Below, piece after piece: positions 1-64,000 of a stretch of DNA of 64,000 nt (positions within the stretch are counted from its first letter, which is position 1; each line of letters opens with the position of its first letter). The stretch comes from Chitinophagales bacterium. Lineage in GTDB: Bacteria; Bacteroidota; Bacteroidia; Chitinophagales; UBA10324. Where the stretch lies: assembly GCA_025056305.1 (NCBI GenBank), contig JANWWJ010000038.1:62001-126000 (forward strand), in the 5' to 3' direction. Both the position numbers and the translations under genes were made by a program. Under the pieces are notes generated by a model that saw only the letters and a program-made list of their open reading frames with translations, was not told where the DNA came from and did not search any database.

Positions 1-397
1 TGCCCCGAAGCGTGGATCCAATGCGCCGCTCACCCATGTGGCTTTCACTGGAAGCATCCAACAACCGATGGGTGGGCAGAATTAAATGCGCCCGTTCTGA
101 TATGAGTAACTTTCCGTATAAGTCTATGCCGAGGGATTCCAATTGCTGGACTTCCATGGCAAATTGGGCCGGGTCTAACACGACGCCATTACCGATTAAA
201 TTAATGGGACGTTCATGCAAGACACCGGAGGGAATACTGTGCAACACCACCTTGCTGTCACCCATGTAGATGGTGTGACCGGCATTGGGCCCGCCTTGAA
301 AACGTGCGACAATATCATATGAGGGGGCTAGGAAATCCACAATCTTGCCCTTTCCTTCATCACCCCACTGTAATCCCAAAACAACATCAACCGGCAT
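1..397 (-). CDS. purA: Adenylosuccinate synthase, N-terminal part (cut by window edge)
   Basis: Catalyses GTP-dependent joining of IMP and aspartate, the first committed step to AMP, in the cytoplasm. The visible ~132 residues begin MPVDVVLGLQWGDEGKGK, the GTP-binding signature of the family, followed by the RFQGGPNAGHT stretch that holds the catalytic His. The start at 397 is the only ATG that precedes the signature, and it gives the usual short N-terminus. The C-terminal part lies beyond base 1. It is the last visible gene of a minus-strand set (rel, fur-like, STAS, purA), 50 bases after the STAS gene. Identity is certain; only completeness is limited. Confidence 0.96.
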   Translation of the reverse strand, partial: MPVDVVLGLQWGDEGKGKIVDFLAPSYDIVARFQGGPNAGHTIYMGDSKVVLHSIPSGVLHERPINLIGNGVVLDPAQFAMEVQQLESLGIDLYGKLLISERAHLILPTHRLLDASSESHMGERRIGSTLRG

Positions 398-447
398 AAT
401 GCACTATTCCAAACAAAAAATCTGGGCTACCCAATGTCAATCATTCC

Positions 448-786
448 CTATCGCAACATGGCCATAGCTTCAGCCGTACGCTCGGCAATGGGAAACAAAT
501 CAGCAAGTTTGGTGATCTGCAACAAATGGTGTAGCTGTCGGGGCACATTGCATAAGACGAGCTGCCCGTTTCTTTCCATAATTAGATTGCGGCAGTACAC
601 CAAAAGATTCAAACATGAGCTGTTCACAAATTCCAGTCCTTTGAGATCGAAGATGACTTTGGAACTGTTGTGGTCAACAGCCGACTGCAGCCATTGGCGC
701 AGTTCTACAGTATCTTGCTCCTTGAGAATGCGGCCCTCCGGCATCACGATGAGCAAGTTATCGATGCGTTGATTTCGGAAGATCAT
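448..786 (-). CDS. Stand-alone STAS-domain protein (anti-sigma factor antagonist-like)
   Basis: A 112-residue protein made almost entirely of one STAS domain: strand IDNLLIVMPEGRIL, then VIFDLKGLEFVNSSCLNLLVY, then the LVLCNVPRQLHHLLQITKLADLF helix region. In SpoIIAA-type antagonists the phosphorylated Ser sits in a D-S-S-G motif. Here the motif reads N-S-S-C (residues 55-58), so the Ser is kept but the flanking Asp and Gly are changed. No partner kinase or sigma factor is in view. The start at 786 overlaps the 3' end of the fur-like gene by 29 bases; a start at the internal Met15 would remove the first strand. Target and role are unknown. Confidence 0.8.
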   Translation of the reverse strand: MIFRNQRIDNLLIVMPEGRILKEQDTVELRQWLQSAVDHNSSKVIFDLKGLEFVNSSCLNLLVYCRNLIMERNGQLVLCNVPRQLHHLLQITKLADLFPIAERTAEAMAMLR

Positions 787-1270
787 GGAGGAGTGGGTTT
801 GAACTTGACTCGGTGTGTGCGGATTTGCCGTGACAGTCAGAGCAGTAACCGTACAATATTAACGAATGATGGGCAATGCGGAAGTCAAACAACGCACCCA
901 TGCGTGTGGAAATCTGATGAATGCGGGGGTCGCAAAATTCAACAACCTTACGGCAATGAAGACAGATCAGATGGTCGTGCTGTCGGGCGCCATAGGCTCG
1001 TTCATAGCGGGCCTGATGGGGTTCAAATTGATGCCGTAAGGCCAACTCACATTTTACCAACAGATCCAGCGTATTATACACCGTAGCACGGCTGATGGAA
1101 CGCCGCCTCCGTCGCAACAACTGATAAATTTTTTCGGCATCCAGGTGCTCGTTGCTGCGGTACAATGTTTCGAGCACGGCAAAACGTTCAGGTGTGCGCC
1201 GCAGGCGATGGGCTTTCAAGTAATCGTCAAACAAGTGGCGCGCTCGCTGCAGCAACAATTCCTGATTCAT
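758..1270 (-). CDS. Fur-family metal-dependent transcriptional regulator
   Basis: 170 residues with the Fur fold: a winged helix (residues ~15-80, recognition helix around SRATVYNTLDLL) and a metal-binding dimerisation domain. HDHLICLHC (H98, H100, C103, C106) and the later CSDC pair (C143, C146) give the sensor His ligands and the two CxxC structural zinc sites. The family includes Fur, PerR and Zur, and the sequence alone does not decide between them. The ATG overlaps the rel stop as ATGA, so the two are almost certainly co-translated. The tail after residue ~150 is polar and probably disordered. Confidence 0.9.
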   Translation of the reverse strand: MNQELLLQRARHLFDDYLKAHRLRRTPERFAVLETLYRSNEHLDAEKIYQLLRRRRRSISRATVYNTLDLLVKCELALRHQFEPHQARYERAYGARQHDHLICLHCRKVVEFCDPRIHQISTRMGALFDFRIAHHSLILYGYCSDCHGKSAHTESSSNPLLHDLPKSTHR

Positions 1271-3564
1271 CGCGGCAAACCTAAAGTGCCTGCCTGGCCT
1301 GAAAATGAAACCGACTCTGCCATCGTTTCTTGGCCGTCGGTCTGCGGCAATTCTTCTAATCGACTCACTTGCAGGATGCCTTCCAGCATCCGCAACTTTT
1401 CTAACAACTGATTGAGGTGTTCAGTGTCATTAACGAAAACCTTGATGATGCCATGAAACATGCCGTCTTTACTGTCCAGACTTATGGACTGCATGTTCAT
1501 TTTTAAATCGCCGGAAATAATGTTAGTGATTTTGTGTACCACGCCTACGTCATCTAAACCGCTGATGCGGATACCGGTTAGAAAAGCAATTTTATGCTGG
1601 CGGGTCCATTTAGTGCGCACGATGGGATAGCCGTATTTGGAAATAATGTTGATGGCTTTGGGGCAGTTGGTGCGATGGATTTCGACTTCGCGGTTTTTGT
1701 TGATAAATCCGAAAACGTCATCTCCGGGTATGGGTTTGCAACATTGAGCTAAATTGTAATCCACCGAGACGGCATCGTTCCCAAACACCCATAAGTTGGC
1801 ATTCGATAGGAGCTTGTTTTTGATGGCTAGCTCAATATCAGCTGTAGTTTTTTCGCGGGGTTTGCTGACCAGGCGGTCGCCTTTAACCTCAAAATCGTCG
1901 ATAGAGCTAAGCTTAAAATTGCCAATACCGATGCTGTAGAACAGCTCGTCGGCGGAGGCGATGCCGTAATGATCCAACACGGGCTGCAAGTTTGCGGGAG
2001 TAAATGAAAGGTTTTTGCGTTTGAAAATTTGCTCCAAAGCATTGCGGCCAATGTTTATGATGCGCCGGCGCTCACTGTTCAGAAAAGCTTTGATGACCGA
2101 TTTGGCTTTGGCCGTAACCACCAGTTGCAACCATTCTTCGGTGGGCTTTTGTTTTTTCGAGGTCAGCACTTCGATTTGGTCGCCGTTTTGCAGGCGGTAG
2201 CTGATGGGCTCGATTCGGTGATTGACCTTTGCACCAATGCAACTTTTTCCCAAGTCGCTATGGATTTCAAATGCAAAATCAAGGACAGTGGACCCCTGGG
2301 GCATGACCTTCAAATCTCCTTTGGGAGTGAATACATAAATTTCTTCGTCAAATAAGTTTAGCTTGAAGTCATCAATGAAATCGAGTGTGTTGGTTTCGGG
2401 ATTTTCCAAAACCTCACGGATGCGGTGCAACCACTCGTCAATTCGGCTGTCTGCCCGGTAATATTCATTGCCTTTATACAGGAAGTGGGCGGCATAACCT
2501 TTTTCTGCAATGGCATCCATGCGTTCACTGCGAATTTGTATTTCGACCCAGCGGCCATCGTGGCTCATGACGGTGGTATGCAGCGCTTCATAACCGTTGG
2601 CTTTAGGGGTAGATATCCAGTCACGCAGCCGATCGGGATTTGGCCGATAGATTTCGCTGACGATCGAGTAAACTTTCCAACAGTCTGATTTTTCGGTCTG
2701 GGGTGGGCTGTCCACGATTATACGTATGGCAAACTTGTCGTAAACTTCTTCGAAGGGAATACCTTGGGCTTTCATCTTGCGCCAAATCGAAGCCAGCGAT
2801 TTAAGCCGCCCAAAAACTCTGGTCTTCAGTCCGGCACGGTCCAGCTGTTCCTTGATAGGCTGGATAAATTCTTGAATGAATTTTTCCCGCTCTTCACGCG
2901 ATTCGCGGATTTTACGCTCGAGCATGCGGTATACCTTGGGTTCACTGATCTTTAAGACCAGATCCTCCAGTTCAGTCTTGATTTGGTTGAGTCCCAGGCG
3001 ATGAGCCAAGGGAATGTACAAGTAAGAAGTTTCAGTAGCAGTTTTTAGTTGTTTGGAGCGAGGCATGTGATCCATGGTGCGCAGGTTGTGAAGCCGGTCG
3101 GCCAATTTGATCAGCACTACGCGCACATCTTTAGACAAGGTAAGCATGATTTTGCGGATATTTTCGGCCTGGATATTTCCGCGTTTGTCAAAAATGGCCG
3201 AGATTTTAGTCAAGCCATCAATAATTTCGGCCACCGGCTTTCCGAACTCCCGTTCAATATCCTGTAGGGTTACTTCGGTATCTTCGACGGTATCGTGCAG
3301 CAGGGCGCAGATTACGCCAATGGTGCCCAAGCCGATTTCGCTGGCTACCAGCTTGGCTACGGCCAAAGGGTGCAGGATGTAAGGCTCTCCTGATTTGCGG
3401 CGCATGTTGCGGTGGGCATCGTAGGCAATCTCGAAAGCTAAGCGGATAAGACGGCGGTCGCCCTTTTGGAGCTGAGGACGCATGGCTTTGAGTAACTCTC
3501 GATATTGGGTGAGGATCACTTTTTTTTCAGCTTCGGTGATGCGTGCGGTCGGGTGTACTGTCAT
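1267..3564 (-). CDS. rel: Bifunctional (p)ppGpp synthetase/hydrolase, Rel/SpoT type
   Basis: Makes and degrades the alarmone (p)ppGpp. The 765 residues show the full long-RSH order: HD hydrolase domain (H65 in YILHP, H90-D91 in LLHDTVEDTE), synthetase domain (ISTPKANGYEALHTTVM), TGS domain (VFTPKGDLKVMPQGSTVLDF), a helical and zinc-finger-like region (QCCKPIPGD) and a C-terminal ACT domain. An intact HDxxED motif indicates active hydrolase, as expected for a phylum that often has a single bifunctional enzyme. It leads the minus-strand set and overlaps the next gene by 4 bases. No clear -7 box was seen upstream of 3564. Confidence 0.95.
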   Translation of the reverse strand: MTVHPTARITEAEKKVILTQYRELLKAMRPQLQKGDRRLIRLAFEIAYDAHRNMRRKSGEPYILHPLAVAKLVASEIGLGTIGVICALLHDTVEDTEVTLQDIEREFGKPVAEIIDGLTKISAIFDKRGNIQAENIRKIMLTLSKDVRVVLIKLADRLHNLRTMDHMPRSKQLKTATETSYLYIPLAHRLGLNQIKTELEDLVLKISEPKVYRMLERKIRESREEREKFIQEFIQPIKEQLDRAGLKTRVFGRLKSLASIWRKMKAQGIPFEEVYDKFAIRIIVDSPPQTEKSDCWKVYSIVSEIYRPNPDRLRDWISTPKANGYEALHTTVMSHDGRWVEIQIRSERMDAIAEKGYAAHFLYKGNEYYRADSRIDEWLHRIREVLENPETNTLDFIDDFKLNLFDEEIYVFTPKGDLKVMPQGSTVLDFAFEIHSDLGKSCIGAKVNHRIEPISYRLQNGDQIEVLTSKKQKPTEEWLQLVVTAKAKSVIKAFLNSERRRIINIGRNALEQIFKRKNLSFTPANLQPVLDHYGIASADELFYSIGIGNFKLSSIDDFEVKGDRLVSKPREKTTADIELAIKNKLLSNANLWVFGNDAVSVDYNLAQCCKPIPGDDVFGFINKNREVEIHRTNCPKAINIISKYGYPIVRTKWTRQHKIAFLTGIRISGLDDVGVVHKITNIISGDLKMNMQSISLDSKDGMFHGIIKVFVNDTEHLNQLLEKLRMLEGILQVSRLEELPQTDGQETMAESVSFSGQAGTLGLPR

Positions 3565-3666
3565 GCCTCGCTCAGGGTTATGTGCTTGACCTTAAAGGCG
3601 ATTGGAAGTCTTACCCATTTTACCAGAGAAGCAGCATCTGTAAATATGAGGTGACGCTGGTCGGTA

Positions 3667-3697
3667 TTTGAAAACTATTTTTATTCATGTTAATTTG
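3667..3697 (+). promoter_or_regulatory. Putative promoter of the response-regulator gene
   Basis: TTTG (3667-3670), a 19-base spacer, then TTAATTTG (3690-3697). This is one mismatch from the Bacteroidota -7 consensus TAnnTTTG, with correct spacing. It makes a GTG start at 3697 impossible and favours an ATG further downstream. Confidence 0.5.
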
Positions 3698-3729
3698 TGC
3701 AAGGAAAAATGCAGCTAACTTCAACACAT

Positions 3730-4377
3730 ATGGTTAATACAAAAATAAGCATTATCATAGCTGACGATCATCGTATTTTTTTAGAAGGACTCAAGCGTCT
3801 AATTCAAAACGATTCCCTAAAGCTGGTAGGCACAGCTTCAAACGGAGCTGAACTCATGGCTTTGTTAGCCAAGGAGCAGGCTGATGTGGTCATTTTGGAT
3901 CTGAACTTGCCGGACGAAAGCGGTATTCAGTTGACCCGGAAAATTGTCCGCAAATATCCAAAGGCCAAAGTGCTTGGTTTAACCATGGTTGAAGACGGTA
4001 AACAAATAGCAGCTATGATGAAAGCGGGAGCCAGTGGCTATGTCTTAAAAAGCTCGAGCTCTGCAGAATTATTGGATGCGATCTATCGGGTCTATAAGGG
4101 GGAACGCTATTTAAGCAGTGAAGCTTCATTACGCTTACTGGAAAGCAAGCAGAACGAGAAAAAAGAAAAGGCGGTTGCGGATGTTCCGCTCACCAGGCGG
4201 GAGCAGGAGGTCTTGCGGCTTATAGCCAAAGAAATGACCTGTGCAGAAATAGCGCGGGCACTTAACAACAGCCCCATGACCATCATCACCCACAGAAAGA
4301 ACATTTTGCGCAAGCTGGGGGTCAAGAACACAGCAGGCCTGATTCGTTATGCATACAAGTTCGGGCTAGCGGATTAA
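3730..4377 (+). CDS. NarL/FixJ-type response regulator (orphan)
   Basis: Two-domain regulator of about 215 residues: a receiver domain (acidic pair in IIIADDHRIF, phospho-acceptor D57 in VVILDLNLP, conserved Lys in YVLKSS) and a LuxR-type helix-turn-helix (LTRREQEVLRLIAKEMT... through LRKLGVKNTAGLIRYA). No histidine kinase is adjacent, so its input is unknown. I chose the ATG at 3730 because the putative -7 box ends at 3697. An in-frame ATG at 3709 (7 residues more) is also possible but would leave a leader of only a few bases. Confidence 0.88.
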   Translation: MVNTKISIIIADDHRIFLEGLKRLIQNDSLKLVGTASNGAELMALLAKEQADVVILDLNLPDESGIQLTRKIVRKYPKAKVLGLTMVEDGKQIAAMMKAGASGYVLKSSSSAELLDAIYRVYKGERYLSSEASLRLLESKQNEKKEKAVADVPLTRREQEVLRLIAKEMTCAEIARALNNSPMTIITHRKNILRKLGVKNTAGLIRYAYKFGLAD

Positions 4378-4396
4378 AAAAATTTTTTTACCCCTA

Positions 4397-4427
4397 TTTG
4401 GGTAATTATTTTGGTTACCTATTTTTG
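4397..4427 (+). promoter_or_regulatory. Promoter of the putative small RNA
   Basis: TTTG (4397-4400), a 19-base spacer, and TATTTTTG (4420-4427). This is a full match to the Bacteroidota pair TTTG / TAnnTTTG. The expected transcription start, a few bases downstream, falls at or next to the first base of the RNA's closing stem (4437). Confidence 0.7.
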
Positions 4428-4436
4428 GGTACTGAT

Positions 4437-4546
4437 AGGCTGTGGAGTCGCCATCGTAAGCGGAAAGTTTTTTGGTGTTTTTACTTTCCGGACTTGTCCC
4501 AACTCACGTTTCCCCTCAAAGCGATGCCTCCACAGCCTCTTTTTTT
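4437..4546 (+). ncRNA. Putative ~105-nt structured small RNA with its own promoter and terminator
   Basis: No protein gene fits here. The 5' end AGGCTGTGGAG (4437-4447) is a perfect 11-base complement of CTCCACAGCCT (4528-4538). The stem continues after a small internal loop with CATCG (4452-4456) against CGATG (4522-4526). Inside it is a perfect 8-base-pair hairpin, CGGAAAGT (4461-4468) with ACTTTCCG (4483-4490). Seven T's (4540-4546) follow the closing stem, so the stem doubles as an intrinsic terminator. A well-formed promoter sits just upstream. It lacks the conserved 4.5S/SRP core and is short for 6S or tmRNA, so I do not assign a family. What is seen: promoter, stems and T-run. Inferred: that they define one RNA. 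Confidence 0.65.
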
Positions 4547-4572
4547 CTAAAAGCTGATGTAAGAGTGCTTCG

Positions 4573-4580
4573 TACTTTTG
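4573..4580 (+). promoter_or_regulatory. -7 promoter box for tRNA-Leu
   Basis: TACTTTTG matches TAnnTTTG exactly and lies 29 bases before the tRNA. No good TTTG is seen at the upstream position. A small hairpin, CAGCC-GTA-GGCTG (4586-4598), occupies the leader. Confidence 0.5.
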
Positions 4581-4608
4581 CCTAACAGCCGTAGGCTGAA
4601 CGGGCTTT

Positions 4609-4690
4609 GCGGATATGGCGTAATTGGCAGCCGCGCAAGACTTAGGATCTTGTGCCGAAAGGCGTGGGGGTTCGAATCCCTCTATCCGCA
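4609..4690 (+). tRNA. tRNA-Leu (anticodon TAG)
   Basis: Acceptor stem GCGGATA (4609-4615) pairs with TATCCGC (4683-4689). The anticodon arm is CAAGA-CTTAGGA-TCTTG with anticodon TAG at 4643-4645, reading CUA. A long variable arm (around GCCGAAAGGC) identifies a class II tRNA, and the T loop is GTTCGAATC. CCA is not encoded after the discriminator A at 4690. Confidence 0.97.
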
Positions 4691-4771
4691 CAACCCAAGG
4701 CTGGTCCTTTCCACCTATGGGTGTAGCCCGGTTCAGGGGCATGATCATCTGGTTAATCTAAATCAGCAGGA

Positions 4772-6121
4772 GTGCGCATCACGCATCAGCCTTTGGGTGC
4801 CCATCACCTTAAACTTACGGTGTGGATTGACCCGCCCGATTATCTGCCCAAAGTGGAAAATGAGCTTCGCTCGCTCAGCAAGAAGATTTCGGTGCCGGGT
4901 TTTCGTCCTGGGAAAGTGCCTGTGGCAATCACTCGAAAGTTGTATGGAAACAGCGTGTTGGTGGAAACCCTAAATCGGTTGGTTTCGGAGCAGATTTCCG
5001 CATTTTTAAAACATCAGCAGCTCGATGTTTTTGGAGAGCCATTGCCGTTAAACAACGGTGAGCAGGCCATAAACATCGAGGCGCCGATAGCTTATGTTTT
5101 TGATTTCGAAATAGGGCTGCGGCCTTCGATGCAATTGCCTGATCCGGGTCAAGCCACTTTTGTGCGTAAGCACATCCAGATCACACAAGCTATGGTTGAC
5201 CGCGAGGTAGAACGCTTGCGCCAGCGCTACGGCCGTCGCATTCGTCCTGACCAGGCAGAGCCTACTGATGTGCTGGTCGGCATTTTCGAAGAGTTGGATG
5301 ACAGCAGTCAACCTCGTCCCGATGGGGTGCGGTCGTCTGCTTCGTTTCGGTTGCAAGACGTCAAAGATCCTCAGCTTGCCCAAAGCCTGGCAGCTCTTCA
5401 GGTCAATGAAAGTGTGACGCTGTATTTGCCCTCTGCTTTTGGAGCCGATAGAGAATTTTTGCTGCATCGTTTGCTGCAGTTGGACCACGAACAGGAAGCG
5501 GTGCTTGAACGGCCTTTTCGATTTACTCTGTCTGACCTGATTCGTATAGAAAAGGCTGAACTGAATCAAGATTTCTTTGATCGGGTGTTTGGACAGGGGC
5601 GGGTCACCTCCATAGAACAGATGCGGGAATTGCTGCGGGCCGATTTGGAAAAAGATTTTGCGGAAACCACACAGAGCCGGCTTCAGGCCGATGTTCGTGA
5701 CTTTCTAATTGAACACACCGGTATGGAGTTGCCTGAAGCCTACATACGCCGGTTGCTCAACGAGCGTCGTCAAGCCGAAGAACCTGCCTTGAGCGACGAA
5801 CACTTTGCCGTAGCCCTGCGTCAGGTTAAATGGGAATTCATCATGTCGGAGTTGGCGCACCGTCATCAATTGCAGGTGAGCGAAGACGAGTTGCAGCTGG
5901 AAGCGCGCCGCGAGGTACTGCAATACCTGGGCATACCGGCAGATTATTTTGTTTCCGAGCCTGAACGTCTGCAGCGACTGATTGATTCTGTCTTGTCCAG
6001 AAAAGAAACCCGCCAGCGCCTGCACACGCGTTGCCTGAATCGAAAAGTGATTGAATGGTTTTTACAGCAAGCCTCCGTTGCCGATCAGCTCGTAGCTGAA
6101 GAAGAATTTTTTTATCATTGA
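4772..6121 (+). CDS. tig: Trigger factor (ribosome-associated chaperone)
   Basis: Binds the ribosomal exit tunnel and shields nascent chains. The 449 residues begin with the ribosome-binding domain containing VPGFRPGKVP, close to the family's GFRxGxxP tail motif. A divergent central PPIase-like region (TDVLVGIFEEL onwards) and a long helical substrate-binding domain follow. An in-frame stop at 4754 leaves the GTG at 4772 as the only normal start codon; AGGAG directly abuts it, with no usual spacing. Upstream is tRNA-Leu, downstream clpP and clpX, an order known for folding/proteolysis genes in many bacteria. The N-terminus is well conserved; the rest is divergent, as usual for Bacteroidota. 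Confidence 0.93.
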   Translation: MRITHQPLGAHHLKLTVWIDPPDYLPKVENELRSLSKKISVPGFRPGKVPVAITRKLYGNSVLVETLNRLVSEQISAFLKHQQLDVFGEPLPLNNGEQAINIEAPIAYVFDFEIGLRPSMQLPDPGQATFVRKHIQITQAMVDREVERLRQRYGRRIRPDQAEPTDVLVGIFEELDDSSQPRPDGVRSSASFRLQDVKDPQLAQSLAALQVNESVTLYLPSAFGADREFLLHRLLQLDHEQEAVLERPFRFTLSDLIRIEKAELNQDFFDRVFGQGRVTSIEQMRELLRADLEKDFAETTQSRLQADVRDFLIEHTGMELPEAYIRRLLNERRQAEEPALSDEHFAVALRQVKWEFIMSELAHRHQLQVSEDELQLEARREVLQYLGIPADYFVSEPERLQRLIDSVLSRKETRQRLHTRCLNRKVIEWFLQQASVADQLVAEEEFFYH

Positions 6122-6139
6122 TTGACAAATCCAACAGCC

Positions 6140-6838
6140 ATGAACGAATCCGAATTTGTCAAATATGCCACCCTGCACCGTGGTTTGAGCCGCATGCATT
6201 TGGAACATTACATGCAGCGGTCAGTCCGCTCGCTCACCCCCTATATTATTGAAGAGCGGCCCCTGAACGTTGCCCAGCTGGATGTGTTTTCACGTCTGAT
6301 GATGGACCGCATCATTTTTTTGGGTGACCCCATCACCGACTATGTTGCTAATGTCGTACAAGCCCAGCTGCTGTTTTTGGAATCGGTCGACGCCCGACGT
6401 GATATTCAAATCTACATCAACAGCCCCGGCGGCTCGGTATACGCCGGGCTGGGCATTTACGACACCATGCAGTATGTGTATCCGGACCTGTCGGTCATTT
6501 GTACCGGGATGGCAGCATCTATGGCTGCTATACTGCTGTGTTCGGGCACCAAGGGCAAGCGATACGCATTGCGGCATGCCCGTGTCATGATCCATCAGCC
6601 TATGGGTGGCGCTGAAGGACAGGCCAGTGATATAGAAATTGTCGCCCGCGAAATTGTCCGTATGAAAAAAGAATTATACGAAATTATTGCCCACCATACA
6701 GGCCAACCCTACGAAAAGGTGGAAAAAGACGGTGACCGTGATTTCTGGATGATGGCCGATGAAGCCAAAGCGTACGGTATGATCGATGAAGTGTTGGTAC
6801 GAAATAAAGACCGCAAGAGCGATGGCGATAAAAAATAG
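6140..6838 (+). CDS. clpP: ATP-dependent Clp protease proteolytic subunit
   Basis: Serine peptidase that forms the tetradecameric barrel fed by ClpX. The 232 residues carry the catalytic triad: Ser127 in GMAASMAA, His152 in MIHQPMGG and Asp201 in DGDRDFWMM. The INSPGGSVYAG oxyanion-side loop is intact. The ATG at 6140 is chosen because MNESEFVKYA gives a normal short propeptide-like N-terminus; an upstream TTG at 6122 is unlikely. It lies 18 bases after tig, so co-transcription is likely, and clpX follows after 143 bases. Confidence 0.97.
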   Translation: MNESEFVKYATLHRGLSRMHLEHYMQRSVRSLTPYIIEERPLNVAQLDVFSRLMMDRIIFLGDPITDYVANVVQAQLLFLESVDARRDIQIYINSPGGSVYAGLGIYDTMQYVYPDLSVICTGMAASMAAILLCSGTKGKRYALRHARVMIHQPMGGAEGQASDIEIVAREIVRMKKELYEIIAHHTGQPYEKVEKDGDRDFWMMADEAKAYGMIDEVLVRNKDRKSDGDKK

Positions 6839-6855
6839 GTCTTGACGCATTGACG

Positions 6856-6863
6856 TAATTTTG
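6856..6863 (+). promoter_or_regulatory. -7 promoter box upstream of clpX
   Basis: TAATTTTG matches TAnnTTTG exactly and would give a leader of roughly 115 bases. The leader contains a short hairpin, CCTTC-AATCG-GAAGG, just before the gene. No correctly spaced upstream TTTG is seen, so confidence is moderate. Confidence 0.4.
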
Positions 6864-6981
6864 GGCCAATCCTGACCACGAGGGTTGATATCTAACCTTA
6901 GGCTGTTGTGGAACTTCGGAGCTGCTGGATAAGTTTACCTGTGTCCTTCAATCGGAAGGTTGGGCAATTAAGTTCAGGCCA

Positions 6982-8214
6982 ATGAAGAAGAATTTCGAGC
7001 GTTGCTCTTTCTGCGGCAAAAAGAAAGAGGAGGCGTTCATTTTAATCTCCGGACAGGATGCCTACATCTGCGAACACTGTGTCGATCAAGCGCGGGCCAT
7101 CATTGATGAAGAATTGGGCAACCGGCGGCCCAATACGCCTCGCTTGATTCAGCCGGCATATAAGACCCCTGCCGAGATCAAAGCTTATCTGGACCAGTAC
7201 GTCATAGGTCAAGAGGAAGCCAAGAAAGTTCTCTCGGTAGCCGTGTATAACCACTACAAGCGGCTCAATTATGCGGTAAAGGATGATGTAGAGATCGAAA
7301 AGAGTAACATCTTGATGGTGGGTGACACCGGCACGGGTAAAACCTTGTTGGCGCGCACGATTGCGCGATTTCTCAATGTGCCCTTCACCATCGTAGATGC
7401 AACGGTGTTTACCGAAGCGGGTTACGTAGGCGAAGATGTGGAAAGCATTTTGTCGCGCCTGCTTCAGGCATGTGATTACAACGTTAAGGCCGCCGAGCAA
7501 GGCATCGTTTACATCGATGAAATAGACAAGATTGCACGAAAAAACGATAATCCCTCCATTACCCGCGATGTCAGTGGGGAAGGAGTGCAACAAGCTTTGC
7601 TGAAATTACTTGAGGGCACTGACGTGCTGGTACCTCCCTACGGTGGGCGCAAGCATCCGGAGCAAAAAATGGTAAAGGTCAACACCACGCACATCTTGTT
7701 TATCTGTGGAGGCTCTTTCGAGGGATTGGACCGCATTATCTCACGCCGGCTCAACGCCAACGTTATTGGCTTCCGCTCCGATTCCGTCCGCGATAAGGAG
7801 GACCGCCACTCAACCATTCGGTATGTAACGCCGCACGATGTGCGTGCTTTTGGACTCATACCCGAACTGGTGGGGCGACTTCCGGTAATTACCTATTTGG
7901 AACCGCTGGACCGGGAAGCTCTTCGCACCATTCTTACCGAACCGAAGAATGCATTGATCAAACAGTACCGACGGCTGTTCGAACTGGAAGGCGTCAAGCT
8001 CACCTTTGAACCGCAAGCCATTGAATTCATCGTGGACAAAGCACTCGAGTACAAGTTGGGCGCTCGTGGATTGAGATCCATCTGTGAAGCCATCATGACG
8101 GATATCATGTTTGAGCTGCCTTCGCGTCGGGACGTCAAACATTTTATCGTAACAGAAGAAATGTGTCGCGAAAAATTAGCCAAGTCCAAGTTGGCCCTGC
8201 TTAAAGTCGCCTGA
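6982..8214 (+). CDS. clpX: ClpX, AAA+ unfoldase of the Clp protease
   Basis: Recognises, unfolds and threads substrates into ClpP. The 410 residues contain the N-terminal C4 zinc domain (C8, C11, C30, C33), Walker A GDTGTGKT (114-121), Walker [12 protein letters not shown], the pore loop GYVGEDVE and a sensor-2 region GARGLRS. The length is normal. It follows clpP after 143 bases that carry a -7-like box, so it can be transcribed with clpP or alone. The cupin gene begins 15 bases after its stop. Confidence 0.98.
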
Positions 8215-8229
8215 TTTAAAACACCCGTT

Positions 8230-8634
8230 ATGCGCTTGCTGGTTTTGATATTGCTAACCTGTGTTCTACGTGCCGAAGCACAGAACGTTCAACACTTGCC
8301 GTCTTTAAAAACGCGAAACACGACCGATCCTGTGGTCATGCAATCGCTCTTCTCTGACTCAACGGTAACCAGCACGTTTCTATGGATTCGGGATGAGGTG
8401 CGGCCGCATTATCACGCTACACACAGCGAACATATATATGTGGTTGAGGGAACAGCGCAAATGTTGCTGGGGCATCAGACTTTGTTTTTACGCCCTGGTG
8501 ATCTGGTGTTCATTCCGGCCGGCACCATACATGCGGTGCGCGTCACTAGCAAGGAGCCCTTGAAAGTGCTTTCCATACACACCCCTGCGCACGATGGCTC
8601 AGATCGCGTGTGGGTAGAAAAAACCGGGTGGTGA
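8230..8634 (+). CDS. Secreted single-cupin protein
   Basis: 134 residues: a signal peptide (MRLLVLILLTCVLRAEAQ) followed by a cupin-2 beta-barrel with the first motif HYHATHSEHIYVVEGTAQ and second motif PGDLVFIPAGTIHAV. The metal ligand pattern HxH...E...H is preserved, so a bound metal is plausible. Cupins range from enzymes to sugar-binding proteins, and nothing here fixes the substrate. It lies 15 bases after clpX and probably reads through from it. Confidence 0.85.
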   Translation: MRLLVLILLTCVLRAEAQNVQHLPSLKTRNTTDPVVMQSLFSDSTVTSTFLWIRDEVRPHYHATHSEHIYVVEGTAQMLLGHQTLFLRPGDLVFIPAGTIHAVRVTSKEPLKVLSIHTPAHDGSDRVWVEKTGW

Positions 8635-8659
8635 TCTGTGGGATATCTGGAGAAGCTAC

Positions 8660-8689
8660 TTTGAGCCCTCACCTTTTGGTTTATCTTTG
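8660..8689 (+). promoter_or_regulatory. Promoter of tRNA-Glu
   Basis: TTTG (8660-8663), an 18-base spacer, TATCTTTG (8682-8689), then 13 bases to the tRNA. It is a complete match to the Bacteroidota consensus pair. Confidence 0.7.
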
Positions 8690-8702
8690 CCGGCGCATAA
8701 TT

Positions 8703-8777
8703 GGCGAGTTCGTCTAGGGGTTAGGACGTCTCTCTTTCACGGAGAAAACACGGGTTCGATTCCCGTACTCGCTACCA
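8703..8777 (+). tRNA. tRNA-Glu (anticodon TTC)
   Basis: Acceptor GGCGAGT (8703-8709) pairs with ACTCGCT (8767-8773) with one G-U. The anticodon loop CTTTCAC (8734-8740) holds TTC at 8736-8738. The T arm GGGTTCGATTCCC is standard. Discriminator A (8774) and an encoded CCA (8775-8777) complete the gene. Confidence 0.97.
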
Positions 8778-8803
8778 GGCGCCTTAGGGCGCCATGTTTT
8801 TTT
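8778..8803 (+). terminator. Terminator/attenuator hairpin after tRNA-Glu
   Basis: GGCGCC (8778-8783), loop TTAG, GGCGCC (8788-8793), then ATG and seven T's (8797-8803). It starts directly after the tRNA's CCA and ends 26 bases before the gap start codon, so it separates the tRNA from the glycolytic genes. Confidence 0.7.
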
Positions 8804-8829
8804 ATCATGATCCAGAAAAACCTTTCGCC

Positions 8830-9846
8830 ATGTCTGACATAAAAGTTGCCATTAACGGATTTGGACGCATCGGCCGTCTGGTGTACCGAAAGATTTATCA
8901 GATGGAGGGAATGGACGTCGTAGCCATCAACGACTTAACCAGCCCTCGAATGTTAGCGCATCTGCTCAAGTACGACTCAGCTCAGGGGCGCTTTCATGCC
9001 GATGTGTCAGCTACCGATGATGCCATCGTGGTCAATGGCGACAAAATCCGCATTTACGCTCAGAAAGACCCGGCACAAATCCCGTGGGCTGAGCATCGGG
9101 TGGATGTCGTTCTGGAATGCACCGGCCTTTTTACCGACAAAGTGAAAGCCGAAGCCCATTTGAAAGCCGGTGCTAAAAGGGTGGTGATCTCAGCTCCGGC
9201 TACCGGTGATTTAAAAACGATCGTTTATAACGTCAATCACGACACGCTGGATGGCAGCGAAACGGTAATTTCTTGTGCATCCTGTACGACCAATTGCTTG
9301 GCCCCTATGGCCAAGGTCCTGGATGACAATTTCGGAATTGAGATAGGCTTGATGACGACCATTCACGCCTATACGAACGACCAGGCCACCCAAGATTCAC
9401 CGCATCCCAAGGGCGACTTGCGCCGCGCCCGAGCCGCTGCCCACAACATCGTACCCAACAGCACAGGTGCCGCAAAAGCGATTGGCTTGGTCTTACCTAA
9501 GCTCAAAGGCAAATTGGATGGGGCGGCCCAACGGGTACCTACCATTACCGGCTCCCTCACCGAACTTACCTGCGTGCTGAGCCGGCGGGTTACCCGCGAC
9601 GAAGTGAACGCTGCCATGAAAGCCGCCGCCAATGAGTCGTTTGGGTACACCGAAGATGAAATCGTGAGTTCCGATATCGTCGGAATGGAATACGGCTCAT
9701 TATTTGATGCCACACAAACCAAAATTTTAGAGGTAGGGGAGCGACAACTGGTACGCACCGTAGCATGGTACGACAATGAAATGAGTTATGTAGCCCAACT
9801 GGTGCGCACCATCCGCTATTTTGCTCAGCTGATCTCGCGTTCCTGA
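8830..9846 (+). CDS. gap: Glyceraldehyde-3-phosphate dehydrogenase, type I
   Basis: Oxidises glyceraldehyde 3-phosphate to 1,3-bisphosphoglycerate with NAD(P) in the cytoplasm. The 338 residues from ATG 8830 begin [15 protein letters not shown], the Rossmann signature. The active site [12 protein letters not shown] places the nucleophile at C152, and the C-terminal [12 protein letters not shown] is conserved. A longer reading from 8794 would begin inside the upstream terminator and is rejected. pgk follows after 19 bases, a typical gap-pgk pair. No -7 box was found between the terminator and the gene, so transcription may come from the tRNA-Glu promoter. Confidence 0.97.
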
Positions 9847-9865
9847 TTACGTCAAACACTTTAGG

Positions 9866-11080
9866 ATGGACCGTTTGCCCACTCCCGACAATTGTACTTT
9901 TCAGGGCCGCCGAGCCTTGATTCGGGTGGACTTTAATGTTCCTTTAGATAAGAACACAGGCTTGGTGAAAGATGATACGCGCATCCGTGCCTCTTTGCCC
10001 ACTATACGAAAAGTCATCGACGAGGGTGGAAGCGTGATTTTGATGTCGCATCTGGGCAGACCCAAAGGGAAACGCGACGATAAGTATTCGCTCAGGCCGG
10101 TGTATCAATGCTTAAAGGGATTGCTGGATTGTGAGATTTTAATGGTTAACGACTGTATTGGCCCCGAAGTTGAAGCTGCTGCGCAATCGCTCAAGCCCGG
10201 TCAAGTGTTGTTGTTGGAAAATTTGAGGTTTTATCCTGAAGAGGAGCAGGGCGATCGTGCTTTTGCCAGCAAGCTCGCTGATTTAGGTGATGTTTATGTC
10301 AACGATGCATTTGGGGCGGCACACCGTGCACACGCTTCAACGGCTGTGGTCGCAGGATTTTTCCCAACGGATCGTAAATGTTTCGGTTACCTAATGGCAG
10401 CCGAAATAAACAATGCCAACCGGGTGTTGCATCAGTTTACCCGTCCGTTTACAGCCATCATCGGGGGTGCAAAAGTTTCAGACAAAATTTTGGTCTTGCA
10501 GCGTCTGCTGGAGCTGGCCGACAATGTATTGATTGGCGGAGGTATGGCATATACCTTCTTCAAGGCCTTAGGGGGCAACGTTGGAAATTCCTTATGCGAA
10601 GAAGACAGGCTGGAAACTGCCCGGCAGCTGTTGGATACAGCTCAGAGCAAAGGCGTTAACTTATTACTACCTCAAGACAGCGTCACGGCCAGCGCCTTTA
10701 GCAACGATGCCAACATAAGTATTTGCCCCAGTCATCAAATCAGTTCAGGTTACATGGCCCTGGATATTGGCCCTCAGGCCAGAGAGGAATTCCGTAGAGT
10801 GATTATTTCATCACACACTGTTTTATGGAACGGTCCTTTGGGGGTGTTTGAGTTCGAAAATTTTCAAGAAGGTACACGGGCCATTGCTGAAGCAGTGGCT
10901 GAAGCCACTTCCCGAGGAGCCTTTTCCTTAGTAGGTGGTGGAGATTCGGTGGCCGCTGTTAACCGCTTTGGACTTGCGGAACGCATCAGTTTCGTGTCAA
11001 CCGGAGGCGGAGCTCTATTGGAATACTTCGAGGGAAAGACATTGCCGGGCGTAGCAGCTATTCTTAATCTCAATGCTTAA
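9866..11080 (+). CDS. pgk: Phosphoglycerate kinase
   Basis: Transfers the acyl phosphate of 1,3-bisphosphoglycerate to ADP. The 404 residues show the N-domain signature RALIRVDFNVPL, the substrate motif SHLGRPKG, GGAKVSDKI in the hinge region and the nucleotide-binding GGGDSVAAV near the C-terminus. Full length and intact. It sits 19 bases downstream of gap. Confidence 0.97.
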   Translation: MDRLPTPDNCTFQGRRALIRVDFNVPLDKNTGLVKDDTRIRASLPTIRKVIDEGGSVILMSHLGRPKGKRDDKYSLRPVYQCLKGLLDCEILMVNDCIGPEVEAAAQSLKPGQVLLLENLRFYPEEEQGDRAFASKLADLGDVYVNDAFGAAHRAHASTAVVAGFFPTDRKCFGYLMAAEINNANRVLHQFTRPFTAIIGGAKVSDKILVLQRLLELADNVLIGGGMAYTFFKALGGNVGNSLCEEDRLETARQLLDTAQSKGVNLLLPQDSVTASAFSNDANISICPSHQISSGYMALDIGPQAREEFRRVIISSHTVLWNGPLGVFEFENFQEGTRAIAEAVAEATSRGAFSLVGGGDSVAAVNRFGLAERISFVSTGGGALLEYFEGKTLPGVAAILNLNA

Positions 11081-11143
11081 AATGGTTTAGATGCCCGCGC
11101 GGAGATGCTGGCTGTTTAGCTTTGCCCTACTGAGTTGCAAGCG

Positions 11144-12550
11144 ATGATTTTTCTGTTACCGTTATGGTGGTTGGCCGGTGGCTTTAGTGCCGCATTTCCG
11201 GCAAATGCTATTACCGAAGCTGCCCCCAAAGAGAGTCCGGGCCTTTACCTTTCCACGGCAGCCGCCGTCCCCTTGCATCGCGATGTACATGCCGCCTGTG
11301 CCGTAGATATTTCATTCAGTAAGGGATTTACCCCACGCGACATCTTGGCCGACTCGTATGTAAAATTTGTTCAATCGTTTAATTTTTATTCACTGCAATA
11401 CAGTGGGGGCAGTACAGCCGACCACGACCATGTGGTTGTGGGAGACACACGCATCTATGGCGGCGCCGGCGACGGGTACAACATCCGCGTTGAAGATGTG
11501 CGGGCCCGCGGAGAAGACATTCGCACCATCCTCGATGGGGTGGGAACGGTGAAGTTTAATAAAGATTTTTTTAATGAATATTGTGCGTTGCTGCGCAAGC
11601 TGGACATTCGCGGCGACGTCATCGCCAACGTTCAAAGCGGCACTTTGGAAGAATTGATGTGGAAAATCGAACAGGCGCGCGCCCGGCGCGCCATTTTCGG
11701 AATGGAACAGAATTTAGCAAGTAATGCCCATGTATTTCCGGATGGCTTAGCCTATCGTCGAAAAATCGAAGATTGGATTCGGGCGGTCAAGCAACGTTAT
11801 CCGCAGGTGATATGCGTCATCGATGCTGCCCCCATTTATGCCAACAAGCCTAAAGCACTGGCCTGGAACCGCCAGCTCAGCGGCATGCTTGGTGATGAGG
11901 CCCGATTATACGTATGGGATAAAGACCTAACCATATGGTCTGACCAATGGGCCGATAACCAGCAAGCTATGCACAAAATTTTTTCGGAAACGTTGCCGGA
12001 CTGGATCCGCCTCTTTTCCCAGCAATTTCCGGACAAAAAAATTGCCATTTGCCAATGGGGCCTCAAACCCAAGTCGCCAATATTTAACACCATGGCGGCT
12101 TGCATGTATATCGGTCGCTTTTATCAGTTCTTAATTGATTACAACAGAAGCCATAACAACCATGTGGGTTATGCCTGCTATATGTCGCTCAAAAGCTTAA
12201 ATCGCGGTGATGGAGTTATTTTAAATCATGCCGCTGCCCTGCAGTTGTGCGGTCGGTTGTTTGATGCAGAAGGGATGGTCGCTGAATTGAAAGTGGTAGG
12301 GCTGCCTGGTGTTCATGGAGTAGCTGTTGAGCGGGAAAAGGAAATGCGTCTGTTGTTGATCAATGAATCAGGCAGCGTTGTACAGATACCTGTTTTGATG
12401 ATGAACCAACGACCCGTCGAAGCAGTTTTTGAGGTCAGCAGTCTGTTTGCCGATACACCGATGACGCAGCAGATCAAGCAGCAGCGTACCGTGCAGGACC
12501 GTGTGGTTTTGCCGGCCTTTTCCGTAAATGTTGTCAGCTTCAACAAATAA
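11144..12550 (+). CDS. Secreted glycosidase-like TIM-barrel protein, possibly inactive
   Basis: I do not recognise a named family with certainty. The 468 residues start with a signal peptide (MIFLLPLWWLAGGFSAAFPA). The pattern then suggests a (beta/alpha)8 barrel of the arabinofuranosidase/GH-A type: VIANVQSGTLEEL, IFGMEQNLASN (E188), VICVIDAAPIY, and IAICQWGLKP, ending in a small beta domain (from ~390). In active GH-A enzymes the last-but-one barrel strand normally carries the nucleophile Glu in a T-E-W-like motif; here it reads C-Q-W (Q304). Start at ATG 11144, not TTG 11135. It precedes an RDD gene by 8 bases. Function is an inference. Confidence 0.6.
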   Translation: MIFLLPLWWLAGGFSAAFPANAITEAAPKESPGLYLSTAAAVPLHRDVHAACAVDISFSKGFTPRDILADSYVKFVQSFNFYSLQYSGGSTADHDHVVVGDTRIYGGAGDGYNIRVEDVRARGEDIRTILDGVGTVKFNKDFFNEYCALLRKLDIRGDVIANVQSGTLEELMWKIEQARARRAIFGMEQNLASNAHVFPDGLAYRRKIEDWIRAVKQRYPQVICVIDAAPIYANKPKALAWNRQLSGMLGDEARLYVWDKDLTIWSDQWADNQQAMHKIFSETLPDWIRLFSQQFPDKKIAICQWGLKPKSPIFNTMAACMYIGRFYQFLIDYNRSHNNHVGYACYMSLKSLNRGDGVILNHAAALQLCGRLFDAEGMVAELKVVGLPGVHGVAVEREKEMRLLLINESGSVVQIPVLMMNQRPVEAVFEVSSLFADTPMTQQIKQQRTVQDRVVLPAFSVNVVSFNK

Positions 12551-12558
12551 CCGACTCC

Positions 12559-13110
12559 GTGAACAAGGCCAGGCCAGATGTTGTGGACCGGTTGTTGCAA
12601 CGAATCGGTTGGCAGGTAGTTGCTGAGGACGAACGAAATTTGGCTACCTTTTTACAGCGTGCCATAGCCCGACTCGTTGACACGGCTGCAGTCATGGCCA
12701 TAGCCTATGCCCTGCAAGAGGTTTTCATTTACTTCCTTCGTAAAGGCAACATCGTCAACGAAGCTTATGTGATCAATAGTGTGAAAGAGGCTATTCCTGC
12801 ATTGGCGCTTATCCTTTGGGTGATCGTTTATTCGCCTGTGCTGGAAAGCACAGGGGGTACCTTAGGAAAGCGGCTGGTGGGCATCCGCCTGGTAGAACTA
12901 AAAACGGGTCAGATTCCCCCATTCCGGACGGCAGCAGCGCGGGCTTGGATTTATTTGATTTTCGTAGTGCTTTTTGTGGTGCCAGCCGTGGTGAGCTGTT
13001 TAGCTTATTTTATTTCAGATTACCGGCAAACGTGGCACGACAAGCTTACAGGGTTGATTTGCATTAAAACGGTGCGGAGGCCGGCTGTCGAAAGTTCGGC
13101 AAAGTATTAA
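12559..13110 (+). CDS. RDD-family membrane protein
   Basis: 183 residues with the RDD hallmarks: FLQRAIARLVDTAAVMAI in the first membrane segment, GGTLGKRLVGIRLV between segments, and a terminal hydrophobic hairpin followed by YRQTWHDKLTG. Three to four membrane segments are visible. Family members have been linked to ion or solute homeostasis, but the role is usually unknown. The GTG start at 12559 lies 8 bases after the preceding stop, implying co-transcription. Confidence 0.85.
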   Translation: MNKARPDVVDRLLQRIGWQVVAEDERNLATFLQRAIARLVDTAAVMAIAYALQEVFIYFLRKGNIVNEAYVINSVKEAIPALALILWVIVYSPVLESTGGTLGKRLVGIRLVELKTGQIPPFRTAAARAWIYLIFVVLFVVPAVVSCLAYFISDYRQTWHDKLTGLICIKTVRRPAVESSAKY

Positions 13111-13142
13111 GCCCTAAGTCGGCAGGTCGAAACGATAAATGC

Positions 13143-13150
13143 TAAATTTG
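13143..13150 (+). promoter_or_regulatory. -7 promoter box of the Omp28-like gene
   Basis: TAAATTTG matches TAnnTTTG exactly, 18 bases before the start codon. The upstream element is not recognisable. Confidence 0.45.
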
Positions 13151-13168
13151 AATCGTTAATTTTTTTGA

Positions 13169-15199
13169 ATGATGAAGCGAATTTTTAATTACCTGTTTGC
13201 CGTTTTATGGCTTAGTGCAGAGGGTCAGGCTTTTCGCTATGCCGTATTTGAGCATTTTACGCAGGCCAGTTGTGGCCCCTGTGCGGCGCAGAATCCGGGT
13301 TTTCAAGCATCGATCATCGATCCTAATCCGCACACCGTTCGCCACATTGCCTATCATACTTCATGGCCTGGCGTTGATCCCATGTATAGTGAAAACCCGG
13401 CGGCCAGCAATACGCGCGTCAACTACTACGGCATTACCGGTGTGCCTACCGTCGTGTTGCAGGGAAATTACAAGAAAGGCTTGCCCGGCATCATGACCAT
13501 GGACGATGTAACCCATATTACCTCTCAAAGCAGCCCGGTCAAAATCACGGTGACCGACGTGGACAATGGCACTACCCATGATGTCACTGTTCGCATAAAA
13601 TCCGTAGGGACGCCGCCCACCGGCTCATTCCGATTGTTGAACGTAATTATTGAACGCAACATCTGGTACACGACGCCGCCGGGCACCAACGGAGAAACCT
13701 ATTTCCCCAATGTGATGCGATATATATTGCCCACCAATAGTGGTACTCTTATTACGCTTCCGGCACAAGGAAGTGAAGCAGTCTATACCTATTCTTACAC
13801 GGAAGACCCTGACTGGAATATGGCCGAGATAGGTGTCGTTTCCTTTCTGCAGCATGCCACGACAAAAGAAATTCTTAATGCAGGATCGACGTTTGATGAA
13901 GTGCAAAACGCACTTCTGGCAGCTCCTTCTGACCGAGCTGTCGATGCACCTGCAGGACAAACCATCGCATTTCCTTTTTCGGTCGGCAACGGAGGTGATG
14001 CCAGCGAACAGTTTGTGCTCACCGTAATCAGCGATGCACCGTCGGACTGGTCCATGTCGTTGCTTGCCGATGGTTTGCCACTCAGCACGCCCGCCACCTT
14101 ATCGCTGCAGGCTGGTGAATGGAAAAATTTGTCATTGGAAGTTGTGCCCTCAGCAACTCCTGCCTTTGCCAACTACGAAATCACCGTTAGCTCGGTCGAT
14201 AATCCACTTGCTCCCTCGCTCAAAACCACCGTTCATGTCGTGAGCGGCATTACCGATTTGATTGTAAATAATGCCGGCACTAACGGCGTTACACCTGGTA
14301 ATGCCTCCCTTTGGGAAGCAGACTACATCAACGGACTAGTTTACAGCAACAACACAAGCTTTGATGCCGTTCTTCATCCGCACGTAGTTACGGCCTGGAA
14401 GCATGGATCAATGCAGCAGGTCAAGCATTTATATTTCAACGTGGGGTGGACGTTCCCGGGGCTGCCTGAAGACATGGTGACCATGCTGGCAGAATTCCTC
14501 AACGCAGGAGGTAATGTTTTGATCAGTGGTCAGGACGTGGCATGGGAAACATTTGACAATGCGAATTCACCTTACGCTTCAGCCAACAAACAGAATTTTC
14601 TTAAAACATACTTCAAGGTAAACTTTTCCAGCGATGGAAATACGTCGAATAATCCGCTGACAGCTAATATGAATGACCTTTACACGAGTGTCCCGTCGGC
14701 TCCCATAAATGCCTATTATGGCTCTTCGTACTTCTATCCCGACCAGCTCAAATTGATGACCGGCGGAATACCTATTTTCTACTACAACAACCTGACGACA
14801 AAAATTGCGGGCATCAGAGCCGCAAGCGGGACGTACAAGACCGTTTTTCTGGGCGTGGGTTTGGAAATGATTGGCACCACCAACGACCGGAATAATATTA
14901 TAAAAACCACGCATGATTGGTTTCATGGACTTATCGGTGATGAAGATTGGACGCATGCGTTTTCTGCTTTTCAGGCATTTCCGCAACCCGCGGCCTCGGT
15001 CCTTCGGCTTCAGCTCCCTCAATCAAGCGGTAGGCTGGAAGCCTTTGATGTATTTGGTCGCCTGATCCACCACGAGGAATTGTCCACTCCCACGACGCTG
15101 AGGGAATGGGATATTTCCTCGTGGGCTTCAGGGCAGTATGTGGTTCGGTTCCGTAATAATGATTTTCAGCAAAGCCTGTTGATTAGTGTGGTGCGTTAG
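13169..15199 (+). CDS. Omp28-like thioredoxin-fold protein with T9SS sorting domain
   Basis: 676 residues. After a signal peptide (to ~QA, residue 21) comes an Omp28-type thioredoxin-like domain: FEHFTQASCGPCAAQNPGF contains a CGPC motif, and YYGITGVPTVVLQG supplies the cis-Pro loop. Ig-like beta domains and a ThuA/subtilisin-associated-like region (GGNVLISGQDVAWETF) follow. The last ~75 residues (FPQPAASVLRLQLP to the end) are a type A T9SS sorting domain, so it should be exported across the outer membrane. An intact CGPC suggests surface thiol chemistry, which is unproven. Confidence 0.82.
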   Translation: MMKRIFNYLFAVLWLSAEGQAFRYAVFEHFTQASCGPCAAQNPGFQASIIDPNPHTVRHIAYHTSWPGVDPMYSENPAASNTRVNYYGITGVPTVVLQGNYKKGLPGIMTMDDVTHITSQSSPVKITVTDVDNGTTHDVTVRIKSVGTPPTGSFRLLNVIIERNIWYTTPPGTNGETYFPNVMRYILPTNSGTLITLPAQGSEAVYTYSYTEDPDWNMAEIGVVSFLQHATTKEILNAGSTFDEVQNALLAAPSDRAVDAPAGQTIAFPFSVGNGGDASEQFVLTVISDAPSDWSMSLLADGLPLSTPATLSLQAGEWKNLSLEVVPSATPAFANYEITVSSVDNPLAPSLKTTVHVVSGITDLIVNNAGTNGVTPGNASLWEADYINGLVYSNNTSFDAVLHPHVVTAWKHGSMQQVKHLYFNVGWTFPGLPEDMVTMLAEFLNAGGNVLISGQDVAWETFDNANSPYASANKQNFLKTYFKVNFSSDGNTSNNPLTANMNDLYTSVPSAPINAYYGSSYFYPDQLKLMTGGIPIFYYNNLTTKIAGIRAASGTYKTVFLGVGLEMIGTTNDRNNIIKTTHDWFHGLIGDEDWTHAFSAFQAFPQPAASVLRLQLPQSSGRLEAFDVFGRLIHHEELSTPTTLREWDISSWASGQYVVRFRNNDFQQSLLISVVR

Positions 15200-15212
15200 C
15201 GAGGGTTGCCGC

Positions 15213-15869
15213 TTAGGTTGCCGGTTTGCGAAGAATGAAAAATAGTTCGCGTCCTTGGCGAGGAGCAGCGGAATTCAGAGCAGGCTGCATACAGACGGTT
15301 TCAAAATAGGGGTGGAATAGTTCTATGTATTCTTGATCTGTTCCACCAAAAGGAGGGCCGCTGGCTCCGCATAAATGATCGTTGAAGAGCAGGCCCACCA
15401 GGCGGCCGCCGGGAACCAAAAGCCTATTCATGTGTTTGGCATAGTCGTGCCGGAACGACGGAGGCAAGGCGCAGAAAAAGGTGTGCTCGATAATGAGGTC
15501 GTATTGCCCGTGATGATTAAAAAAATCTTCACAAATGACCTGGGCATGCGGAAAATCAGGTACGCGCCGTTTAAATGATTCCAAAGCAGCTTCTGCAAAG
15601 TCCAGCACCCAAACATTTTGAAATCCTTTTTTCCAAAGGTATTCGGCTTCATAGCCATTGCCCGCGCCCGGAATAAGGACGCGTAAAGTAGTAGGAGCTA
15701 TTTGGTCAAAAAACTCTCGCAATGGTGGGGAGACCTCACCTAAATCCCACCCAATGGCACCTTCCAGCCAGCGTTGCTGCCAATAAGCCGCACTTCGTGG
15801 ATCCATACCAACAAATGACTGGTTCGTTGCAGGCTCAAAACGCTGTGGTTGCATACCCGGCAAATCCAT
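15213..15869 (-). CDS. TPMT-family SAM-dependent methyltransferase
   Basis: 218 residues of the thiopurine/thiol methyltransferase family: AAYWQQRWLEGAIGWDLGEVSPPL at the N-terminus, SAM motif I VLIPGAGNGYEAEYL, and IIEHTFFCALPP. Relatives methylate thiols, halides or tellurite, and the acceptor cannot be told from sequence. The gene is convergent with the Omp28-like gene (13-base gap) and divergent from the following lipoprotein. Start at 15869; an internal Met22 is possible. Confidence 0.85.
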   Translation of the reverse strand: MDLPGMQPQRFEPATNQSFVGMDPRSAAYWQQRWLEGAIGWDLGEVSPPLREFFDQIAPTTLRVLIPGAGNGYEAEYLWKKGFQNVWVLDFAEAALESFKRRVPDFPHAQVICEDFFNHHGQYDLIIEHTFFCALPPSFRHDYAKHMNRLLVPGGRLVGLLFNDHLCGASGPPFGGTDQEYIELFHPYFETVCMQPALNSAAPRQGRELFFILRKPAT

Positions 15870-15935
15870 TCAGCTTGATGTGCATGTTTCTAACATGGGA
15901 AACTTTTTCTTATGAAATACGAATAAATTTTCGTT

Positions 15936-15943
15936 TAACTTTG
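15936..15943 (+). promoter_or_regulatory. -7 promoter box of the lipoprotein gene
   Basis: TAACTTTG is an exact TAnnTTTG, 34 bases before the ATG at 15978. The upstream element is weak. Confidence 0.5.
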
Positions 15944-15977
15944 GCCGCTCCCAAAGGAGATTGTTAATTTTTAACAC

Positions 15978-16565
15978 ATGAAAGAGTTAAAAATAGTTCT
16001 CATTTTTCTTATCGGGTTGACTTTTGTCTTGCCGTGGGGTGGATGCAAAAAAGGTCCGGAAGATCCGTTCTTTTCGATCTGGTCGCGAAAAAGCCGTGTG
16101 GTAGGCGATTGGAAAATCGTAGAATATAAAATCAATTTTATCGATTCCTTGCGTCGGGTCATTGACAGCATGGTCATCAATGGTCCTTGTGGTATCGAAA
16201 CTACAAAGGTGGTGCACTACTACAATTACAAGTGGACCTTTACCGATGAGGGGAACTTCACCGAAATCCTAAAAATCCTTCAGGAAACTTCCACCGATAT
16301 TCAGGTTAACAACGTCAACTGCCCGGATGAATTGCTGTTAGATAGCGTGACGGCGACCACCCTTTTGAACTGGAATTTCACGGGTAACATCGGTGAGTAT
16401 AAAAACAAAGAACAGCTGCTGTTGTACGACCCTGAAACGCAAGAGACCATTATCTATGATATCATCATGCTGCGTTCCAAAGAAATGAAGCTTCAGAACG
16501 TTAAGGTAGACCCACAGACAAATTTGGCTACCGTAACAGACATCAGGCTGGAGGCCATTAAGTAG
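15978..16565 (+). CDS. Lipocalin-like lipoprotein of unknown function
   Basis: 195 residues with a lipoprotein signal (hydrophobic run ending LPWGGC, acyl Cys at residue 23). The mature part begins with VVGDWKIVEYKINF and continues as alternating strands, a pattern common in the small lipocalin-like lipoproteins of Bacteroidota. No catalytic motif is seen. It is convergent with smpB (7-base gap). Function unknown. Confidence 0.72.
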   Translation: MKELKIVLIFLIGLTFVLPWGGCKKGPEDPFFSIWSRKSRVVGDWKIVEYKINFIDSLRRVIDSMVINGPCGIETTKVVHYYNYKWTFTDEGNFTEILKILQETSTDIQVNNVNCPDELLLDSVTATTLLNWNFTGNIGEYKNKEQLLLYDPETQETIIYDIIMLRSKEMKLQNVKVDPQTNLATVTDIRLEAIK

Positions 16566-16572
16566 GTTGGGT

Positions 16573-17022
16573 TTATTCTAATTGGGGCGAACGGGTTCGT
16601 CGGCGAGCTTCGCGGTCGAGCATCGCTTGTCTTTTGTCGTAAAGTTTTTTTCCGCGGGCCAGGGCTATTTCCATTTTGGCGTAGCCACTGTCGGCAATGA
16701 AAATGCGTACGGGCACAATGGTTAAGCCTTTTTCCTTAACTCTGCTTTGCAGTTTTTGTAACTCCTGAGCCTTCAACAGAAGCTTTCGGGGCCGCATGGG
16801 ATCGTGGTTGAAACGACCGGCATGCTCGTAGGGCGATATATTAAGATTTTTTACCCATAATTCGCCTCTGGAAAAATAGCACCAGGCGTCGGTAAAGGAA
16901 ACCTTACCCTGACGGATGCTTTTGATTTCGGTACCGGTAAGCACCATGCCCGCGGTGTAGCGTTCCAGCAGCTCGTATTCATAGCCCGCTTTTCGGTTTC
17001 GGATTTCTCTCACAGAACTCAT
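16573..17022 (-). CDS. smpB: SsrA-binding protein
   Basis: Partner of tmRNA in rescue of stalled ribosomes. The 149 residues are typical: IRNRKAGYEYELLERYTAGMVLTGTEIKSIRQGKVSF, the core NISPYEHAG and PMRPRKLLL, and a basic C-terminal tail (KKLYDKRQAMLDREARRR) that enters the mRNA channel. The tmRNA gene is not in this window. Its ATG overlaps the stop of the upstream thioesterase gene as ATGA, so they are translationally coupled. Confidence 0.97.
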   Translation of the reverse strand: MSSVREIRNRKAGYEYELLERYTAGMVLTGTEIKSIRQGKVSFTDAWCYFSRGELWVKNLNISPYEHAGRFNHDPMRPRKLLLKAQELQKLQSRVKEKGLTIVPVRIFIADSGYAKMEIALARGKKLYDKRQAMLDREARRRTRSPQLE

Positions 17023-17429
17023 GGCTCAGACATGAGGGAACGATAGCGTAAAGGTGACAAGAGTTGCTGCAGTTTGCGGCGAGGCAGCACTCGTTGTCCG
17101 GTTTGGCCGGTGGCAATAAGCCGTTTGCCAACACTGGCGCGAAAGCTGCATTTCAAATAGCCCCGTGAATAGCTTAAAATGCGGCCGGTAATGGTGACAC
17201 ATTCACCGACAAATGCGGGGGCTTTGTGGCGTACCAACACCATGGTCCCTACGCCTTCTTCATCAGGTTTTTTGCCCTTGAGCACAAATTGGCGGGTAGT
17301 CCATTCCGCATCGCGGGCTAAAGCAAACGTAGAATAAACGGCATGCACAGGCCCGCTCTCAAATCTGGCGATGTCGGCCTCAGAAACGACAAACTGCATG
17401 ACAACGGTTTCACCTTTACGAAAGGGCAT
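17019..17429 (-). CDS. Hot-dog-fold thioesterase, FlK-like
   Basis: 136 residues from ATG 17429 (an upstream TTG at 17438 is less likely). The order of strands, SGPVHAVYSTFALARDAEWTTRQFVL, EEGVGTMVLVRHKAPAFVGE, and a terminal strand-rich region, fits the fluoroacetyl-CoA-thioesterase-like hot-dog family. The conserved V-x-x-x-H-x-A-P-x-x-x-G pattern is present. Substrate unknown; in this family it is often a small acyl-CoA. It overlaps smpB by 4 bases. Confidence 0.72.
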   Translation of the reverse strand: MPFRKGETVVMQFVVSEADIARFESGPVHAVYSTFALARDAEWTTRQFVLKGKKPDEEGVGTMVLVRHKAPAFVGECVTITGRILSYSRGYLKCSFRASVGKRLIATGQTGQRVLPRRKLQQLLSPLRYRSLMSEP

Positions 17430-17463
17430 AGGCCACAAACACTGAGGCGCGCAAAATACACTT

Positions 17464-19347
17464 TTAGCGGGCTGCCAGCACCGGTATGGTTACTCGATGC
17501 CGAACTGCGTTAATCGTCTCGCCAAAAATTAAATCCTTGATGCTGCCGTGGCCATGCGCACCCATCACCAGCAGTTGAGCCTTCCATTCCTTTACAATGA
17601 GCGGTATGGCTTTGCGCGGACTGCCGTAGCCCAAACAAATTTCAACCTGGTAACCGACGGCCTGTAACTGTTGGGCATAAGCTTCCAGCCGTTGTCGGTC
17701 AGCGGCTACTTCGGATTCCTGAGTTTCGTCCTCGATAAGCCGCGCCCCCGCTGATTCCACTACATGAATGAGCAGATAGACTGTGGAATTCCCGCACACC
17801 TGTAGGGCCTGAGCTATAGTCTGCTGATCTTTTTCCGTAAAATCTACTGCTACGGCTACTCGCTCGAACATGGGTTGGGGCCCCAGCTGCAACGGTAAGG
17901 CAGGTGCATGCACGCCTTCGGCAGCCAGCCGGCCCGGACGATACCACGGCCAAAAAGTGACAACTATCAGCAATAATATTAACAGAATAGTTAATGGAAT
18001 GATGATAAGATAAACCACTTCAGCAGGAGTATGGGGATCGTGTATGAGGCGCACGATTTCATTGTAAACCATGCGCAAGTTCAATCCTACGATTACGATT
18101 GCTGCTGCCCACGATGCCAAACGAGACCAAGGGCCAATGGCAAACGTGCCCATGTGCTTGCGGTCGCTGACGAAATGGATAAGTGGTATGATGGCAAATC
18201 CTAATTGAAGACTCAGAATTACCTGCGAAAGGATGAGCAGCTCTCCGAGTTCTGATTCTCCTTTAAGCCAGATGACTAAAAACGCAGGGACGACGGCAAC
18301 GAGGCGGGTCATCAAGCGCCGAAGCCAGGGCGTAATGCGTAGATGAAGAAACCCTTCCATAACGATTTGACCCGAAAGCGTACCGGTCACCGTAGAGGCC
18401 TGGCCCGCCGCTATCAGGGCGATAGCAAATGCCAGAGGTGCCAGCGTACTCCCCAATAAAGGCTCTAAAAGGTTGTAGGCATCTTGGATTTCGGTGATTT
18501 CGTGATAACCGTTCTTGTAAAAAACGGTGCCGGCCAGCACCAAAATAGAGGCGTTCACCAGAAAGGCGATGTTGAGTGCTACTGCTGAGTCGATAAGATT
18601 AAACTTGAGGGCGCGCCGTTTTCCGGCTTCACTGGCTTCAATTTTTCGAGTTTGAACCAATGCAGAATGTAAATACAGGTTATGGGGCATGACTGTAGCA
18701 CCGATGATGCCAATAGCGATATACAGGGCCAACTCGTTGGGCAACGACGGAATAAAGCCGGCCGAAACCTCTTTCCATTCGGGTTGGGCAATAAATATTT
18801 CTAATAAGAAGCATAAGCCAATGATGGCTACCAATGAAATAATGAATGCTTCAAGTTTGCGAATGCCATAGTGCATAAGCCACAGTAACAGCAAGCTATC
18901 GAGTAGGGCAAGAGCCACGCCCCACAACAATGGAAGATCGAAGAGCAGCTTTAAGCCGAGTGCGAAACCAAGCACTTCGGCCAAATCGGTGGCGGCAATG
19001 GCAATTTCTGCCAAAAACCAGAGGGGCAACCGAACAAAGCGCGGATAGCTTTCACGACAGGCCTGTGCCAGGTCGCGGCCCCGTACTATACCCAGACGTG
19101 CACAGTGACTTTGCAGCAGAATGGCGATAAGGTTGGACATCAGTAATACCCAGATCAACGAATAGCCAAAGGCACTGCCGCCGGCAATGTCGGTGGCCCA
19201 GTTGCCGGGATCCATGTACCCAACGCTGACCAGGTAAGCGGGGCCTAAGAAAGCCAGCAGCGAGCGCCACCAGCTTTTGCGCCGGGTTTCCACGCTGCTG
19301 TGCACATCGTCGAGCGAACGGGTAGAAGCTTTACCGATAATTTTCAT
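17464..19347 (-). CDS. mntH: Nramp-type divalent metal transporter fused to a universal stress (UspA) domain
   Basis: 627 residues. Residues ~30-460 are an Nramp transporter: metal-site motifs DPGN (46-49) in TM1 and A-x-x-M-P-H-N (217-223) in TM6 are intact, which predicts proton-coupled Mn(II)/Fe(II) import. After two further membrane segments and a linker, residues ~490-627 form a UspA domain (VAVDFTEKDQQTIAQAL, then LLVMGAHGHGSIKDLIFGE, a G-2x-G-9x-G-type ATP-binding motif). The start overlaps the mntR stop as ATGA. The fused UspA domain may link transport to nucleotide or stress state; this is inference. Confidence 0.92.
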   Translation of the reverse strand: MKIIGKASTRSLDDVHSSVETRRKSWWRSLLAFLGPAYLVSVGYMDPGNWATDIAGGSAFGYSLIWVLLMSNLIAILLQSHCARLGIVRGRDLAQACRESYPRFVRLPLWFLAEIAIAATDLAEVLGFALGLKLLFDLPLLWGVALALLDSLLLLWLMHYGIRKLEAFIISLVAIIGLCFLLEIFIAQPEWKEVSAGFIPSLPNELALYIAIGIIGATVMPHNLYLHSALVQTRKIEASEAGKRRALKFNLIDSAVALNIAFLVNASILVLAGTVFYKNGYHEITEIQDAYNLLEPLLGSTLAPLAFAIALIAAGQASTVTGTLSGQIVMEGFLHLRITPWLRRLMTRLVAVVPAFLVIWLKGESELGELLILSQVILSLQLGFAIIPLIHFVSDRKHMGTFAIGPWSRLASWAAAIVIVGLNLRMVYNEIVRLIHDPHTPAEVVYLIIIPLTILLILLLIVVTFWPWYRPGRLAAEGVHAPALPLQLGPQPMFERVAVAVDFTEKDQQTIAQALQVCGNSTVYLLIHVVESAGARLIEDETQESEVAADRQRLEAYAQQLQAVGYQVEICLGYGSPRKAIPLIVKEWKAQLLVMGAHGHGSIKDLIFGETINAVRHRVTIPVLAAR

Positions 19348-20006
19348 GTTAACTTTACTAATATGTTTTGCGCGGTTGTGTGGCTTATGGTCACAGGTTG
19401 TTTCTGATTTATGAGCAGCTGCATGCTGCCATCGTAGGCGGCGACGTCAGTAACCAATACATTCACGCCTCGATGCAGCCCCAAGCGCTCCAGATGTTTC
19501 AAAAAAGCCGACTGCTGGTCGGCTACGCCCGCTACGATGCCTTGCATGCGGGGTTTTAGTTTGGCCAAGGCTAAAAAGCCGGTTGGAATCATTCGGCCTT
19601 TGGCATCAGGGATAGGGTCACCATGCGGGTCCAAACGGGGATAGCCCAGGTAGGCGTCGAGTCTGCTGATCAGCAGTTCAGAATCCACATGCTCCAACAG
19701 GTCGGCAACCTGGTGCACTTCGTGCCAGGAAAATTTCAGTTTTTCTACTAAAAAAAACTCCCACAACCGATGTTTGCGGATGACGGCAAGTGCTCGATGC
19801 TTGCCTTGACGCGTCAGCTGCACCCCTTGGTAGCGTCGATAATGGATGAGGCCCTGCGCTGCCAGCCGTTGCAACATTCCCGTAACCGAAGCCGGACGCA
19901 ACCCTAAGGCTTCGGCCAGCTCATTGGTCCAAACCGGCTGTTTTCCTTTCCGCTGGGTGAGGAGGTAGATGTGTTTGAGGTAGTGATCTTCAGCAGAAGA
20001 GGGCAC
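19344..20006 (-). CDS. mntR: DtxR/MntR-family metal-dependent repressor
   Basis: 220 residues: an N-terminal winged helix (TNELAEALGLRPASVTGMLQRLAAQGLI), a helical metal-binding and dimerisation domain (WHEVHQVADLLEHVDSELLISRL) and a C-terminal SH3/FeoA-like domain. It should bind Mn(II) or Fe(II) and repress the downstream transporter. The start is GTG at 20006. Immediately upstream lies an inverted repeat that brackets the -7 box, consistent with autorepression. The coupled ATGA junction with mntH makes this a two-gene operon. Confidence 0.92.
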   Translation of the reverse strand: MPSSAEDHYLKHIYLLTQRKGKQPVWTNELAEALGLRPASVTGMLQRLAAQGLIHYRRYQGVQLTRQGKHRALAVIRKHRLWEFFLVEKLKFSWHEVHQVADLLEHVDSELLISRLDAYLGYPRLDPHGDPIPDAKGRMIPTGFLALAKLKPRMQGIVAGVADQQSAFLKHLERLGLHRGVNVLVTDVAAYDGSMQLLINQKQPVTISHTTAQNILVKLT

Positions 20007-20008
20007 CG

Positions 20009-20056
20009 CTAAAATTTTCTACAAACTTAAAAAAAATTTTAGGAAAAACTAAATTT
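20009..20056 (-). promoter_or_regulatory. Promoter and putative operator of mntR-mntH
   Basis: On the minus strand, TAAGTTTG (20029-20022) is an exact -7 box. It lies between perfect 10-base inverted repeats, CTAAAATTTT (20009-20018) and AAAATTTTAG (20033-20042). A third copy, CTAAATTT (20049-20056), forms TTTAG-N6-CTAAA with the second. The placement is that expected for a repressor blocking RNA polymerase. No other binding site data are available. Confidence 0.6.
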
Positions 20057-20110
20057 TATTTGGCTTGTGATGTCGGTATTTGCAGAAGGTTTTTTCTACA
20101 TTTTGATATT

Positions 20111-20437
20111 TCAGAAAAGCACTACTTCTTCAACAATACCTGGAGCGATGGCTTCGTGGATCCGGGCGATAAGCTGCGACCGGTTGAACCAAATTTCCTG
20201 TCGCAGGGGAGCTGAATTGACACGCAGGTAAAGCTTCTTGTTTCGCAAGCTGATGGTTTCGGTGTACTTCGCGAAAGCAGGCCCAAAGAGCGAAGCCCAC
20301 TGGCTCCGCAACTGGCGTTCGTAGATCTTCTCTTCGAGGCCCAGCTGCCGGATCAACAGCTGAACAGCTTCCCCAATCGTATAGTCGTTTTTGGAAACCA
20401 AGTACTGATCAAAAGTAATATAAGGCTTCAAAATCAT
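20111..20437 (-). CDS. DUF721 / DciA-like protein
   Basis: 108 residues from ATG 20437: TIGEAVQLLIRQLGLEEKIYERQLRSQWASLFGPAFAKYT, then KLYLRVNSAPLRQEIWFNRSQLIARI. This is the DUF721 pattern found in DciA, the ancestral replicative-helicase loader of many bacteria. A role in helicase loading is a family-based inference. It is divergent from the sdh operon. A longer reading to 20500 would cross the sdh -7 box region and is not supported. Confidence 0.78.
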   Translation of the reverse strand: MILKPYITFDQYLVSKNDYTIGEAVQLLIRQLGLEEKIYERQLRSQWASLFGPAFAKYTETISLRNKKLYLRVNSAPLRQEIWFNRSQLIARIHEAIAPGIVEEVVLF

Positions 20438-20458
20438 CCTACGTGTTTGCGTGTCCCT

Positions 20459-20466
20459 TAGCTTTG
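20459..20466 (+). promoter_or_regulatory. -7 promoter box of the sdh operon
   Basis: TAGCTTTG is an exact TAnnTTTG, 49 bases before the sdhC start. The upstream element is not clear. Confidence 0.45.
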
Positions 20467-20515
20467 CTGGCCGATTACCGTAGGCGGCATTCAATCCCAA
20501 GCAATTTTCGGCACT

Positions 20516-21196
20516 ATGAGATGGCTGGCTCAGTTATTTACTTCCTCGTTAGGCAGAAAGTACGTTATGGCTATTACCGGCTTGTTTCTGTGTTGCTTTT
20601 TAGTCGTGCATCTTTCGGCTAATCTTTTAACATTGATTCCAGACGAGGGTAAAACCTTTAACGCATTTGCTCATTTCATGACGCACAACTGGCTGATCCG
20701 GCTTTTGGAAATCATCCTGTTTGCGGGATTTCTGATTCACATCGTCCAATCGATTGTCCTGGTGGTGCAGAACCGAAAAGCCAGGCCGGTACGTTATGCG
20801 ATGCAGGCAGCCCACCCGCAAGTCAGCTGGAGTTCCTTGAACATGGGCTTGTTGGGAAGCCTGATTCTTGTGTTTTTGGTGGTGCACATCGGTGACTTTT
20901 TCGTGGATTCACGCTTTAGGCCGGAAAAGCTTGGAGTTGATGATCAAGGTTATGTAAACCTGTATGGCGAAGTCGTACGTGCTTTCAGCAGTTTACCTTA
21001 TGTCGTGTTTTATGTTTTGGCCATGTTCGCGCTAGGCTTTCATTTGTGGCACGGGTTTCAAAGCGCCTTTCGTTCTTTGGGACTGATGCATCTTCGATAT
21101 ACTCCTGGTATTATCTGGCTTGGTAAGGTTTATACCTTGATCATTTGCGGCGGATTCATTCTGATTCCCGTGTACTGGTATTTCAAACAGCTTTAA
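20516..21196 (+). CDS. sdhC: Succinate dehydrogenase cytochrome b subunit (b558 type)
   Basis: Membrane anchor passing electrons from SdhB to menaquinone. 226 residues with five hydrophobic segments. His residues suitable as axial heme ligands lie within them ([40 protein letters not shown]). This is the single-subunit di-heme type of Bacteroidota and Epsilonproteobacteria. sdhA begins 13 bases later. Confidence 0.95.
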
Positions 21197-21209
21197 TCTT
21201 TACGGCCTC

Positions 21210-23126
21210 ATGAAGCTGGATCCAAAAATTCCTCCCGGCGATTTAGAAAGCAAGTGGACGCGCTACCGGAGCACGGTTAAGTTGGTCAGCCCCGCCAACA
21301 AAAGAAAGTTAGACGTTTTGGTTGTAGGCAGTGGATTAGCAGGCGCTTCTGCGGCAGCGTCACTAGCGGAGCTGGGCTACCGGGTAAAGGTGTTTTGTTT
21401 TCAAGATTCCCCAAGACGTGCCCACTCGATTGCAGCTCAAGGGGGAATTAACGCGGCTAAAAATTACCGCAACGATGGCGACAGCGTATATAGGCTTTTT
21501 TATGATACGATCAAAGGAGGCGACTATCGGTCTAGGGAGGCCAATGTTTACCGATTGGCCGAAGTCAGCAGCAACATCATTGACCAATGCGTAGCGCAAG
21601 GGGTGCCGTTTGCTCGGGAGTACGGAGGGGTGCTTGCCAATCGGTCTTTCGGAGGCACGCAGGTGGAGCGCACCTTTTACGCGCGGGGTCAAACCGGCCA
21701 GCAACTGCTCTTGGGCGCCTATCAAGCCTTGCAACGGCAGGTAGGCCAGGGCAATGCGCAGGTTTTCCCCAGGCACGAAATGTTGGAATTGGTGGTGCGT
21801 GACGGGCGCGCCATCGGCATCATCGCCCGCAACTTAGTGACCGGCGAATTAGAGCGGCACAGTGGACATGCCGTGGTACTGGCAACAGGGGGATACGGCA
21901 ATGTGTTCTACCTCAGCACCAATGCCATGGGGTGTAACGTAACGGCAATTTGGAAGGCATACAAGAAGGGGGCTGCTTTTGGAAATCCTTGCTTTACGCA
22001 GATTCATCCCACTTGTTTGCCGCAGCATGGCTCCTATCAAAGCAAGCTGACTTTGATGAGTGAGTCGTTGCGAAACGATGGGCGGGTGTGGGTTCCCAAA
22101 CATAAGGGCGACAAACGACGACCTGCCGATATTCCTGAATCTGAGCGGGATTACTTTCTCGAGCGCAAGTATCCTGCTTTTGGGAATTTGGTGCCGCGTG
22201 ACATCGCCTCGCGGGCAGTAAAAGAGGTTTGTGATGAAGGGCGAGGGGTAGGGCCAACGGGCCTGGCCGTATATTTGGATTTTTCTGATGCAATTCGCCG
22301 TTTGGGGCGGTCTGTAATCGAAGCACGCTACGGCAACCTGTTCGAAATGTATGAAAAAATCACCGGCGACAATCCCTACGAAACGCCTATGATGATTTAT
22401 CCTGCTGTGCACTACACTATGGGCGGTTTGTGGGTGGACTATCAGCTCAGCACCACCATACCAGGCTTGTATGCCATCGGTGAATGTAATTTCAGTGACC
22501 ATGGTGCCAATCGGCTGGGGGCCAGTGCCTTGATGCAAGGATTGGCCGATGGTTATTTCATTCTTCCATACACCATAGGGGAATACCTCAGTGGCTTAAT
22601 CCGCACAGGAAGTATACCGACCACGTACAGCGAATTCGATGCAGCGGAGCGGGATGTTGCCCAGCGAATCGAACGGCTGCTTTCCATTAAAGGGGCTTAC
22701 ACCGTTGACCATTTCCACAGAGAGCTGGGAAAGATCATGTGGGATCACTGCGGCATGGCGCGCAGCCGCCAGTCGCTGGAATACGCCGCCGGTGAAGTAA
22801 AGAAATTGCGTGAAGCTTTTTGGCATGAAGTGCGGGTACCCGGCACGGCTTATGAGTTGAATCCCGAGCTGGAAAAAGCCGGTCGCGTCGCTGATTTTCT
22901 GGAATTAGCCGCGCTCATTATTCAGGATGCCCTGCACCGGGAAGAAAGCTGTGGCGGGCATTTTAGGGTGGAATATCAAACCGAAGACGGTGAAGCCTTA
23001 CGGCGCGACGATGAATTCATGTACGTGGCCGCCTTTGAATTTGCAGGTGAAGAAGCCCCGGCCATCTTGCACAAAGAACCATTGAAATACGAAGTGGTTA
23101 CTCCTTCGCAAAGGAGTTACAAATAA
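21210..23126 (+). CDS. sdhA: Succinate dehydrogenase/fumarate reductase flavoprotein
   Basis: 638 residues. The FAD-binding GSGLAG (40-45) is near the N-terminus, and H72 in [12 protein letters not shown] is the covalent FAD attachment His. Active-site segments include [24 protein letters not shown], and the C-terminal GGHFRVEYQ. Full length, with no missing key residue. It is the middle gene of sdhC-sdhA-sdhB. Confidence 0.97.
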
Positions 23127-23154
23127 GCCAAGTTGCCAGCAAAACCAACGGATC

Positions 23155-23904
23155 ATGCGTGTAACCCTGAAAGTCTGGAGGCAAAAAAATGCTCAGGATA
23201 AGGGCAGGTTTGAGACTTATGAACTGGATCACATAGATGAGCACGCATCATTTCTGGAAATGTTTGATGTGCTCAACGAAAAGCTCATCAAAGAAGGAAA
23301 AGATCCGGTGGCTTTTGATCACGATTGTCGCGAAGGGATCTGCGGCATGTGTTCGATGGTCATCAATGGCCGGCCGCACGGGCCCTTACCACGGACCACA
23401 ACCTGCCAGTTGCACATGCGTCATTTTCGCGATGGGGAAACCATCGTAGTGGAGCCGTGGCGCGCCGGTGCATTTCCGGTGATCAAAGATTTGGTAGTTG
23501 ACCGATCGGCCTTTGACCGCATCATTGCTGCAGGCGGCTTTATCTCGGTCAATACCGGTCAGGCCGTAGAGGCAAACAGCATTCTGGTACCTAAGGAAAA
23601 TGCGGACAAAGCCATGAGTGCAGCCGAATGCATTGGTTGCGGTGCCTGTGTAGCGGCCTGCAAGAATGCTTCGGCCATGTTGTTTGTAGCCGCCAAGGTT
23701 TCGCATCTGGCCCTGCTGCCTCAAGGGCAGCCGGAGCGCTATAGGCGCGTACGAAACATGGTAGCACAGATGGATAAAGAGGGGTTTGGGGCCTGCACCA
23801 ACACCAACGCATGTGAGGCAGCATGTCCTAAGGGGATTTCGGTCGCCAACATTGCCAGAATGAACCGAGAATATCTGCGGGCAACCTTATTGGCTGAAGA
23901 TTAG
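23155..23904 (+). CDS. sdhB: Succinate dehydrogenase iron-sulfur subunit
   Basis: 249 residues. The plant-type [2Fe-2S] site is CREGICGMC with a later Cys in RTTTC. The [4Fe-4S]/[3Fe-4S] sites are [11 protein letters not shown] and C[11 protein letters not shown]. Cys content and order are intact. It closes the sdh operon 28 bases after sdhA. Confidence 0.97.
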
Positions 23905-23958
23905 CGCACTGCCATTTGGGTGAATCCGCAGAGGAGAGATTTGCACTAATTTGCAGGA

Positions 23959-26646
23959 GTGCAGCGAACGCGTTGGGGAAATCTGCAGCTAAGTGTTCTG
24001 ATGCTGGTTGTATGTCTCTTCCTTTTCAAGACAGGGACAGCTACACACAACCGGGCAGGGGAAATCATCTACGAACACGTTCAGGGGTTCACCTACAAGG
24101 TAACCATCATCACCTACACCAAGCAAAGCTCTGTCTCCGCCGATCGCGATAGTTTGGAAATAAATTGGGGGGATGGCAGACTGGATACGCTTCCGCGAAC
24201 TAATGGAGGTGGAAACGGCGTGCCTTTAGGCAATGATATCAAATACAACGAATATGTTGGATATCACACTTATCCTGCCATCGGAACCTATGTGATTTCC
24301 GTAACCGATCCCAACCGTATTGCAGGCATCATAAACATCAATGGGGGCAACAGCGTAAACGAACCTTTCTATATTGAAGATACCTTAAGGATTTTAGACC
24401 CTGCTTTTTATGGCTACAACAATTCCCCCATCCTACTTAATCCCCCTATAGATTTTGCCAACGTTAATTATCCTTTTGTTCACAATCCTAACGCATACGA
24501 TCCTGACGGCGATAGTTTGAGCTTTTCTTTTATAGTTCCGCGGAAAGCTCCTAATGTCGCCGTAGCTAACTACGTGGAGCCGCACCTGCTTCCCGGAACC
24601 CCGCCGGGAAAAACTTTTACCATCAACCCAGTAACCGGAGAGGTCGTATGGGATGCTCCGTACTTTGCCGGTACCTACAATTTCGCTATTCTGATCCGGG
24701 AATATCGAAGCGGCATTTGCATCGGCACCATGGTGCGCGACATGCAAGTTATCGTTGATAACGTGCCCAACCAACCTCCCATCGTCGTCAAGCCCAACGA
24801 TACGTGTGTCGTTGCCGGGAGCACCCTAAAAATCATCGTCACGGCATCGGATCCCAACACAGGGCAAAAAGTAACGATGACGTCCAACGGTGGCCCCTAC
24901 GAAGTGGAGCAAAGTCCAGCCACTTTCACAGGCATCACAGGTACCCAACAGGCCACCGGCTATTTTGAATGGAACACCAACTGCAGCCATATCCGGGCTC
25001 AGTTTTATCAAGTGGTCTTCAAGGCTACCGACAACTATTTTTTCCCGCTTGTGGATTTGGAAAGCTGGCAAATCCGGGTAGTGGGTCCAGCGCCCGAAGG
25101 GGTGGTGGCCACAGCTGAACAAGAACATATTCGAATCTCGTGGCAACAACCCTATGCATGTGCATCGGCCAGTCGGTTTATTGGCTTTTCGGTATGGCGC
25201 AAAGAAGGCAGCTTTCCTTTTGTTCCGGACACGTGTGAAACGGGGCTGGCAGAAAAAGGATATGAAAAAATTGCAGAATACCTCAATGGGTATGAATACA
25301 TAGATAAAAATGTCATACGTGGAAAACAATACTGCTATCGGGTTCTGGCAGAATTTGCCGACAAAGCACTGTCTCAAAATGTACTTATTTACTACAACAA
25401 CGTATATAGTTTACCTTCTGCCGAAGCATGCGTGCAGCTCAAGAAGTCTGTTCCGATCATCAGTAAAGTCAGTGTACGTGTTACCGACCCGCAAGCAGGT
25501 ATTCTCGACGTGGGCTGGTCGCCACCCATAGCTGAAGATTTGGATACCTTGCAGAATTTGCCGCCGTATAAATACGTGATTTGGCGCAGCACCGGGGGAA
25601 GTGCTTTTCAGCGGGTGGACTCGCTGAGTGCTCCGGCCTTTTATCTGCTTACCGACAGCACGTACACCGATGAAGGGCTGAACACCCTTGCGGAGGGATT
25701 TCGGTACCAAATCCACTTTTATGCCGGCCAGCAGTTCATCGGATCCTCAGAGATTGCCTCCAGCATTTATCTGGTTGCCGTGGGCAAGGATGGTCGTGTG
25801 GAGTTGAGCTGGTCGCTGGCCGTGCCATGGAACAATCAGTATTATGTGATTCTGCGTCAGAATGCCGCCGGGGGTTTTGATTCCATCGGTACCAGCTTCA
25901 CCACCTCTTTTGTTGACGATTCTCTGCCCAACGACGTGCGTCAGTGCTATGTGGTGAAAAGTGTTGGCAGCTACTCCGCCACGGATCTGCCCTCACCCAT
26001 TATCAATTTTTCGCAAGAGGCTTGTGCAGTGCCCATTGATTCCGTGGCACCTTGTGCCCCGGTGCTCCAAGTTTTCAATTCATGCAATTCTTCCGATTTT
26101 CCTTATGATGATTTCATAAACGAACTGATCTGGACTCCTTCGGGAGGTGACTGCAGTGATGATGTCACTTACTACTTGATTTATTATGCTCGTGACAAAT
26201 TAACGCCGCTAGCCTTGTTGGATACCGTTTATGCAGGGATTTCGCTCAGCTACCTGCATCAGTTGGATTTTGGGGTTGCCGGATGCTATGCTGTTCAGGC
26301 GGTGGACGATAACGGGAATGTCAGCGCCCTCTCCAACGAGGTATGTACCGAAAACTGTCCCTTCTATGAATTACCCAACGTCTTTACCCCAAACAACGAT
26401 GGCTTCAACGATCTGTTTACGCCGTTTCTGCCGTTTAAGTTTGTGGACCGAATTGATCTAAAAATATTTGATCAGTGGGGTACGCTGGTTTATGCGACCA
26501 ATGATCCGATGATCCGGTGGAACGGACGCGAAGGCCACAGTGGTCGAGTACTTCCGGAAGCTACTTATTATTACGTCTGCGATGTGTTTAGCAACAATCG
26601 CAAGATAGGCGAGACCCGGTCGGGATTTATTCATTTGTTTCGTTGA
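23959..26646 (+). CDS. Large surface protein with gliding-motility-associated C-terminal domain
   Basis: 895 residues with a signal-anchor-like N-terminus (LSVLMLVVCLFLFKTGTA). A PKD-like segment (LEINWGDGRLDTLP) and several Ig/fibronectin-III-like repeats fill the middle. The last ~90 residues, from LPNVFTPNNDGFNDLF to the end, are the gliding-motility-associated C-terminal domain (type B T9SS signal). It should be secreted by T9SS and exposed on the cell surface or released. The GTG start at 23959 gives a complete signal sequence; ATG 24001 is an alternative that shortens it. Function beyond surface location is unknown. Confidence 0.85.
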   Translation: MQRTRWGNLQLSVLMLVVCLFLFKTGTATHNRAGEIIYEHVQGFTYKVTIITYTKQSSVSADRDSLEINWGDGRLDTLPRTNGGGNGVPLGNDIKYNEYVGYHTYPAIGTYVISVTDPNRIAGIININGGNSVNEPFYIEDTLRILDPAFYGYNNSPILLNPPIDFANVNYPFVHNPNAYDPDGDSLSFSFIVPRKAPNVAVANYVEPHLLPGTPPGKTFTINPVTGEVVWDAPYFAGTYNFAILIREYRSGICIGTMVRDMQVIVDNVPNQPPIVVKPNDTCVVAGSTLKIIVTASDPNTGQKVTMTSNGGPYEVEQSPATFTGITGTQQATGYFEWNTNCSHIRAQFYQVVFKATDNYFFPLVDLESWQIRVVGPAPEGVVATAEQEHIRISWQQPYACASASRFIGFSVWRKEGSFPFVPDTCETGLAEKGYEKIAEYLNGYEYIDKNVIRGKQYCYRVLAEFADKALSQNVLIYYNNVYSLPSAEACVQLKKSVPIISKVSVRVTDPQAGILDVGWSPPIAEDLDTLQNLPPYKYVIWRSTGGSAFQRVDSLSAPAFYLLTDSTYTDEGLNTLAEGFRYQIHFYAGQQFIGSSEIASSIYLVAVGKDGRVELSWSLAVPWNNQYYVILRQNAAGGFDSIGTSFTTSFVDDSLPNDVRQCYVVKSVGSYSATDLPSPIINFSQEACAVPIDSVAPCAPVLQVFNSCNSSDFPYDDFINELIWTPSGGDCSDDVTYYLIYYARDKLTPLALLDTVYAGISLSYLHQLDFGVAGCYAVQAVDDNGNVSALSNEVCTENCPFYELPNVFTPNNDGFNDLFTPFLPFKFVDRIDLKIFDQWGTLVYATNDPMIRWNGREGHSGRVLPEATYYYVCDVFSNNRKIGETRSGFIHLFR

Positions 26647-26684
26647 TAGAAAGAGTACCTTGGTAGGCGCCATTTGTTCAGGTT

Positions 26685-27296
26685 ATGTTCTGTGGCATTG
26701 TAGAATGCATCGGTAAAGTGGTTTCGGTAGAGCGCGAACAAGGATCGGTGCGGTTTCGCATTATATCACCGCTGGCTGGGCGTTTGCAAGCCGGACAGAG
26801 TGTAGCTCACGATGGCGTTTGTCTTACCGTAACCAACACGGGCCCAGACTGGCATGAAGTAATAGTTACGACGGAAACTCTGCGACGCAGTAACCTGGGC
26901 TTGAAGAGTGCCGGAGATGCTGTGAATTTGGAACGGTCGCTCACGCTGCAATCATTTGTGGACGGTCATCTGGTCTTAGGCCATGTCGATGTGGTAGCTC
27001 GTTGTCTAAAGATCCGGCAGGAAGGCAACAGCAAGTGGTTGACTTTTGGGGTGCCCAAAAAAAAGTTTGCACCACTGTTGGTGGAGAAAGGATCGGTTTG
27101 CTTGAACGGTGTCAGCCTCACCGTGTCCGATTGCTCAACCAAGAAATTTTCCGTGGTAATTATCCCGTACACATTAGAGCATACGACGTTTCAATGGATC
27201 AAGGAAGGGGAACTGGTCAATGTGGAATTTGACATCATCGGGAAATATCTGGTCCGTTTTGCTGAGAGGTATAGTAAGATGGATAAAAACAAATAA
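26685..27296 (+). CDS. ribE: Riboflavin synthase, alpha chain
   Basis: Dismutates two 6,7-dimethyl-8-ribityllumazine molecules to riboflavin. The 203 residues comprise two homologous lumazine-binding barrels. The first starts MFCGIVECIG and holds VAHDGVCLTV and LVLGHVD; the second repeats the pattern with SVCLNGVSLTV. The short N-terminal MF-GI-E motif fixes the start. No FMN riboswitch is present in the 38-base gap upstream. Confidence 0.96.
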   Translation: MFCGIVECIGKVVSVEREQGSVRFRIISPLAGRLQAGQSVAHDGVCLTVTNTGPDWHEVIVTTETLRRSNLGLKSAGDAVNLERSLTLQSFVDGHLVLGHVDVVARCLKIRQEGNSKWLTFGVPKKKFAPLLVEKGSVCLNGVSLTVSDCSTKKFSVVIIPYTLEHTTFQWIKEGELVNVEFDIIGKYLVRFAERYSKMDKNK

Positions 27297-27317
27297 GGCG
27301 CTATCTTAAGAGAAGAA

Positions 27318-27842
27318 ATGGCGCCGACGCCTCGCTATCGTGCATGGCTGCAACGCATACGGCAAAAGGCTGAGCGGGAAAAAACCGACAACCGGCGGTT
27401 TTTTCGTTGGCTCAAGAAGGCACGGCCTGTCGGCATGACCAAGTTCTTCCGTTTGGCCCATCAGGAAGCTTTTGCCGATATCGATTGTTTGCAATGTGCC
27501 AACTGCTGCCGTACAGCCCTGGCCGTTTTTGAAAAACCAGATATCCACCGCATTGCCCATCACTTGGGCATGAGTGAAGAAGCCTTCATCAAAAAGTATT
27601 TGCGGCCCCACCCGGACTATGAATACCTCATCTGCCAGCTTCCCTGTCCCTTTCTAACGCCCGACAACCGATGCAGCATCTACGCCATTCGGCCAACGGG
27701 ATGCCGGACCTATCCGCCAGCCCGCTTGCGGCTTACCGACGAACAACTTGATGTGTTGCACGATAATGTGCACATATGTCCGGCGGTTAACCGCATCGTG
27801 GATCGAGTGAAGCAGCATCTGGCTTTCCGGATGAAATCATAA
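27318..27842 (+). CDS. YkgJ-family cysteine-cluster protein
   Basis: 174 residues. The Cys cluster is CLQCANCCR, then CQLPCPFLTPDNRCSIYAIRPTGCRTYP and a final C in HICPAVN. This is the pattern of the YkgJ/Fe-S-or-zinc cluster family (CxxCxxCC ... CPFL ... C-x-IY-x-RP-x-x-CR). Metal type and role are not established for the family. It follows ribE by 21 bases. Confidence 0.85.
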   Translation: MAPTPRYRAWLQRIRQKAEREKTDNRRFFRWLKKARPVGMTKFFRLAHQEAFADIDCLQCANCCRTALAVFEKPDIHRIAHHLGMSEEAFIKKYLRPHPDYEYLICQLPCPFLTPDNRCSIYAIRPTGCRTYPPARLRLTDEQLDVLHDNVHICPAVNRIVDRVKQHLAFRMKS

Positions 27843-27875
27843 AGTGTTATTCAAGCCAACGGCAAAACACTTTTT
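27841..27875. terminator. Possible bidirectional terminator between convergent genes
   Basis: AAAGTGTT (27841-27848) is a perfect complement of AACACTTT (27866-27873), with T's following on the plus strand and A's before the stem. The stem is AT-rich and the loop is 17 bases, so strength is uncertain. It lies at the 3' ends of two convergent genes. Confidence 0.4.
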
Positions 27876-27938
27876 ATATGCATGTCTGTTTTCCTAATGT
27901 ATTGAAGAGCTTAAAGCCGCTTAAACAGTACGCAGCCA

Positions 27939-29402
27939 TTACGGTCCTCTTTGATTTTTGAGGGCAGCCCGGTCAATTTTGCCCATGGCATTGCGGGGCA
28001 GGACATCGTAAAAAGCCACAACTGCGGGTTTTTTATATGAGGCCAAATGCTGTCGGCAATACTGGATGATGTCTTCAGCCGTAAGGGGCTTGGTAACGAC
28101 GACGCAAGCTTTGATCCGTTCACCGAATTCGGCATCAGGAATGCCCACTACGGCACAGTCGGCTACGCCGGGCATTTGAAGCAATACGGATTCAATTTCA
28201 GAGGGAAAAATCAATATGCCACCCGATTTGATGATTTCCTTCTTTCTGCCCACGATAAAATAGTTGCCGTTTTGATCGCAACGGCCCATATCGCCGGTTC
28301 GGAACCAGCCATTACAAAAAGCGTCGGCGGTGGCCTGGTGGTTTTTCCAGTATTCCTTAAACATATATGGACTTTTAATCCATATTTCACCTATGCTACC
28401 AACATCGACATTGCGACCGCTGTCGTCGATGAGGCGAACTTGCACACCCGGCAATGGCTTACCAACGCTGCCGGCCACAGGTGGTTCACCGTATTTATTA
28501 GCAAAAATCATCAGCGTTTCAGTCATGCCGGCCCGCTCCAGTAAGGGCAAACCGAAGCGCTCAAAAAAAGCCTGAGCCAGCGGTTGGGGTAAAGGTGCTG
28601 ATCCGCAAACAAACAGGCGCATGTGCGGAAAGCGGGAAGGGCCCGGCTGTTGAAGCAAACGGTAATACATGGTAGGTACGCCCATAAAAGCCGTGACCTT
28701 CTGTTCGTAGAGAGTGTTCAATGTCGTAGCAGCATCGAAACGCGAATGAAACAAAAGCGTACTGCCGGCAAGCAAAGCGGACGCCATGCTGATCAGCAAG
28801 CCATGTACGTGATGCAATGGTAAGGCATGCAGCACAACATCGTCAGTGGAAAGCTGCCAAAGGCGGTGTAAGGCAAACAGGTGCGATGTTATCGACGCCT
28901 GGCGGTGGGCCACTCCTTTAGGCTGACCGGTGGTGCCACTGGTGTAGAGGATCAGGGCAAGAGCATCAGGAGGAGGATCGGGGCCCACGTAGGGCGTTGC
29001 AGTCAGCAGCTCAGAAAAAAATTTCTCCTCATCACGAATAATGATTTTTGGTAATGTGATGCTCTGAAGCTTGGCCGCGTGGGCTTTATCTGTAAACAAG
29101 GCTGCCGGCTCGATGTGGCGTAAAACCGGTTGAAGTTCACTGGCCAAATGATGGCTGTTGAGTGGCACGGCAATGATGCCGGTGCGAAAGCAAGCCCAGA
29201 GCGTCAGCACGTAGTTAGTGGAAGAAGCCGCATAAAAGGCCAATCGGTCGCCAGGTTGCAGGCCCCGGGCAAGCAATCCGCCGGCCACGCGGTCGATACA
29301 ATTCAACCATTGAGCGTATGATAAGCGTTGGTGGGCATGGACAAAGGCAATTTTTTCCGGATGCGCCTGTGCCGCGCGGCGAAGTGCCTCAGCCAGCACC
29401 AT
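27939..29402 (-). CDS. AMP-forming acyl-CoA synthetase, malonyl-CoA-synthetase-like
   Basis: 487 residues from ATG 29402, placed just after the upstream stop at 29417. The adenylation P-loop is YTSGTTGQPKG (153-163). VLHALPLHHVHGLL, AGMTETLMIFANKYGEPPVAGSVG, WFRTGDMG and GRKKEIIKSGG follow, with the C-terminal catalytic Lys in NAMGKIDR. The HALPxxHVHGL and TET-M segments resemble MatB/ACSF3-type malonyl- or methylmalonyl-CoA synthetases, but substrate assignment is an inference. A longer reading to 29504 overlaps the aldehyde dehydrogenase and is rejected. Confidence 0.85.
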   Translation of the reverse strand: MVLAEALRRAAQAHPEKIAFVHAHQRLSYAQWLNCIDRVAGGLLARGLQPGDRLAFYAASSTNYVLTLWACFRTGIIAVPLNSHHLASELQPVLRHIEPAALFTDKAHAAKLQSITLPKIIIRDEEKFFSELLTATPYVGPDPPPDALALILYTSGTTGQPKGVAHRQASITSHLFALHRLWQLSTDDVVLHALPLHHVHGLLISMASALLAGSTLLFHSRFDAATTLNTLYEQKVTAFMGVPTMYYRLLQQPGPSRFPHMRLFVCGSAPLPQPLAQAFFERFGLPLLERAGMTETLMIFANKYGEPPVAGSVGKPLPGVQVRLIDDSGRNVDVGSIGEIWIKSPYMFKEYWKNHQATADAFCNGWFRTGDMGRCDQNGNYFIVGRKKEIIKSGGILIFPSEIESVLLQMPGVADCAVVGIPDAEFGERIKACVVVTKPLTAEDIIQYCRQHLASYKKPAVVAFYDVLPRNAMGKIDRAALKNQRGP

Positions 29403-29416
29403 GAACTGCTTCGCGC

Positions 29417-30976
29417 TTAGATGTTGAACTGAATGCCCTGCGCCAGCGGCAGTGCCGTGCCGAAGTTGATGGTATTGGTCTGTCGGCGCATGTATTGTTT
29501 CCATGCATCGCTACCGCTTTCGCGGCCGCCACCCGTTTCTTTTTCACCACCAAAAGCCCCGCCTATTTCTGCGCCGCTGGTTCCGATGTTTACATTGGCA
29601 ATGCCGCAATCGCTTCCTTCTACAGAAAGGAAGAATTCCATTTCCCGAACGCTGTCCGTAAAGATGGCCGAGGATAAGCCCTGCGGTACGCCATTTTGCA
29701 AGTCTATGGCTTCCTGCAGTGTCCGGTATTTCATCAGGTAAAGGATCGGGGCAAAGGTTTCTCGTTGTACGATGGGGGTGTTACCCGGCATTTCGATGAT
29801 GCAAGGCGATACATAGCAGCCGCTTTCGTAACCGGGACCCTCCAGCACTTCTCCACCAATGAGTACATTACCCCCTTGCTGGCGTGCTTCTTCAATTGCC
29901 TTGACAAATTCTTGAACGGCAGCTTGGTCAATGAGCGGGCCGACGTGGTTTTGGGGATCTAACGGATTACCGATGCGCAGCTGCCGATATATGTTGACAA
30001 GGCGTTGTTTTACCTCTTCATAGACCACGTCTTGAACGATGAGGCGGCGGGTTGTTGTACACCGTTGGCCACAGGTACCAACGGCGCCGAAGGTGGTGGC
30101 ACGCAAGGCCAGGTCCAGATTTGCCTGAGCAGAGATGATGATGGCATTGTTGCCACCGAGTTCCAGGATGGTGCGGCCCAGCCGTGCTGCAACCCGCTGG
30201 GCTACCTGTTTGCCCATTCGCGTGGATCCGGTGGCCGAGATGAGCGGGATGCGTATATCATCAATCAGGGCATCACCTACGGCTTGCGAACTGCCGGCTA
30301 TTAAGTTGATGACCCCTTCAGGCACGTTGTTTCGCTGCAATACGGGTGCCAACAGCTTATGCACGGCGATTGCGCACAACATGGTTTTGGACGAAGGTTT
30401 CCACACCACCACATCGCCACAAACCAAAGCGATCATCGCATTCCAGCTCCATACGGCCACAGGGAAATTAAAGGCAGTGATGACCCCAACGATGCCCAAC
30501 GGATGCCATTGCTCAAACATGCGGTGTTGCGGTCGTTCACTGGGCATGGTCAGTCCGTAAAGCTGGCGTGACAGGCCCACGGCAAAGTCACAGATGTCAA
30601 TCATCTCCTGCACCTCACCCAGCCCTTCTTGGTAACTTTTGCCCATTTCATAGCTGACAAGCATACCCAGCGGTTCTTTATAGAGGCGGAGCTGTTCACC
30701 CATTTGCCGGACCACCTCACCACGCTTGGGAGCAGGCCAGGTGCGCCATTGACGAAAGGCCGCTTCAGCAACTTGAATGACGGCTTCGTAGTTGCTTCGC
30801 GAAGCTGTCCGAACGGTAGCGATATGCTGACCGTCGGTCGGCGACACAGAAGCGATTTCAGGGCCATCGGTCTCCAGCCATCGCGTGCCAGTACATGCCC
30901 CGCTGCACAGGGCTTCTATTTGTAACTTTTCAAGAAAAGCTTTGGAAGGGGCTTGGGTGGTTTCTGCTGCCAGCAT
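29417..30976 (-). CDS. Aldehyde dehydrogenase, ALDH7 (antiquitin/aminoadipate-semialdehyde) type
   Basis: 519 residues. NAD-binding and catalytic segments are intact: ITAFNFPVAVWSWN, VWKPSSKT, general base E272 in LELGGN and nucleophile C306 in GTCGQRCTTTRR. The C-terminal GTSGAEIGGAFGGEKETGGGRESGSDAWKQYMR stretch is diagnostic of the ALDH7 group, which oxidises alpha-aminoadipate semialdehyde in lysine breakdown. It is followed 14 bases later by the acyl-CoA synthetase, likely as one operon. Confidence 0.92.
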   Translation of the reverse strand: MLAAETTQAPSKAFLEKLQIEALCSGACTGTRWLETDGPEIASVSPTDGQHIATVRTASRSNYEAVIQVAEAAFRQWRTWPAPKRGEVVRQMGEQLRLYKEPLGMLVSYEMGKSYQEGLGEVQEMIDICDFAVGLSRQLYGLTMPSERPQHRMFEQWHPLGIVGVITAFNFPVAVWSWNAMIALVCGDVVVWKPSSKTMLCAIAVHKLLAPVLQRNNVPEGVINLIAGSSQAVGDALIDDIRIPLISATGSTRMGKQVAQRVAARLGRTILELGGNNAIIISAQANLDLALRATTFGAVGTCGQRCTTTRRLIVQDVVYEEVKQRLVNIYRQLRIGNPLDPQNHVGPLIDQAAVQEFVKAIEEARQQGGNVLIGGEVLEGPGYESGCYVSPCIIEMPGNTPIVQRETFAPILYLMKYRTLQEAIDLQNGVPQGLSSAIFTDSVREMEFFLSVEGSDCGIANVNIGTSGAEIGGAFGGEKETGGGRESGSDAWKQYMRRQTNTINFGTALPLAQGIQFNI

Positions 30977-30994
30977 AGATTAAATTATTTCACG

Positions 30995-31002
30995 CAAAGG
31001 TA
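30995..31002 (-). promoter_or_regulatory. -7 promoter box of the ALDH operon
   Basis: On the minus strand this reads TACCTTTG, an exact TAnnTTTG, 18 bases upstream of the ATG at 30976. No clear upstream TTTG. Confidence 0.45.
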
Positions 31003-31048
31003 AGGGTAGACAAGCGCCGTCAGCTGAATGTTACATGACTGGCTAGAG

Positions 31049-32302
31049 TCAGAGCAATGAATCTAATGCCTGGCGTAAGTCATAGATAATATCTTCATAA
31101 TGCTCGATGCCTACGGAGAGCCGAATCATGCTGGGCGTGATGCCCAACCGTGCTTTAAGGTTCACGTCGACATCGGCATGGGTCATGGTGTAAGGATGTT
31201 CTGCCAGACTTTCCGTGGAGCCTAAACTGACGGCCAGCTTAACTAAACGCAAGTTGTTGAGCATGCGAAAAGCCTCGGGCTCACCACCCCGAATGTCAAA
31301 AGAAATCATAGCGCCGTAGCTCAAGCATTGTCGGTTGCGGATGTGGAATTGTTCTCCGTCGGAAGGGCCAAGGTTGCCCAGATAGTAAACTTTTTCTACG
31401 GCCGGATGACTGCTCAAGAAAGCGGCCACATGACGGGCATTGGCTGCTTGAATGTCCATGCGCGCTTTTAAGGTTTCCAAACTGCGCAGCAAAAGCCAAC
31501 CGGTGTGTGGGCTAGCCATGTTGCCCAGAAAGGTGCGTAAAGTTTTTACGCGTTTCATGAGGCGACGGCTGCCTAAGCAAGCGCCGGCAATTAAATCACT
31601 ATGACCTCCAATGTACTTTGTAGCCGAGTACAACACCAAGTCCGCTCCATGTTGCAAAGGATGTTGCCAGAGCGGCCCCATGTAGGTGTTGTCCACCACC
31701 AAGACGACCTCGTTGTTGTTTTGGGAAAACCGGCGCGCCAATCGTTTGCAGGCTTCGATGTCTATCAAGGCATTGGTGGGATTAGCTGGTGTTTCTACAT
31801 AAATCAGGGCCAAAGGATGCTGATCCGGTACATTGCCGATAGCACCCGCAATTTCCTGCTCGTTCATGCCTGCATAGAACTCCAGGACGGCAATGCCGAA
31901 TTGAGGCAGAATTTTTTTAATGAAGTGATCGGTGCCTCCATACAATGGATTGCTGATGAGAACGGACTGGCCTGGTCGCAAAAACTCCAACAAGACGGTG
32001 GTGATGGCTGCCATGCCGCTTTCAAAGACGGCACAGTCTTCGGCTTCTTCCCAAAGCTTCAGGCGATCTTCCAAAATTTCAAGGTCAGGATTGTTGATGC
32101 GGCTGTAGATCAAACCCGGAATTTCTTCGCTGCGTGGGGCACGCAGGCCATAGGCTACTTCGAAAAAGGCTTTGCCCTCTTCTGCAGTACGAAAAACGAA
32201 TGCCGAGGTCTGAAAGATGGGGCACTTAATGGCTCCTTCCGACCATTCGGGGCGATAGCCATACGACATCATCAAGCTTTCGGGCTTCATTTTGTGTTCC
32301 AT
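31049..32302 (-). CDS. Cys/Met-metabolism PLP enzyme (cystathionine gamma-synthase / methionine gamma-lyase type)
   Basis: 417 residues of the trans-sulfuration fold-type I family: SRINNPDLEILEDRLK, FESGMAAITT (PLP-phosphate loop), YVETPANPTN, VVDNTYMGPL and the Schiff-base Lys K229 in SATKYIGGHSD. The C-terminal LAVSLGSTESLAEHPYTMTHA segment is conserved. Synthase and lyase activities cannot be told apart reliably from sequence. Start at 32302; Met5 (32290) is an alternative. Confidence 0.9.
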   Translation of the reverse strand: MEHKMKPESLMMSYGYRPEWSEGAIKCPIFQTSAFVFRTAEEGKAFFEVAYGLRAPRSEEIPGLIYSRINNPDLEILEDRLKLWEEAEDCAVFESGMAAITTVLLEFLRPGQSVLISNPLYGGTDHFIKKILPQFGIAVLEFYAGMNEQEIAGAIGNVPDQHPLALIYVETPANPTNALIDIEACKRLARRFSQNNNEVVLVVDNTYMGPLWQHPLQHGADLVLYSATKYIGGHSDLIAGACLGSRRLMKRVKTLRTFLGNMASPHTGWLLLRSLETLKARMDIQAANARHVAAFLSSHPAVEKVYYLGNLGPSDGEQFHIRNRQCLSYGAMISFDIRGGEPEAFRMLNNLRLVKLAVSLGSTESLAEHPYTMTHADVDVNLKARLGITPSMIRLSVGIEHYEDIIYDLRQALDSLL

Positions 32303-32331
32303 ATCGAAAAATTTTTAATGCGAAATGGGAA

Positions 32332-32339
32332 CAAACATA
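32332..32339 (-). promoter_or_regulatory. -7 promoter box of the Cys/Met PLP enzyme gene
   Basis: Minus-strand TATGTTTG, an exact TAnnTTTG, 29 bases upstream of the ATG. A TTTG lies upstream but with a spacer of only 14 bases. Confidence 0.45.
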
Positions 32340-32374
32340 ATTTGGCACGAACTCAAAGAGTGGGCGGACAAAGA

Positions 32375-35300
32375 TCACCGTCCGATAATCTGATCAGGGA
32401 TGCGGAAGGGATTGAGCAGGTCTATTCCAAGATAGAACACGATTCGCTGATGCCATTTTTGATAAAAGGGCAAGGTGAGGACGTGCTGTCGAAAATCTCT
32501 GGAAAACAACAGGGGAAGGTAAACTTCAAACAGGTCGGGCACTGGTGCCACACCGATGCCTGAAACATATTGAACTAGGCTGTAATCTGGAGCTGCCGGT
32601 GTCGGAGGCGCTAACCCGGCATCGGCAAAGGCAAATAGGGGTGTGAACAACGGCAAAGGCAGTTTTAAATTGGCCGCCAACAACCAGTCATAGGTTTCAC
32701 CCACGCGCATGCCATTAATCATGCCTTCTACCCGCATGTGCATGCCGCCGTCGTTAAAAACATACAGCTGGCGTGACCAAAGACCGGTGGTTTGCGAACG
32801 ACCGAAATATATTTTTTCATATCCAATATCATCCAGCCCCGCCGTAGCCGTCAGTTGTGCGGTAAACAGAGGGGTAGCAGGTTTGATTATGTGAAACTGT
32901 CCGTAAAGCCGCAAATTGATTCCTTGTTTCTTGCGCGGGTAGACCAGCTTGTAATTCAGCTCACTCAGCACGGCCAATGTGTGATCATCGGCAGAAGTGG
33001 ACAGCGACAGTTCATTTCGCCAACGCCAGGGATGCAAGGCGTGCCGATCGGACATGTGAAATTCCAGTGAAGAAAAGCTAAGGTGATACCACCGGTCAGG
33101 GTTCCAATCATGTAACGGTATTTCTGAAAAGGCGAAGATGTTTTTGGCTACCAACCATGATGAAGAAGTGCTCAAAGCATTAGTTTTTCTTAAATGTATA
33201 TTGATTTGGTGGTGGAGATGAATGTACCGCAGCAAGCCGTCCGTCTCGTTATTTTGATAATGATACGTGCGGTAGTGGGCGGTAAATTCTAACTTTTCAC
33301 TAAAGCCGTCACTTAGATAAAAGGGCATGGTGATACCTGCCATGCCCGTAAATCGTTTGCTGCGCAGCCCGAACTGGGGGATTACTACAGCATTAACTTT
33401 TTTGGGGGTGAGCACATAGTTGTAAAAAGCCATGCCAGGAGAAAAACCGTCGTAAAGGTTGTAGCCAGCAAGCGGGGTGAAAAATACCTGAGTGCGTCGC
33501 GGATGATCGATCGAACCCAACCATTGAAAGCGCAGTGGCTCCAGGGTTCGAAACAAGCCTCGTCGGCGCAGTTCGTTGTTTTTTCGGTTGATCTCGGGCA
33601 TAGCATATTGAGCATCGATACGAAAGGCATCGTAAACGCCTTCAGGAAACAATACCGGCATCGTGCCTTCGAAGCCACCGTAATATAATGTGCCCACTAC
33701 CGAATCTTTAACAAGTGCAGAAACGGAAAATGGTCCCTTAATGCGGCCTGTGTTTTTTATCCATAGTTGGGCATAACGGCTGTTTCCAATAGTGAGGGTT
33801 GTGTCTTCGCGAAGCAGTTTGTAATCCAGCAAGTCGGTCGAACCGATGTACCGCTGAAAAAACCAGTCCAGCTCTTTTCCTGAATGGCGCCGGAAATATT
33901 CAGCTAAATCATCGGGAGAGGGGTGGCGAAAAGCCCATTGCTCATAAAAACCGGCAAACAGGGAATCGAGGTGTTGCTGGCCCAGGTAATCTTCCAGATA
34001 AGCAAAACCCAGGGCTACCTTAGTGTAAACGATGGCAAAGTAGTTAAATGAGGTAAAAGAGTCAGCGGGCAGCGAAGCGGGTTGATCGGCGCGTCGTGAG
34101 GCTACCACATGATAGATGAGGTATTGGGTGTAGGTTTCCGGATAATCCAGATCCAGAAGCGACCCGCCTTGCAGGGGCAGCTCGGCAGCTATTGTGGACA
34201 CACCGTACCGGGCTCTCATATATCGATTTTCATAATATGAGTTTATGCCTTCGTCCAACCATGGATAGCGGCGCTCGTCAAAAGCCAGAACGCCATAAAA
34301 CCAGTTGTGCCCAATTTCATGAGCAATCACGCGATCCAACGTGCGTGCACGGTTGGAAACGGAAACCACCGTGATCATCGGATATTCCATACCCCCGGCG
34401 CCGGCCAGCAGGTTTCCTTGCACGACGGTAGCCTGAGGGTAGGGGTAGTCGCCAATCCATTTGGAATAATACCAAAGGGCACTATCCACATAGGTGACAG
34501 CCTTTTCCCAAGTTTTTCCCGACTCAGGAAGAAACAAAGCCCATGTGGTCACTTGCCGGCCTGTGCGCGGCAATGTGACCGAACTGCGGCGGACAACGTA
34601 GCGCTTGTCGGCAAACCAAGCAAAATCATGAACGTTTTCTGCTACATAATGCAATGTCTTCCATTGTTCCGACGAGGGGGGAACTTGTGGCTCTGACTTT
34701 GGATCAGTGAACGAGGGTAATGGCAGCTGACTCAAGCTGTCCAGCCATTGGAGCTCGCGTTTGTTTTGCAGCACCCCTGTGGCTCCCACGACATAATTTC
34801 TCGGCAGCGTGATGCGAACCGAATACTTCCCAAATTCACTGTAAAATTCCCCTTGGTCCAGATAGGGATAAGGATGCCATCCGTATCGATCATAGACAGC
34901 TGGTTTGGGATACCATTGCGTAATGGCATATTGCTGACGCTTATGACCTAACCGTGACAGCAATAGGGGAATCTTCACGCGAAAGGGTGTAGTGATCACC
35001 ACGGCTTTGCCGGGAAACAACGGATAGGGCAGCAGCAGCCGGGCCACGTCGGGATGAGGGGAGCTGTATGAAAGATTTGCCGGCACCCCGCCAACTTCAA
35101 AGGCTAAACTATCTATGTAACCGCGGTCGGCTTCGTCCAAAAACCAGAACTGGGTGCTGCCGTTACGCAACTGCTGCTGTGCATAAGCAGTGTTGCGACT
35201 CATGTAGGCATTTGGATATAGATGAAAATAAATTTCATATAATGTATCGGGCGATTGGTTGCGATAGGTAATGGTAATGTCGCCGTGAAGCATGTGGCGT

Positions 35301-35437
35301 TGGTCGTCCAGCCGCACTTCAATAGCGTAATCAACCTGTTGTTGAAAGTAGGGGCGATGCTGGCTAAGCGTCTGCCCTGATAACAAAGCGCAAACCGCAT
35401 AACTCGTCATTGTGATGAGCTTATGTACCGCTTTCAT
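32375..35437 (-). CDS. M1-family metallopeptidase, secreted
   Basis: 1020 residues from ATG 35437, which gives a clean signal peptide (MKAVHKLITMTSYAVCALLSGQTLSQ). An N-terminal beta-saddle leads to the gluzincin catalytic domain: HEIGH (373-377), third zinc ligand E396 in WLDEGINSYYENRYM, and a GAGGMEYP exopeptidase-type motif (347-354). A TonB-receptor-free C-terminal half (~550-1020) of strand-rich sequence is long for the family and may be a membrane-associated beta domain. Substrates unknown. A reading extended to 35722 adds 95 non-conserved residues and crosses the divergent gene's promoter, so it is rejected. Confidence 0.9.
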   Translation of the reverse strand: MKAVHKLITMTSYAVCALLSGQTLSQHRPYFQQQVDYAIEVRLDDQRHMLHGDITITYRNQSPDTLYEIYFHLYPNAYMSRNTAYAQQQLRNGSTQFWFLDEADRGYIDSLAFEVGGVPANLSYSSPHPDVARLLLPYPLFPGKAVVITTPFRVKIPLLLSRLGHKRQQYAITQWYPKPAVYDRYGWHPYPYLDQGEFYSEFGKYSVRITLPRNYVVGATGVLQNKRELQWLDSLSQLPLPSFTDPKSEPQVPPSSEQWKTLHYVAENVHDFAWFADKRYVVRRSSVTLPRTGRQVTTWALFLPESGKTWEKAVTYVDSALWYYSKWIGDYPYPQATVVQGNLLAGAGGMEYPMITVVSVSNRARTLDRVIAHEIGHNWFYGVLAFDERRYPWLDEGINSYYENRYMRARYGVSTIAAELPLQGGSLLDLDYPETYTQYLIYHVVASRRADQPASLPADSFTSFNYFAIVYTKVALGFAYLEDYLGQQHLDSLFAGFYEQWAFRHPSPDDLAEYFRRHSGKELDWFFQRYIGSTDLLDYKLLREDTTLTIGNSRYAQLWIKNTGRIKGPFSVSALVKDSVVGTLYYGGFEGTMPVLFPEGVYDAFRIDAQYAMPEINRKNNELRRRGLFRTLEPLRFQWLGSIDHPRRTQVFFTPLAGYNLYDGFSPGMAFYNYVLTPKKVNAVVIPQFGLRSKRFTGMAGITMPFYLSDGFSEKLEFTAHYRTYHYQNNETDGLLRYIHLHHQINIHLRKTNALSTSSSWLVAKNIFAFSEIPLHDWNPDRWYHLSFSSLEFHMSDRHALHPWRWRNELSLSTSADDHTLAVLSELNYKLVYPRKKQGINLRLYGQFHIIKPATPLFTAQLTATAGLDDIGYEKIYFGRSQTTGLWSRQLYVFNDGGMHMRVEGMINGMRVGETYDWLLAANLKLPLPLFTPLFAFADAGLAPPTPAAPDYSLVQYVSGIGVAPVPDLFEVYLPLLFSRDFRQHVLTLPFYQKWHQRIVFYLGIDLLNPFRIPDQIIGR

Positions 35438-35542
35438 AAGGTGCCCGCAAAGAAATGGATTTTCAAGGGGAATTTTCATGCCCGGCTCATGGAGCGTAAT
35501 CCCTAAAGCAAGGTTATGATGAAGAAAAAGGGTATTTAACTT

Positions 35543-35572
35543 TTTGGGTGATGGCGAATTTTTATACTTTAG
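35543..35572 (+). promoter_or_regulatory. Putative promoter of the TPR gene
   Basis: TTTG (35543-35546), an 18-base spacer, TACTTTAG (35565-35572), one mismatch from TAnnTTTG. The start codon is 37 bases further. Confidence 0.45.
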
Positions 35573-35609
35573 AACCGGTAAGGCATTTTTGTTCAAAATT
35601 TGTAGCGGC

Positions 35610-37040
35610 ATGGATGACAATTTTGAATACGAAGAGGAGCAGCCGCTCAATATAGACGCTGTCGTGGCACGTTTTGAAGAAGGGCTGAGCAAACAGCGGC
35701 CGGAGTTTTTTGATGTTGCCACTTACGAAAGCTTGATTCGCTATTATGAGAGCCGCCAACGATGGCAGCAGGCATTGGAAGTAGCGGAATGTGCCTGTGC
35801 CCAACATCCCTTCTCGCCGGTATTTGTCATCAAAAAGGCCACGTTTCTTCTGGTGCTTAAAAAGTATGAGCAGGCTGAAGCGTTGCTCGACCAGGCTGCT
35901 CTGCTGGATCCTTCAGACATATCGGTGGCCATTCTGCGCAGTGATATGTATTTGCAAACCAACCGGAAGCAGCAAGCAATTTCCTGTTTGGAAAAGGCTA
36001 TCGAAACCACCGATGATTTAGAAGATCGCGAAGAGTTATTGTTGGAGCTGGCAGACATTTACGAAGAATGCGATGAGTTTGAGCTTTTGTATTCGACGTT
36101 GGAACGTGTGCTGAAACTAAATCCCCGAAACCAGGAAGCGCTGAGCCGTATGTGGTATGCCGTTGAATTATCCGGCTATTACGAAGAGAGCATCCGGCTG
36201 CATCAATGGGTGATTGACCAGGATCCTTATTCTTATTTGGCCTGGCACAATCTGGGAAATGCCTACTATGACTTAGGCCGCTATCACGATGCGATTGAAG
36301 CCTTTGGTTTTGCAACGGCCATCAATGAAGATTGGGACCTCTCATACCGAGACTGTGGGGATGCTTATCTGCAGCTCAAGCAATACCGCAAGGCCATCGA
36401 GCAGTTTGAGTTGGCCATCAAGGCTTCTAAGCCCTATGAAGAATTGCTGTGCGCCATCGGATTCTGTTATGAAAAATTAAAAGAATACGAACGTGCCCGG
36501 GGGTACTACCGAAAAGCTATTCAACAAGATCCGCGGCATCACGAAGCGTATTTTCGTTATGGCGAAACCTACCGTAAAGAGCGCAATTGGGGTAGAGCCA
36601 TTCAATACTATAAGAAAGCTCTGCGGATCCAGCCGGCGCGCGCTGAATATTTGGTTGCGCTGGCCGGTGTGTATCAGCAGATCGGCGATGGGGCCGCTTT
36701 AGTGCACACCAGCCAACTGTTGGCGCAACTGGAAGTTTCCGCCAAGACCAAAACACATTACGAAAAAGTGATCCATCTGCTGATCGAGCAGCAGTGTTAT
36801 CAGGAATCCTTGGAACTCTTGGATCACGTCACGGCCGAATTAGGCACGTTGGCCTCTTTCCCATACTTGCGTGCAGCAGCACTCGTGTATTTGGGGCGCC
36901 GGCGCGAAGGGTTGGGCTGGTTGGAATTGGGTTTGAGCAGGCATTTTAGAAAAGTTAAAGTGTTTTTTCGCCTTTGCCCTCATTTACGCCGCGATCCCGT
37001 AATAGTGGCTTTGGTGCAGCGCTACGTGGACGGAGCATAA
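35610..37040 (+). CDS. Tetratricopeptide-repeat protein
   Basis: 476 residues, no signal peptide, acidic N-terminus (MDDNFEYEEEQPLNID). At least nine TPR-type helix pairs can be read, clearest at AWHNLGNAYYDLGRYHDAIEAF, YRDCGDAYLQLKQYRKAIEQF, LCAIGFCYEKLKEYERARGYY and YFRYGETYRKERNWGRAIQYY. A cytoplasmic protein-interaction scaffold is likely; the partners are unknown. The ATG at 35610 follows the putative promoter. comA begins 46 bases downstream. Confidence 0.88.
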   Translation: MDDNFEYEEEQPLNIDAVVARFEEGLSKQRPEFFDVATYESLIRYYESRQRWQQALEVAECACAQHPFSPVFVIKKATFLLVLKKYEQAEALLDQAALLDPSDISVAILRSDMYLQTNRKQQAISCLEKAIETTDDLEDREELLLELADIYEECDEFELLYSTLERVLKLNPRNQEALSRMWYAVELSGYYEESIRLHQWVIDQDPYSYLAWHNLGNAYYDLGRYHDAIEAFGFATAINEDWDLSYRDCGDAYLQLKQYRKAIEQFELAIKASKPYEELLCAIGFCYEKLKEYERARGYYRKAIQQDPRHHEAYFRYGETYRKERNWGRAIQYYKKALRIQPARAEYLVALAGVYQQIGDGAALVHTSQLLAQLEVSAKTKTHYEKVIHLLIEQQCYQESLELLDHVTAELGTLASFPYLRAAALVYLGRRREGLGWLELGLSRHFRKVKVFFRLCPHLRRDPVIVALVQRYVDGA

Positions 37041-37061
37041 GCTCGGCCGCATCCGCCAATG

Positions 37062-37069
37062 TACTTTTG
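37062..37069 (+). promoter_or_regulatory. -7 promoter box of comA-aroE
   Basis: TACTTTTG is an exact TAnnTTTG, 17 bases before the comA start. The upstream element is not evident. Confidence 0.45.
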
Positions 37070-37086
37070 CCTCACATGCTTACGCT

Positions 37087-37851
37087 ATGCTGGATTTTGT
37101 AATACGTCGTCTGCCTGCTCGCAGCGTTAAACCGCGGGAAGTAGGCCTGACTATGGTCATGGATAAAGGACTTAGCGTTCAGGAAACAGAGAATTTTCTC
37201 AGCGTAGCACATCCATACGTGGACGTGGTTAAGCTCGGATTTGGCTCTGCAGCTATTTCGCCCAACCTCAAAGAAAAACTCAGCGTATATCGGCGCTATG
37301 AAGTGCCTGTTTATTTCGGGGGCAGCCTTTTGGAGTGGTTTTACGCCCACCAAGCCGTGGACGAATACGAGCGTATCCTAAAAGACTTTGGCCTTACTTA
37401 CGTGGAAGTCAGCGATGGAACCCTTGAAATTCCCCATGAAGAAAAATGTCGGCTTATCGAACAGCTGGCCCGCACCTACACGGTGTTTTCTGAGGTGGGC
37501 TCTAAGGATGCCGATAAGATTCTTCCTCCTTACAAATGGATTGAGCTGATGAAGCGCGAGTTAAACGCGGGCTCACGCATGGTCATAGCTGAAGCTCGTG
37601 AGGGGGGAAATGTGGGTATCTATCGCGGAACCGGTGAGGTACGCCAAGGCCTTGTTGAGGAAATCCTTACCCAGATTCCCGCAGAGAAAATAATTTGGGA
37701 AGCGCCTAACAAAAGCCAACAGGTATTCTTCATCAAACTATTAGGCCCCAACGTCAACTTAGGAAACATTCCTTACCAAGAAGTTATCGCGCTGGAAACC
37801 TTACGGGTGGGTCTGCGCGGCGATACCATGCGTATGTTTTTGGTTTCCTGA
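37087..37851 (+). CDS. comA: Phosphosulfolactate synthase family protein (ComA)
   Basis: 254 residues matching the ComA TIM-barrel family: GLTMVMDKGLSVQETENFL, VDVVKLGFGSAAISPNLKEKL, PVYFGGSLLEWFYAHQAVDEY, YVEVSDGTLEIPHEEKCRLI, FSEVGSKDAD, and VIAEAREGGNVGIYRG. The founding enzyme adds sulfite to phosphoenolpyruvate to make phosphosulfolactate, first described in coenzyme M synthesis. Methanogenesis genes are absent here, so another sulfonate product is expected. It is followed 13 bases later by aroE. Confidence 0.9.
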   Translation: MLDFVIRRLPARSVKPREVGLTMVMDKGLSVQETENFLSVAHPYVDVVKLGFGSAAISPNLKEKLSVYRRYEVPVYFGGSLLEWFYAHQAVDEYERILKDFGLTYVEVSDGTLEIPHEEKCRLIEQLARTYTVFSEVGSKDADKILPPYKWIELMKRELNAGSRMVIAEAREGGNVGIYRGTGEVRQGLVEEILTQIPAEKIIWEAPNKSQQVFFIKLLGPNVNLGNIPYQEVIALETLRVGLRGDTMRMFLVS

Positions 37852-37864
37852 TTACCTTACATGC

Positions 37865-38617
37865 ATGTTGGCAGAGCGCCATTTTGGTCTCATAGGTAAG
37901 CCTCTGGACCATTCCTTTTCGCGACAATTCTTTACCGAAAAATTCAGGAAACTGGGTTTGCCGCATTGCCGTTATGAAAATTATCCCATCGCGTCGGTAG
38001 CGCTTATGCCAACGTTGTTTAAATCTGACCCCTTCCTGGAAGGCCTCAACGTTACCGTGCCGTACAAGGAACAGGTGATTCCTTATCTCGATGAACTGGA
38101 CGAGTCGGCCCGACAAGTAGGTGCTGTCAATTGCATCCGGCGCGTGGGTGCGAAGCTTATCGGTTTTAACACGGATGTGTTCGGATTTGCAGAAGCGGTG
38201 CAGCCTCTGCTGAAACCATGGCATCGGGCGGCACTGATTTTGGGAAGCGGTGGTGCAGCCAAAGCCGTAGCTACGGCACTGCGCCACTTCAACATCAGTT
38301 ATCAAGTGGTATCGCGTACGGCGGGAGAGCACGTCATCACTTATGCCGACTTAAATGTGCCTTTAATGCATCATTACCTGCTGATCATAAACACTACTCC
38401 GTTGGGCATGTATCCTGACGTGCACAGCATGCCTCCTATTCCTGTTCACGGCCTGACGCCGCAGCATTTGGTTTTCGATCTGATCTACAACCCTCAAATA
38501 ACCCGGCTGATGAGCGAGGCCATACGCGTTGGTGCTGCAGTATGTAATGGGTGGAATATGTTGGTGTTGCAAGCCGAAAAAAGCTGGGAAATTTGGAACC
38601 AGTCCTTTCAGGGCTGA
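37865..38617 (+). CDS. aroE: Shikimate dehydrogenase
   Basis: Reduces 3-dehydroshikimate with NADPH. 250 residues: FGLIGKPLDHSFSRQFF (shikimate site Ser), LNVTVPYKEQVIPYLDEL (catalytic Lys in VPYK), GAVNCI, FNTDVFG (Asp), Rossmann loop ILGSGGAAKAV and the C-terminal NGWNMLVLQAEKSWEIW. Compact but complete. The start is the ATG at 37865. Confidence 0.95.
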   Translation: MLAERHFGLIGKPLDHSFSRQFFTEKFRKLGLPHCRYENYPIASVALMPTLFKSDPFLEGLNVTVPYKEQVIPYLDELDESARQVGAVNCIRRVGAKLIGFNTDVFGFAEAVQPLLKPWHRAALILGSGGAAKAVATALRHFNISYQVVSRTAGEHVITYADLNVPLMHHYLLIINTTPLGMYPDVHSMPPIPVHGLTPQHLVFDLIYNPQITRLMSEAIRVGAAVCNGWNMLVLQAEKSWEIWNQSFQG

Positions 38618-38654
38618 TTTGGCTTGCCTGAGTTATTCATGCATTTTTGTATGT

Positions 38655-40031
38655 ATGAATGAATGGACATGGATTGCATTTGCTGCAGGTTTGTTGATTG
38701 GTGCCTTAGTGTCGGGGCTGTGGGTCCGCACCCGCATGCGCCAGTGGACCCATGGTTTGCTTCAGCAGGTTGATAAAGAAAAAGAGCTGGCCGCCTATCG
38801 TGCGGCACAAGCCGAAAAGGAGCTCACTGAGTCAAGAGCGCGTGTTGAGCTTCTGCAGGCGCAGCTCATGCAGCTTACTGCAGATCTCAGTCAAGCACGC
38901 ACGCAGGTAAACCAATTGCATGAGTTCTTGGAAAATGAGAAAAAAGAAAAACAAGAACTCAACGAACGCTTGATGCAGGGCTTTGAAGTTGTCGCGCATC
39001 GCATTTTAGACCAGACCGGTAAAAAACTCAGTGAGCAGCAGCAGAAAGATCTGGAACAGGTCTTGCAGCCCTTGCGGGATCGCTTATCGGAATTTCAGCG
39101 CGTCGTTCAGGAAACCTATGATAAGGAAAAACGCGATGTGTTGTCGTTGCAGGAGCAGGTACGTTTATTGCATGAGCAAAACAGGCGCATCACCGAAGAA
39201 GCCCATAACCTCGCGCGCGCTTTGAAGGGCGACACCCGACAGCAAGGAAAATGGGGAGAACTCATCCTGGAGCGCATTCTGGAATTTGCCGGCTTGGAGC
39301 AGGGATTGGAGTATACACTTCAGCATAGCTACAGGAACCGCCACGGTGAACTCATCCGGCCTGATGCCGTCGTATTTCTGCCCGAGCAAAAGCATTTGAT
39401 CATCGATGCCAAGGTTTCCTTGAATGCATATGAGCGGTTCGTCAATACCGACTCTGAGGAAGAAAAGCAAAAAGCACTTCAGGACCATGTGCTTGCCGTG
39501 CGCCATCGCGTCAAAGAGCTCTCTGATAAAGAATACTTTACCGGCCAGGAGCTTCGTTCGCCGGAGATGGTATTTATGTTTATCCCTGTTGAATCTGCAT
39601 TCATGGAGGCCCTTCGTGCCGACGGCGAATTGTTTAACTATGCATGGGAGCGCCGCATTGTGTTGGTGGGCCCCAGCACCTTATTGGCTACCTTACGTAC
39701 GGTGGCCAATCTCTGGAAAATCGAAAAGCAAAACCGTAATGCTCAAGAAATAGCGCGCCTGAGCGGAAAACTCTACGATAAACTCTGTGGCTTGCTTTCA
39801 GAGCTGGAAAACTTGGGGACGGCTCTGCGCAAGGCCGAAGATGAATACAATAAGTTTTGTGCGGGACTTACCAGTGAACGCGAAAATGTACTGCGTTTGG
39901 CTGAGCGCATCCGGGGCATGGGCGCCAATGCCACGAAAAGATTGCCCGCCGCGTTTCAAGAACCTGCTGCACCTGAAGAACAACAGCAAATTGCGCCATC
40001 CGCCGGCCAGCAACCAACGGACGCTCAGTAA
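38655..40031 (+). CDS. rmuC: RmuC-family DNA recombination protein
   Basis: 458 residues from ATG 38655. One N-terminal membrane segment (WTWIAFAAGLLIGALVSGLWV) is followed by a long coiled coil (~35-190) and the RmuC nuclease-like domain (KGDTRQQGKWGELILERILEFAGLEQG, then DAVVFLPEQKHLIIDAKVSLNAY, with a PD-(D/E)XK-like D..DAK pattern). RmuC limits inversions and illegitimate recombination. The C-terminus is Gln/Pro-rich. It overlaps the convergent next gene by 7 bases. Confidence 0.93.
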   Translation: MNEWTWIAFAAGLLIGALVSGLWVRTRMRQWTHGLLQQVDKEKELAAYRAAQAEKELTESRARVELLQAQLMQLTADLSQARTQVNQLHEFLENEKKEKQELNERLMQGFEVVAHRILDQTGKKLSEQQQKDLEQVLQPLRDRLSEFQRVVQETYDKEKRDVLSLQEQVRLLHEQNRRITEEAHNLARALKGDTRQQGKWGELILERILEFAGLEQGLEYTLQHSYRNRHGELIRPDAVVFLPEQKHLIIDAKVSLNAYERFVNTDSEEEKQKALQDHVLAVRHRVKELSDKEYFTGQELRSPEMVFMFIPVESAFMEALRADGELFNYAWERRIVLVGPSTLLATLRTVANLWKIEKQNRNAQEIARLSGKLYDKLCGLLSELENLGTALRKAEDEYNKFCAGLTSERENVLRLAERIRGMGANATKRLPAAFQEPAAPEEQQQIAPSAGQQPTDAQ

Positions 40032-40513
40032 GCACTGCCCGTCATTCCATATTTCGCCAACAGCAGTGTGGCAATGACAGTGCCCACCAAGTGATACGAA
40101 ATGTCAATAATCCAGATACTGAGGGGGCGACGCTGCACGTTTAATGTGCTTCCGACCAGACCACCGACCATACCCGCAATCAAAATGTAAGAACGAACAA
40201 AGCAGTCACTCATCTCTTTGCAGCGGATGGCATTAAGCATCAACCCCACAACGGTGCAGATGACAAACAGCAACCCAAACTGGAAAACCAATTGAAGGAT
40301 GCCTCCAAAGGTTCCATTGCCTTTTGACTCTCCATTATGCTCGGGTCCACTCACCGGAATCAGGCCCCATTTAAAATGGCCTGTTTTCAGCTGAAGAGTC
40401 TGTACCCAAAAACGACCAAAGAGCAACCTGTACCAAAGGTATCCGAGGGCCAAATAAATGCCGGCGGTGGCTACCACCATCGGCCAGTTGAGGTAAAGGA
40501 TTGCGTTTTTCAT
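40025..40513 (-). CDS. DUF1761-like four-helix membrane protein
   Basis: 162 residues from ATG 40513. Segments NWPMVVATAGIYLALGYLWY, LQLVFQFGLLFVICTVVGLML, a middle helix around SYILIAGMVGGLVGS and IIDISYHLVGTVIATLLLA form four membrane helices, with GYLWYRLLFG as in the DUF1761 family. Function unknown. Convergent with rmuC. Confidence 0.7.
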   Translation of the reverse strand: MKNAILYLNWPMVVATAGIYLALGYLWYRLLFGRFWVQTLQLKTGHFKWGLIPVSGPEHNGESKGNGTFGGILQLVFQFGLLFVICTVVGLMLNAIRCKEMSDCFVRSYILIAGMVGGLVGSTLNVQRRPLSIWIIDISYHLVGTVIATLLLAKYGMTGSAY

Positions 40514-40612
40514 ATGCTGCTTTGAGCGGCAAGGTACTAAACTTTGTTCAGGCTTGCTATTCGCTGTGCACAGTCTGTTTTTCCACATCGGTCAAAAAGC
40601 AGGCTTCCCTGT

Positions 40613-40620
40613 TATTTTTG
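40613..40620 (+). promoter_or_regulatory. -7 promoter box directly before proline dehydrogenase
   Basis: TATTTTTG, an exact TAnnTTTG, ends only 4 bases before the ATG at 40625. Transcription would start at or next to the start codon, so the message may be leaderless. Confidence 0.45.
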
Positions 40621-40624
40621 TTCT

Positions 40625-41827
40625 ATGCGTGCTGTTGCCGATTCGGTATCGTTCGATAATACGGCAATAGCTTTTGCGCACCTGAAGGATAAAGACCTCG
40701 AACGGGCATTCAGAGTTTATCAGCTCATCAACATCAGGCCCCTTACATGGCTGGGCACACGACTTACCCCGTGGGCAATTCGCATGGGCCTTCCCGTCAA
40801 AAGTCTCGTGCGCTCTACTTTGTTTCAGGTATTCTGTGGAGGTGAAACACTGCAAGCCTGTAGCTACGTCATCGACCGATTGAGCAAATACGGGGTCTAT
40901 ACAGTTTTGGACTATGGAGTGGAAGCCAAACAAGACGAAGAAGAATTTGATCGCACACTGGCCAACATCCTGGAGGCCATTCGGTTTGCCGGTCAGCGTC
41001 GGCATGTACCGTTTGTCAGCGTGAAGGTAACCGGCATCTGTCGTTTTGCTTTGCTTGAGAAATTACACCAAAGACATTCTCTGTCCGCTTCCGAACAGCA
41101 ACAATGGCAACGTGCGCAGGAGCGACTGGCGCAGATCTGCACGTTGGCACAACAACAGCGCGTTGGGGTGATGTTGGATGCTGAAGAGTCATGGATTCAA
41201 AACCCCATAGACGAGCTGGCGGACTTGTTGATGCAGCGCTTCAATCGTTCCGAAGCCGTCGTGCTTAACACATTTCAACTTTATCGGCACGATCGACTGG
41301 CATTTCTCCATGATAGCTTCGAACGGGCCCAACGGGGCGGGTATTTACTCGGGGCCAAGCTGGTGCGCGGGGCGTACATGGAAAAGGAACGACGGCGTGC
41401 CAAACGTCTGGGCTATGCCTCGCCCATTCAGCCGGACAAAAAAGCGTGTGATCGTGACTTTAACGAAGCTGTTCGCTTCTGCATCGAGCGCCTCTCGTCA
41501 ATCTTCCTGTGCCTGGCTTCTCATAACGAAGAAAGCAACATGCTGGCTGTCCGCCTCACGCAGCAATATCGAATGCCGCCGGATCACCCTCATTTACTCT
41601 TCTCTCAGCTTTATGGCATGAGCGACAACATCACCTTTAATCTGGCTCATGCCGGATTTCGGGCTTCCAAATATGTTCCTTATGGGCCCGTACAAGAAGT
41701 TATTCCCTATCTGATGCGACGAGCTCAGGAAAACACTTCGGTTGGGGGCATGACCAGCCGGGAGTTATTGCTGTTGCGCCGCGAACGGCAACGACGTAAA
41801 ACACAAGCACATGGAACAGTATCATGA
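40625..41827 (+). CDS. Proline dehydrogenase
   Basis: Flavoenzyme that oxidises proline to pyrroline-5-carboxylate. 400 residues: [37 protein letters not shown] (barrel Lys), [35 protein letters not shown] and [14 protein letters not shown]. The LVRGAYxxxE and SHNE motifs are family hallmarks. It is the monofunctional type; no P5C dehydrogenase is nearby, and the ALDH at 29417 is of another family. The start at 40625 fits the barrel start; the last 17 bases overlap thyA. Confidence 0.93.
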
Positions 41828-42605
41828 TTTTTTAAGACACATTCTGACGTCCGGTATTCAAAAGCACGACCGCACCGGCGTAGGCACGCTGAGCATTTTT
41901 GGCTATCAGATGCGGTTTGATTTAAGCAAAGGATTTCCCCTGGTCACCACCAAAAAAGTACATTTTAAAAGTGTGGTGTACGAGCTCTTGTGGTTTTTGC
42001 GAGGTGATACCAACATCAATTTTTTGCGCCGCCATGGAGTAACCATCTGGGATGAATGGGCTGATGCCAACGGAGATTTGGGACCGATATACGGCAAACA
42101 ATGGCGAAGCTGGCAAGCCCCTGATGGCCGCACCATCGACCAGCTTGCACAAGTCGTTCATTTGATCCGTACCCAGCCGGATTCGCGACGACTTGTGGTT
42201 AGCGCATGGAATCCTGCCGACTTGGAACACATGGCCTTACCCCCTTGTCACGTGCTGTTTCAATTTTATGTAGCTCAGGGAAAACTCTCATGCCAGCTCT
42301 ATCAACGCAGTGCCGATGCTTTTCTCGGAGTTCCCTTTAACATCGCATCTTATTCCTTGCTGACGCACATGATCGCGCACGTTTCAGGTTTACAGGTCGG
42401 TGAATTCATACACACCTTTGGTGATGCCCACATCTATTTGAATCACCTCGAACAAGTGCGCCAGCAGCTCGGCCGTTCCATCAGACCATTGCCCCAGATC
42501 AGGTTTAATCCGATGGTTTCTGACCTGTTTGCCTTTACTTATGACGATATAGAGCTGCTGAACTACGATCCTCATCCGCCCATCAAGGCGCCCGTTGCCG
42601 TATGA
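41811..42605 (+). CDS. thyA: Thymidylate synthase
   Basis: Methylates dUMP using methylene-tetrahydrofolate. 264 residues with catalytic C146 in [22 protein letters not shown] at the phosphate-binding loop, [18 protein letters not shown] and [12 protein letters not shown]. Length and Cys position equal the E. coli enzyme. It overlaps the proline dehydrogenase end by 17 bases and the folA start by 4 bases. Confidence 0.98.
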
Positions 42606-43132
42606 TAATAACCATAATCGTAGCCGCCTCACAAAACGGAGTGATTGGTCGAAACAATCGGTTGCCCTGGCATCTGCCTGCTGACCTGAAGCGGTTCAAA
42701 CAAATTACAGTCGGTCATCACATCATCATGGGCCGCAACACCTTTGAATCCATCGGACGCCCCCTGCCTAAAAGAGTGAACATTGTCGTAACACGTCAGC
42801 CCGATTATCAAGCCCACGGATGTGTGGTCGCCCACAGTTTGCAGGAAGCATTGGAGTATGCGCGACGTGCCGGCGAAACCGAATGCTTTATCATAGGTGG
42901 TGGCGACTTGATACAGGCAGCCTTGGTTTGGGCCGATCGGATCTTGCTCACGCGCGTGTTCCACGACTTCGAGGGCGATACCTTCCTGCCTCAAATCAAT
43001 GAAGAAGATTGGGAATTGATTTCGGAAGAACGTCATCTTCCCGATGCCCACAATCCATACGCTTATGCATTTTTTGAATACCGCCTGGCACATGCCGGTG
43101 CTAAATCTGCCCGACCATCAAAAGAGTCATGA
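42602..43132 (+). CDS. folA: Dihydrofolate reductase
   Basis: Regenerates tetrahydrofolate used by ThyA. 176 residues: [32 protein letters not shown] (catalytic Asp in PADLKRF), [16 protein letters not shown] and [14 protein letters not shown]. Its ATG overlaps the thyA stop (ATGA), so the two are translationally coupled, as is common for thyA-folA pairs. Confidence 0.97.
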
Positions 43133-43206
43133 TCCTGCTGCATGGAGTGCGGTAAAATATCTTTCTTTGTAAACCGTCCTTGTTCACTTTAAAAAATCTT
43201 AACATC

Positions 43207-43932
43207 ATGAGAAAAACTGCTGCTTTACTATCCTTTCTTCTGCCCTTTGCCACGCTGGCTCAGACGGCCGATCAGATCATTCAGGAATATCTGAGGGCTA
43301 TTGGGGGGTTGGAAAAATTAAAAAAAGTGCAAACTGTTAAAATGACTGGAAATTTCGTACAGGGGACATTAACCATTCCCATGACATTGTACCAGAAGCG
43401 GCCCAACATGCATTTGGTAGAAGTCACGTTTCAGGGCATGACCCAAAAAATTGCTTACGACGGTAAAGAGGCATGGTCTATCGATCCGTTTCAGGGGCGC
43501 ACCGTAGCGGCTAAGTTGGATGCCGACCAAACCAAGCAACAGCGTTTCCAGGCCGACATAGACGGGCCTTTGGTCGATTATGCCGCCAAGGGCTACAAGG
43601 TGGATTATGTGGGTAAAGAAACCATAGACGGTGTGCCGGCGTTTCACTTGCGCCTTACAACGCAGGAGGGAGATATCTATGACTATTTCTTTGACGAAGA
43701 AACGTATCTTCTGATTAAGGAAAAATCTAATGTAAAAATGCAGGACGGTAGCGTGGAAAGCCAGGAAATAAATTTCAGTGATTACAAAGAAATCAATGGG
43801 CTGCTCATTCCTCATTCCATGGAAATGGTCGGCGAGTTTCAGGGGCAGAAGTTTTCCAGCTATATCAACATAGAATCCGTAGTCCACAACGTGCCGTTGG
43901 ACGAATCCATGTTCCGCATGCCGGAAAAATGA
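43207..43932 (+). CDS. LolA-like periplasmic lipid-binding-fold protein
   Basis: 241 residues with a signal peptide (MRKTAALLSFLLPFATLAQ). The segment ADQIIQEYLRAIGGLEKLKKVQTVKMTGNF and the following strand series (AYDGKEAWSIDPFQG, KGYKVDYVGKETIDGVPAFHL) fit the outer-membrane-lipoprotein-sorting (LolA/LolB) fold seen in many small Bacteroidota proteins. It is not LolA itself by length or motif. It is coupled by an ATGA overlap to the large propeller protein that follows. Confidence 0.75.
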   Translation: MRKTAALLSFLLPFATLAQTADQIIQEYLRAIGGLEKLKKVQTVKMTGNFVQGTLTIPMTLYQKRPNMHLVEVTFQGMTQKIAYDGKEAWSIDPFQGRTVAAKLDADQTKQQRFQADIDGPLVDYAAKGYKVDYVGKETIDGVPAFHLRLTTQEGDIYDYFFDEETYLLIKEKSNVKMQDGSVESQEINFSDYKEINGLLIPHSMEMVGEFQGQKFSSYINIESVVHNVPLDESMFRMPEK

Positions 43933-46900
43933 ACCTGTCCTTTTTCCGCTGCTGCAATACCATGTCGTGGAGCATAAATACCGTCAGCTGCCTGTGGTGG
44001 TGTTTCATTGTGCCACCCGCTGCGGCTCAGTACGTAGATCCTGCCCTGTTGGGCGACATCCGCTTTCGCAACATCGGGCCGGCCGTCATGAGTGGGCGGG
44101 TGGCCTGTCTGGACGTGGTGGCGGCAGATGGTAAAACCATTTATGTTGGGGCAGCCAGTGGTGGGGTATGGAAATCAGATGACTTCGGCGTAACCTTCAA
44201 GCCGGTCTTTGATAAATACCCCCAGTCTATCGGCGCCATTACCATTGATCAGCGCCACCCCGATACCGTTTGGGTAGGCACCGGTGAAGGGTGGGTTCGA
44301 AACAGCGTTTCTATCGGCACCGGCATATACGTGACTACCGACGGAGGCTTGAGCTGGAAGCATCGGGGACTGGACAGTACGGAGCGGATTGCACGCATCA
44401 TCATACATCCGCAAAATCCTAATATCATCTATGTCGCTGCTCTGGGCGCGCTATGGGCCGATAGCCCCCACCGCGGCGTGTATCAATCCACCGACGGCGG
44501 AAGCACATGGCAGCGCATGTTCTATGTAGATGAAAAAACCGGCTGCGCTGACTTGGCTATGGATCCTTCTGATCCCAACGTGCTTTACGCGGCCATGTGG
44601 CAATTTCGTCGAAAGCCATACCATTTTCAGTCGGGTGGGCCAGGCAGTGCGCTCTATAAAACTACCGACGGCGGCCGCACCTGGCGTAAGCTCACGGTTG
44701 GTTTGCCTCAGGGAGAACTCGGCCGCATCGGCATTGCTGTTTCACCCGTAAGGCCCAACATTGTTTTTGCCAGCGTGGAATACGAGCAGTCCGCCATTTT
44801 CCGCTCGTCAGATAAGGGTGAAAGCTGGCAACGGCGGGGCACACACCTGAACGTCATCGAGCGGCCCTTTTATTTTCAACGTTTATGGTGCGATCCGGTT
44901 GACACCAACACCATTTATAAAGCGGGCTTCAATCTCATCATCTCACGCGATGGCGGATTGTCGTTTACGACCATCGGCGGCGGACATGGCGACGACCACG
45001 ACCTGTGGACCAATCCCCGCAACCCCGACCAGCTCGTCATCGGTACCGATGGAGGGGTGTATATCTCTAACAACAAAGGCGGCAGTTACTATTTGTGTCG
45101 TAGCCTTCCGATAGCACAATTCTATCGCATCAGTTATGATATGGAAAATCCATATAATATCTATGGAGGCTTACAGGACAACATGAGCTGGTATGGCCCA
45201 TCGAGAACCAACACATCGGGCATCCTTTCCAAGCACTGGACCCCCTTTAGCTATGGCGACGGCTTTTGGTCGTTTGTGGACCCTTCCGATCCAAACATTG
45301 CCTACACCGAAATTCAAGGTGGTGTCCTGTACCGGTACGATAAACGGACAAAGATTTTAAAAGAGTTGACCCCCGCTGCACCGCCAGGAGAGCCCCGATA
45401 TCGTTTCAATTGGAACACCCCTTTTTTGCCCAGTCGGCACAACCCGAAGAAGCTCTTTTTGGGTAGTCAATATGTTTTGGTGTCATATGATAGGGGGGAG
45501 AGTTGGAAACGCATTTCCCCGGATCTAACCACCAACAAACCGGAGTTTCAGCAGCAGGCAGCTTCGGGAGGTGTTACACTCGATAATTCAGCTGCGGAAA
45601 ACTATTGCTCTTTATTCTACATTGCCGAATCACCGCTCGACAGCAACATCATCTGGGCGGGAAGCGATGATGGTCAGCTTCACCTCACGCGCGATGGCGG
45701 CCAAACGTGGATCAACCTCAGCAGAAATTGGGCGAACCTGCCACCATATCCTTGGATTACGTGCATTGAACCCAGTCGCCATCAAATTGCTACGGCTTAT
45801 GTAACGTTGGACTATCACATGTGGGGAAACATGAAGCCTTACGTGCTCAAAACAGAAGATTGGGGCCAGACGTGGACATTAATCAGCAATGATTCTATTA
45901 AGGGTTTTTGTCATATAATTCGTGAAGATCTTGTCAATCCCAATTTGCTTTTCGTAGGTACTGAGCTGGGTCTATTTTTCAGTATTGACAGGGGAAAAAA
46001 TTGGTCGGGATTCAACCATCAGCAGAACCTGCCGCCCGTGCCGGTTCGCGACCTGGCCATCCATCCGCGTGATCAGGAGCTGATCGTAGGAACACACGGC
46101 CGGGGCATCTATATCCTGGATAAATTGGAATTGAGTCTGTTGCGGCAGCTGACGCATTCTTTGTTTGAACAAAAGATTGCGATACTGGCCGTAGCCGACC
46201 ATGAAGTATCCCTTAGAGGAATTGATTTTTCCTACATGAGTGAAGACGAGTTCAGTGGCACTAACCCTTCAACCGATGCACGTATTGCTTATTACCTCAA
46301 AGACCGGCAATTGGTTGGAGAGGTACGCATTGAAACGCTCGACAGCTCAGGTGCTGTAGTCAATCATGTCCCCGGTGGGAAACGCAAAGGCATCAATATT
46401 GTAACCATACCAACCAGTTACAAGCCGCCGCAGGTACCGCCGGCACCTCGACTGGCACCGGCAGCCATAGCTGGTCCTCGCTTGCCGGAAGGTACTTACC
46501 GGGCTCGCCTCATCCGGCATAAAGACACTTTTTATGTAACCTTTCGCATTTATCTGCCCATTCAGGCACCTTATACGTCCAGTGAGCGAGCCTTGCGGCA
46601 TCAAGCCTTGATGACATGCTACAACCTGTTTGATGACCTCAGCTACACCGTGCACAGCGTTTTGGCTTTGCAAGAACACATCAAGCAGTTGCAGAACGAG
46701 GCGCGCAGCACTGCTGCGTTAAAAAAGAAATTGTTGGTCTTTGAAAAAGAGTTGGATGCTTTGCACAGTACCTTGGTCAACCGTGCAGAAGGGGTCGTAC
46801 AAAGTGAAAACGCCAACCGTGTACGGGAAAATCTTTCCGACACCTATGGTATGATCCTGGGCTACGAAGGTCCACCCGGATCAAATACTTTAGAGCGTGT

Positions 46901-47051
46901 GGCAACACTCAAAGCAGAGGTAGCTGCTGCCGAGCACAAGCTGCAGCAGTTGTTGAACCGTTACCTTCCGGACATCAACAAAGAGCTTAAACGTGCCGGT
47001 TTACCCCTCATGCAGCGGATCACACCAAACAAGCCATCCAACATCAAATAG
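43929..47051 (+). CDS. Secreted Asp-box (BNR/sortilin-like) beta-propeller protein
   Basis: 1040 residues with a signal sequence ending near PPAAAQ (residue ~34). At least ten Asp-box turns (S/T-x-D-x-G-x-x-W/F) can be read, for example TTDGGLSWKHRG, STDGGSTWQRMF, TTDGGRTWRKLT, SSDKGESWQRRG, TRDGGQTWINLS and TEDWGQTWTLIS. They imply one large or two stacked propellers as in VPS10/sortilin and exo-xyloglucanase-like folds. A C-terminal region (~880-1010) is helical and coiled-coil-like. No glycosidase catalytic set is obvious, so binding rather than hydrolysis is possible. Confidence 0.82.
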   Translation: MNLSFFRCCNTMSWSINTVSCLWWCFIVPPAAAQYVDPALLGDIRFRNIGPAVMSGRVACLDVVAADGKTIYVGAASGGVWKSDDFGVTFKPVFDKYPQSIGAITIDQRHPDTVWVGTGEGWVRNSVSIGTGIYVTTDGGLSWKHRGLDSTERIARIIIHPQNPNIIYVAALGALWADSPHRGVYQSTDGGSTWQRMFYVDEKTGCADLAMDPSDPNVLYAAMWQFRRKPYHFQSGGPGSALYKTTDGGRTWRKLTVGLPQGELGRIGIAVSPVRPNIVFASVEYEQSAIFRSSDKGESWQRRGTHLNVIERPFYFQRLWCDPVDTNTIYKAGFNLIISRDGGLSFTTIGGGHGDDHDLWTNPRNPDQLVIGTDGGVYISNNKGGSYYLCRSLPIAQFYRISYDMENPYNIYGGLQDNMSWYGPSRTNTSGILSKHWTPFSYGDGFWSFVDPSDPNIAYTEIQGGVLYRYDKRTKILKELTPAAPPGEPRYRFNWNTPFLPSRHNPKKLFLGSQYVLVSYDRGESWKRISPDLTTNKPEFQQQAASGGVTLDNSAAENYCSLFYIAESPLDSNIIWAGSDDGQLHLTRDGGQTWINLSRNWANLPPYPWITCIEPSRHQIATAYVTLDYHMWGNMKPYVLKTEDWGQTWTLISNDSIKGFCHIIREDLVNPNLLFVGTELGLFFSIDRGKNWSGFNHQQNLPPVPVRDLAIHPRDQELIVGTHGRGIYILDKLELSLLRQLTHSLFEQKIAILAVADHEVSLRGIDFSYMSEDEFSGTNPSTDARIAYYLKDRQLVGEVRIETLDSSGAVVNHVPGGKRKGINIVTIPTSYKPPQVPPAPRLAPAAIAGPRLPEGTYRARLIRHKDTFYVTFRIYLPIQAPYTSSERALRHQALMTCYNLFDDLSYTVHSVLALQEHIKQLQNEARSTAALKKKLLVFEKELDALHSTLVNRAEGVVQSENANRVRENLSDTYGMILGYEGPPGSNTLERVATLKAEVAAAEHKLQQLLNRYLPDINKELKRAGLPLMQRITPNKPSNIK

Positions 47052-47095
47052 TTCCTTTTTTAATTTATCGTGTAACTTGCCAGAAAAAATTTAAT

Positions 47096-48085
47096 ATGCC
47101 CAGCCGACGCAAATTTTTACGCCAAACGGCGCTGGCCGCAGGCAGCGGATTGTTGGCTGCTGCTTGGGATGCGAAGCAGGCGATAGCGCAAGTTGCTCAA
47201 AGCACTTCACCACAAGACCACATCGTTTTGTCTACATGGGACTTTGGGCTTAAAGCCAACCGAAAGGCCATGGAAATTTTAATGTCGGGAGGCCGTCTGC
47301 TGGACGCTGTAGAAGAGGGGGTCAAGGTAGTCGAGGCTGATCCTCAAAGCACTTCAGTGGGGCTTAACGGCTATCCCGACCGCGACGGCTACGTCACGCT
47401 GGATGCCTGCATCATGGATGAGGAAGGCAATGCCGGATCCGTCACCTACCTGCAGTATATTGAACATCCGGTAAGTGTGGCAAGATTAATTATGGAAAAA
47501 ACTCCTCATGTAATGTTATCAGGCCGGGGAGCTTTGCGCTTTGCACTCGATCATGGGTTCAAGATGAAAAAGGGCCTTAGCCCGCAGGCACGAGAAGCAT
47601 GGGAAGCCTGGAAAAAGAAAACCGGATATGTGCCCAGGCCTGTCTCGGGCGATCACGACACCATAGGTCTTATTGCCCGCTCTGCCGACGGAAAACTGGC
47701 CGGTGCCTGCACCACCAGCGGCTTAGCCTTTAAAATGCACGGCCGGGTTGGTGATTCGCCCATCATCGGTGCCGGCCTTTACGTGGATCCTTTGGTAGGC
47801 GCCGCCACAGCTACCGGAGTAGGCGAGTACGTCATCCGCATCTGCGGGTCGCATACCATCGTGGAATTGATGCGGCAGGGCGTGCCGCCTCAACAGGCTT
47901 GCCTGGAAGCACTAAAGCGCATTGTCGTGCGGCACAAAAAACTGGACAACGTTCAAGTAGGCTTTTTGGCACTACATCGCACCGGCGCCTATGGCGCTTA
48001 TGCCTTGAGGCCAGGGTTCCAATATGCGCTTTCCGTAGGTGCCAGCCACGAACTACACGCAGCACCGTTCATGTTTGACGAATAG
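47096..48085 (+). CDS. Tat-exported glycosylasparaginase (N4-(beta-GlcNAc)-L-asparaginase)
   Basis: 329 residues. A twin-arginine signal (PSRRKFLRQTALAAGSGLLAAA) predicts folded export. The Ntn-hydrolase core shows GLNGYPDRDGYVTLDACIMD and the autocleavage site HDTIG (187-191), with T189 as the new N-terminal nucleophile. GACTTSGLAFKMHGRVGDSPIIGAG is the substrate and glycine-rich region. It removes Asn-linked GlcNAc from glycopeptides, which suggests scavenging of N-glycoprotein fragments. Confidence 0.93.
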   Translation: MPSRRKFLRQTALAAGSGLLAAAWDAKQAIAQVAQSTSPQDHIVLSTWDFGLKANRKAMEILMSGGRLLDAVEEGVKVVEADPQSTSVGLNGYPDRDGYVTLDACIMDEEGNAGSVTYLQYIEHPVSVARLIMEKTPHVMLSGRGALRFALDHGFKMKKGLSPQAREAWEAWKKKTGYVPRPVSGDHDTIGLIARSADGKLAGACTTSGLAFKMHGRVGDSPIIGAGLYVDPLVGAATATGVGEYVIRICGSHTIVELMRQGVPPQQACLEALKRIVVRHKKLDNVQVGFLALHRTGAYGAYALRPGFQYALSVGASHELHAAPFMFDE

Positions 48086-48094
48086 AAAACTAAC

Positions 48095-49423
48095 TCAACC
48101 AGGGGTCATTAGCTTCCTGAGCAATAAATAGATAGGATATCCTAATACCAACAATGCTGCGCCCACAAGGCTATTTGTAGGATCGCTGATCACAATGCTG
48201 ATCGTGACACCGACTTGCATGGCAATGAATACGGATGGAATCCAGGGATACCAGCGAATGCGATAGCCTTCCTGGTCGTCGCCCACATTTCTTTTGCGGA
48301 GAATAAAAATGCTGTAGGCAGCAAAAGCCAGGGCCAGCGTATCGTTGAACATTACGTAGTTGAGAAGGTTGTCATAATTCTGCAAAAGCAGAAACATGGC
48401 CACAACGAGGATGCAAAAAAACGCCAACGTAAATTCCTGTACCTGCTTTCGTTGATGGACGTGATGAAAACGCATGGGCAAAACACCCTCTTGGGCCATT
48501 GCATAAAACACGCGAGGAACAAACAGCAGGGCAGCGTTCACATAGCCCAATACAGAGAGGAAAATGGCAATTCCGGCAAAGGCGCTGCCTGCATCGCCCA
48601 TCATCCGACGGGCCAGCGCCTCGGCGACCAGGGGAGCTTGTTTTAGCTGCTCGAATCCCAAAACATACACATAAGTAAAATTTATTAATAGATACAAGGC
48701 TACGACGATCAACATGGCCAGCAAGATGCCGCGCGGTATGGTTCGGTGCGGGCAATGGGCATCGGCACCAAGATTGGCGGTGTTTTGGTATCCCCCGTAA
48801 CTAAAATAAACGCCCACCAACGCTGTGCCTACTGCCAAAAACCACGTTTTTGGGTCGGCAGACGTATAGGAAAGGTTGGTTGGCATATGGGATTCCGGTG
48901 AGGCCAGCACCAGAGCACTGATCAAGACAAGCACCAATACGATTTTGACCAGGCTCAGCAAGTTTTGGGTCATGCTTCCAGCCTTAATGCCCAAATAGTT
49001 AATTGTGAAAAGCACCCCAATCACCCCTACGAACATGATCTTTTCCGAGGCGGGTTGCTGTAGCTGAACAGGAAGTATTACGGGCGCCAGGTATTGAACA
49101 CCAGTAAACGTGACGGCAGCCACAGCACCAGCCGTGAGCAAGATGTACGTCCAGATCAGCATGAAAGCCAAGGCCGGTGAATAGCACAGCGAAAAAATGC
49201 GGTAGAACCCTCCGGCCACCGGCAGCCTTGACCCGATTTCAGCGAACGTCAATGCCCCACAAAAGGCCACGAGGCCCCCAACCACCCATACGAGAAAGAA
49301 GTTAAACGCATTGCCTGCTTGTTGGGCTACGATGGCAGGATTGCGAAAAATGCCAATACCAATGACCATACTAACCACAATCATGGTCACATCAAACAAC
49401 TTCAAGGTTGGCCGGATGGTCAT
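48095..49423 (-). CDS. APC-superfamily amino acid permease
   Basis: 442 residues with about twelve hydrophobic segments. The first reads MIVVSMVIGIGIFRNPAIVA, the G-I-G-I-F unwound TM1 motif of APC transporters. GGFYRIFSLCYSPALAFM and the TM6 region VGVYFSYGGYQNTANLGAD follow. Likely an inner-membrane amino acid transporter; substrate not assignable. Start at ATG 49423. It lies 23 bases after proS on the same strand. Confidence 0.88.
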   Translation of the reverse strand: MTIRPTLKLFDVTMIVVSMVIGIGIFRNPAIVAQQAGNAFNFFLVWVVGGLVAFCGALTFAEIGSRLPVAGGFYRIFSLCYSPALAFMLIWTYILLTAGAVAAVTFTGVQYLAPVILPVQLQQPASEKIMFVGVIGVLFTINYLGIKAGSMTQNLLSLVKIVLVLVLISALVLASPESHMPTNLSYTSADPKTWFLAVGTALVGVYFSYGGYQNTANLGADAHCPHRTIPRGILLAMLIVVALYLLINFTYVYVLGFEQLKQAPLVAEALARRMMGDAGSAFAGIAIFLSVLGYVNAALLFVPRVFYAMAQEGVLPMRFHHVHQRKQVQEFTLAFFCILVVAMFLLLQNYDNLLNYVMFNDTLALAFAAYSIFILRKRNVGDDQEGYRIRWYPWIPSVFIAMQVGVTISIVISDPTNSLVGAALLVLGYPIYLLLRKLMTPG

Positions 49424-49446
49424 GGGATATCTACTCAGCGAACCGT

Positions 49447-50955
49447 TTAATAGGCAATGGCAAACCAAGCCTGAAGGTGCGATGGCTTGCCGCTGTAAAT
49501 GCATTTGCCGGGCACCGGTTGCTGATCGAGAGGAATGCAGCGAATGGTCGCTTTGGTTTCTTCTTTGATAGCCAGTTCGGTTTCGGTAGTGCCATCCCAG
49601 TGGGCTACAATGAAGCCTCCTTTTTCTGTAAGCACTTTTTTGAATTCGTCGTAAGATTGAACGTAGGTGGTATGCGCTTCACGAAATTGCAAGACTCGCC
49701 GGTACATATTATGATGAATGTCATCTAACAAAGTTTGGATGCGCGTGCTCAGCCCCTCCATCGGCACAATTTCCTTGGTCAAGGTATCGCGACGTGCCAG
49801 CTCTACGGTGTTTTGTTCTAAGTCTCTGGGACCTATGGCTATGCGCAACGGCACGCCTCGCAATTCATATTCGGTGAACTTCCATCCCGGCTTTTGTTGG
49901 GGGTCGTCGTCGACACGCACGCGTATTTGATGAGCCGTCAACTCCGATTTCAGGCGGTGGGCAACCTGGCTGATTTGCTCCAGCTGCTGCGAACTTCGGG
50001 CAATGGGAATGATGACCAGTTGGATGGGAGCCACCCGCGGCGGCAAAATCAATCCGTGGTCATCGCCGTGCGCCATAATAATGGTGCCTATAAGTCGGGT
50101 AGACACACCCCACGACGTGGCCCATACATACTCTTGCTGATTGTTTCGATTGGTAAAGGTTACGTCGAAAGCCTTGGCAAAATTCTGACCTAAGAAATGG
50201 GAAGTGCCGGCCTGAATGGCCTTACCATCCTGAACCAATACTTCGATGCAGTAGGTGTCTTCCGCTCCGGCAAACCGTTCGGCAGCGGTCTTGACACCTT
50301 TAAGCACCGGCAAAGCCAGCCAATGCTCGGCAAAGTCGGCGTAAACGTGCAACATGCGGCGAGCTTCTTCTATGGCTTCTTCGCGTGTGGCATGTGCGGT
50401 ATGCCCTTCTTGCCACAAAAACTCGGTGGTGCGCAAAAACAGGCGCGTGCGCATCTCCCAGCGCACAATGTTGGCCCACTGGTTGATCAGCAAGGGCAGG
50501 TCACGGTACGAACGAATCCAACTCTTGAATGTGTTCCAAATCACCGCTTCAGAGGTGGGCCGTACCACAAGTTCTTCTTCCAGTTTTGCTTCCGGATCTA
50601 CCATTAGCTTGCCCTTATGCTGCGGATCGTTTTTTAGCCGATAATGGGTTACAACGGCACATTCTTTTGCAAAGCCTTCTGCATGGCCTTCTTCTTTTTC
50701 GAGGAAACTTTTAGGAACAAACAGCGGGAAGTAAGCATTTTGGTGTCCTGTTTCTTTGAACATTTGGTCCAGTTGCCTTTGTATGTTTTCCCATAATGCA
50801 TAGCCATAGGGCTTGATAACCATGCAACCACGAACGGCGGAGTAATCGGCCAGCCCACTTTTCAGTACCAGATCGTTGTACCATTGGGCGTAATCTTTCG
50901 CACGGGGTGTAACCGACTTTATTTCAAATTCTTTGTTGGCAGATCGTTCGCTCAT
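49447..50955 (-). CDS. proS: Prolyl-tRNA synthetase, archaeal/eukaryote-like type
   Basis: Charges tRNA-Pro. 502 residues lacking the bacterial editing insert, i.e. the short type: [22 protein letters not shown] (motif 1), [25 protein letters not shown] and [22 protein letters not shown] (motif 2), and [24 protein letters not shown] (motif 3 region). The C-terminal anticodon-binding and terminal domains are present, ending [16 protein letters not shown]. This class is common in Bacteroidota. Confidence 0.96.
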
Positions 50956-51056
50956 GGCTTATTTTGGCATGAAGATTGAACTTTCTGGGTGAAAATACCT
51001 GAAAAATTCAACGAACGTAAAATTGAACGGATTGCTCACCTAAAAACAGTCGGGTT

Positions 51057-52421
51057 ATGAAGCCGTTGCTTTCCCTCCTTGCAGTAGCGCTGATCGCAGC
51101 CTCTTGTTCTACAAGTCAAAAAAGTGCACGCGTCGCTAGCGACGATGTTTACATCAGTAAGTCCACACCAAGCGGCACACCGGCTCAAACCCAGCAGCCC
51201 GGTGCCAAAGGTGATTACCCCGACAACAGCAGTAAGCCCTCGAATGAGTCTGAAAACCGCTCGGCTCAGCCCGACTACAGCTACTCAGAACACTACACCG
51301 ACGAACAAGGAAACACTTATATAACCAACAACTACTATTATGGCGACAATTACGACTTCTACGACAGTTACACTGCTCGTTTAAGCCGATGGTACGATCC
51401 ATATTGTGGTTTTAGCTATTTCAGTCCATTCTACACCGGATGGTACTGGGGATTTCCGGTTTATTACACACCTGGCTTTTATGTAAGCATAGGATGGGGC
51501 TGGTACAGGCCGTGGTATGATCCATGGTATTTTTCATGGTATTATCCTCCCGTATGGTATAATCCGTGGTTTTATGATCCGTGGTATTCGCCGTGGGGAT
51601 GGTATCCTTATTGGGCCTATGGATATCCCTATTATGGTAGTTATTGGAGCGGGTATTGGCATGGGTACTATCACGGATGGAATGATGCTTTAGGTTGGGG
51701 TTCCGGCCGCTACTATTATGGTCCCCGAGGCTCTTCATCGGACAATGTGCCGGGGAGCAGTGGCATCGGTCGGCAGTACCGTTTAGGAGGTGACAACACG
51801 GTAACAGCCAGTGCCGTAACCCCGATAAACCGAACCATTCAGCGCCCAACACCGGTGCGTACACGCAGTGTCGAGCATGTGGTACCGGCTATTCAAGGAA
51901 AGCCCATCCGAGACCTGAGCACGCCTGATCGTGGGGTACCTTATAGAGGAAACGATGATATACGTCTGCCTGACCGTAAAGGGCCGGATATGGTTCCGAA
52001 TAAACCTCAGGGCGACGACAAGTTTCCTGTAAGTCCGTCGCGGCCACGGCCCGAGGGCGGCAAGGTGCCCGACGGAAAGTCGGGACCTCAAAAACCAGGC
52101 TTCGACCGCCCTGTTCCTCAGGGTGCTGAGCCGCAAGGGCGGCCGCGCTCGAACAATGCACTTCCACCCAAAGGTATGGGTCAACTCTTTGAGCCCTGGC
52201 AACTCGACAAGCAACTGAGCACGCCAAGCGAAAAAAAGCGCGGGGGGATGGATCGTGAAGAAAGCGGTACGCGAGTGAAGCAGCAAGAAGGGTTCAGGTT
52301 CAGTAGCGATCGGGAAACCAGCAACACACGCCATGAGGGACGTGTAAGCGAAGGAAACCGCAGTTCAAGCAGCAGCTCTGCCGGTCGCCCGTCCGGTAAT
52401 TCGTCGCGGCCGCCTCGTTAA
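51057..52421 (+). CDS. Trp/Tyr-rich low-complexity lipoprotein
   Basis: 454 residues. A lipoprotein signal (VALIAASC, acyl Cys 17) is followed by a polar linker. Residues ~100-222 then show extreme aromatic bias: by my count 18 Trp, 28 Tyr and 7 Phe in residues 111-220, nearly half, in motifs such as WYDPWY, PWYSPWGWYPYW and GYPYYGSYW. The last half is Pro/Arg/Gly/Ser-rich and probably disordered. No known domain. It is followed 35 bases later by a FadL-type channel, which suggests a joint outer-membrane role (inference). Confidence 0.78.
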   Translation: MKPLLSLLAVALIAASCSTSQKSARVASDDVYISKSTPSGTPAQTQQPGAKGDYPDNSSKPSNESENRSAQPDYSYSEHYTDEQGNTYITNNYYYGDNYDFYDSYTARLSRWYDPYCGFSYFSPFYTGWYWGFPVYYTPGFYVSIGWGWYRPWYDPWYFSWYYPPVWYNPWFYDPWYSPWGWYPYWAYGYPYYGSYWSGYWHGYYHGWNDALGWGSGRYYYGPRGSSSDNVPGSSGIGRQYRLGGDNTVTASAVTPINRTIQRPTPVRTRSVEHVVPAIQGKPIRDLSTPDRGVPYRGNDDIRLPDRKGPDMVPNKPQGDDKFPVSPSRPRPEGGKVPDGKSGPQKPGFDRPVPQGAEPQGRPRSNNALPPKGMGQLFEPWQLDKQLSTPSEKKRGGMDREESGTRVKQQEGFRFSSDRETSNTRHEGRVSEGNRSSSSSSAGRPSGNSSRPPR

Positions 52422-52456
52422 TCTGATTAATTAATAAAAAATTAAATTTTAAAGTC

Positions 52457-53974
52457 ATGAAAACGTTCATGAAAGGGATTGCTTTTTCCCTGATGTTAGC
52501 CGGAGTTCTGATGTCTTCCGGCCTTCTGTGGGCACAAAACGACGTGGATGCCCTACGTTACTCGATGTTGCGATGGAACGGGACGGCACGCTTTGCTGCC
52601 CTTTCAGGAGCTTTTTCGGCCTTAGGTGCTGACTTCAGTACATTGAGTACAAACCCTGCGGGTTTAGGCCTGTATCGTGCCAATGAAATCAGCATGTCGC
52701 TGGCATTGACCAACACAGCCACGCAGGCATCTTTCCTTGAACGAACGGACAACCAAAGCGCGCTTACCTTCAATGTCCCAGGCTTAGGAGCAGTGTTCTC
52801 CCTTGACTTAACCAAAAAGAACAGAGAAAATGACTGGAAACGCTTCAATTTCGGTTTTGGCTTCAATCGCATTGCTGATTTTAATCAATACTATCGTTAT
52901 TCCGGATTCAACACTTCCAGTTCTTGGATAGATTATTATGTTGCCGAGGCCAATCAGAATGGAGGTGTTGCCCCCGGACAGATTACCGATACCTATCCGT
53001 TCGGAGCAGGAATGTTTTACCAAGGCTATCTCATTAATCCCCTTCCTTCAGATACCAACCAATACAGCGGAGTTGTGCAGGGGGGCCAGATTTGGCAATA
53101 CGGAGACATCCGGCAGCAGCGCAATCTGTCTGATTTAGTGTTGGCTGCCGGAGCCAACTACAACGACAAATTGCTGTTGGGTTTCACCTTGAGTATGGCC
53201 AGCATTTCCTACCGCTCCAACCAGGTTTTTGAAGAAAAAGATCTTGACAACCTTCATCCGGACTTTGAGTGGTTCTATTTGCGTAATTCCTTGCAGACCA
53301 TAGGCGCTGGCCTTGCCGCCAAGCTTGGGCTGACCTATTTGGTAAATGATCATCTGCGATTAGCCTTAGCGGCACATACACCCACCCATTTCTGGATGCA
53401 AGATGTATATGATTCCTACCTAAGTTCCTCAACGGAGCTCACCGGTAGTCATGAATGGCTGTCTCCTTTGGGTCGCTATGACTATGAGTTGACGACACCA
53501 TGGCGATTGATTTCAGGTGCAGCATTCGTGCTGCCGACTTATGGCTTGCTTTCGTTGGATTACGAACTGGTGGATTACCGCTCCATGCGCTATCGCTTCC
53601 GCACTATGGGCACTCTGGAAGAGCGGAATTTGGAGCAAGAAATAAACCAAAAGATCTCTGAGAAATACATCGCTGCCCATCAGGTGCGGATGGGAGCTGA
53701 AGCTGTTTTGAATGAATTTCGGCTCAGGGGAGGCATTTCCTACAGCACCTCCCCCTTCAATGCTGATGTAAGGCCCGACGAAGACCTCTCGCGCCTGTCG
53801 TGGAGTGCTGGCGCCGGCTACCGCGGAAACCGGCTCTACATCGACGGTGCCGTTGTATGGATGCGACAAAAGCAATTCTTTCAGCCATATACGCTTGCTG
53901 GGGTAGAAGTGCCGGGCGTATCGCTACGCAAAACCACCACCGATTACTTACTGACGGTAGGCTTCCGGTTCTGA
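52457..53974 (+). CDS. OmpP1/FadL-family outer-membrane channel
   Basis: 505 residues: signal peptide (MKTFMKGIAFSLMLAGVLMSSGLLWAQ), then an N-terminal hatch-like segment, GTARFAALSGAFSALGADFSTLSTNPAGLGLYRANEISMS, the hallmark of the Bacteroidota FadL/TodX group. Alternating strands with C-terminal aromatic LLTVGFRF end a beta-barrel. Family members import hydrophobic compounds. It is probably co-transcribed with the aromatic lipoprotein. Confidence 0.88.
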   Translation: MKTFMKGIAFSLMLAGVLMSSGLLWAQNDVDALRYSMLRWNGTARFAALSGAFSALGADFSTLSTNPAGLGLYRANEISMSLALTNTATQASFLERTDNQSALTFNVPGLGAVFSLDLTKKNRENDWKRFNFGFGFNRIADFNQYYRYSGFNTSSSWIDYYVAEANQNGGVAPGQITDTYPFGAGMFYQGYLINPLPSDTNQYSGVVQGGQIWQYGDIRQQRNLSDLVLAAGANYNDKLLLGFTLSMASISYRSNQVFEEKDLDNLHPDFEWFYLRNSLQTIGAGLAAKLGLTYLVNDHLRLALAAHTPTHFWMQDVYDSYLSSSTELTGSHEWLSPLGRYDYELTTPWRLISGAAFVLPTYGLLSLDYELVDYRSMRYRFRTMGTLEERNLEQEINQKISEKYIAAHQVRMGAEAVLNEFRLRGGISYSTSPFNADVRPDEDLSRLSWSAGAGYRGNRLYIDGAVVWMRQKQFFQPYTLAGVEVPGVSLRKTTTDYLLTVGFRF

Positions 53975-54037
53975 GATGGTCTATACATCACCGAGGTTTG
54001 ACGCATGGCTGCAGCTGTGGCTACTTTTGCTGCAGCC

Positions 54038-55957
54038 ATGGCTTTTGCTTCCTTACGTGACTTTGTGCATGAACTCGAACGTTGCAGTGAGCTAAAACGC
54101 ATTAAGACTTTTGTCGATCCCAAACTTCAGATCACCGAAATCGTCGATCGCGTTACCAAGCACGGAGGCCCTGCTCTGCTGTTTGAAAATACCGGTACCG
54201 ATTTTCCCCTGTTGATTAACATGTTTGGCACTCCTCGCCGCATGGCGATGGCTTTGGGCGTATCCAGCCTCGATGACGTTGCTGTGCGTTTTGAACAATT
54301 GTTTTCCGAGCTGATGCGCCCGCGCGACAACATTTTGCAGAAGTTATCGCTGCTACCTCGGTTGGGGGCGCTGGCTTCGTGGATGCCTAAGGTCATCAAA
54401 GGGCGCGGGGCTTGCCAGCAGGTGATCATGAATCCTCCTGATTTACGGAGGCTTCCGATCATGACCTGTTGGCCCGAAGACGGAGGGCCTTTTATCACCT
54501 TGCCAATCATTCATACGCGTGACCCGCATACCGGAATCCGAAACGTCGGTATGTACCGGATGCAGGTGTTTGGTTCTGATCTGACGGCCTTACACTGGCA
54601 TAAGCATAAAGTCAGCGCTCGCCATTTTCAAGCATACCGCAGACTAAATCGCCGCATGCCGGTGGCCGTTGCCTTAGGAGGTGATCCGGTGTATTCCTAC
54701 GTCGCTACAGCTCCATTGCCAGAAAATGTAGATGAATACATCTTGGCGGGCTTCATTCGTCGAAAAGCAGTAGAGCTCGTCAAATGCCTTACCAACGACC
54801 TGGAAGTTCCTGCTGATGCCGACATCATTATCGAAGGCTATGTGGATCCCGCAGAAGAACTGATTCTGGAAGGACCTTTCGGTGATCATACCGGCTTTTA
54901 TTCTTTGCCCGACTTTTATCCACGCTTCCATGTCACGTGTATTACGCACCGTCAGGATGCCATCTATCCTTCAACCATAGTAGGTATTCCTCCCCAGGAA
55001 GATGCATGGCTGGGGAAAGCCACCGAACGGATCTTTTTGGCCCCCTTACGCATGACAGTGGTCCCTGAAATTTTGGACATGGAATTACCGATCGAAGGGG
55101 TATTTCACAATTTGACCATCATCAAGATCAGGAAAGAATTTGCCGGGCAGGCTGCAAAGGTCTGTCACGCCATGTGGGGTGCAGGTCAAATGATGTTTAA
55201 CAAAATGCTCATCATCACTGATGAGCAGGTAGACATACACGATTACGCGCAGGTGGCCCGTGCGATTACCGAACATGTGGACCCGTTGCAGGATGTGTTG
55301 TTTTCGCGTGGGCCTATGGATGTGCTAGATCATGCTTGCAGCAAATTCGCCTTTGGCGGAAAAATGGCTGTGGATGCCACCGGCAAGCTGGAGGAAGAGC
55401 GGCATTCCCGCTCGATGAAAGTGCCGTTGACGGCATTAACCCAGGAACAAAAGATGCAGCTGCAACAGCGATGGCCCGAAATCAAGTCCATTAACGACAG
55501 CTTGTTTCAGCTGCGTATTGCTGTCGCCTTCATCGCCCTGCGCAAAAATCGGATCAATCACATTAAGGAAATAGCTGATGAATTAGTAAACCAGACGGCC
55601 CTAGGGCAAGCCAAATTTCTCATCGTACTTGATGCCGAAGTTGACGTGGATGATGTTGGGATGGTGGTGTGGCGTTGGAGCAACAACTTTGACCCTGAAC
55701 GCGACAGCCTGATCATACCTACCCCCGGAGGGCCACATACGGCTTGTTTGGTCATGGACGGCACGCGCAAAACGCGCAAATGGGATGGTTTTGACCGGCC
55801 TTGGCCCAACGTCATTTGTTCGGACGAAGCAACGATTGAGGCTGTGGATCAGCTTTGGCCTGATCTGGGCCTGGGTCCATTGTTACCATCTCCGTCGCGC
55901 AGGTATCGCAGTTTGTTGTGCGGCACGGGGGCAGTCGCTGCTGAGCCCGTAGAGTGA
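54038..55957 (+). CDS. UbiD-family decarboxylase (menaquinone-type)
   Basis: 639 residues, larger than proteobacterial UbiD and typical of the menaquinone-associated group. It starts MAFASLRDFVHELERC. Key segments are CQQVIMNPPDLRRLPIMTCWPEDGGPF, RNVGMYRMQVFGSDLTALHWHKHKVSARH, LEGPFGDHTGFYS with the E-(x)n-D catalytic region, and FHNLTIIKIRKEFAGQAAKV. It needs prenylated FMN made by a UbiX partner not seen here. A further upstream ATG (54005) would add an Ala-rich stretch and seems unlikely. Substrate is inferred. Confidence 0.88.
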   Translation: MAFASLRDFVHELERCSELKRIKTFVDPKLQITEIVDRVTKHGGPALLFENTGTDFPLLINMFGTPRRMAMALGVSSLDDVAVRFEQLFSELMRPRDNILQKLSLLPRLGALASWMPKVIKGRGACQQVIMNPPDLRRLPIMTCWPEDGGPFITLPIIHTRDPHTGIRNVGMYRMQVFGSDLTALHWHKHKVSARHFQAYRRLNRRMPVAVALGGDPVYSYVATAPLPENVDEYILAGFIRRKAVELVKCLTNDLEVPADADIIIEGYVDPAEELILEGPFGDHTGFYSLPDFYPRFHVTCITHRQDAIYPSTIVGIPPQEDAWLGKATERIFLAPLRMTVVPEILDMELPIEGVFHNLTIIKIRKEFAGQAAKVCHAMWGAGQMMFNKMLIITDEQVDIHDYAQVARAITEHVDPLQDVLFSRGPMDVLDHACSKFAFGGKMAVDATGKLEEERHSRSMKVPLTALTQEQKMQLQQRWPEIKSINDSLFQLRIAVAFIALRKNRINHIKEIADELVNQTALGQAKFLIVLDAEVDVDDVGMVVWRWSNNFDPERDSLIIPTPGGPHTACLVMDGTRKTRKWDGFDRPWPNVICSDEATIEAVDQLWPDLGLGPLLPSPSRRYRSLLCGTGAVAAEPVE

Positions 55958-56035
55958 GGGGCTACTCCTTTCACCGCTGATTGTCATACTACTGTCAAAA
56001 CGGTTAAACCGCAAACCCTGCGGTGGCAGCTCCCG

Positions 56036-56052
56036 TAGTTTTGTAAGAAAAC
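56036..56052 (+). promoter_or_regulatory. -7 box overlapped by an inverted repeat, upstream of the heme locus
   Basis: TAGTTTTG (56036-56043) is an exact TAnnTTTG. GTTTT-GTAAG-AAAAC (56038-56052) is a perfect 5-base inverted repeat overlapping it. A short repeat at the -7 box could be an operator for iron/heme control, but 5-base arms arise by chance easily. Confidence 0.35.
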
Positions 56053-56060
56053 GTTAAAAG

Positions 56061-57317
56061 ATGAAAAGGATAGCTACAAAAATTATTTTGCTTTTACCTG
56101 TATGGCGGGTCCTATATGCCCAAACTCCGGACTCCATCGTCATGAATCCGGGCTATACGCATCAAGTTTATTATCAATTGTCTGACGGCAGCCGCACGCC
56201 GGTGGCTTTGGCTTCTTGGGATATTGGTTTTCAAACTTCTTTGATGACAGCGTCCATCATCATCAATGAAAGCAATGTCGCACTCTATTATGCCGATGGT
56301 GCCGACACTTCCCAATATGCGACGCTGGATGTTTCCAACTATCAGGGTTGGCCACGATTGTACAACAGTGAACAAAGCTGGAATATCGGTGCCTTTAATC
56401 AGTTGGCTAACCCTGCCAACCAGTTTGACTTTGGATGGGGTGTTTATGACTTCACGCAGCATGCCGTATTTGGCACCCGTCTTTTTGTGGTTGAAACAGG
56501 CGGACAGGTTTACAAGTTTTGGATTCGCAAAAAGACTTCAAGCGGTGACTACGTGGTTCGCTTTACGCCTGCAGTTCCCGGTGCAACAGACATCAACCTC
56601 ACCATTCCGACCGCACCATACAACACAAAAAACTTTATTTATCTGAAATTGGCTACCTCGTCTGTCGTTGATGCAGAGCCGCCGTCTTGCTGCTGGCACC
56701 TGCTGTTTACGCGGTACGCCGCAAATATTCCTTTCATGGGATACTACTTGGTCACGGGTGTCTATCAGGCTCCTGGCGTCAAGGCCGTCAAAGCATATCC
56801 GGTGGACGTGGCTATTGATTCCTTTGACAGCCACAAGGATTTTCTGTCCACAAAAATTACCACCATTGGTTACGACTGGAAATATTTTGATCCGGTAACC
56901 ATGACATATGCAATAGAAGATAGCTTGTTATACTATGTTCAGGATGCCACCGGGAAAAAAGTATGGCAATTACAGTTTACTGCCTTTGATCATATCAAGG
57001 GTGTTATCAAGTTTAAGCGAAAGCTGGTCTATGACGCCACCATTGGCATCTCACCGCTGGTGCAGGTATTAACCGGCTTTGCTTTTCCAAATCCTGCTAC
57101 CGATGAGCTACGCATTCGTGTCGTGCTACCTGCGGGGCCGGTGCTGCTTTTGATCACGGATGCAACCGGAAAGGTTGTGCATCAGGAGCGTCGTCAGGTC
57201 AGTGAGGGCCTTAACGAATTGAGGATCTCTACATCAGCTTTAGCCGGTGGCTTATATCAGCTGCGTTTGCTTGCCGACCAGGGTCAAGCAGTGCATTCCT
57301 TTATGGTTATGCGTTGA
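56061..57317 (+). CDS. HmuY-like heme-binding protein with T9SS sorting domain
   Basis: 418 residues. A signal peptide (MKRIATKIILLLPVWRVLYA) is followed by an HmuY-type beta domain (~25-330): PVALASWDIGFQTS, QVYKFWIRKKTSSGDYVVRF and the family motif WHLLFTRYAANIPFMGYYLVTGV, then TIGYDWKYFDP. HmuY proteins capture heme and hand it to a TonB-dependent receptor. The last ~80 residues (338-418, FAFPNPATDELRIRV... ending QAVHSFMVMR) are a type A T9SS sorting domain, so it is surface-attached or released, unlike classical lipoprotein HmuY. The receptor gene starts 3 bases after the stop. Confidence 0.82.
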   Translation: MKRIATKIILLLPVWRVLYAQTPDSIVMNPGYTHQVYYQLSDGSRTPVALASWDIGFQTSLMTASIIINESNVALYYADGADTSQYATLDVSNYQGWPRLYNSEQSWNIGAFNQLANPANQFDFGWGVYDFTQHAVFGTRLFVVETGGQVYKFWIRKKTSSGDYVVRFTPAVPGATDINLTIPTAPYNTKNFIYLKLATSSVVDAEPPSCCWHLLFTRYAANIPFMGYYLVTGVYQAPGVKAVKAYPVDVAIDSFDSHKDFLSTKITTIGYDWKYFDPVTMTYAIEDSLLYYVQDATGKKVWQLQFTAFDHIKGVIKFKRKLVYDATIGISPLVQVLTGFAFPNPATDELRIRVVLPAGPVLLLITDATGKVVHQERRQVSEGLNELRISTSALAGGLYQLRLLADQGQAVHSFMVMR

Positions 57318-57320
57318 TTC

Positions 57321-59540
57321 ATGAAAGAATTGATTTTTTGGTGCTGCCGCTGGCTCCTGGCCTCCTGGGCAGCAGGATCTGGTTGTTTGCTTGCCCAGTC
57401 GACCACATTGATCATCCGTTCTTCCGTTACCGATTCAGTCATTGGTGGTGCTCAGGTTATTTGGGAAAGTCCCGATGGCGTGCAGCAAACGTTGTATGCG
57501 CAACCGGACGGCACGGTCCATATGCCTTTAAGGCAACCGACACTCGTCCGCATATACAAGCATGGATTTCGATTATATACCGACAGCATAATGCCTGGGG
57601 CAATACTCACGGTTCATCTGCAACCTTTGGGACGGCACTTAGAGGATGTTGTAGTGACCGGACAACACCGTTCGATGCCTGCAGCACACTCGGTGTTGCA
57701 CGTGCGCATTGTGGAGCGTGCGGAGCTCGATTTACGGCAAGCTCAGGATTTAACAGATGCCATTACCTACGAGCTGTGGGCACGCATGTCGCGTGATGAG
57801 GTGCTGGGCAGCTATGCCTCCATTAATGCCATATCAGGACAAAACTTAAAAATCTTAATCAATGGAATTCCGGTAATCGGAAGAGAAAATGGAAATATCG
57901 ATCTGGGACAGATTAGTCTTCAAGACGTAGAGCGCATTGAAATCATCGAAGGGCCTATGTCGGTGCTTTATGGCACAGATGCCTTGGGTGGTGTTATTAA
58001 TTTAATCATGCGCGAGCCACCCGACAGCAGTGGCGGGGCTGAATGCTCGTTTTATACCGAAACAATTGGAACCTACAACCTCGCTGTAAATGGTGGGGGA
58101 AACTTTCGGGGGCATACCTTTCGGGTTTCCGCCGGTCGCTATTTTTTCTCCGGCTTTCCGCTGCAACCACCACAACGGTACCAACTTTGGAAGCCCAAGC
58201 TGCAGTATTTCGGATCACTGACCTTCCGGCCCAACGTGTCGGGGTGGAATCTGCGATGGCGTTCCGATGTGCTTCGCGAAGAAATTCGAAATAAAGGGCT
58301 TCCTGTCTTAACGCCATATCAGGCCTATGCTTTTGATGATTACTATTACGTTTGGCGGGGTGTGCAGGCGCTGCACGCTTCGCGTCAGTTAGGCCAGGGT
58401 CTTTTGTGGAACGGACAAGCCGGACTCAGCACCTATAGCCGCGAGAAGGTGGCTTACCGCAAAGACTTGGTTAAGCTCGAATTACACGAACGTGCGGAAG
58501 ATTATCAATACAATCGCTTTTCGGAATTGAATGTTCGATCCGATGTTTCGGGTGTGGCGCTTACCAAGAGCCTGAGCTGGCAAGTAGGGTTAGACTTCAC
58601 CGGCCAGCAAGCAGCCGGCAATCGGCTGCAGGGCCGGCAACAGCAGTACGAAGGTGCCCTTTTTAGCACTGTAGAGTACCAGTTTACGCCGGCATTGAGT
58701 CTGCGTCCAGGGTTGCGGCTCTCGTACAATACTTATGGTATTCCGTTAACGCCGGCCGTGCACGTACGTTATGCCTTTTCAGACCGCATGCAGATCCGAG
58801 GGGGCCTGGCTCGGGGCTTCCGCGCTCCCTCGCTCAAGGAGCGCTATCTGTATTTCTTTGACAGCAATCATGCCATTTACGGCAATCCGAAGTTGAAAGC
58901 AGAGCAATCCGTAAGTGCAAACGTATTTTGGCTTTTTGAATATGAGTTAGGTTCTATGCACATGGATACTGAGCTATCGGCGTCCTACAACGACATAAGA
59001 GATCAAATCAGCCTGGCGCTGGTGCAACCGTTGACGCAGCAATACACCTACGTCAATGTGGGCCAATACCGAGTGCGCACAGTGAGCTTTCGAGCTGAAG
59101 GTCATTGGAAGAGCTTGCATGCCGATGTTGGAGTGTTAATCCAAGCGGTGGCGCATGCGCTCGGCGACAGTCTGAGCACCGATGGTTTTCTGATTGCACC
59201 TGAGTTTCGTGCACAGTTGGTTTGGGGTGACGCCGCACGCCTGCTGCGGTCAGCGCTGATGTTTCGCCGTACGGCACCTATGCCGGCCTTCTCCATGGAT
59301 GCAGCCGGTGTGCTCTATGAGCAGATCGCACCATCATATAACCTCATGGATATTTCTTTTCACCGAATGTTGTGGGACAACCGAGTAGAAGTCTATTGCG
59401 GCATCAACAATCTATGGAATGTACAGCATGTACCCCATTTATCTTCTGCAGCAGCTATACATGCTTCGCAACAGGACATGGCAGTGGCCGTGGGCAGACA
59501 CGCATATTTGGGAATTCGATTTCGAGCAGCTCGTCTATGA
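57321..59540 (+). CDS. TonB-dependent heme/hemoprotein receptor (HmuR-like)
   Basis: 739 residues. After a signal peptide and a small N-terminal carboxypeptidase-like extension comes the plug: HLEDVVVTGQHRS, LKILINGIPVIGRENGNIDLGQISLQDVERIEIIEGPMSVLYGTDALGGVINLIM. In the barrel, FRAP (500-503) and NPKL (522-525) boxes flank a His, H517. This arrangement of FRAP box, His and NP(D/N)L box is characteristic of heme and hemoglobin receptors. It lies between two HmuY-like genes and overlaps the second as ATGA. A matching TonB system is not in the window. Confidence 0.9.
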   Translation: MKELIFWCCRWLLASWAAGSGCLLAQSTTLIIRSSVTDSVIGGAQVIWESPDGVQQTLYAQPDGTVHMPLRQPTLVRIYKHGFRLYTDSIMPGAILTVHLQPLGRHLEDVVVTGQHRSMPAAHSVLHVRIVERAELDLRQAQDLTDAITYELWARMSRDEVLGSYASINAISGQNLKILINGIPVIGRENGNIDLGQISLQDVERIEIIEGPMSVLYGTDALGGVINLIMREPPDSSGGAECSFYTETIGTYNLAVNGGGNFRGHTFRVSAGRYFFSGFPLQPPQRYQLWKPKLQYFGSLTFRPNVSGWNLRWRSDVLREEIRNKGLPVLTPYQAYAFDDYYYVWRGVQALHASRQLGQGLLWNGQAGLSTYSREKVAYRKDLVKLELHERAEDYQYNRFSELNVRSDVSGVALTKSLSWQVGLDFTGQQAAGNRLQGRQQQYEGALFSTVEYQFTPALSLRPGLRLSYNTYGIPLTPAVHVRYAFSDRMQIRGGLARGFRAPSLKERYLYFFDSNHAIYGNPKLKAEQSVSANVFWLFEYELGSMHMDTELSASYNDIRDQISLALVQPLTQQYTYVNVGQYRVRTVSFRAEGHWKSLHADVGVLIQAVAHALGDSLSTDGFLIAPEFRAQLVWGDAARLLRSALMFRRTAPMPAFSMDAAGVLYEQIAPSYNLMDISFHRMLWDNRVEVYCGINNLWNVQHVPHLSSAAAIHASQQDMAVAVGRHAYLGIRFRAARL

Positions 59541-60496
59541 TCAGGTTCATTTCATTGCTGTTGATCGTAGCGATGACGGCATGCTTTCGCGAAGACGAGC
59601 CTGTGGTTTTGCCACCCCCGGGTGAACTCCAGTATGCTCAGGTGGCTATGGGCAGCACATATGGGCGGCAATACTACTTTGATTTGGAAACGCGCGATAC
59701 AACAGGCATGCCGTTTTCTTCCTGGGATCTGTGCTTTTCTTCTACACCGCAAGATTGGCAGGTATGGATCAATGGCGGCAATCAGGCTTACGTAGCTTTG
59801 ACCACTTTCGATCATTTATCTGAAGTAAAAGACACCACTGAACTGAAATGGCTTATGGATGCCCCTTCGTGGCATCGGGATTCAACAGCCATCGGGGCTT
59901 GGATGACGCATAATTATTGCTATGTGTTGGACCGGGGCCCTGCATTTGCCGAGAAGGTTCGTTATTATAAATTTCAAATCCGAGCATTGGCCAACTCGGA
60001 TTACCTGCTCACCTACGCCGCATTACATGATTCTGCGGCTGCAAGCGTCACCATTGAGCGATTGACGGATCGGCACTACTTGTATTTTTCTTTTGACCAC
60101 AACGGATCGGTTCCTTTCATTGAGCCTGCTGTTGACGATTGGGATCTGTTGTTTACGCGATATCGTCACGTATTTACCGGCCAGCAGCCTCCGTTGCCTT
60201 ACGTGGTTACCGGTGTGCTCATCAACCCTTCCGTTGCAGTAGCTGTTGATTCCATCCTGGGCTTCGACCTGATCGATTACGCACAAGCGCAGCAGTTGAC
60301 TTATGTCAGCCAAAGAAATATCATCGGGTATGCGTGGAAATATTATGATTTTTCCGCACAAGCGTTTATTGTTCGTTCAAACCTCACCTACGTCATTCGA
60401 GATACCAAAGGGATCTATTGGAAACTAAGGTTTATTGATTTTTATAATGAGAACGGAGAAAAAGGTTATCCGGCATTTGCCTTTCAGCGCCTATAA
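59537..60496 (+). CDS. HmuY-like heme-binding lipoprotein
   Basis: 319 residues from ATG 59537, which overlaps the receptor stop by 4 bases. A lipoprotein signal ends VAMTAC (Cys16), followed by acidic FREDEP, which resembles the surface-export signal of Bacteroidota lipoproteins. The mature domain shares the HmuY pattern with the first gene of the operon: MPFSSWDLCFSST, YYKFQIRALANSDYLLTYA, VDDWDLLFTRYRHVF and IIGYAWKYYDF. It has no T9SS tail. The two HmuY-like proteins are therefore paralogues with different surface routes. Confidence 0.82.
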   Translation: MIRFISLLLIVAMTACFREDEPVVLPPPGELQYAQVAMGSTYGRQYYFDLETRDTTGMPFSSWDLCFSSTPQDWQVWINGGNQAYVALTTFDHLSEVKDTTELKWLMDAPSWHRDSTAIGAWMTHNYCYVLDRGPAFAEKVRYYKFQIRALANSDYLLTYAALHDSAAASVTIERLTDRHYLYFSFDHNGSVPFIEPAVDDWDLLFTRYRHVFTGQQPPLPYVVTGVLINPSVAVAVDSILGFDLIDYAQAQQLTYVSQRNIIGYAWKYYDFSAQAFIVRSNLTYVIRDTKGIYWKLRFIDFYNENGEKGYPAFAFQRL

Positions 60497-60507
60497 AAAC
60501 GATGAAT

Positions 60508-62106
60508 TTATTTTTTGAGCGGCAGGGATAAGGGATGGCTTTGGCATCCGGAGGGGAGGGGGAGGTTCAAGATCAGAGCAAGGGTTGGGGCGATTTCGGT
60601 CATGCAGGTCGGGCGGTGTGTTAAACCACGACGAACTTTCCAGCCGAACCAAATCAGAGGCATGTGTTGGTCGTAGGCATGCACCGTTAGGTGGGTGGTG
60701 CCGTAGTCGTGAGGCCAGTCAATCCATCCAGGCCGTAAAGCAAAAATGACATCGCCGGAGCGGTCGGGAACCCAACCGTTACGCAGGGCGGTTTCCACCA
60801 TGGGGGGACACGTGCTTAGGCCCGCTTTGGGAACGACGGTGCAAAGCACACCCGGCTGCTTGAGTAGAAATTCGGTTGCTGCAGCAGCAACTTCATGATA
60901 AGCGATGCCCATGGCGGACATCAGGGAATCATTAAAGTAAAGCTGCTGTTCCATGATGGCTGCTACCAGGGGGGTGCCATCGAATCGTTGGCCTAAGAAC
61001 TGGTTGGCTGTCGCAAGCCATGTGTCTGCTTCCAGGCGCCCACCGGGCATTTGCTGATCCTCGGCAAATAAGGGGTTGACGGCGGCTCCATGATCTGAGG
61101 TAAGAAAAACTAATATATTCTTTTTTCCTATTTGTTTGTCTAAGAAAGAGAGCAGATCAGCTAAATCGCGATCCAGCCGAGCATAGCAATCGGCTAACTC
61201 TAGCGAGTGGATGCCATAGGCATGACCGATGATGTCTGTGGCAGAAAAGCTGATGCACAGGAAATCGGTCACGTCATCTCTGCCGAGGTTTTCCCGGACG
61301 ATGGCTTCTTTGGCCAGATCTTTAGTCAACGTGTTGGCAAAAGGAGAGGCCGTGAAACTCTTCCAGTCGTCGGCCTGGATGAAGTGGGGGAAAGTTGCCC
61401 ATGGTTTGCCTGCCGGAGCCCGTTCGTAAGCTGTGGAGTCACTGGTACACATGGCATAGGCTGAGCGGGGCAACAACAAATTCCATGGCTCAGAGAGGTA
61501 TTTACGGTTCTGATCGCGCTCATTCCACTGTTGCAGCCAGTCGGGAAGGCGCTCAGCATACCATGATGAAGTGATCCATTTTCCTGACCGCTCATCAAAA
61601 AAGAAGGCGCCATCGGCCTTGTGACCGGCCGGCAGCAGAGCACCACGGTCCTTGATGGCTATGCTGATGATCTTGGAAGAAGGATGCCTCAGCTTCAATT
61701 CATCGGTAATGGTGGTACTGCGTAAACGGTGAGGCGAAGAACAACGGCCGGTATTGGAGCCGACAGGCACCACGGCCGGATCTTCCATGACATAAACGAC
61801 TTTTCCTATGTCTTTGTCGAAATAGTTGTTTTCACTTATGCCATGCACGGCAGGCATGGCGCCGGTGTATATGGTGGCATGGCCTACAGCCGTGACGGTA
61901 GGCTGGTAATTGAAGCGAGCATCGGTAAAGACATGACCCTGGCGCTGCAATTTCCGGAACCCATCAGGGCCAAATAAGGGATCGTATTTGCTTAAGTAAT
62001 CATATCGCATCTGATCGACGACGATGCCCACCACTAAGCGGGGCGGCTTTGCCCACGTTAGCATTGGGGCAAACAGGCAAAACAAAATGGCGAACATCCC
62101 CTTCAT
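60508..62106 (-). CDS. pafA: PafA-type alkaline phosphatase
   Basis: 532 residues with a signal peptide (MKGMFAILFCLFAPMLTWA). The nucleotide pyrophosphatase/phosphodiesterase fold is clear: metal Asp in VVGIVVDQMRYDYL (D31), nucleophile Thr72 in YQPTVTAVGHATIYTG, ISIAIKDRGALLPAGHKADGAFFF (Lys/Arg active-site pair as in PafA), SATDIIGHAYG and FLTSDHGAA. It is the periplasmic calcium/zinc-requiring phosphomonoesterase that supplies phosphate in Bacteroidota. Convergent with the heme operon, 11 bases apart. Confidence 0.9.
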   Translation of the reverse strand: MKGMFAILFCLFAPMLTWAKPPRLVVGIVVDQMRYDYLSKYDPLFGPDGFRKLQRQGHVFTDARFNYQPTVTAVGHATIYTGAMPAVHGISENNYFDKDIGKVVYVMEDPAVVPVGSNTGRCSSPHRLRSTTITDELKLRHPSSKIISIAIKDRGALLPAGHKADGAFFFDERSGKWITSSWYAERLPDWLQQWNERDQNRKYLSEPWNLLLPRSAYAMCTSDSTAYERAPAGKPWATFPHFIQADDWKSFTASPFANTLTKDLAKEAIVRENLGRDDVTDFLCISFSATDIIGHAYGIHSLELADCYARLDRDLADLLSFLDKQIGKKNILVFLTSDHGAAVNPLFAEDQQMPGGRLEADTWLATANQFLGQRFDGTPLVAAIMEQQLYFNDSLMSAMGIAYHEVAAAATEFLLKQPGVLCTVVPKAGLSTCPPMVETALRNGWVPDRSGDVIFALRPGWIDWPHDYGTTHLTVHAYDQHMPLIWFGWKVRRGLTHRPTCMTEIAPTLALILNLPLPSGCQSHPLSLPLKK

Positions 62107-62194
62107 AGCACAAGGTTAATACCCAACGCGCTTTACTGAAACCCTTACACGAAAAAGTAACCAACCGATGCACTAAACTGAGTTGCCGTGCGGC

Positions 62195-62953
62195 TTATTT
62201 TTTGTCCAGCCCTTCATCCACAAGGATTCGGCCACAATGTTCGCAGATGATGATCTTTTTACGTTGCCGCACTTCCAACTGGGTTTGTGGCGGGATGGCG
62301 TTGAAGCAACCGCCGCAAGCGTCGCGCTTGATCGTTACCACGGCCAGCCCATTTCGATACGTTTTGCGGATGCGTTGGTAAGCCTGTAAAAGACGCGGCT
62401 CCAATTTGGCGCTTTGCTCAGCCGATTTTTTGCGCAAAACCTTTTCTTCCTCTTCTGTTTCTGCCAAAATGTGTTGGAGTTCTTCCTGCTTTAAGGCCAG
62501 ATGCTTTTCTTTTTCTTTAATCGCTTTTTTGATGCTTTGCTCCAGCGCTTGAAGCTGGGCAAGTTGCTCACTGGCCTCTTTGATCTTTTTTTCATGCAGT
62601 TGAATCTCCAGACGCTGCAGCTCAATTTCCTTGTTTAGCGCTTCGTATTCCCGGTTGTTTTTGACATTGTTCTGCTGCTTCTGATATTTTTTGATGAGTG
62701 CTTCAGCATCTTTGATGCTGTTTCGGCGGTGGGCTATGGCATCTTCGTATTTTTTTGCCTCTTCTTGATTTTTTTCGATGCGCAGGCGCAAGCCGGCCAC
62801 TTCATCTTCCAGGTCTTTGACTTCCATGGGCAGCTCGCCTTTTAAAACCTGCAATTGATCTAACTTACTGTCAATGAGCTGCAGCAGATATAGATTGTGA
62901 AGCTTTTCTTCAATGTTAGAGACTTCCTGACGGACTTCTTTGGTCTTAATCAT
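62195..62953 (-). CDS. Coiled-coil zinc-ribbon protein (CT398/DUF164-like)
   Basis: 252 residues. About 190 residues of coiled coil (rich in E/K/Q, e.g. QNNVKNNREYEALNKEIEL) end in a C4 zinc ribbon: CGGCFNAIPPQ and CEHCGRILVDE. This matches the zinc-ribbon/coiled-coil family found next to Nif3 genes in many bacteria. Function unknown. The ATG overlaps the Nif3 stop by 4 bases. Confidence 0.88.
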   Translation of the reverse strand: MIKTKEVRQEVSNIEEKLHNLYLLQLIDSKLDQLQVLKGELPMEVKDLEDEVAGLRLRIEKNQEEAKKYEDAIAHRRNSIKDAEALIKKYQKQQNNVKNNREYEALNKEIELQRLEIQLHEKKIKEASEQLAQLQALEQSIKKAIKEKEKHLALKQEELQHILAETEEEEKVLRKKSAEQSAKLEPRLLQAYQRIRKTYRNGLAVVTIKRDACGGCFNAIPPQTQLEVRQRKKIIICEHCGRILVDEGLDKK

Positions 62954-64000
62954 GAAAAATAATTTACTGGATTTGTCGATTGAGCGCTGATGCGGGCCGC
63001 AAAGGTAGGCAATTTATCCTTTAATCCGGATAACAGGAGTTCTGCGGTGAACTGCTCGCTTTCATAATGTCCGATGTCGCATAAAAGGGTTCGATTTTGG
63101 GCTTCGAAAAAACGATGATAACCAACATCGGCGGTAACGAAGGCATCGGCACCGGCGGCGATGGCTTTATCCAGCAGGAAGCTGCCGGCTCCTCCACACA
63201 AGGCAACATTTAAAATAGGCTTTGGCAAGGGCGTACTGTGGCGAATGACTGCGCAGCGGAATGTTTGTTTCAGCAAGGTGAGGAATTCGCCAGCAGTCAT
63301 GGGCCGGGGCAGTTCTCCTATAATGCCTGCACCGGCATATTGCCAGTCGTTGGCTAAAGGCACCAGGTCGTATGCCACTTCCTCGTAGGGATGACTTTCT
63401 TTTAAGGCTTTAAGCACCCGTGAGCTGATAAAAGCCGGTAAGATGACTTCAATGCGTGTTTCTTCTTCCCGGTGTTGAATGCCGGGTTGTCCGACATAGG
63501 GATTTGTACCTGCCGCACCGCGAAAAGTGCCGTAGCCTTCCACATTGAAACTGCACTGATCGTAATCACCGATATGTCCGGCTCCGGCATCAAAAAGGGC
63601 TTGACGTACCGCAGCAGCATGTTGATGAGGTACGAAGGTGATGAGCTTCATCAACTGGTTTCGGACAGGCGAAAGCACCTGAATGCGAGTCAACGCCAGT
63701 TTAGTCGCCATGAAGTAACTAACGCCACCGACAGAATTGTCGAGGCTGGTATGAGCGGCGTAGATCGCCAGATGGTGGCGAATGGCGCGAAGCAATAACC
63801 GGGTAGTGGGGTCGTTTTCGGGGAACTTTTTTAAAGCATGAAACACCAAAGGATGGTGCGTGATAATCAGATTGCATCCGGCAGCCAAAGCTTCGTCCAG
63901 AACAGCATCTGTCAGATCAAGGGCAATAAGGGCCGAGCTGATTTCCATGTCCCAATCACCGCAGATGAGTCCAGAGTTATCGTAGCTTTCTTGCAAGGCT
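62950..64000 (-). CDS. Nif3-family dinuclear metal protein, C-terminal part (cut by window edge)
   Basis: About 350 residues in view. Family motifs: YDNSGLICGD, NLIITHHPLVFHAL (metal His pair), YAAHTSLDNSVGGVS, a central CutA-like insert (LMKLITFVPHQHAAAVRQALFDAGAG) and the C-terminal CGGAGSFLLDKAIAAGADAFVTADVGYH and CDIGHYESEQF. The family N-terminus normally has ~20 residues before the first motif, so the true start lies past base 64000. Proposed roles include GTP cyclohydrolase-like activity, but physiological function is unsettled. Confidence 0.93.
   Translation of the reverse strand, partial: ALQESYDNSGLICGDWDMEISSALIALDLTDAVLDEALAAGCNLIITHHPLVFHALKKFPENDPTTRLLLRAIRHHLAIYAAHTSLDNSVGGVSYFMATKLALTRIQVLSPVRNQLMKLITFVPHQHAAAVRQALFDAGAGHIGDYDQCSFNVEGYGTFRGAAGTNPYVGQPGIQHREEETRIEVILPAFISSRVLKALKESHPYEEVAYDLVPLANDWQYAGAGIIGELPRPMTAGEFLTLLKQTFRCAVIRHSTPLPKPILNVALCGGAGSFLLDKAIAAGADAFVTADVGYHRFFEAQNRTLLCDIGHYESEQFTAELLLSGLKDKLPTFAARISAQSTNPVNYFS

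Follow-up and report, generated by a model that had tools for sequence, protein, structure and literature searches.

The window, the 64,000-nucleotide stretch of a Chitinophagales genome that was analysed, contains an intergenic interval between a response regulator gene, whose stop codon ends at 4377, and a tRNA-Leu(TAG) gene at 4609-4691, followed by the genes for trigger factor, clpP and clpX. The response regulator (3748..4377) matches the Pfam families Response_reg (4.5e-26) and GerE (7.6e-17), and these domains together with the tRNA bear out the location that a sequence-only reading had given for a structured small RNA. An antisense ORF that overlaps the interval (4419-4748, minus strand) has no Pfam match. 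The features of the locus are as follows.

3748..4377, plus strand: NarL/FixJ (LuxR)-type response regulator gene, immediate upstream neighbour, conserved (Pfam; loci of relatives)
4389..4404, plus strand: dyad TACC-N8-GGTA overlapping the -33 element
4397..4400, plus strand: -33 element TTTG
4416..4431, plus strand: dyad TACC-N8-GGTA flanking the -7 box
4420..4427, plus strand: -7 element TATTTTTG of the RNA promoter, 19 nt after TTTG, kept in compact orthologues
4432..4546, plus strand: predicted small RNA of ~110-115 nt (model R1 match at 4437-4541)
4437..4447, plus strand: 5' arm of closing stem P1, a perfect 11 bp (fold, covariation)
4452..4456, plus strand: 5' arm of inner stem P2, CATCG, 5 bp
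4461..4468, plus strand: 5' arm of apical hairpin P3, a perfect 8 bp
4469..4482, plus strand: apical loop UUUUUGGUGUUUUU, 14 nt, the best conserved sequence and a candidate pairing site
4483..4490, plus strand: 3' arm of P3
4509..4515, plus strand: unpaired UUUCCCC in the 3' bulge
4522..4526, plus strand: 3' arm of P2, CGATG
4528..4538, plus strand: 3' arm of P1, an intrinsic terminator together with the U-tract (fold, covariation)
4540..4546, plus strand: terminator U-tract, seven T's
4573..4580, plus strand: separate -7-like box TACTTTTG ahead of tRNA-Leu
4609..4691, plus strand: tRNA-Leu(TAG), downstream neighbour, conserved

Direct reading and folding recover the architecture first described from the letters alone, with the 11-bp closing stem, the 5-bp inner stem, the 8-bp hairpin and the seven T's all in place. 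The RNA of the window has a minimum free energy of -36.2 kcal/mol (z = -4.0), a value that none of 200 dinucleotide shuffles equalled, and all the intact orthologues that were folded have z from -2.5 to -5.5. We considered pairing of the loop with the 3' bulge as a pseudoknot and rejected it: an ACCAA/UUGGU pairing is possible in L002 and L003 and is not kept in the other orthologues.

The proposed promoter, TTTG followed after 19 nt by TATTTTTG, can be read directly at 4397-4400 and 4420-4427. As a string it is unremarkable (three matches in the window against 1.4 expected), and on comparative grounds it is meaningful through its conservation, not through the string match alone: TAnnTTTG stands 16-35 nt upstream of the closing stem in all seven compact orthologues, with no exact match in the g6 and L043 forms. 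The sequence-only reading had also placed the transcription start at the first base of the stem, which does not hold. TAnnTTTG lies at -12 to -5 in Flavobacterium (PMC9723704), and this spacing places the predicted start 5 nt ahead of the stem, at around 4432. Among the orthologues the 5' leader is between about 4 and 23 nt long, and a start at the first stem base is therefore not a conserved property. Further downstream, the TACTTTTG box at 4573-4580 suggests that the tRNA-Leu and trigger-factor side is transcribed apart from the small RNA.

A DNA search of relatives returned a copy in the same genus and, from several further genera, partial matches; the good matches sit between a response regulator gene and tRNA-Leu(TAG). 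Searching with the response-regulator protein added further loci. We then built a covariance model, R1, from five relatives, leaving out the window and its congener. R1 finds the window at 4437-4541 with 42 bits (E 3.6e-8 in 64 kb; the next match scores 13.8 bits) and the congener at 40 bits; elsewhere in the window and genome its scores stay at chance level, with no second copy. Counting a shorter g6 form, the RNA is present in 12 of the 16 genomes searched of its own family in the order Chitinophagales (G000, G001, G003, G005, G006, G007, G008, G010, G011, G012, G014 and G015). No copy was found in G002, G004, G009 or G013; two of these genomes, G004 and G009, are incomplete. One apparently decayed copy occupies the same place (L037:3698-3788), with remnants of the loop and bulge, no closing stem and no significant fold. 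Among 399 genomes of other families of the order, strict filters left no convincing relative, and the R1 matches there (E 0.05-0.9), which come without the loop and without the neighbours, were rejected.

In most of the examined loci the orthologue is flanked by the same NarL-type response regulator and tRNA-Leu(UAG), with the regulator gene upstream also in relatives and the tRNA downstream in almost all loci; L043 retains the small RNA without a downstream tRNA-Leu.

The stems and the loop have evolved in different ways. Aligned in a register set by hand from the base adjoining the U-tract, the closing stem keeps 82 of 88 pairs across 11 distinct sequences, many of them through full base-pair swaps; when 3' strands were exchanged between species in 5,000 trials, the mean was 52 pairs and the maximum 73. 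Its sequence is almost wholly different between lineages, running from AGGCUGUGGAG via AGAGGCUG and GCCGCUCA to AACCGCCUUC and GAAAACCGC. The P3 stem is mostly invariant and shows little covariation, with one-sided changes and a single two-sided one. The apical loop UUUGGUGUUUU is nearly invariant and the best conserved sequence in the compact, g6 and L043 forms, and TTTGGTGTTTT is kept even where all stems differ. Compact orthologues also keep the unpaired pyrimidine/C-run (UUUCCCC) of the 3' bulge.

Rfam 15 has no match at the locus, either at the gathering thresholds or at E<=10. The suggestion of a new or unrecognised RNA family, for which an Rfam comparison and a search of relatives for covarying stems had been proposed, is thus upheld by the empty Rfam result, the compensatory changes in the closing stem, the conserved loop, the -7 box and the synteny. 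The RNA has its own promoter, a conserved structure with compensatory changes and an intrinsic terminator, as expected of an independent small RNA. On this comparative evidence, the stretch from about 4432 to 4546 on the plus strand is a genuine, previously uncatalogued and conserved RNA gene restricted to one family.

The most likely role of this RNA is probably regulatory. Small RNAs that contact something through a loop typically form a stable hairpin in which that single-stranded loop is preserved while the stems drift, and the constancy of this loop while the stems differ fits an interaction site. We give about an even chance to a trans-acting small RNA whose loop base-pairs with A-rich leaders and whose promoter is controlled by the neighbouring response regulator. 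In such a mechanism the regulator would act on the RNA promoter via the TACC-N8-GGTA dyads, the terminator stem would end and protect the RNA, and the apical loop, perhaps with the unpaired UUUCCCC, would pair with A-rich leaders of target mRNAs. Pairing at sites of the AAAACACCAAAA type near a start codon would then block translation.

Two TACC-N8-GGTA dyads stand 27 bp apart around the RNA promoter, and only 11 such dyads occur in 464 kb of the genome, these two included. NarL recognizes the heptamer TACYYMT (PMC4886647); the left halves of the dyads match it exactly and the right halves at six of seven positions. Across the seven compact sequences, the window among them, the dyad at the -7 box is exact in four and has at most one mismatch in six (exact outside the window in L003, L004 and L034; one mismatch in L002 and L040). 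The dyad at 4389-4404 has a counterpart only in the congener L002, with one mismatch, and is possibly a response-regulator operator or a weak terminator of the response-regulator mRNA. Because the conserved neighbour is a NarL-type regulator, it is reasonable to infer that it would control the RNA promoter through these dyads. The -7 dyad is absent from L005, L043 and the g6 forms, and such control would therefore not be universal.

Candidate targets were sought through the exact complement of the loop. In four genomes of genus g6 (G010, G012, G013 and G014) AAAACACCAAAA stands upstream of ssb, separated from the ATG by 2 nt, and the same ssb-leader site occurs in a fifth genome, G006; in G013 and G015 a surface-protein gene has the complement at an equal distance from its ATG. 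At the sites before both genes the pairing with the loop is 12 bp and perfect. The ssb site is absent from the window's own genome and from all other genera of the family. In samples of 345 leaders from the own genome and 304 from G012, the complement of the loop is not overrepresented against permuted words, a comparison of low power. Bacteroidota leaders are A-rich, and for this reason the ssb match could be a chance one inherited within one genus. The ssb and surface-protein sites are accordingly suggestive as targets, genus-limited and weak. Elsewhere, the own genome has a single exact 12-mer site (L183), which was discarded as it does not lie in a leader in the sense direction. As a separate observation, the leaders of two unrelated genes in genus g6, those of ssb (L191, L198, L201 and L204) and of the surface protein (L187 and L200), share ATAAAACACCAAAAYTATG, which contains the exact loop complement.

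Among the modes of action that the comparative data could accommodate, base-pairing regulation would stand at about one half, binding of a protein at about a fifth, and 6S-like or cis roles would rank lower. A structured RNA whose conserved loop binds and sequesters a protein, as a CsrB-like or other decoy, would need no mRNA pairing; it would explain a loop that is near-invariant across lineages while the stems change, and also the lack of enrichment of loop complements in leaders. Each RNA carries a single copy of the motif, however, unlike multi-site decoys, and we consider a decoy unlikely. It is also improbable that the structure belongs to the response-regulator mRNA, as an elaborate terminator or a 3' untranslated element, and lacks an independent role. 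The RNA does start just ~55-60 nt after the response-regulator stop in its own genus, and the closing stem with its U7 is a terminator, but the promoter is conserved in 7/7 compact orthologues, a separate terminator-like hairpin already stands at 4388-4405, and termination has no need of a conserved apical loop. The least probable of these readings is a cis-acting leader or antiterminator for the downstream tRNA-Leu/trigger-factor unit: although the RNA is conserved upstream of tRNA-Leu(TAG) at almost all loci, its 3' end is an intrinsic terminator, a -7-like box of the tRNA's own stands at 4573-4580, and L043 keeps the RNA with no tRNA-Leu behind it.

A strongly diverged and shortened 6S RNA that binds the RNA polymerase holoenzyme takes up the superficial 6S likeness noted earlier, and is slightly less probable than the 3' element. 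The closing stem, the asymmetric bulge and the apical hairpin speak for it, and since neither a wider 6S model, R2, nor a core pattern finds a canonical 6S in the family, a replacement is conceivable. Against it, RF00013 and RF01685 are negative, and R2 gives 5.7 bits at the locus, aligning the closing stem and U-tract and skipping the whole core. The RNA is also half as long as the 6S RNAs of the order and has no TAAACTCAAC or GCGGGCCTC core; its would-be bubble has only a few nucleotides on the 5' side, and its conservation is strongest in the apical loop. R2 likewise gives no match in further families of the order (f21, for example), which makes non-detection weak evidence. The likeness to 6S thus stands for the closing stem and the U-tract and fails for the rest, including the site of strongest conservation, which is the apical loop and not a central bubble. 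With RF00013, RF01685 and R2 all against it, 6S identity was rejected; the small RNA is not a recognisable 6S RNA by these models. That the family lost the canonical 6S which many other families of the order have, and that this half-size, response-regulator-controlled RNA took over as a minimal RNA-polymerase-binding regulator would be very improbable, only marginally ahead of a cis leader.

These comparisons rest on the following searches. RF00013, which matches E. coli, B. subtilis and others, gave nothing at E ≤ 1 across 61 relatives, and RF01685 gave no match in the own genome. With RF01685, true 6S RNAs are recognised in one family (f73, Flavobacteria-like) and, at scores under its cut-off, in other Bacteroidia. 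R2 was built from these RF01685-found 6S RNAs and yields convincing 6S matches in 44 of 120 sampled genomes of the order; three further listed matches are short fragments. A Bacteroidia 6S RNA as modelled by R2 is expected to have a core of TAAACTCAAC...GCGGGCCTC...GGGGTTT in ~180-240 nt, and those of the order run to ~205-240 nt with a closing stem, a TAAACTCAAC-like and GCGGGCCTC core and a U-tract. In the own family no canonical 6S was found by R2 or by the core pattern. The R2 matches there are 36-91 nt fragments, mostly bare terminator hairpins, and were rejected, and AACAN{26,52}RGCGGGCYKC occurs about as often as in a reversed control, with nothing convincing. R2 has no match in several further families of the order either, and the absence may therefore reflect limited sensitivity.

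Beside 6S-Flavo (RF01685) and the Bacteroidia 6S RNAs, the small RNA is alike in being intergenic in Bacteroidota, in its closing stem followed by a U-tract and in its internal unpaired region. It differs from them in length (~110 nt, against 205-240 nt in the order and ~180 nt in Flavobacteria), in lacking the 6S core, and in having a one-sided bulge and a conserved apical loop. With RF00013 6S it shares a long imperfect hairpin with an interior unpaired stretch, but it has neither the symmetric central bubble nor a match to that model.

The nearest described counterparts of the proposed base-pairing RNA are Rfp18 of Flavobacterium psychrophilum (PMC9723704) and the small RNAs of Bacteroides thetaiotaomicron (PMC7366714), which are trans-acting and intergenic. 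They likewise have their own TAnnTTTG-type promoter, an intrinsic terminator and a conserved stem-loop proposed for pairing. The present RNA differs in that it was found in one Chitinophagales family only and in that its targets are candidates only, and it is likened to them by description, not by sequence. It is an undescribed small RNA family, ordinary in kind, and the comparative evidence for its gene and fold is good.

Few small RNAs of Bacteroidota have, to our knowledge, been described outside Bacteroides and Flavobacterium, and the phylum mostly lacks Shine-Dalgarno-based initiation. The clear covariation, the fixed neighbourhood and the putative circuit of one regulator and one RNA would make this system an easy target for testing small-RNA action in Bacteroidota. 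R2, for its part, finds Chitinophagales 6S RNAs that Rfam cut-offs miss and would improve annotation. The 6S loci in question (L135-L149 and L095-L112) belong to Chitinophagales and other Bacteroidia and are mostly missed by RF01685 at its cut-off; at L108, the one that we checked, the adjoining gene encodes RNase Y.

The freshwater g6 forms (L041, L042, L044, L045 and L048) carry a conserved stretch of ~90 nt upstream of the RNA, TAACCTAATTTGAATTCGTTTGTAGAAGACCTCAAACACA..., which bears a GTTTG/CAAAC hairpin. The transcript may be longer in g6.
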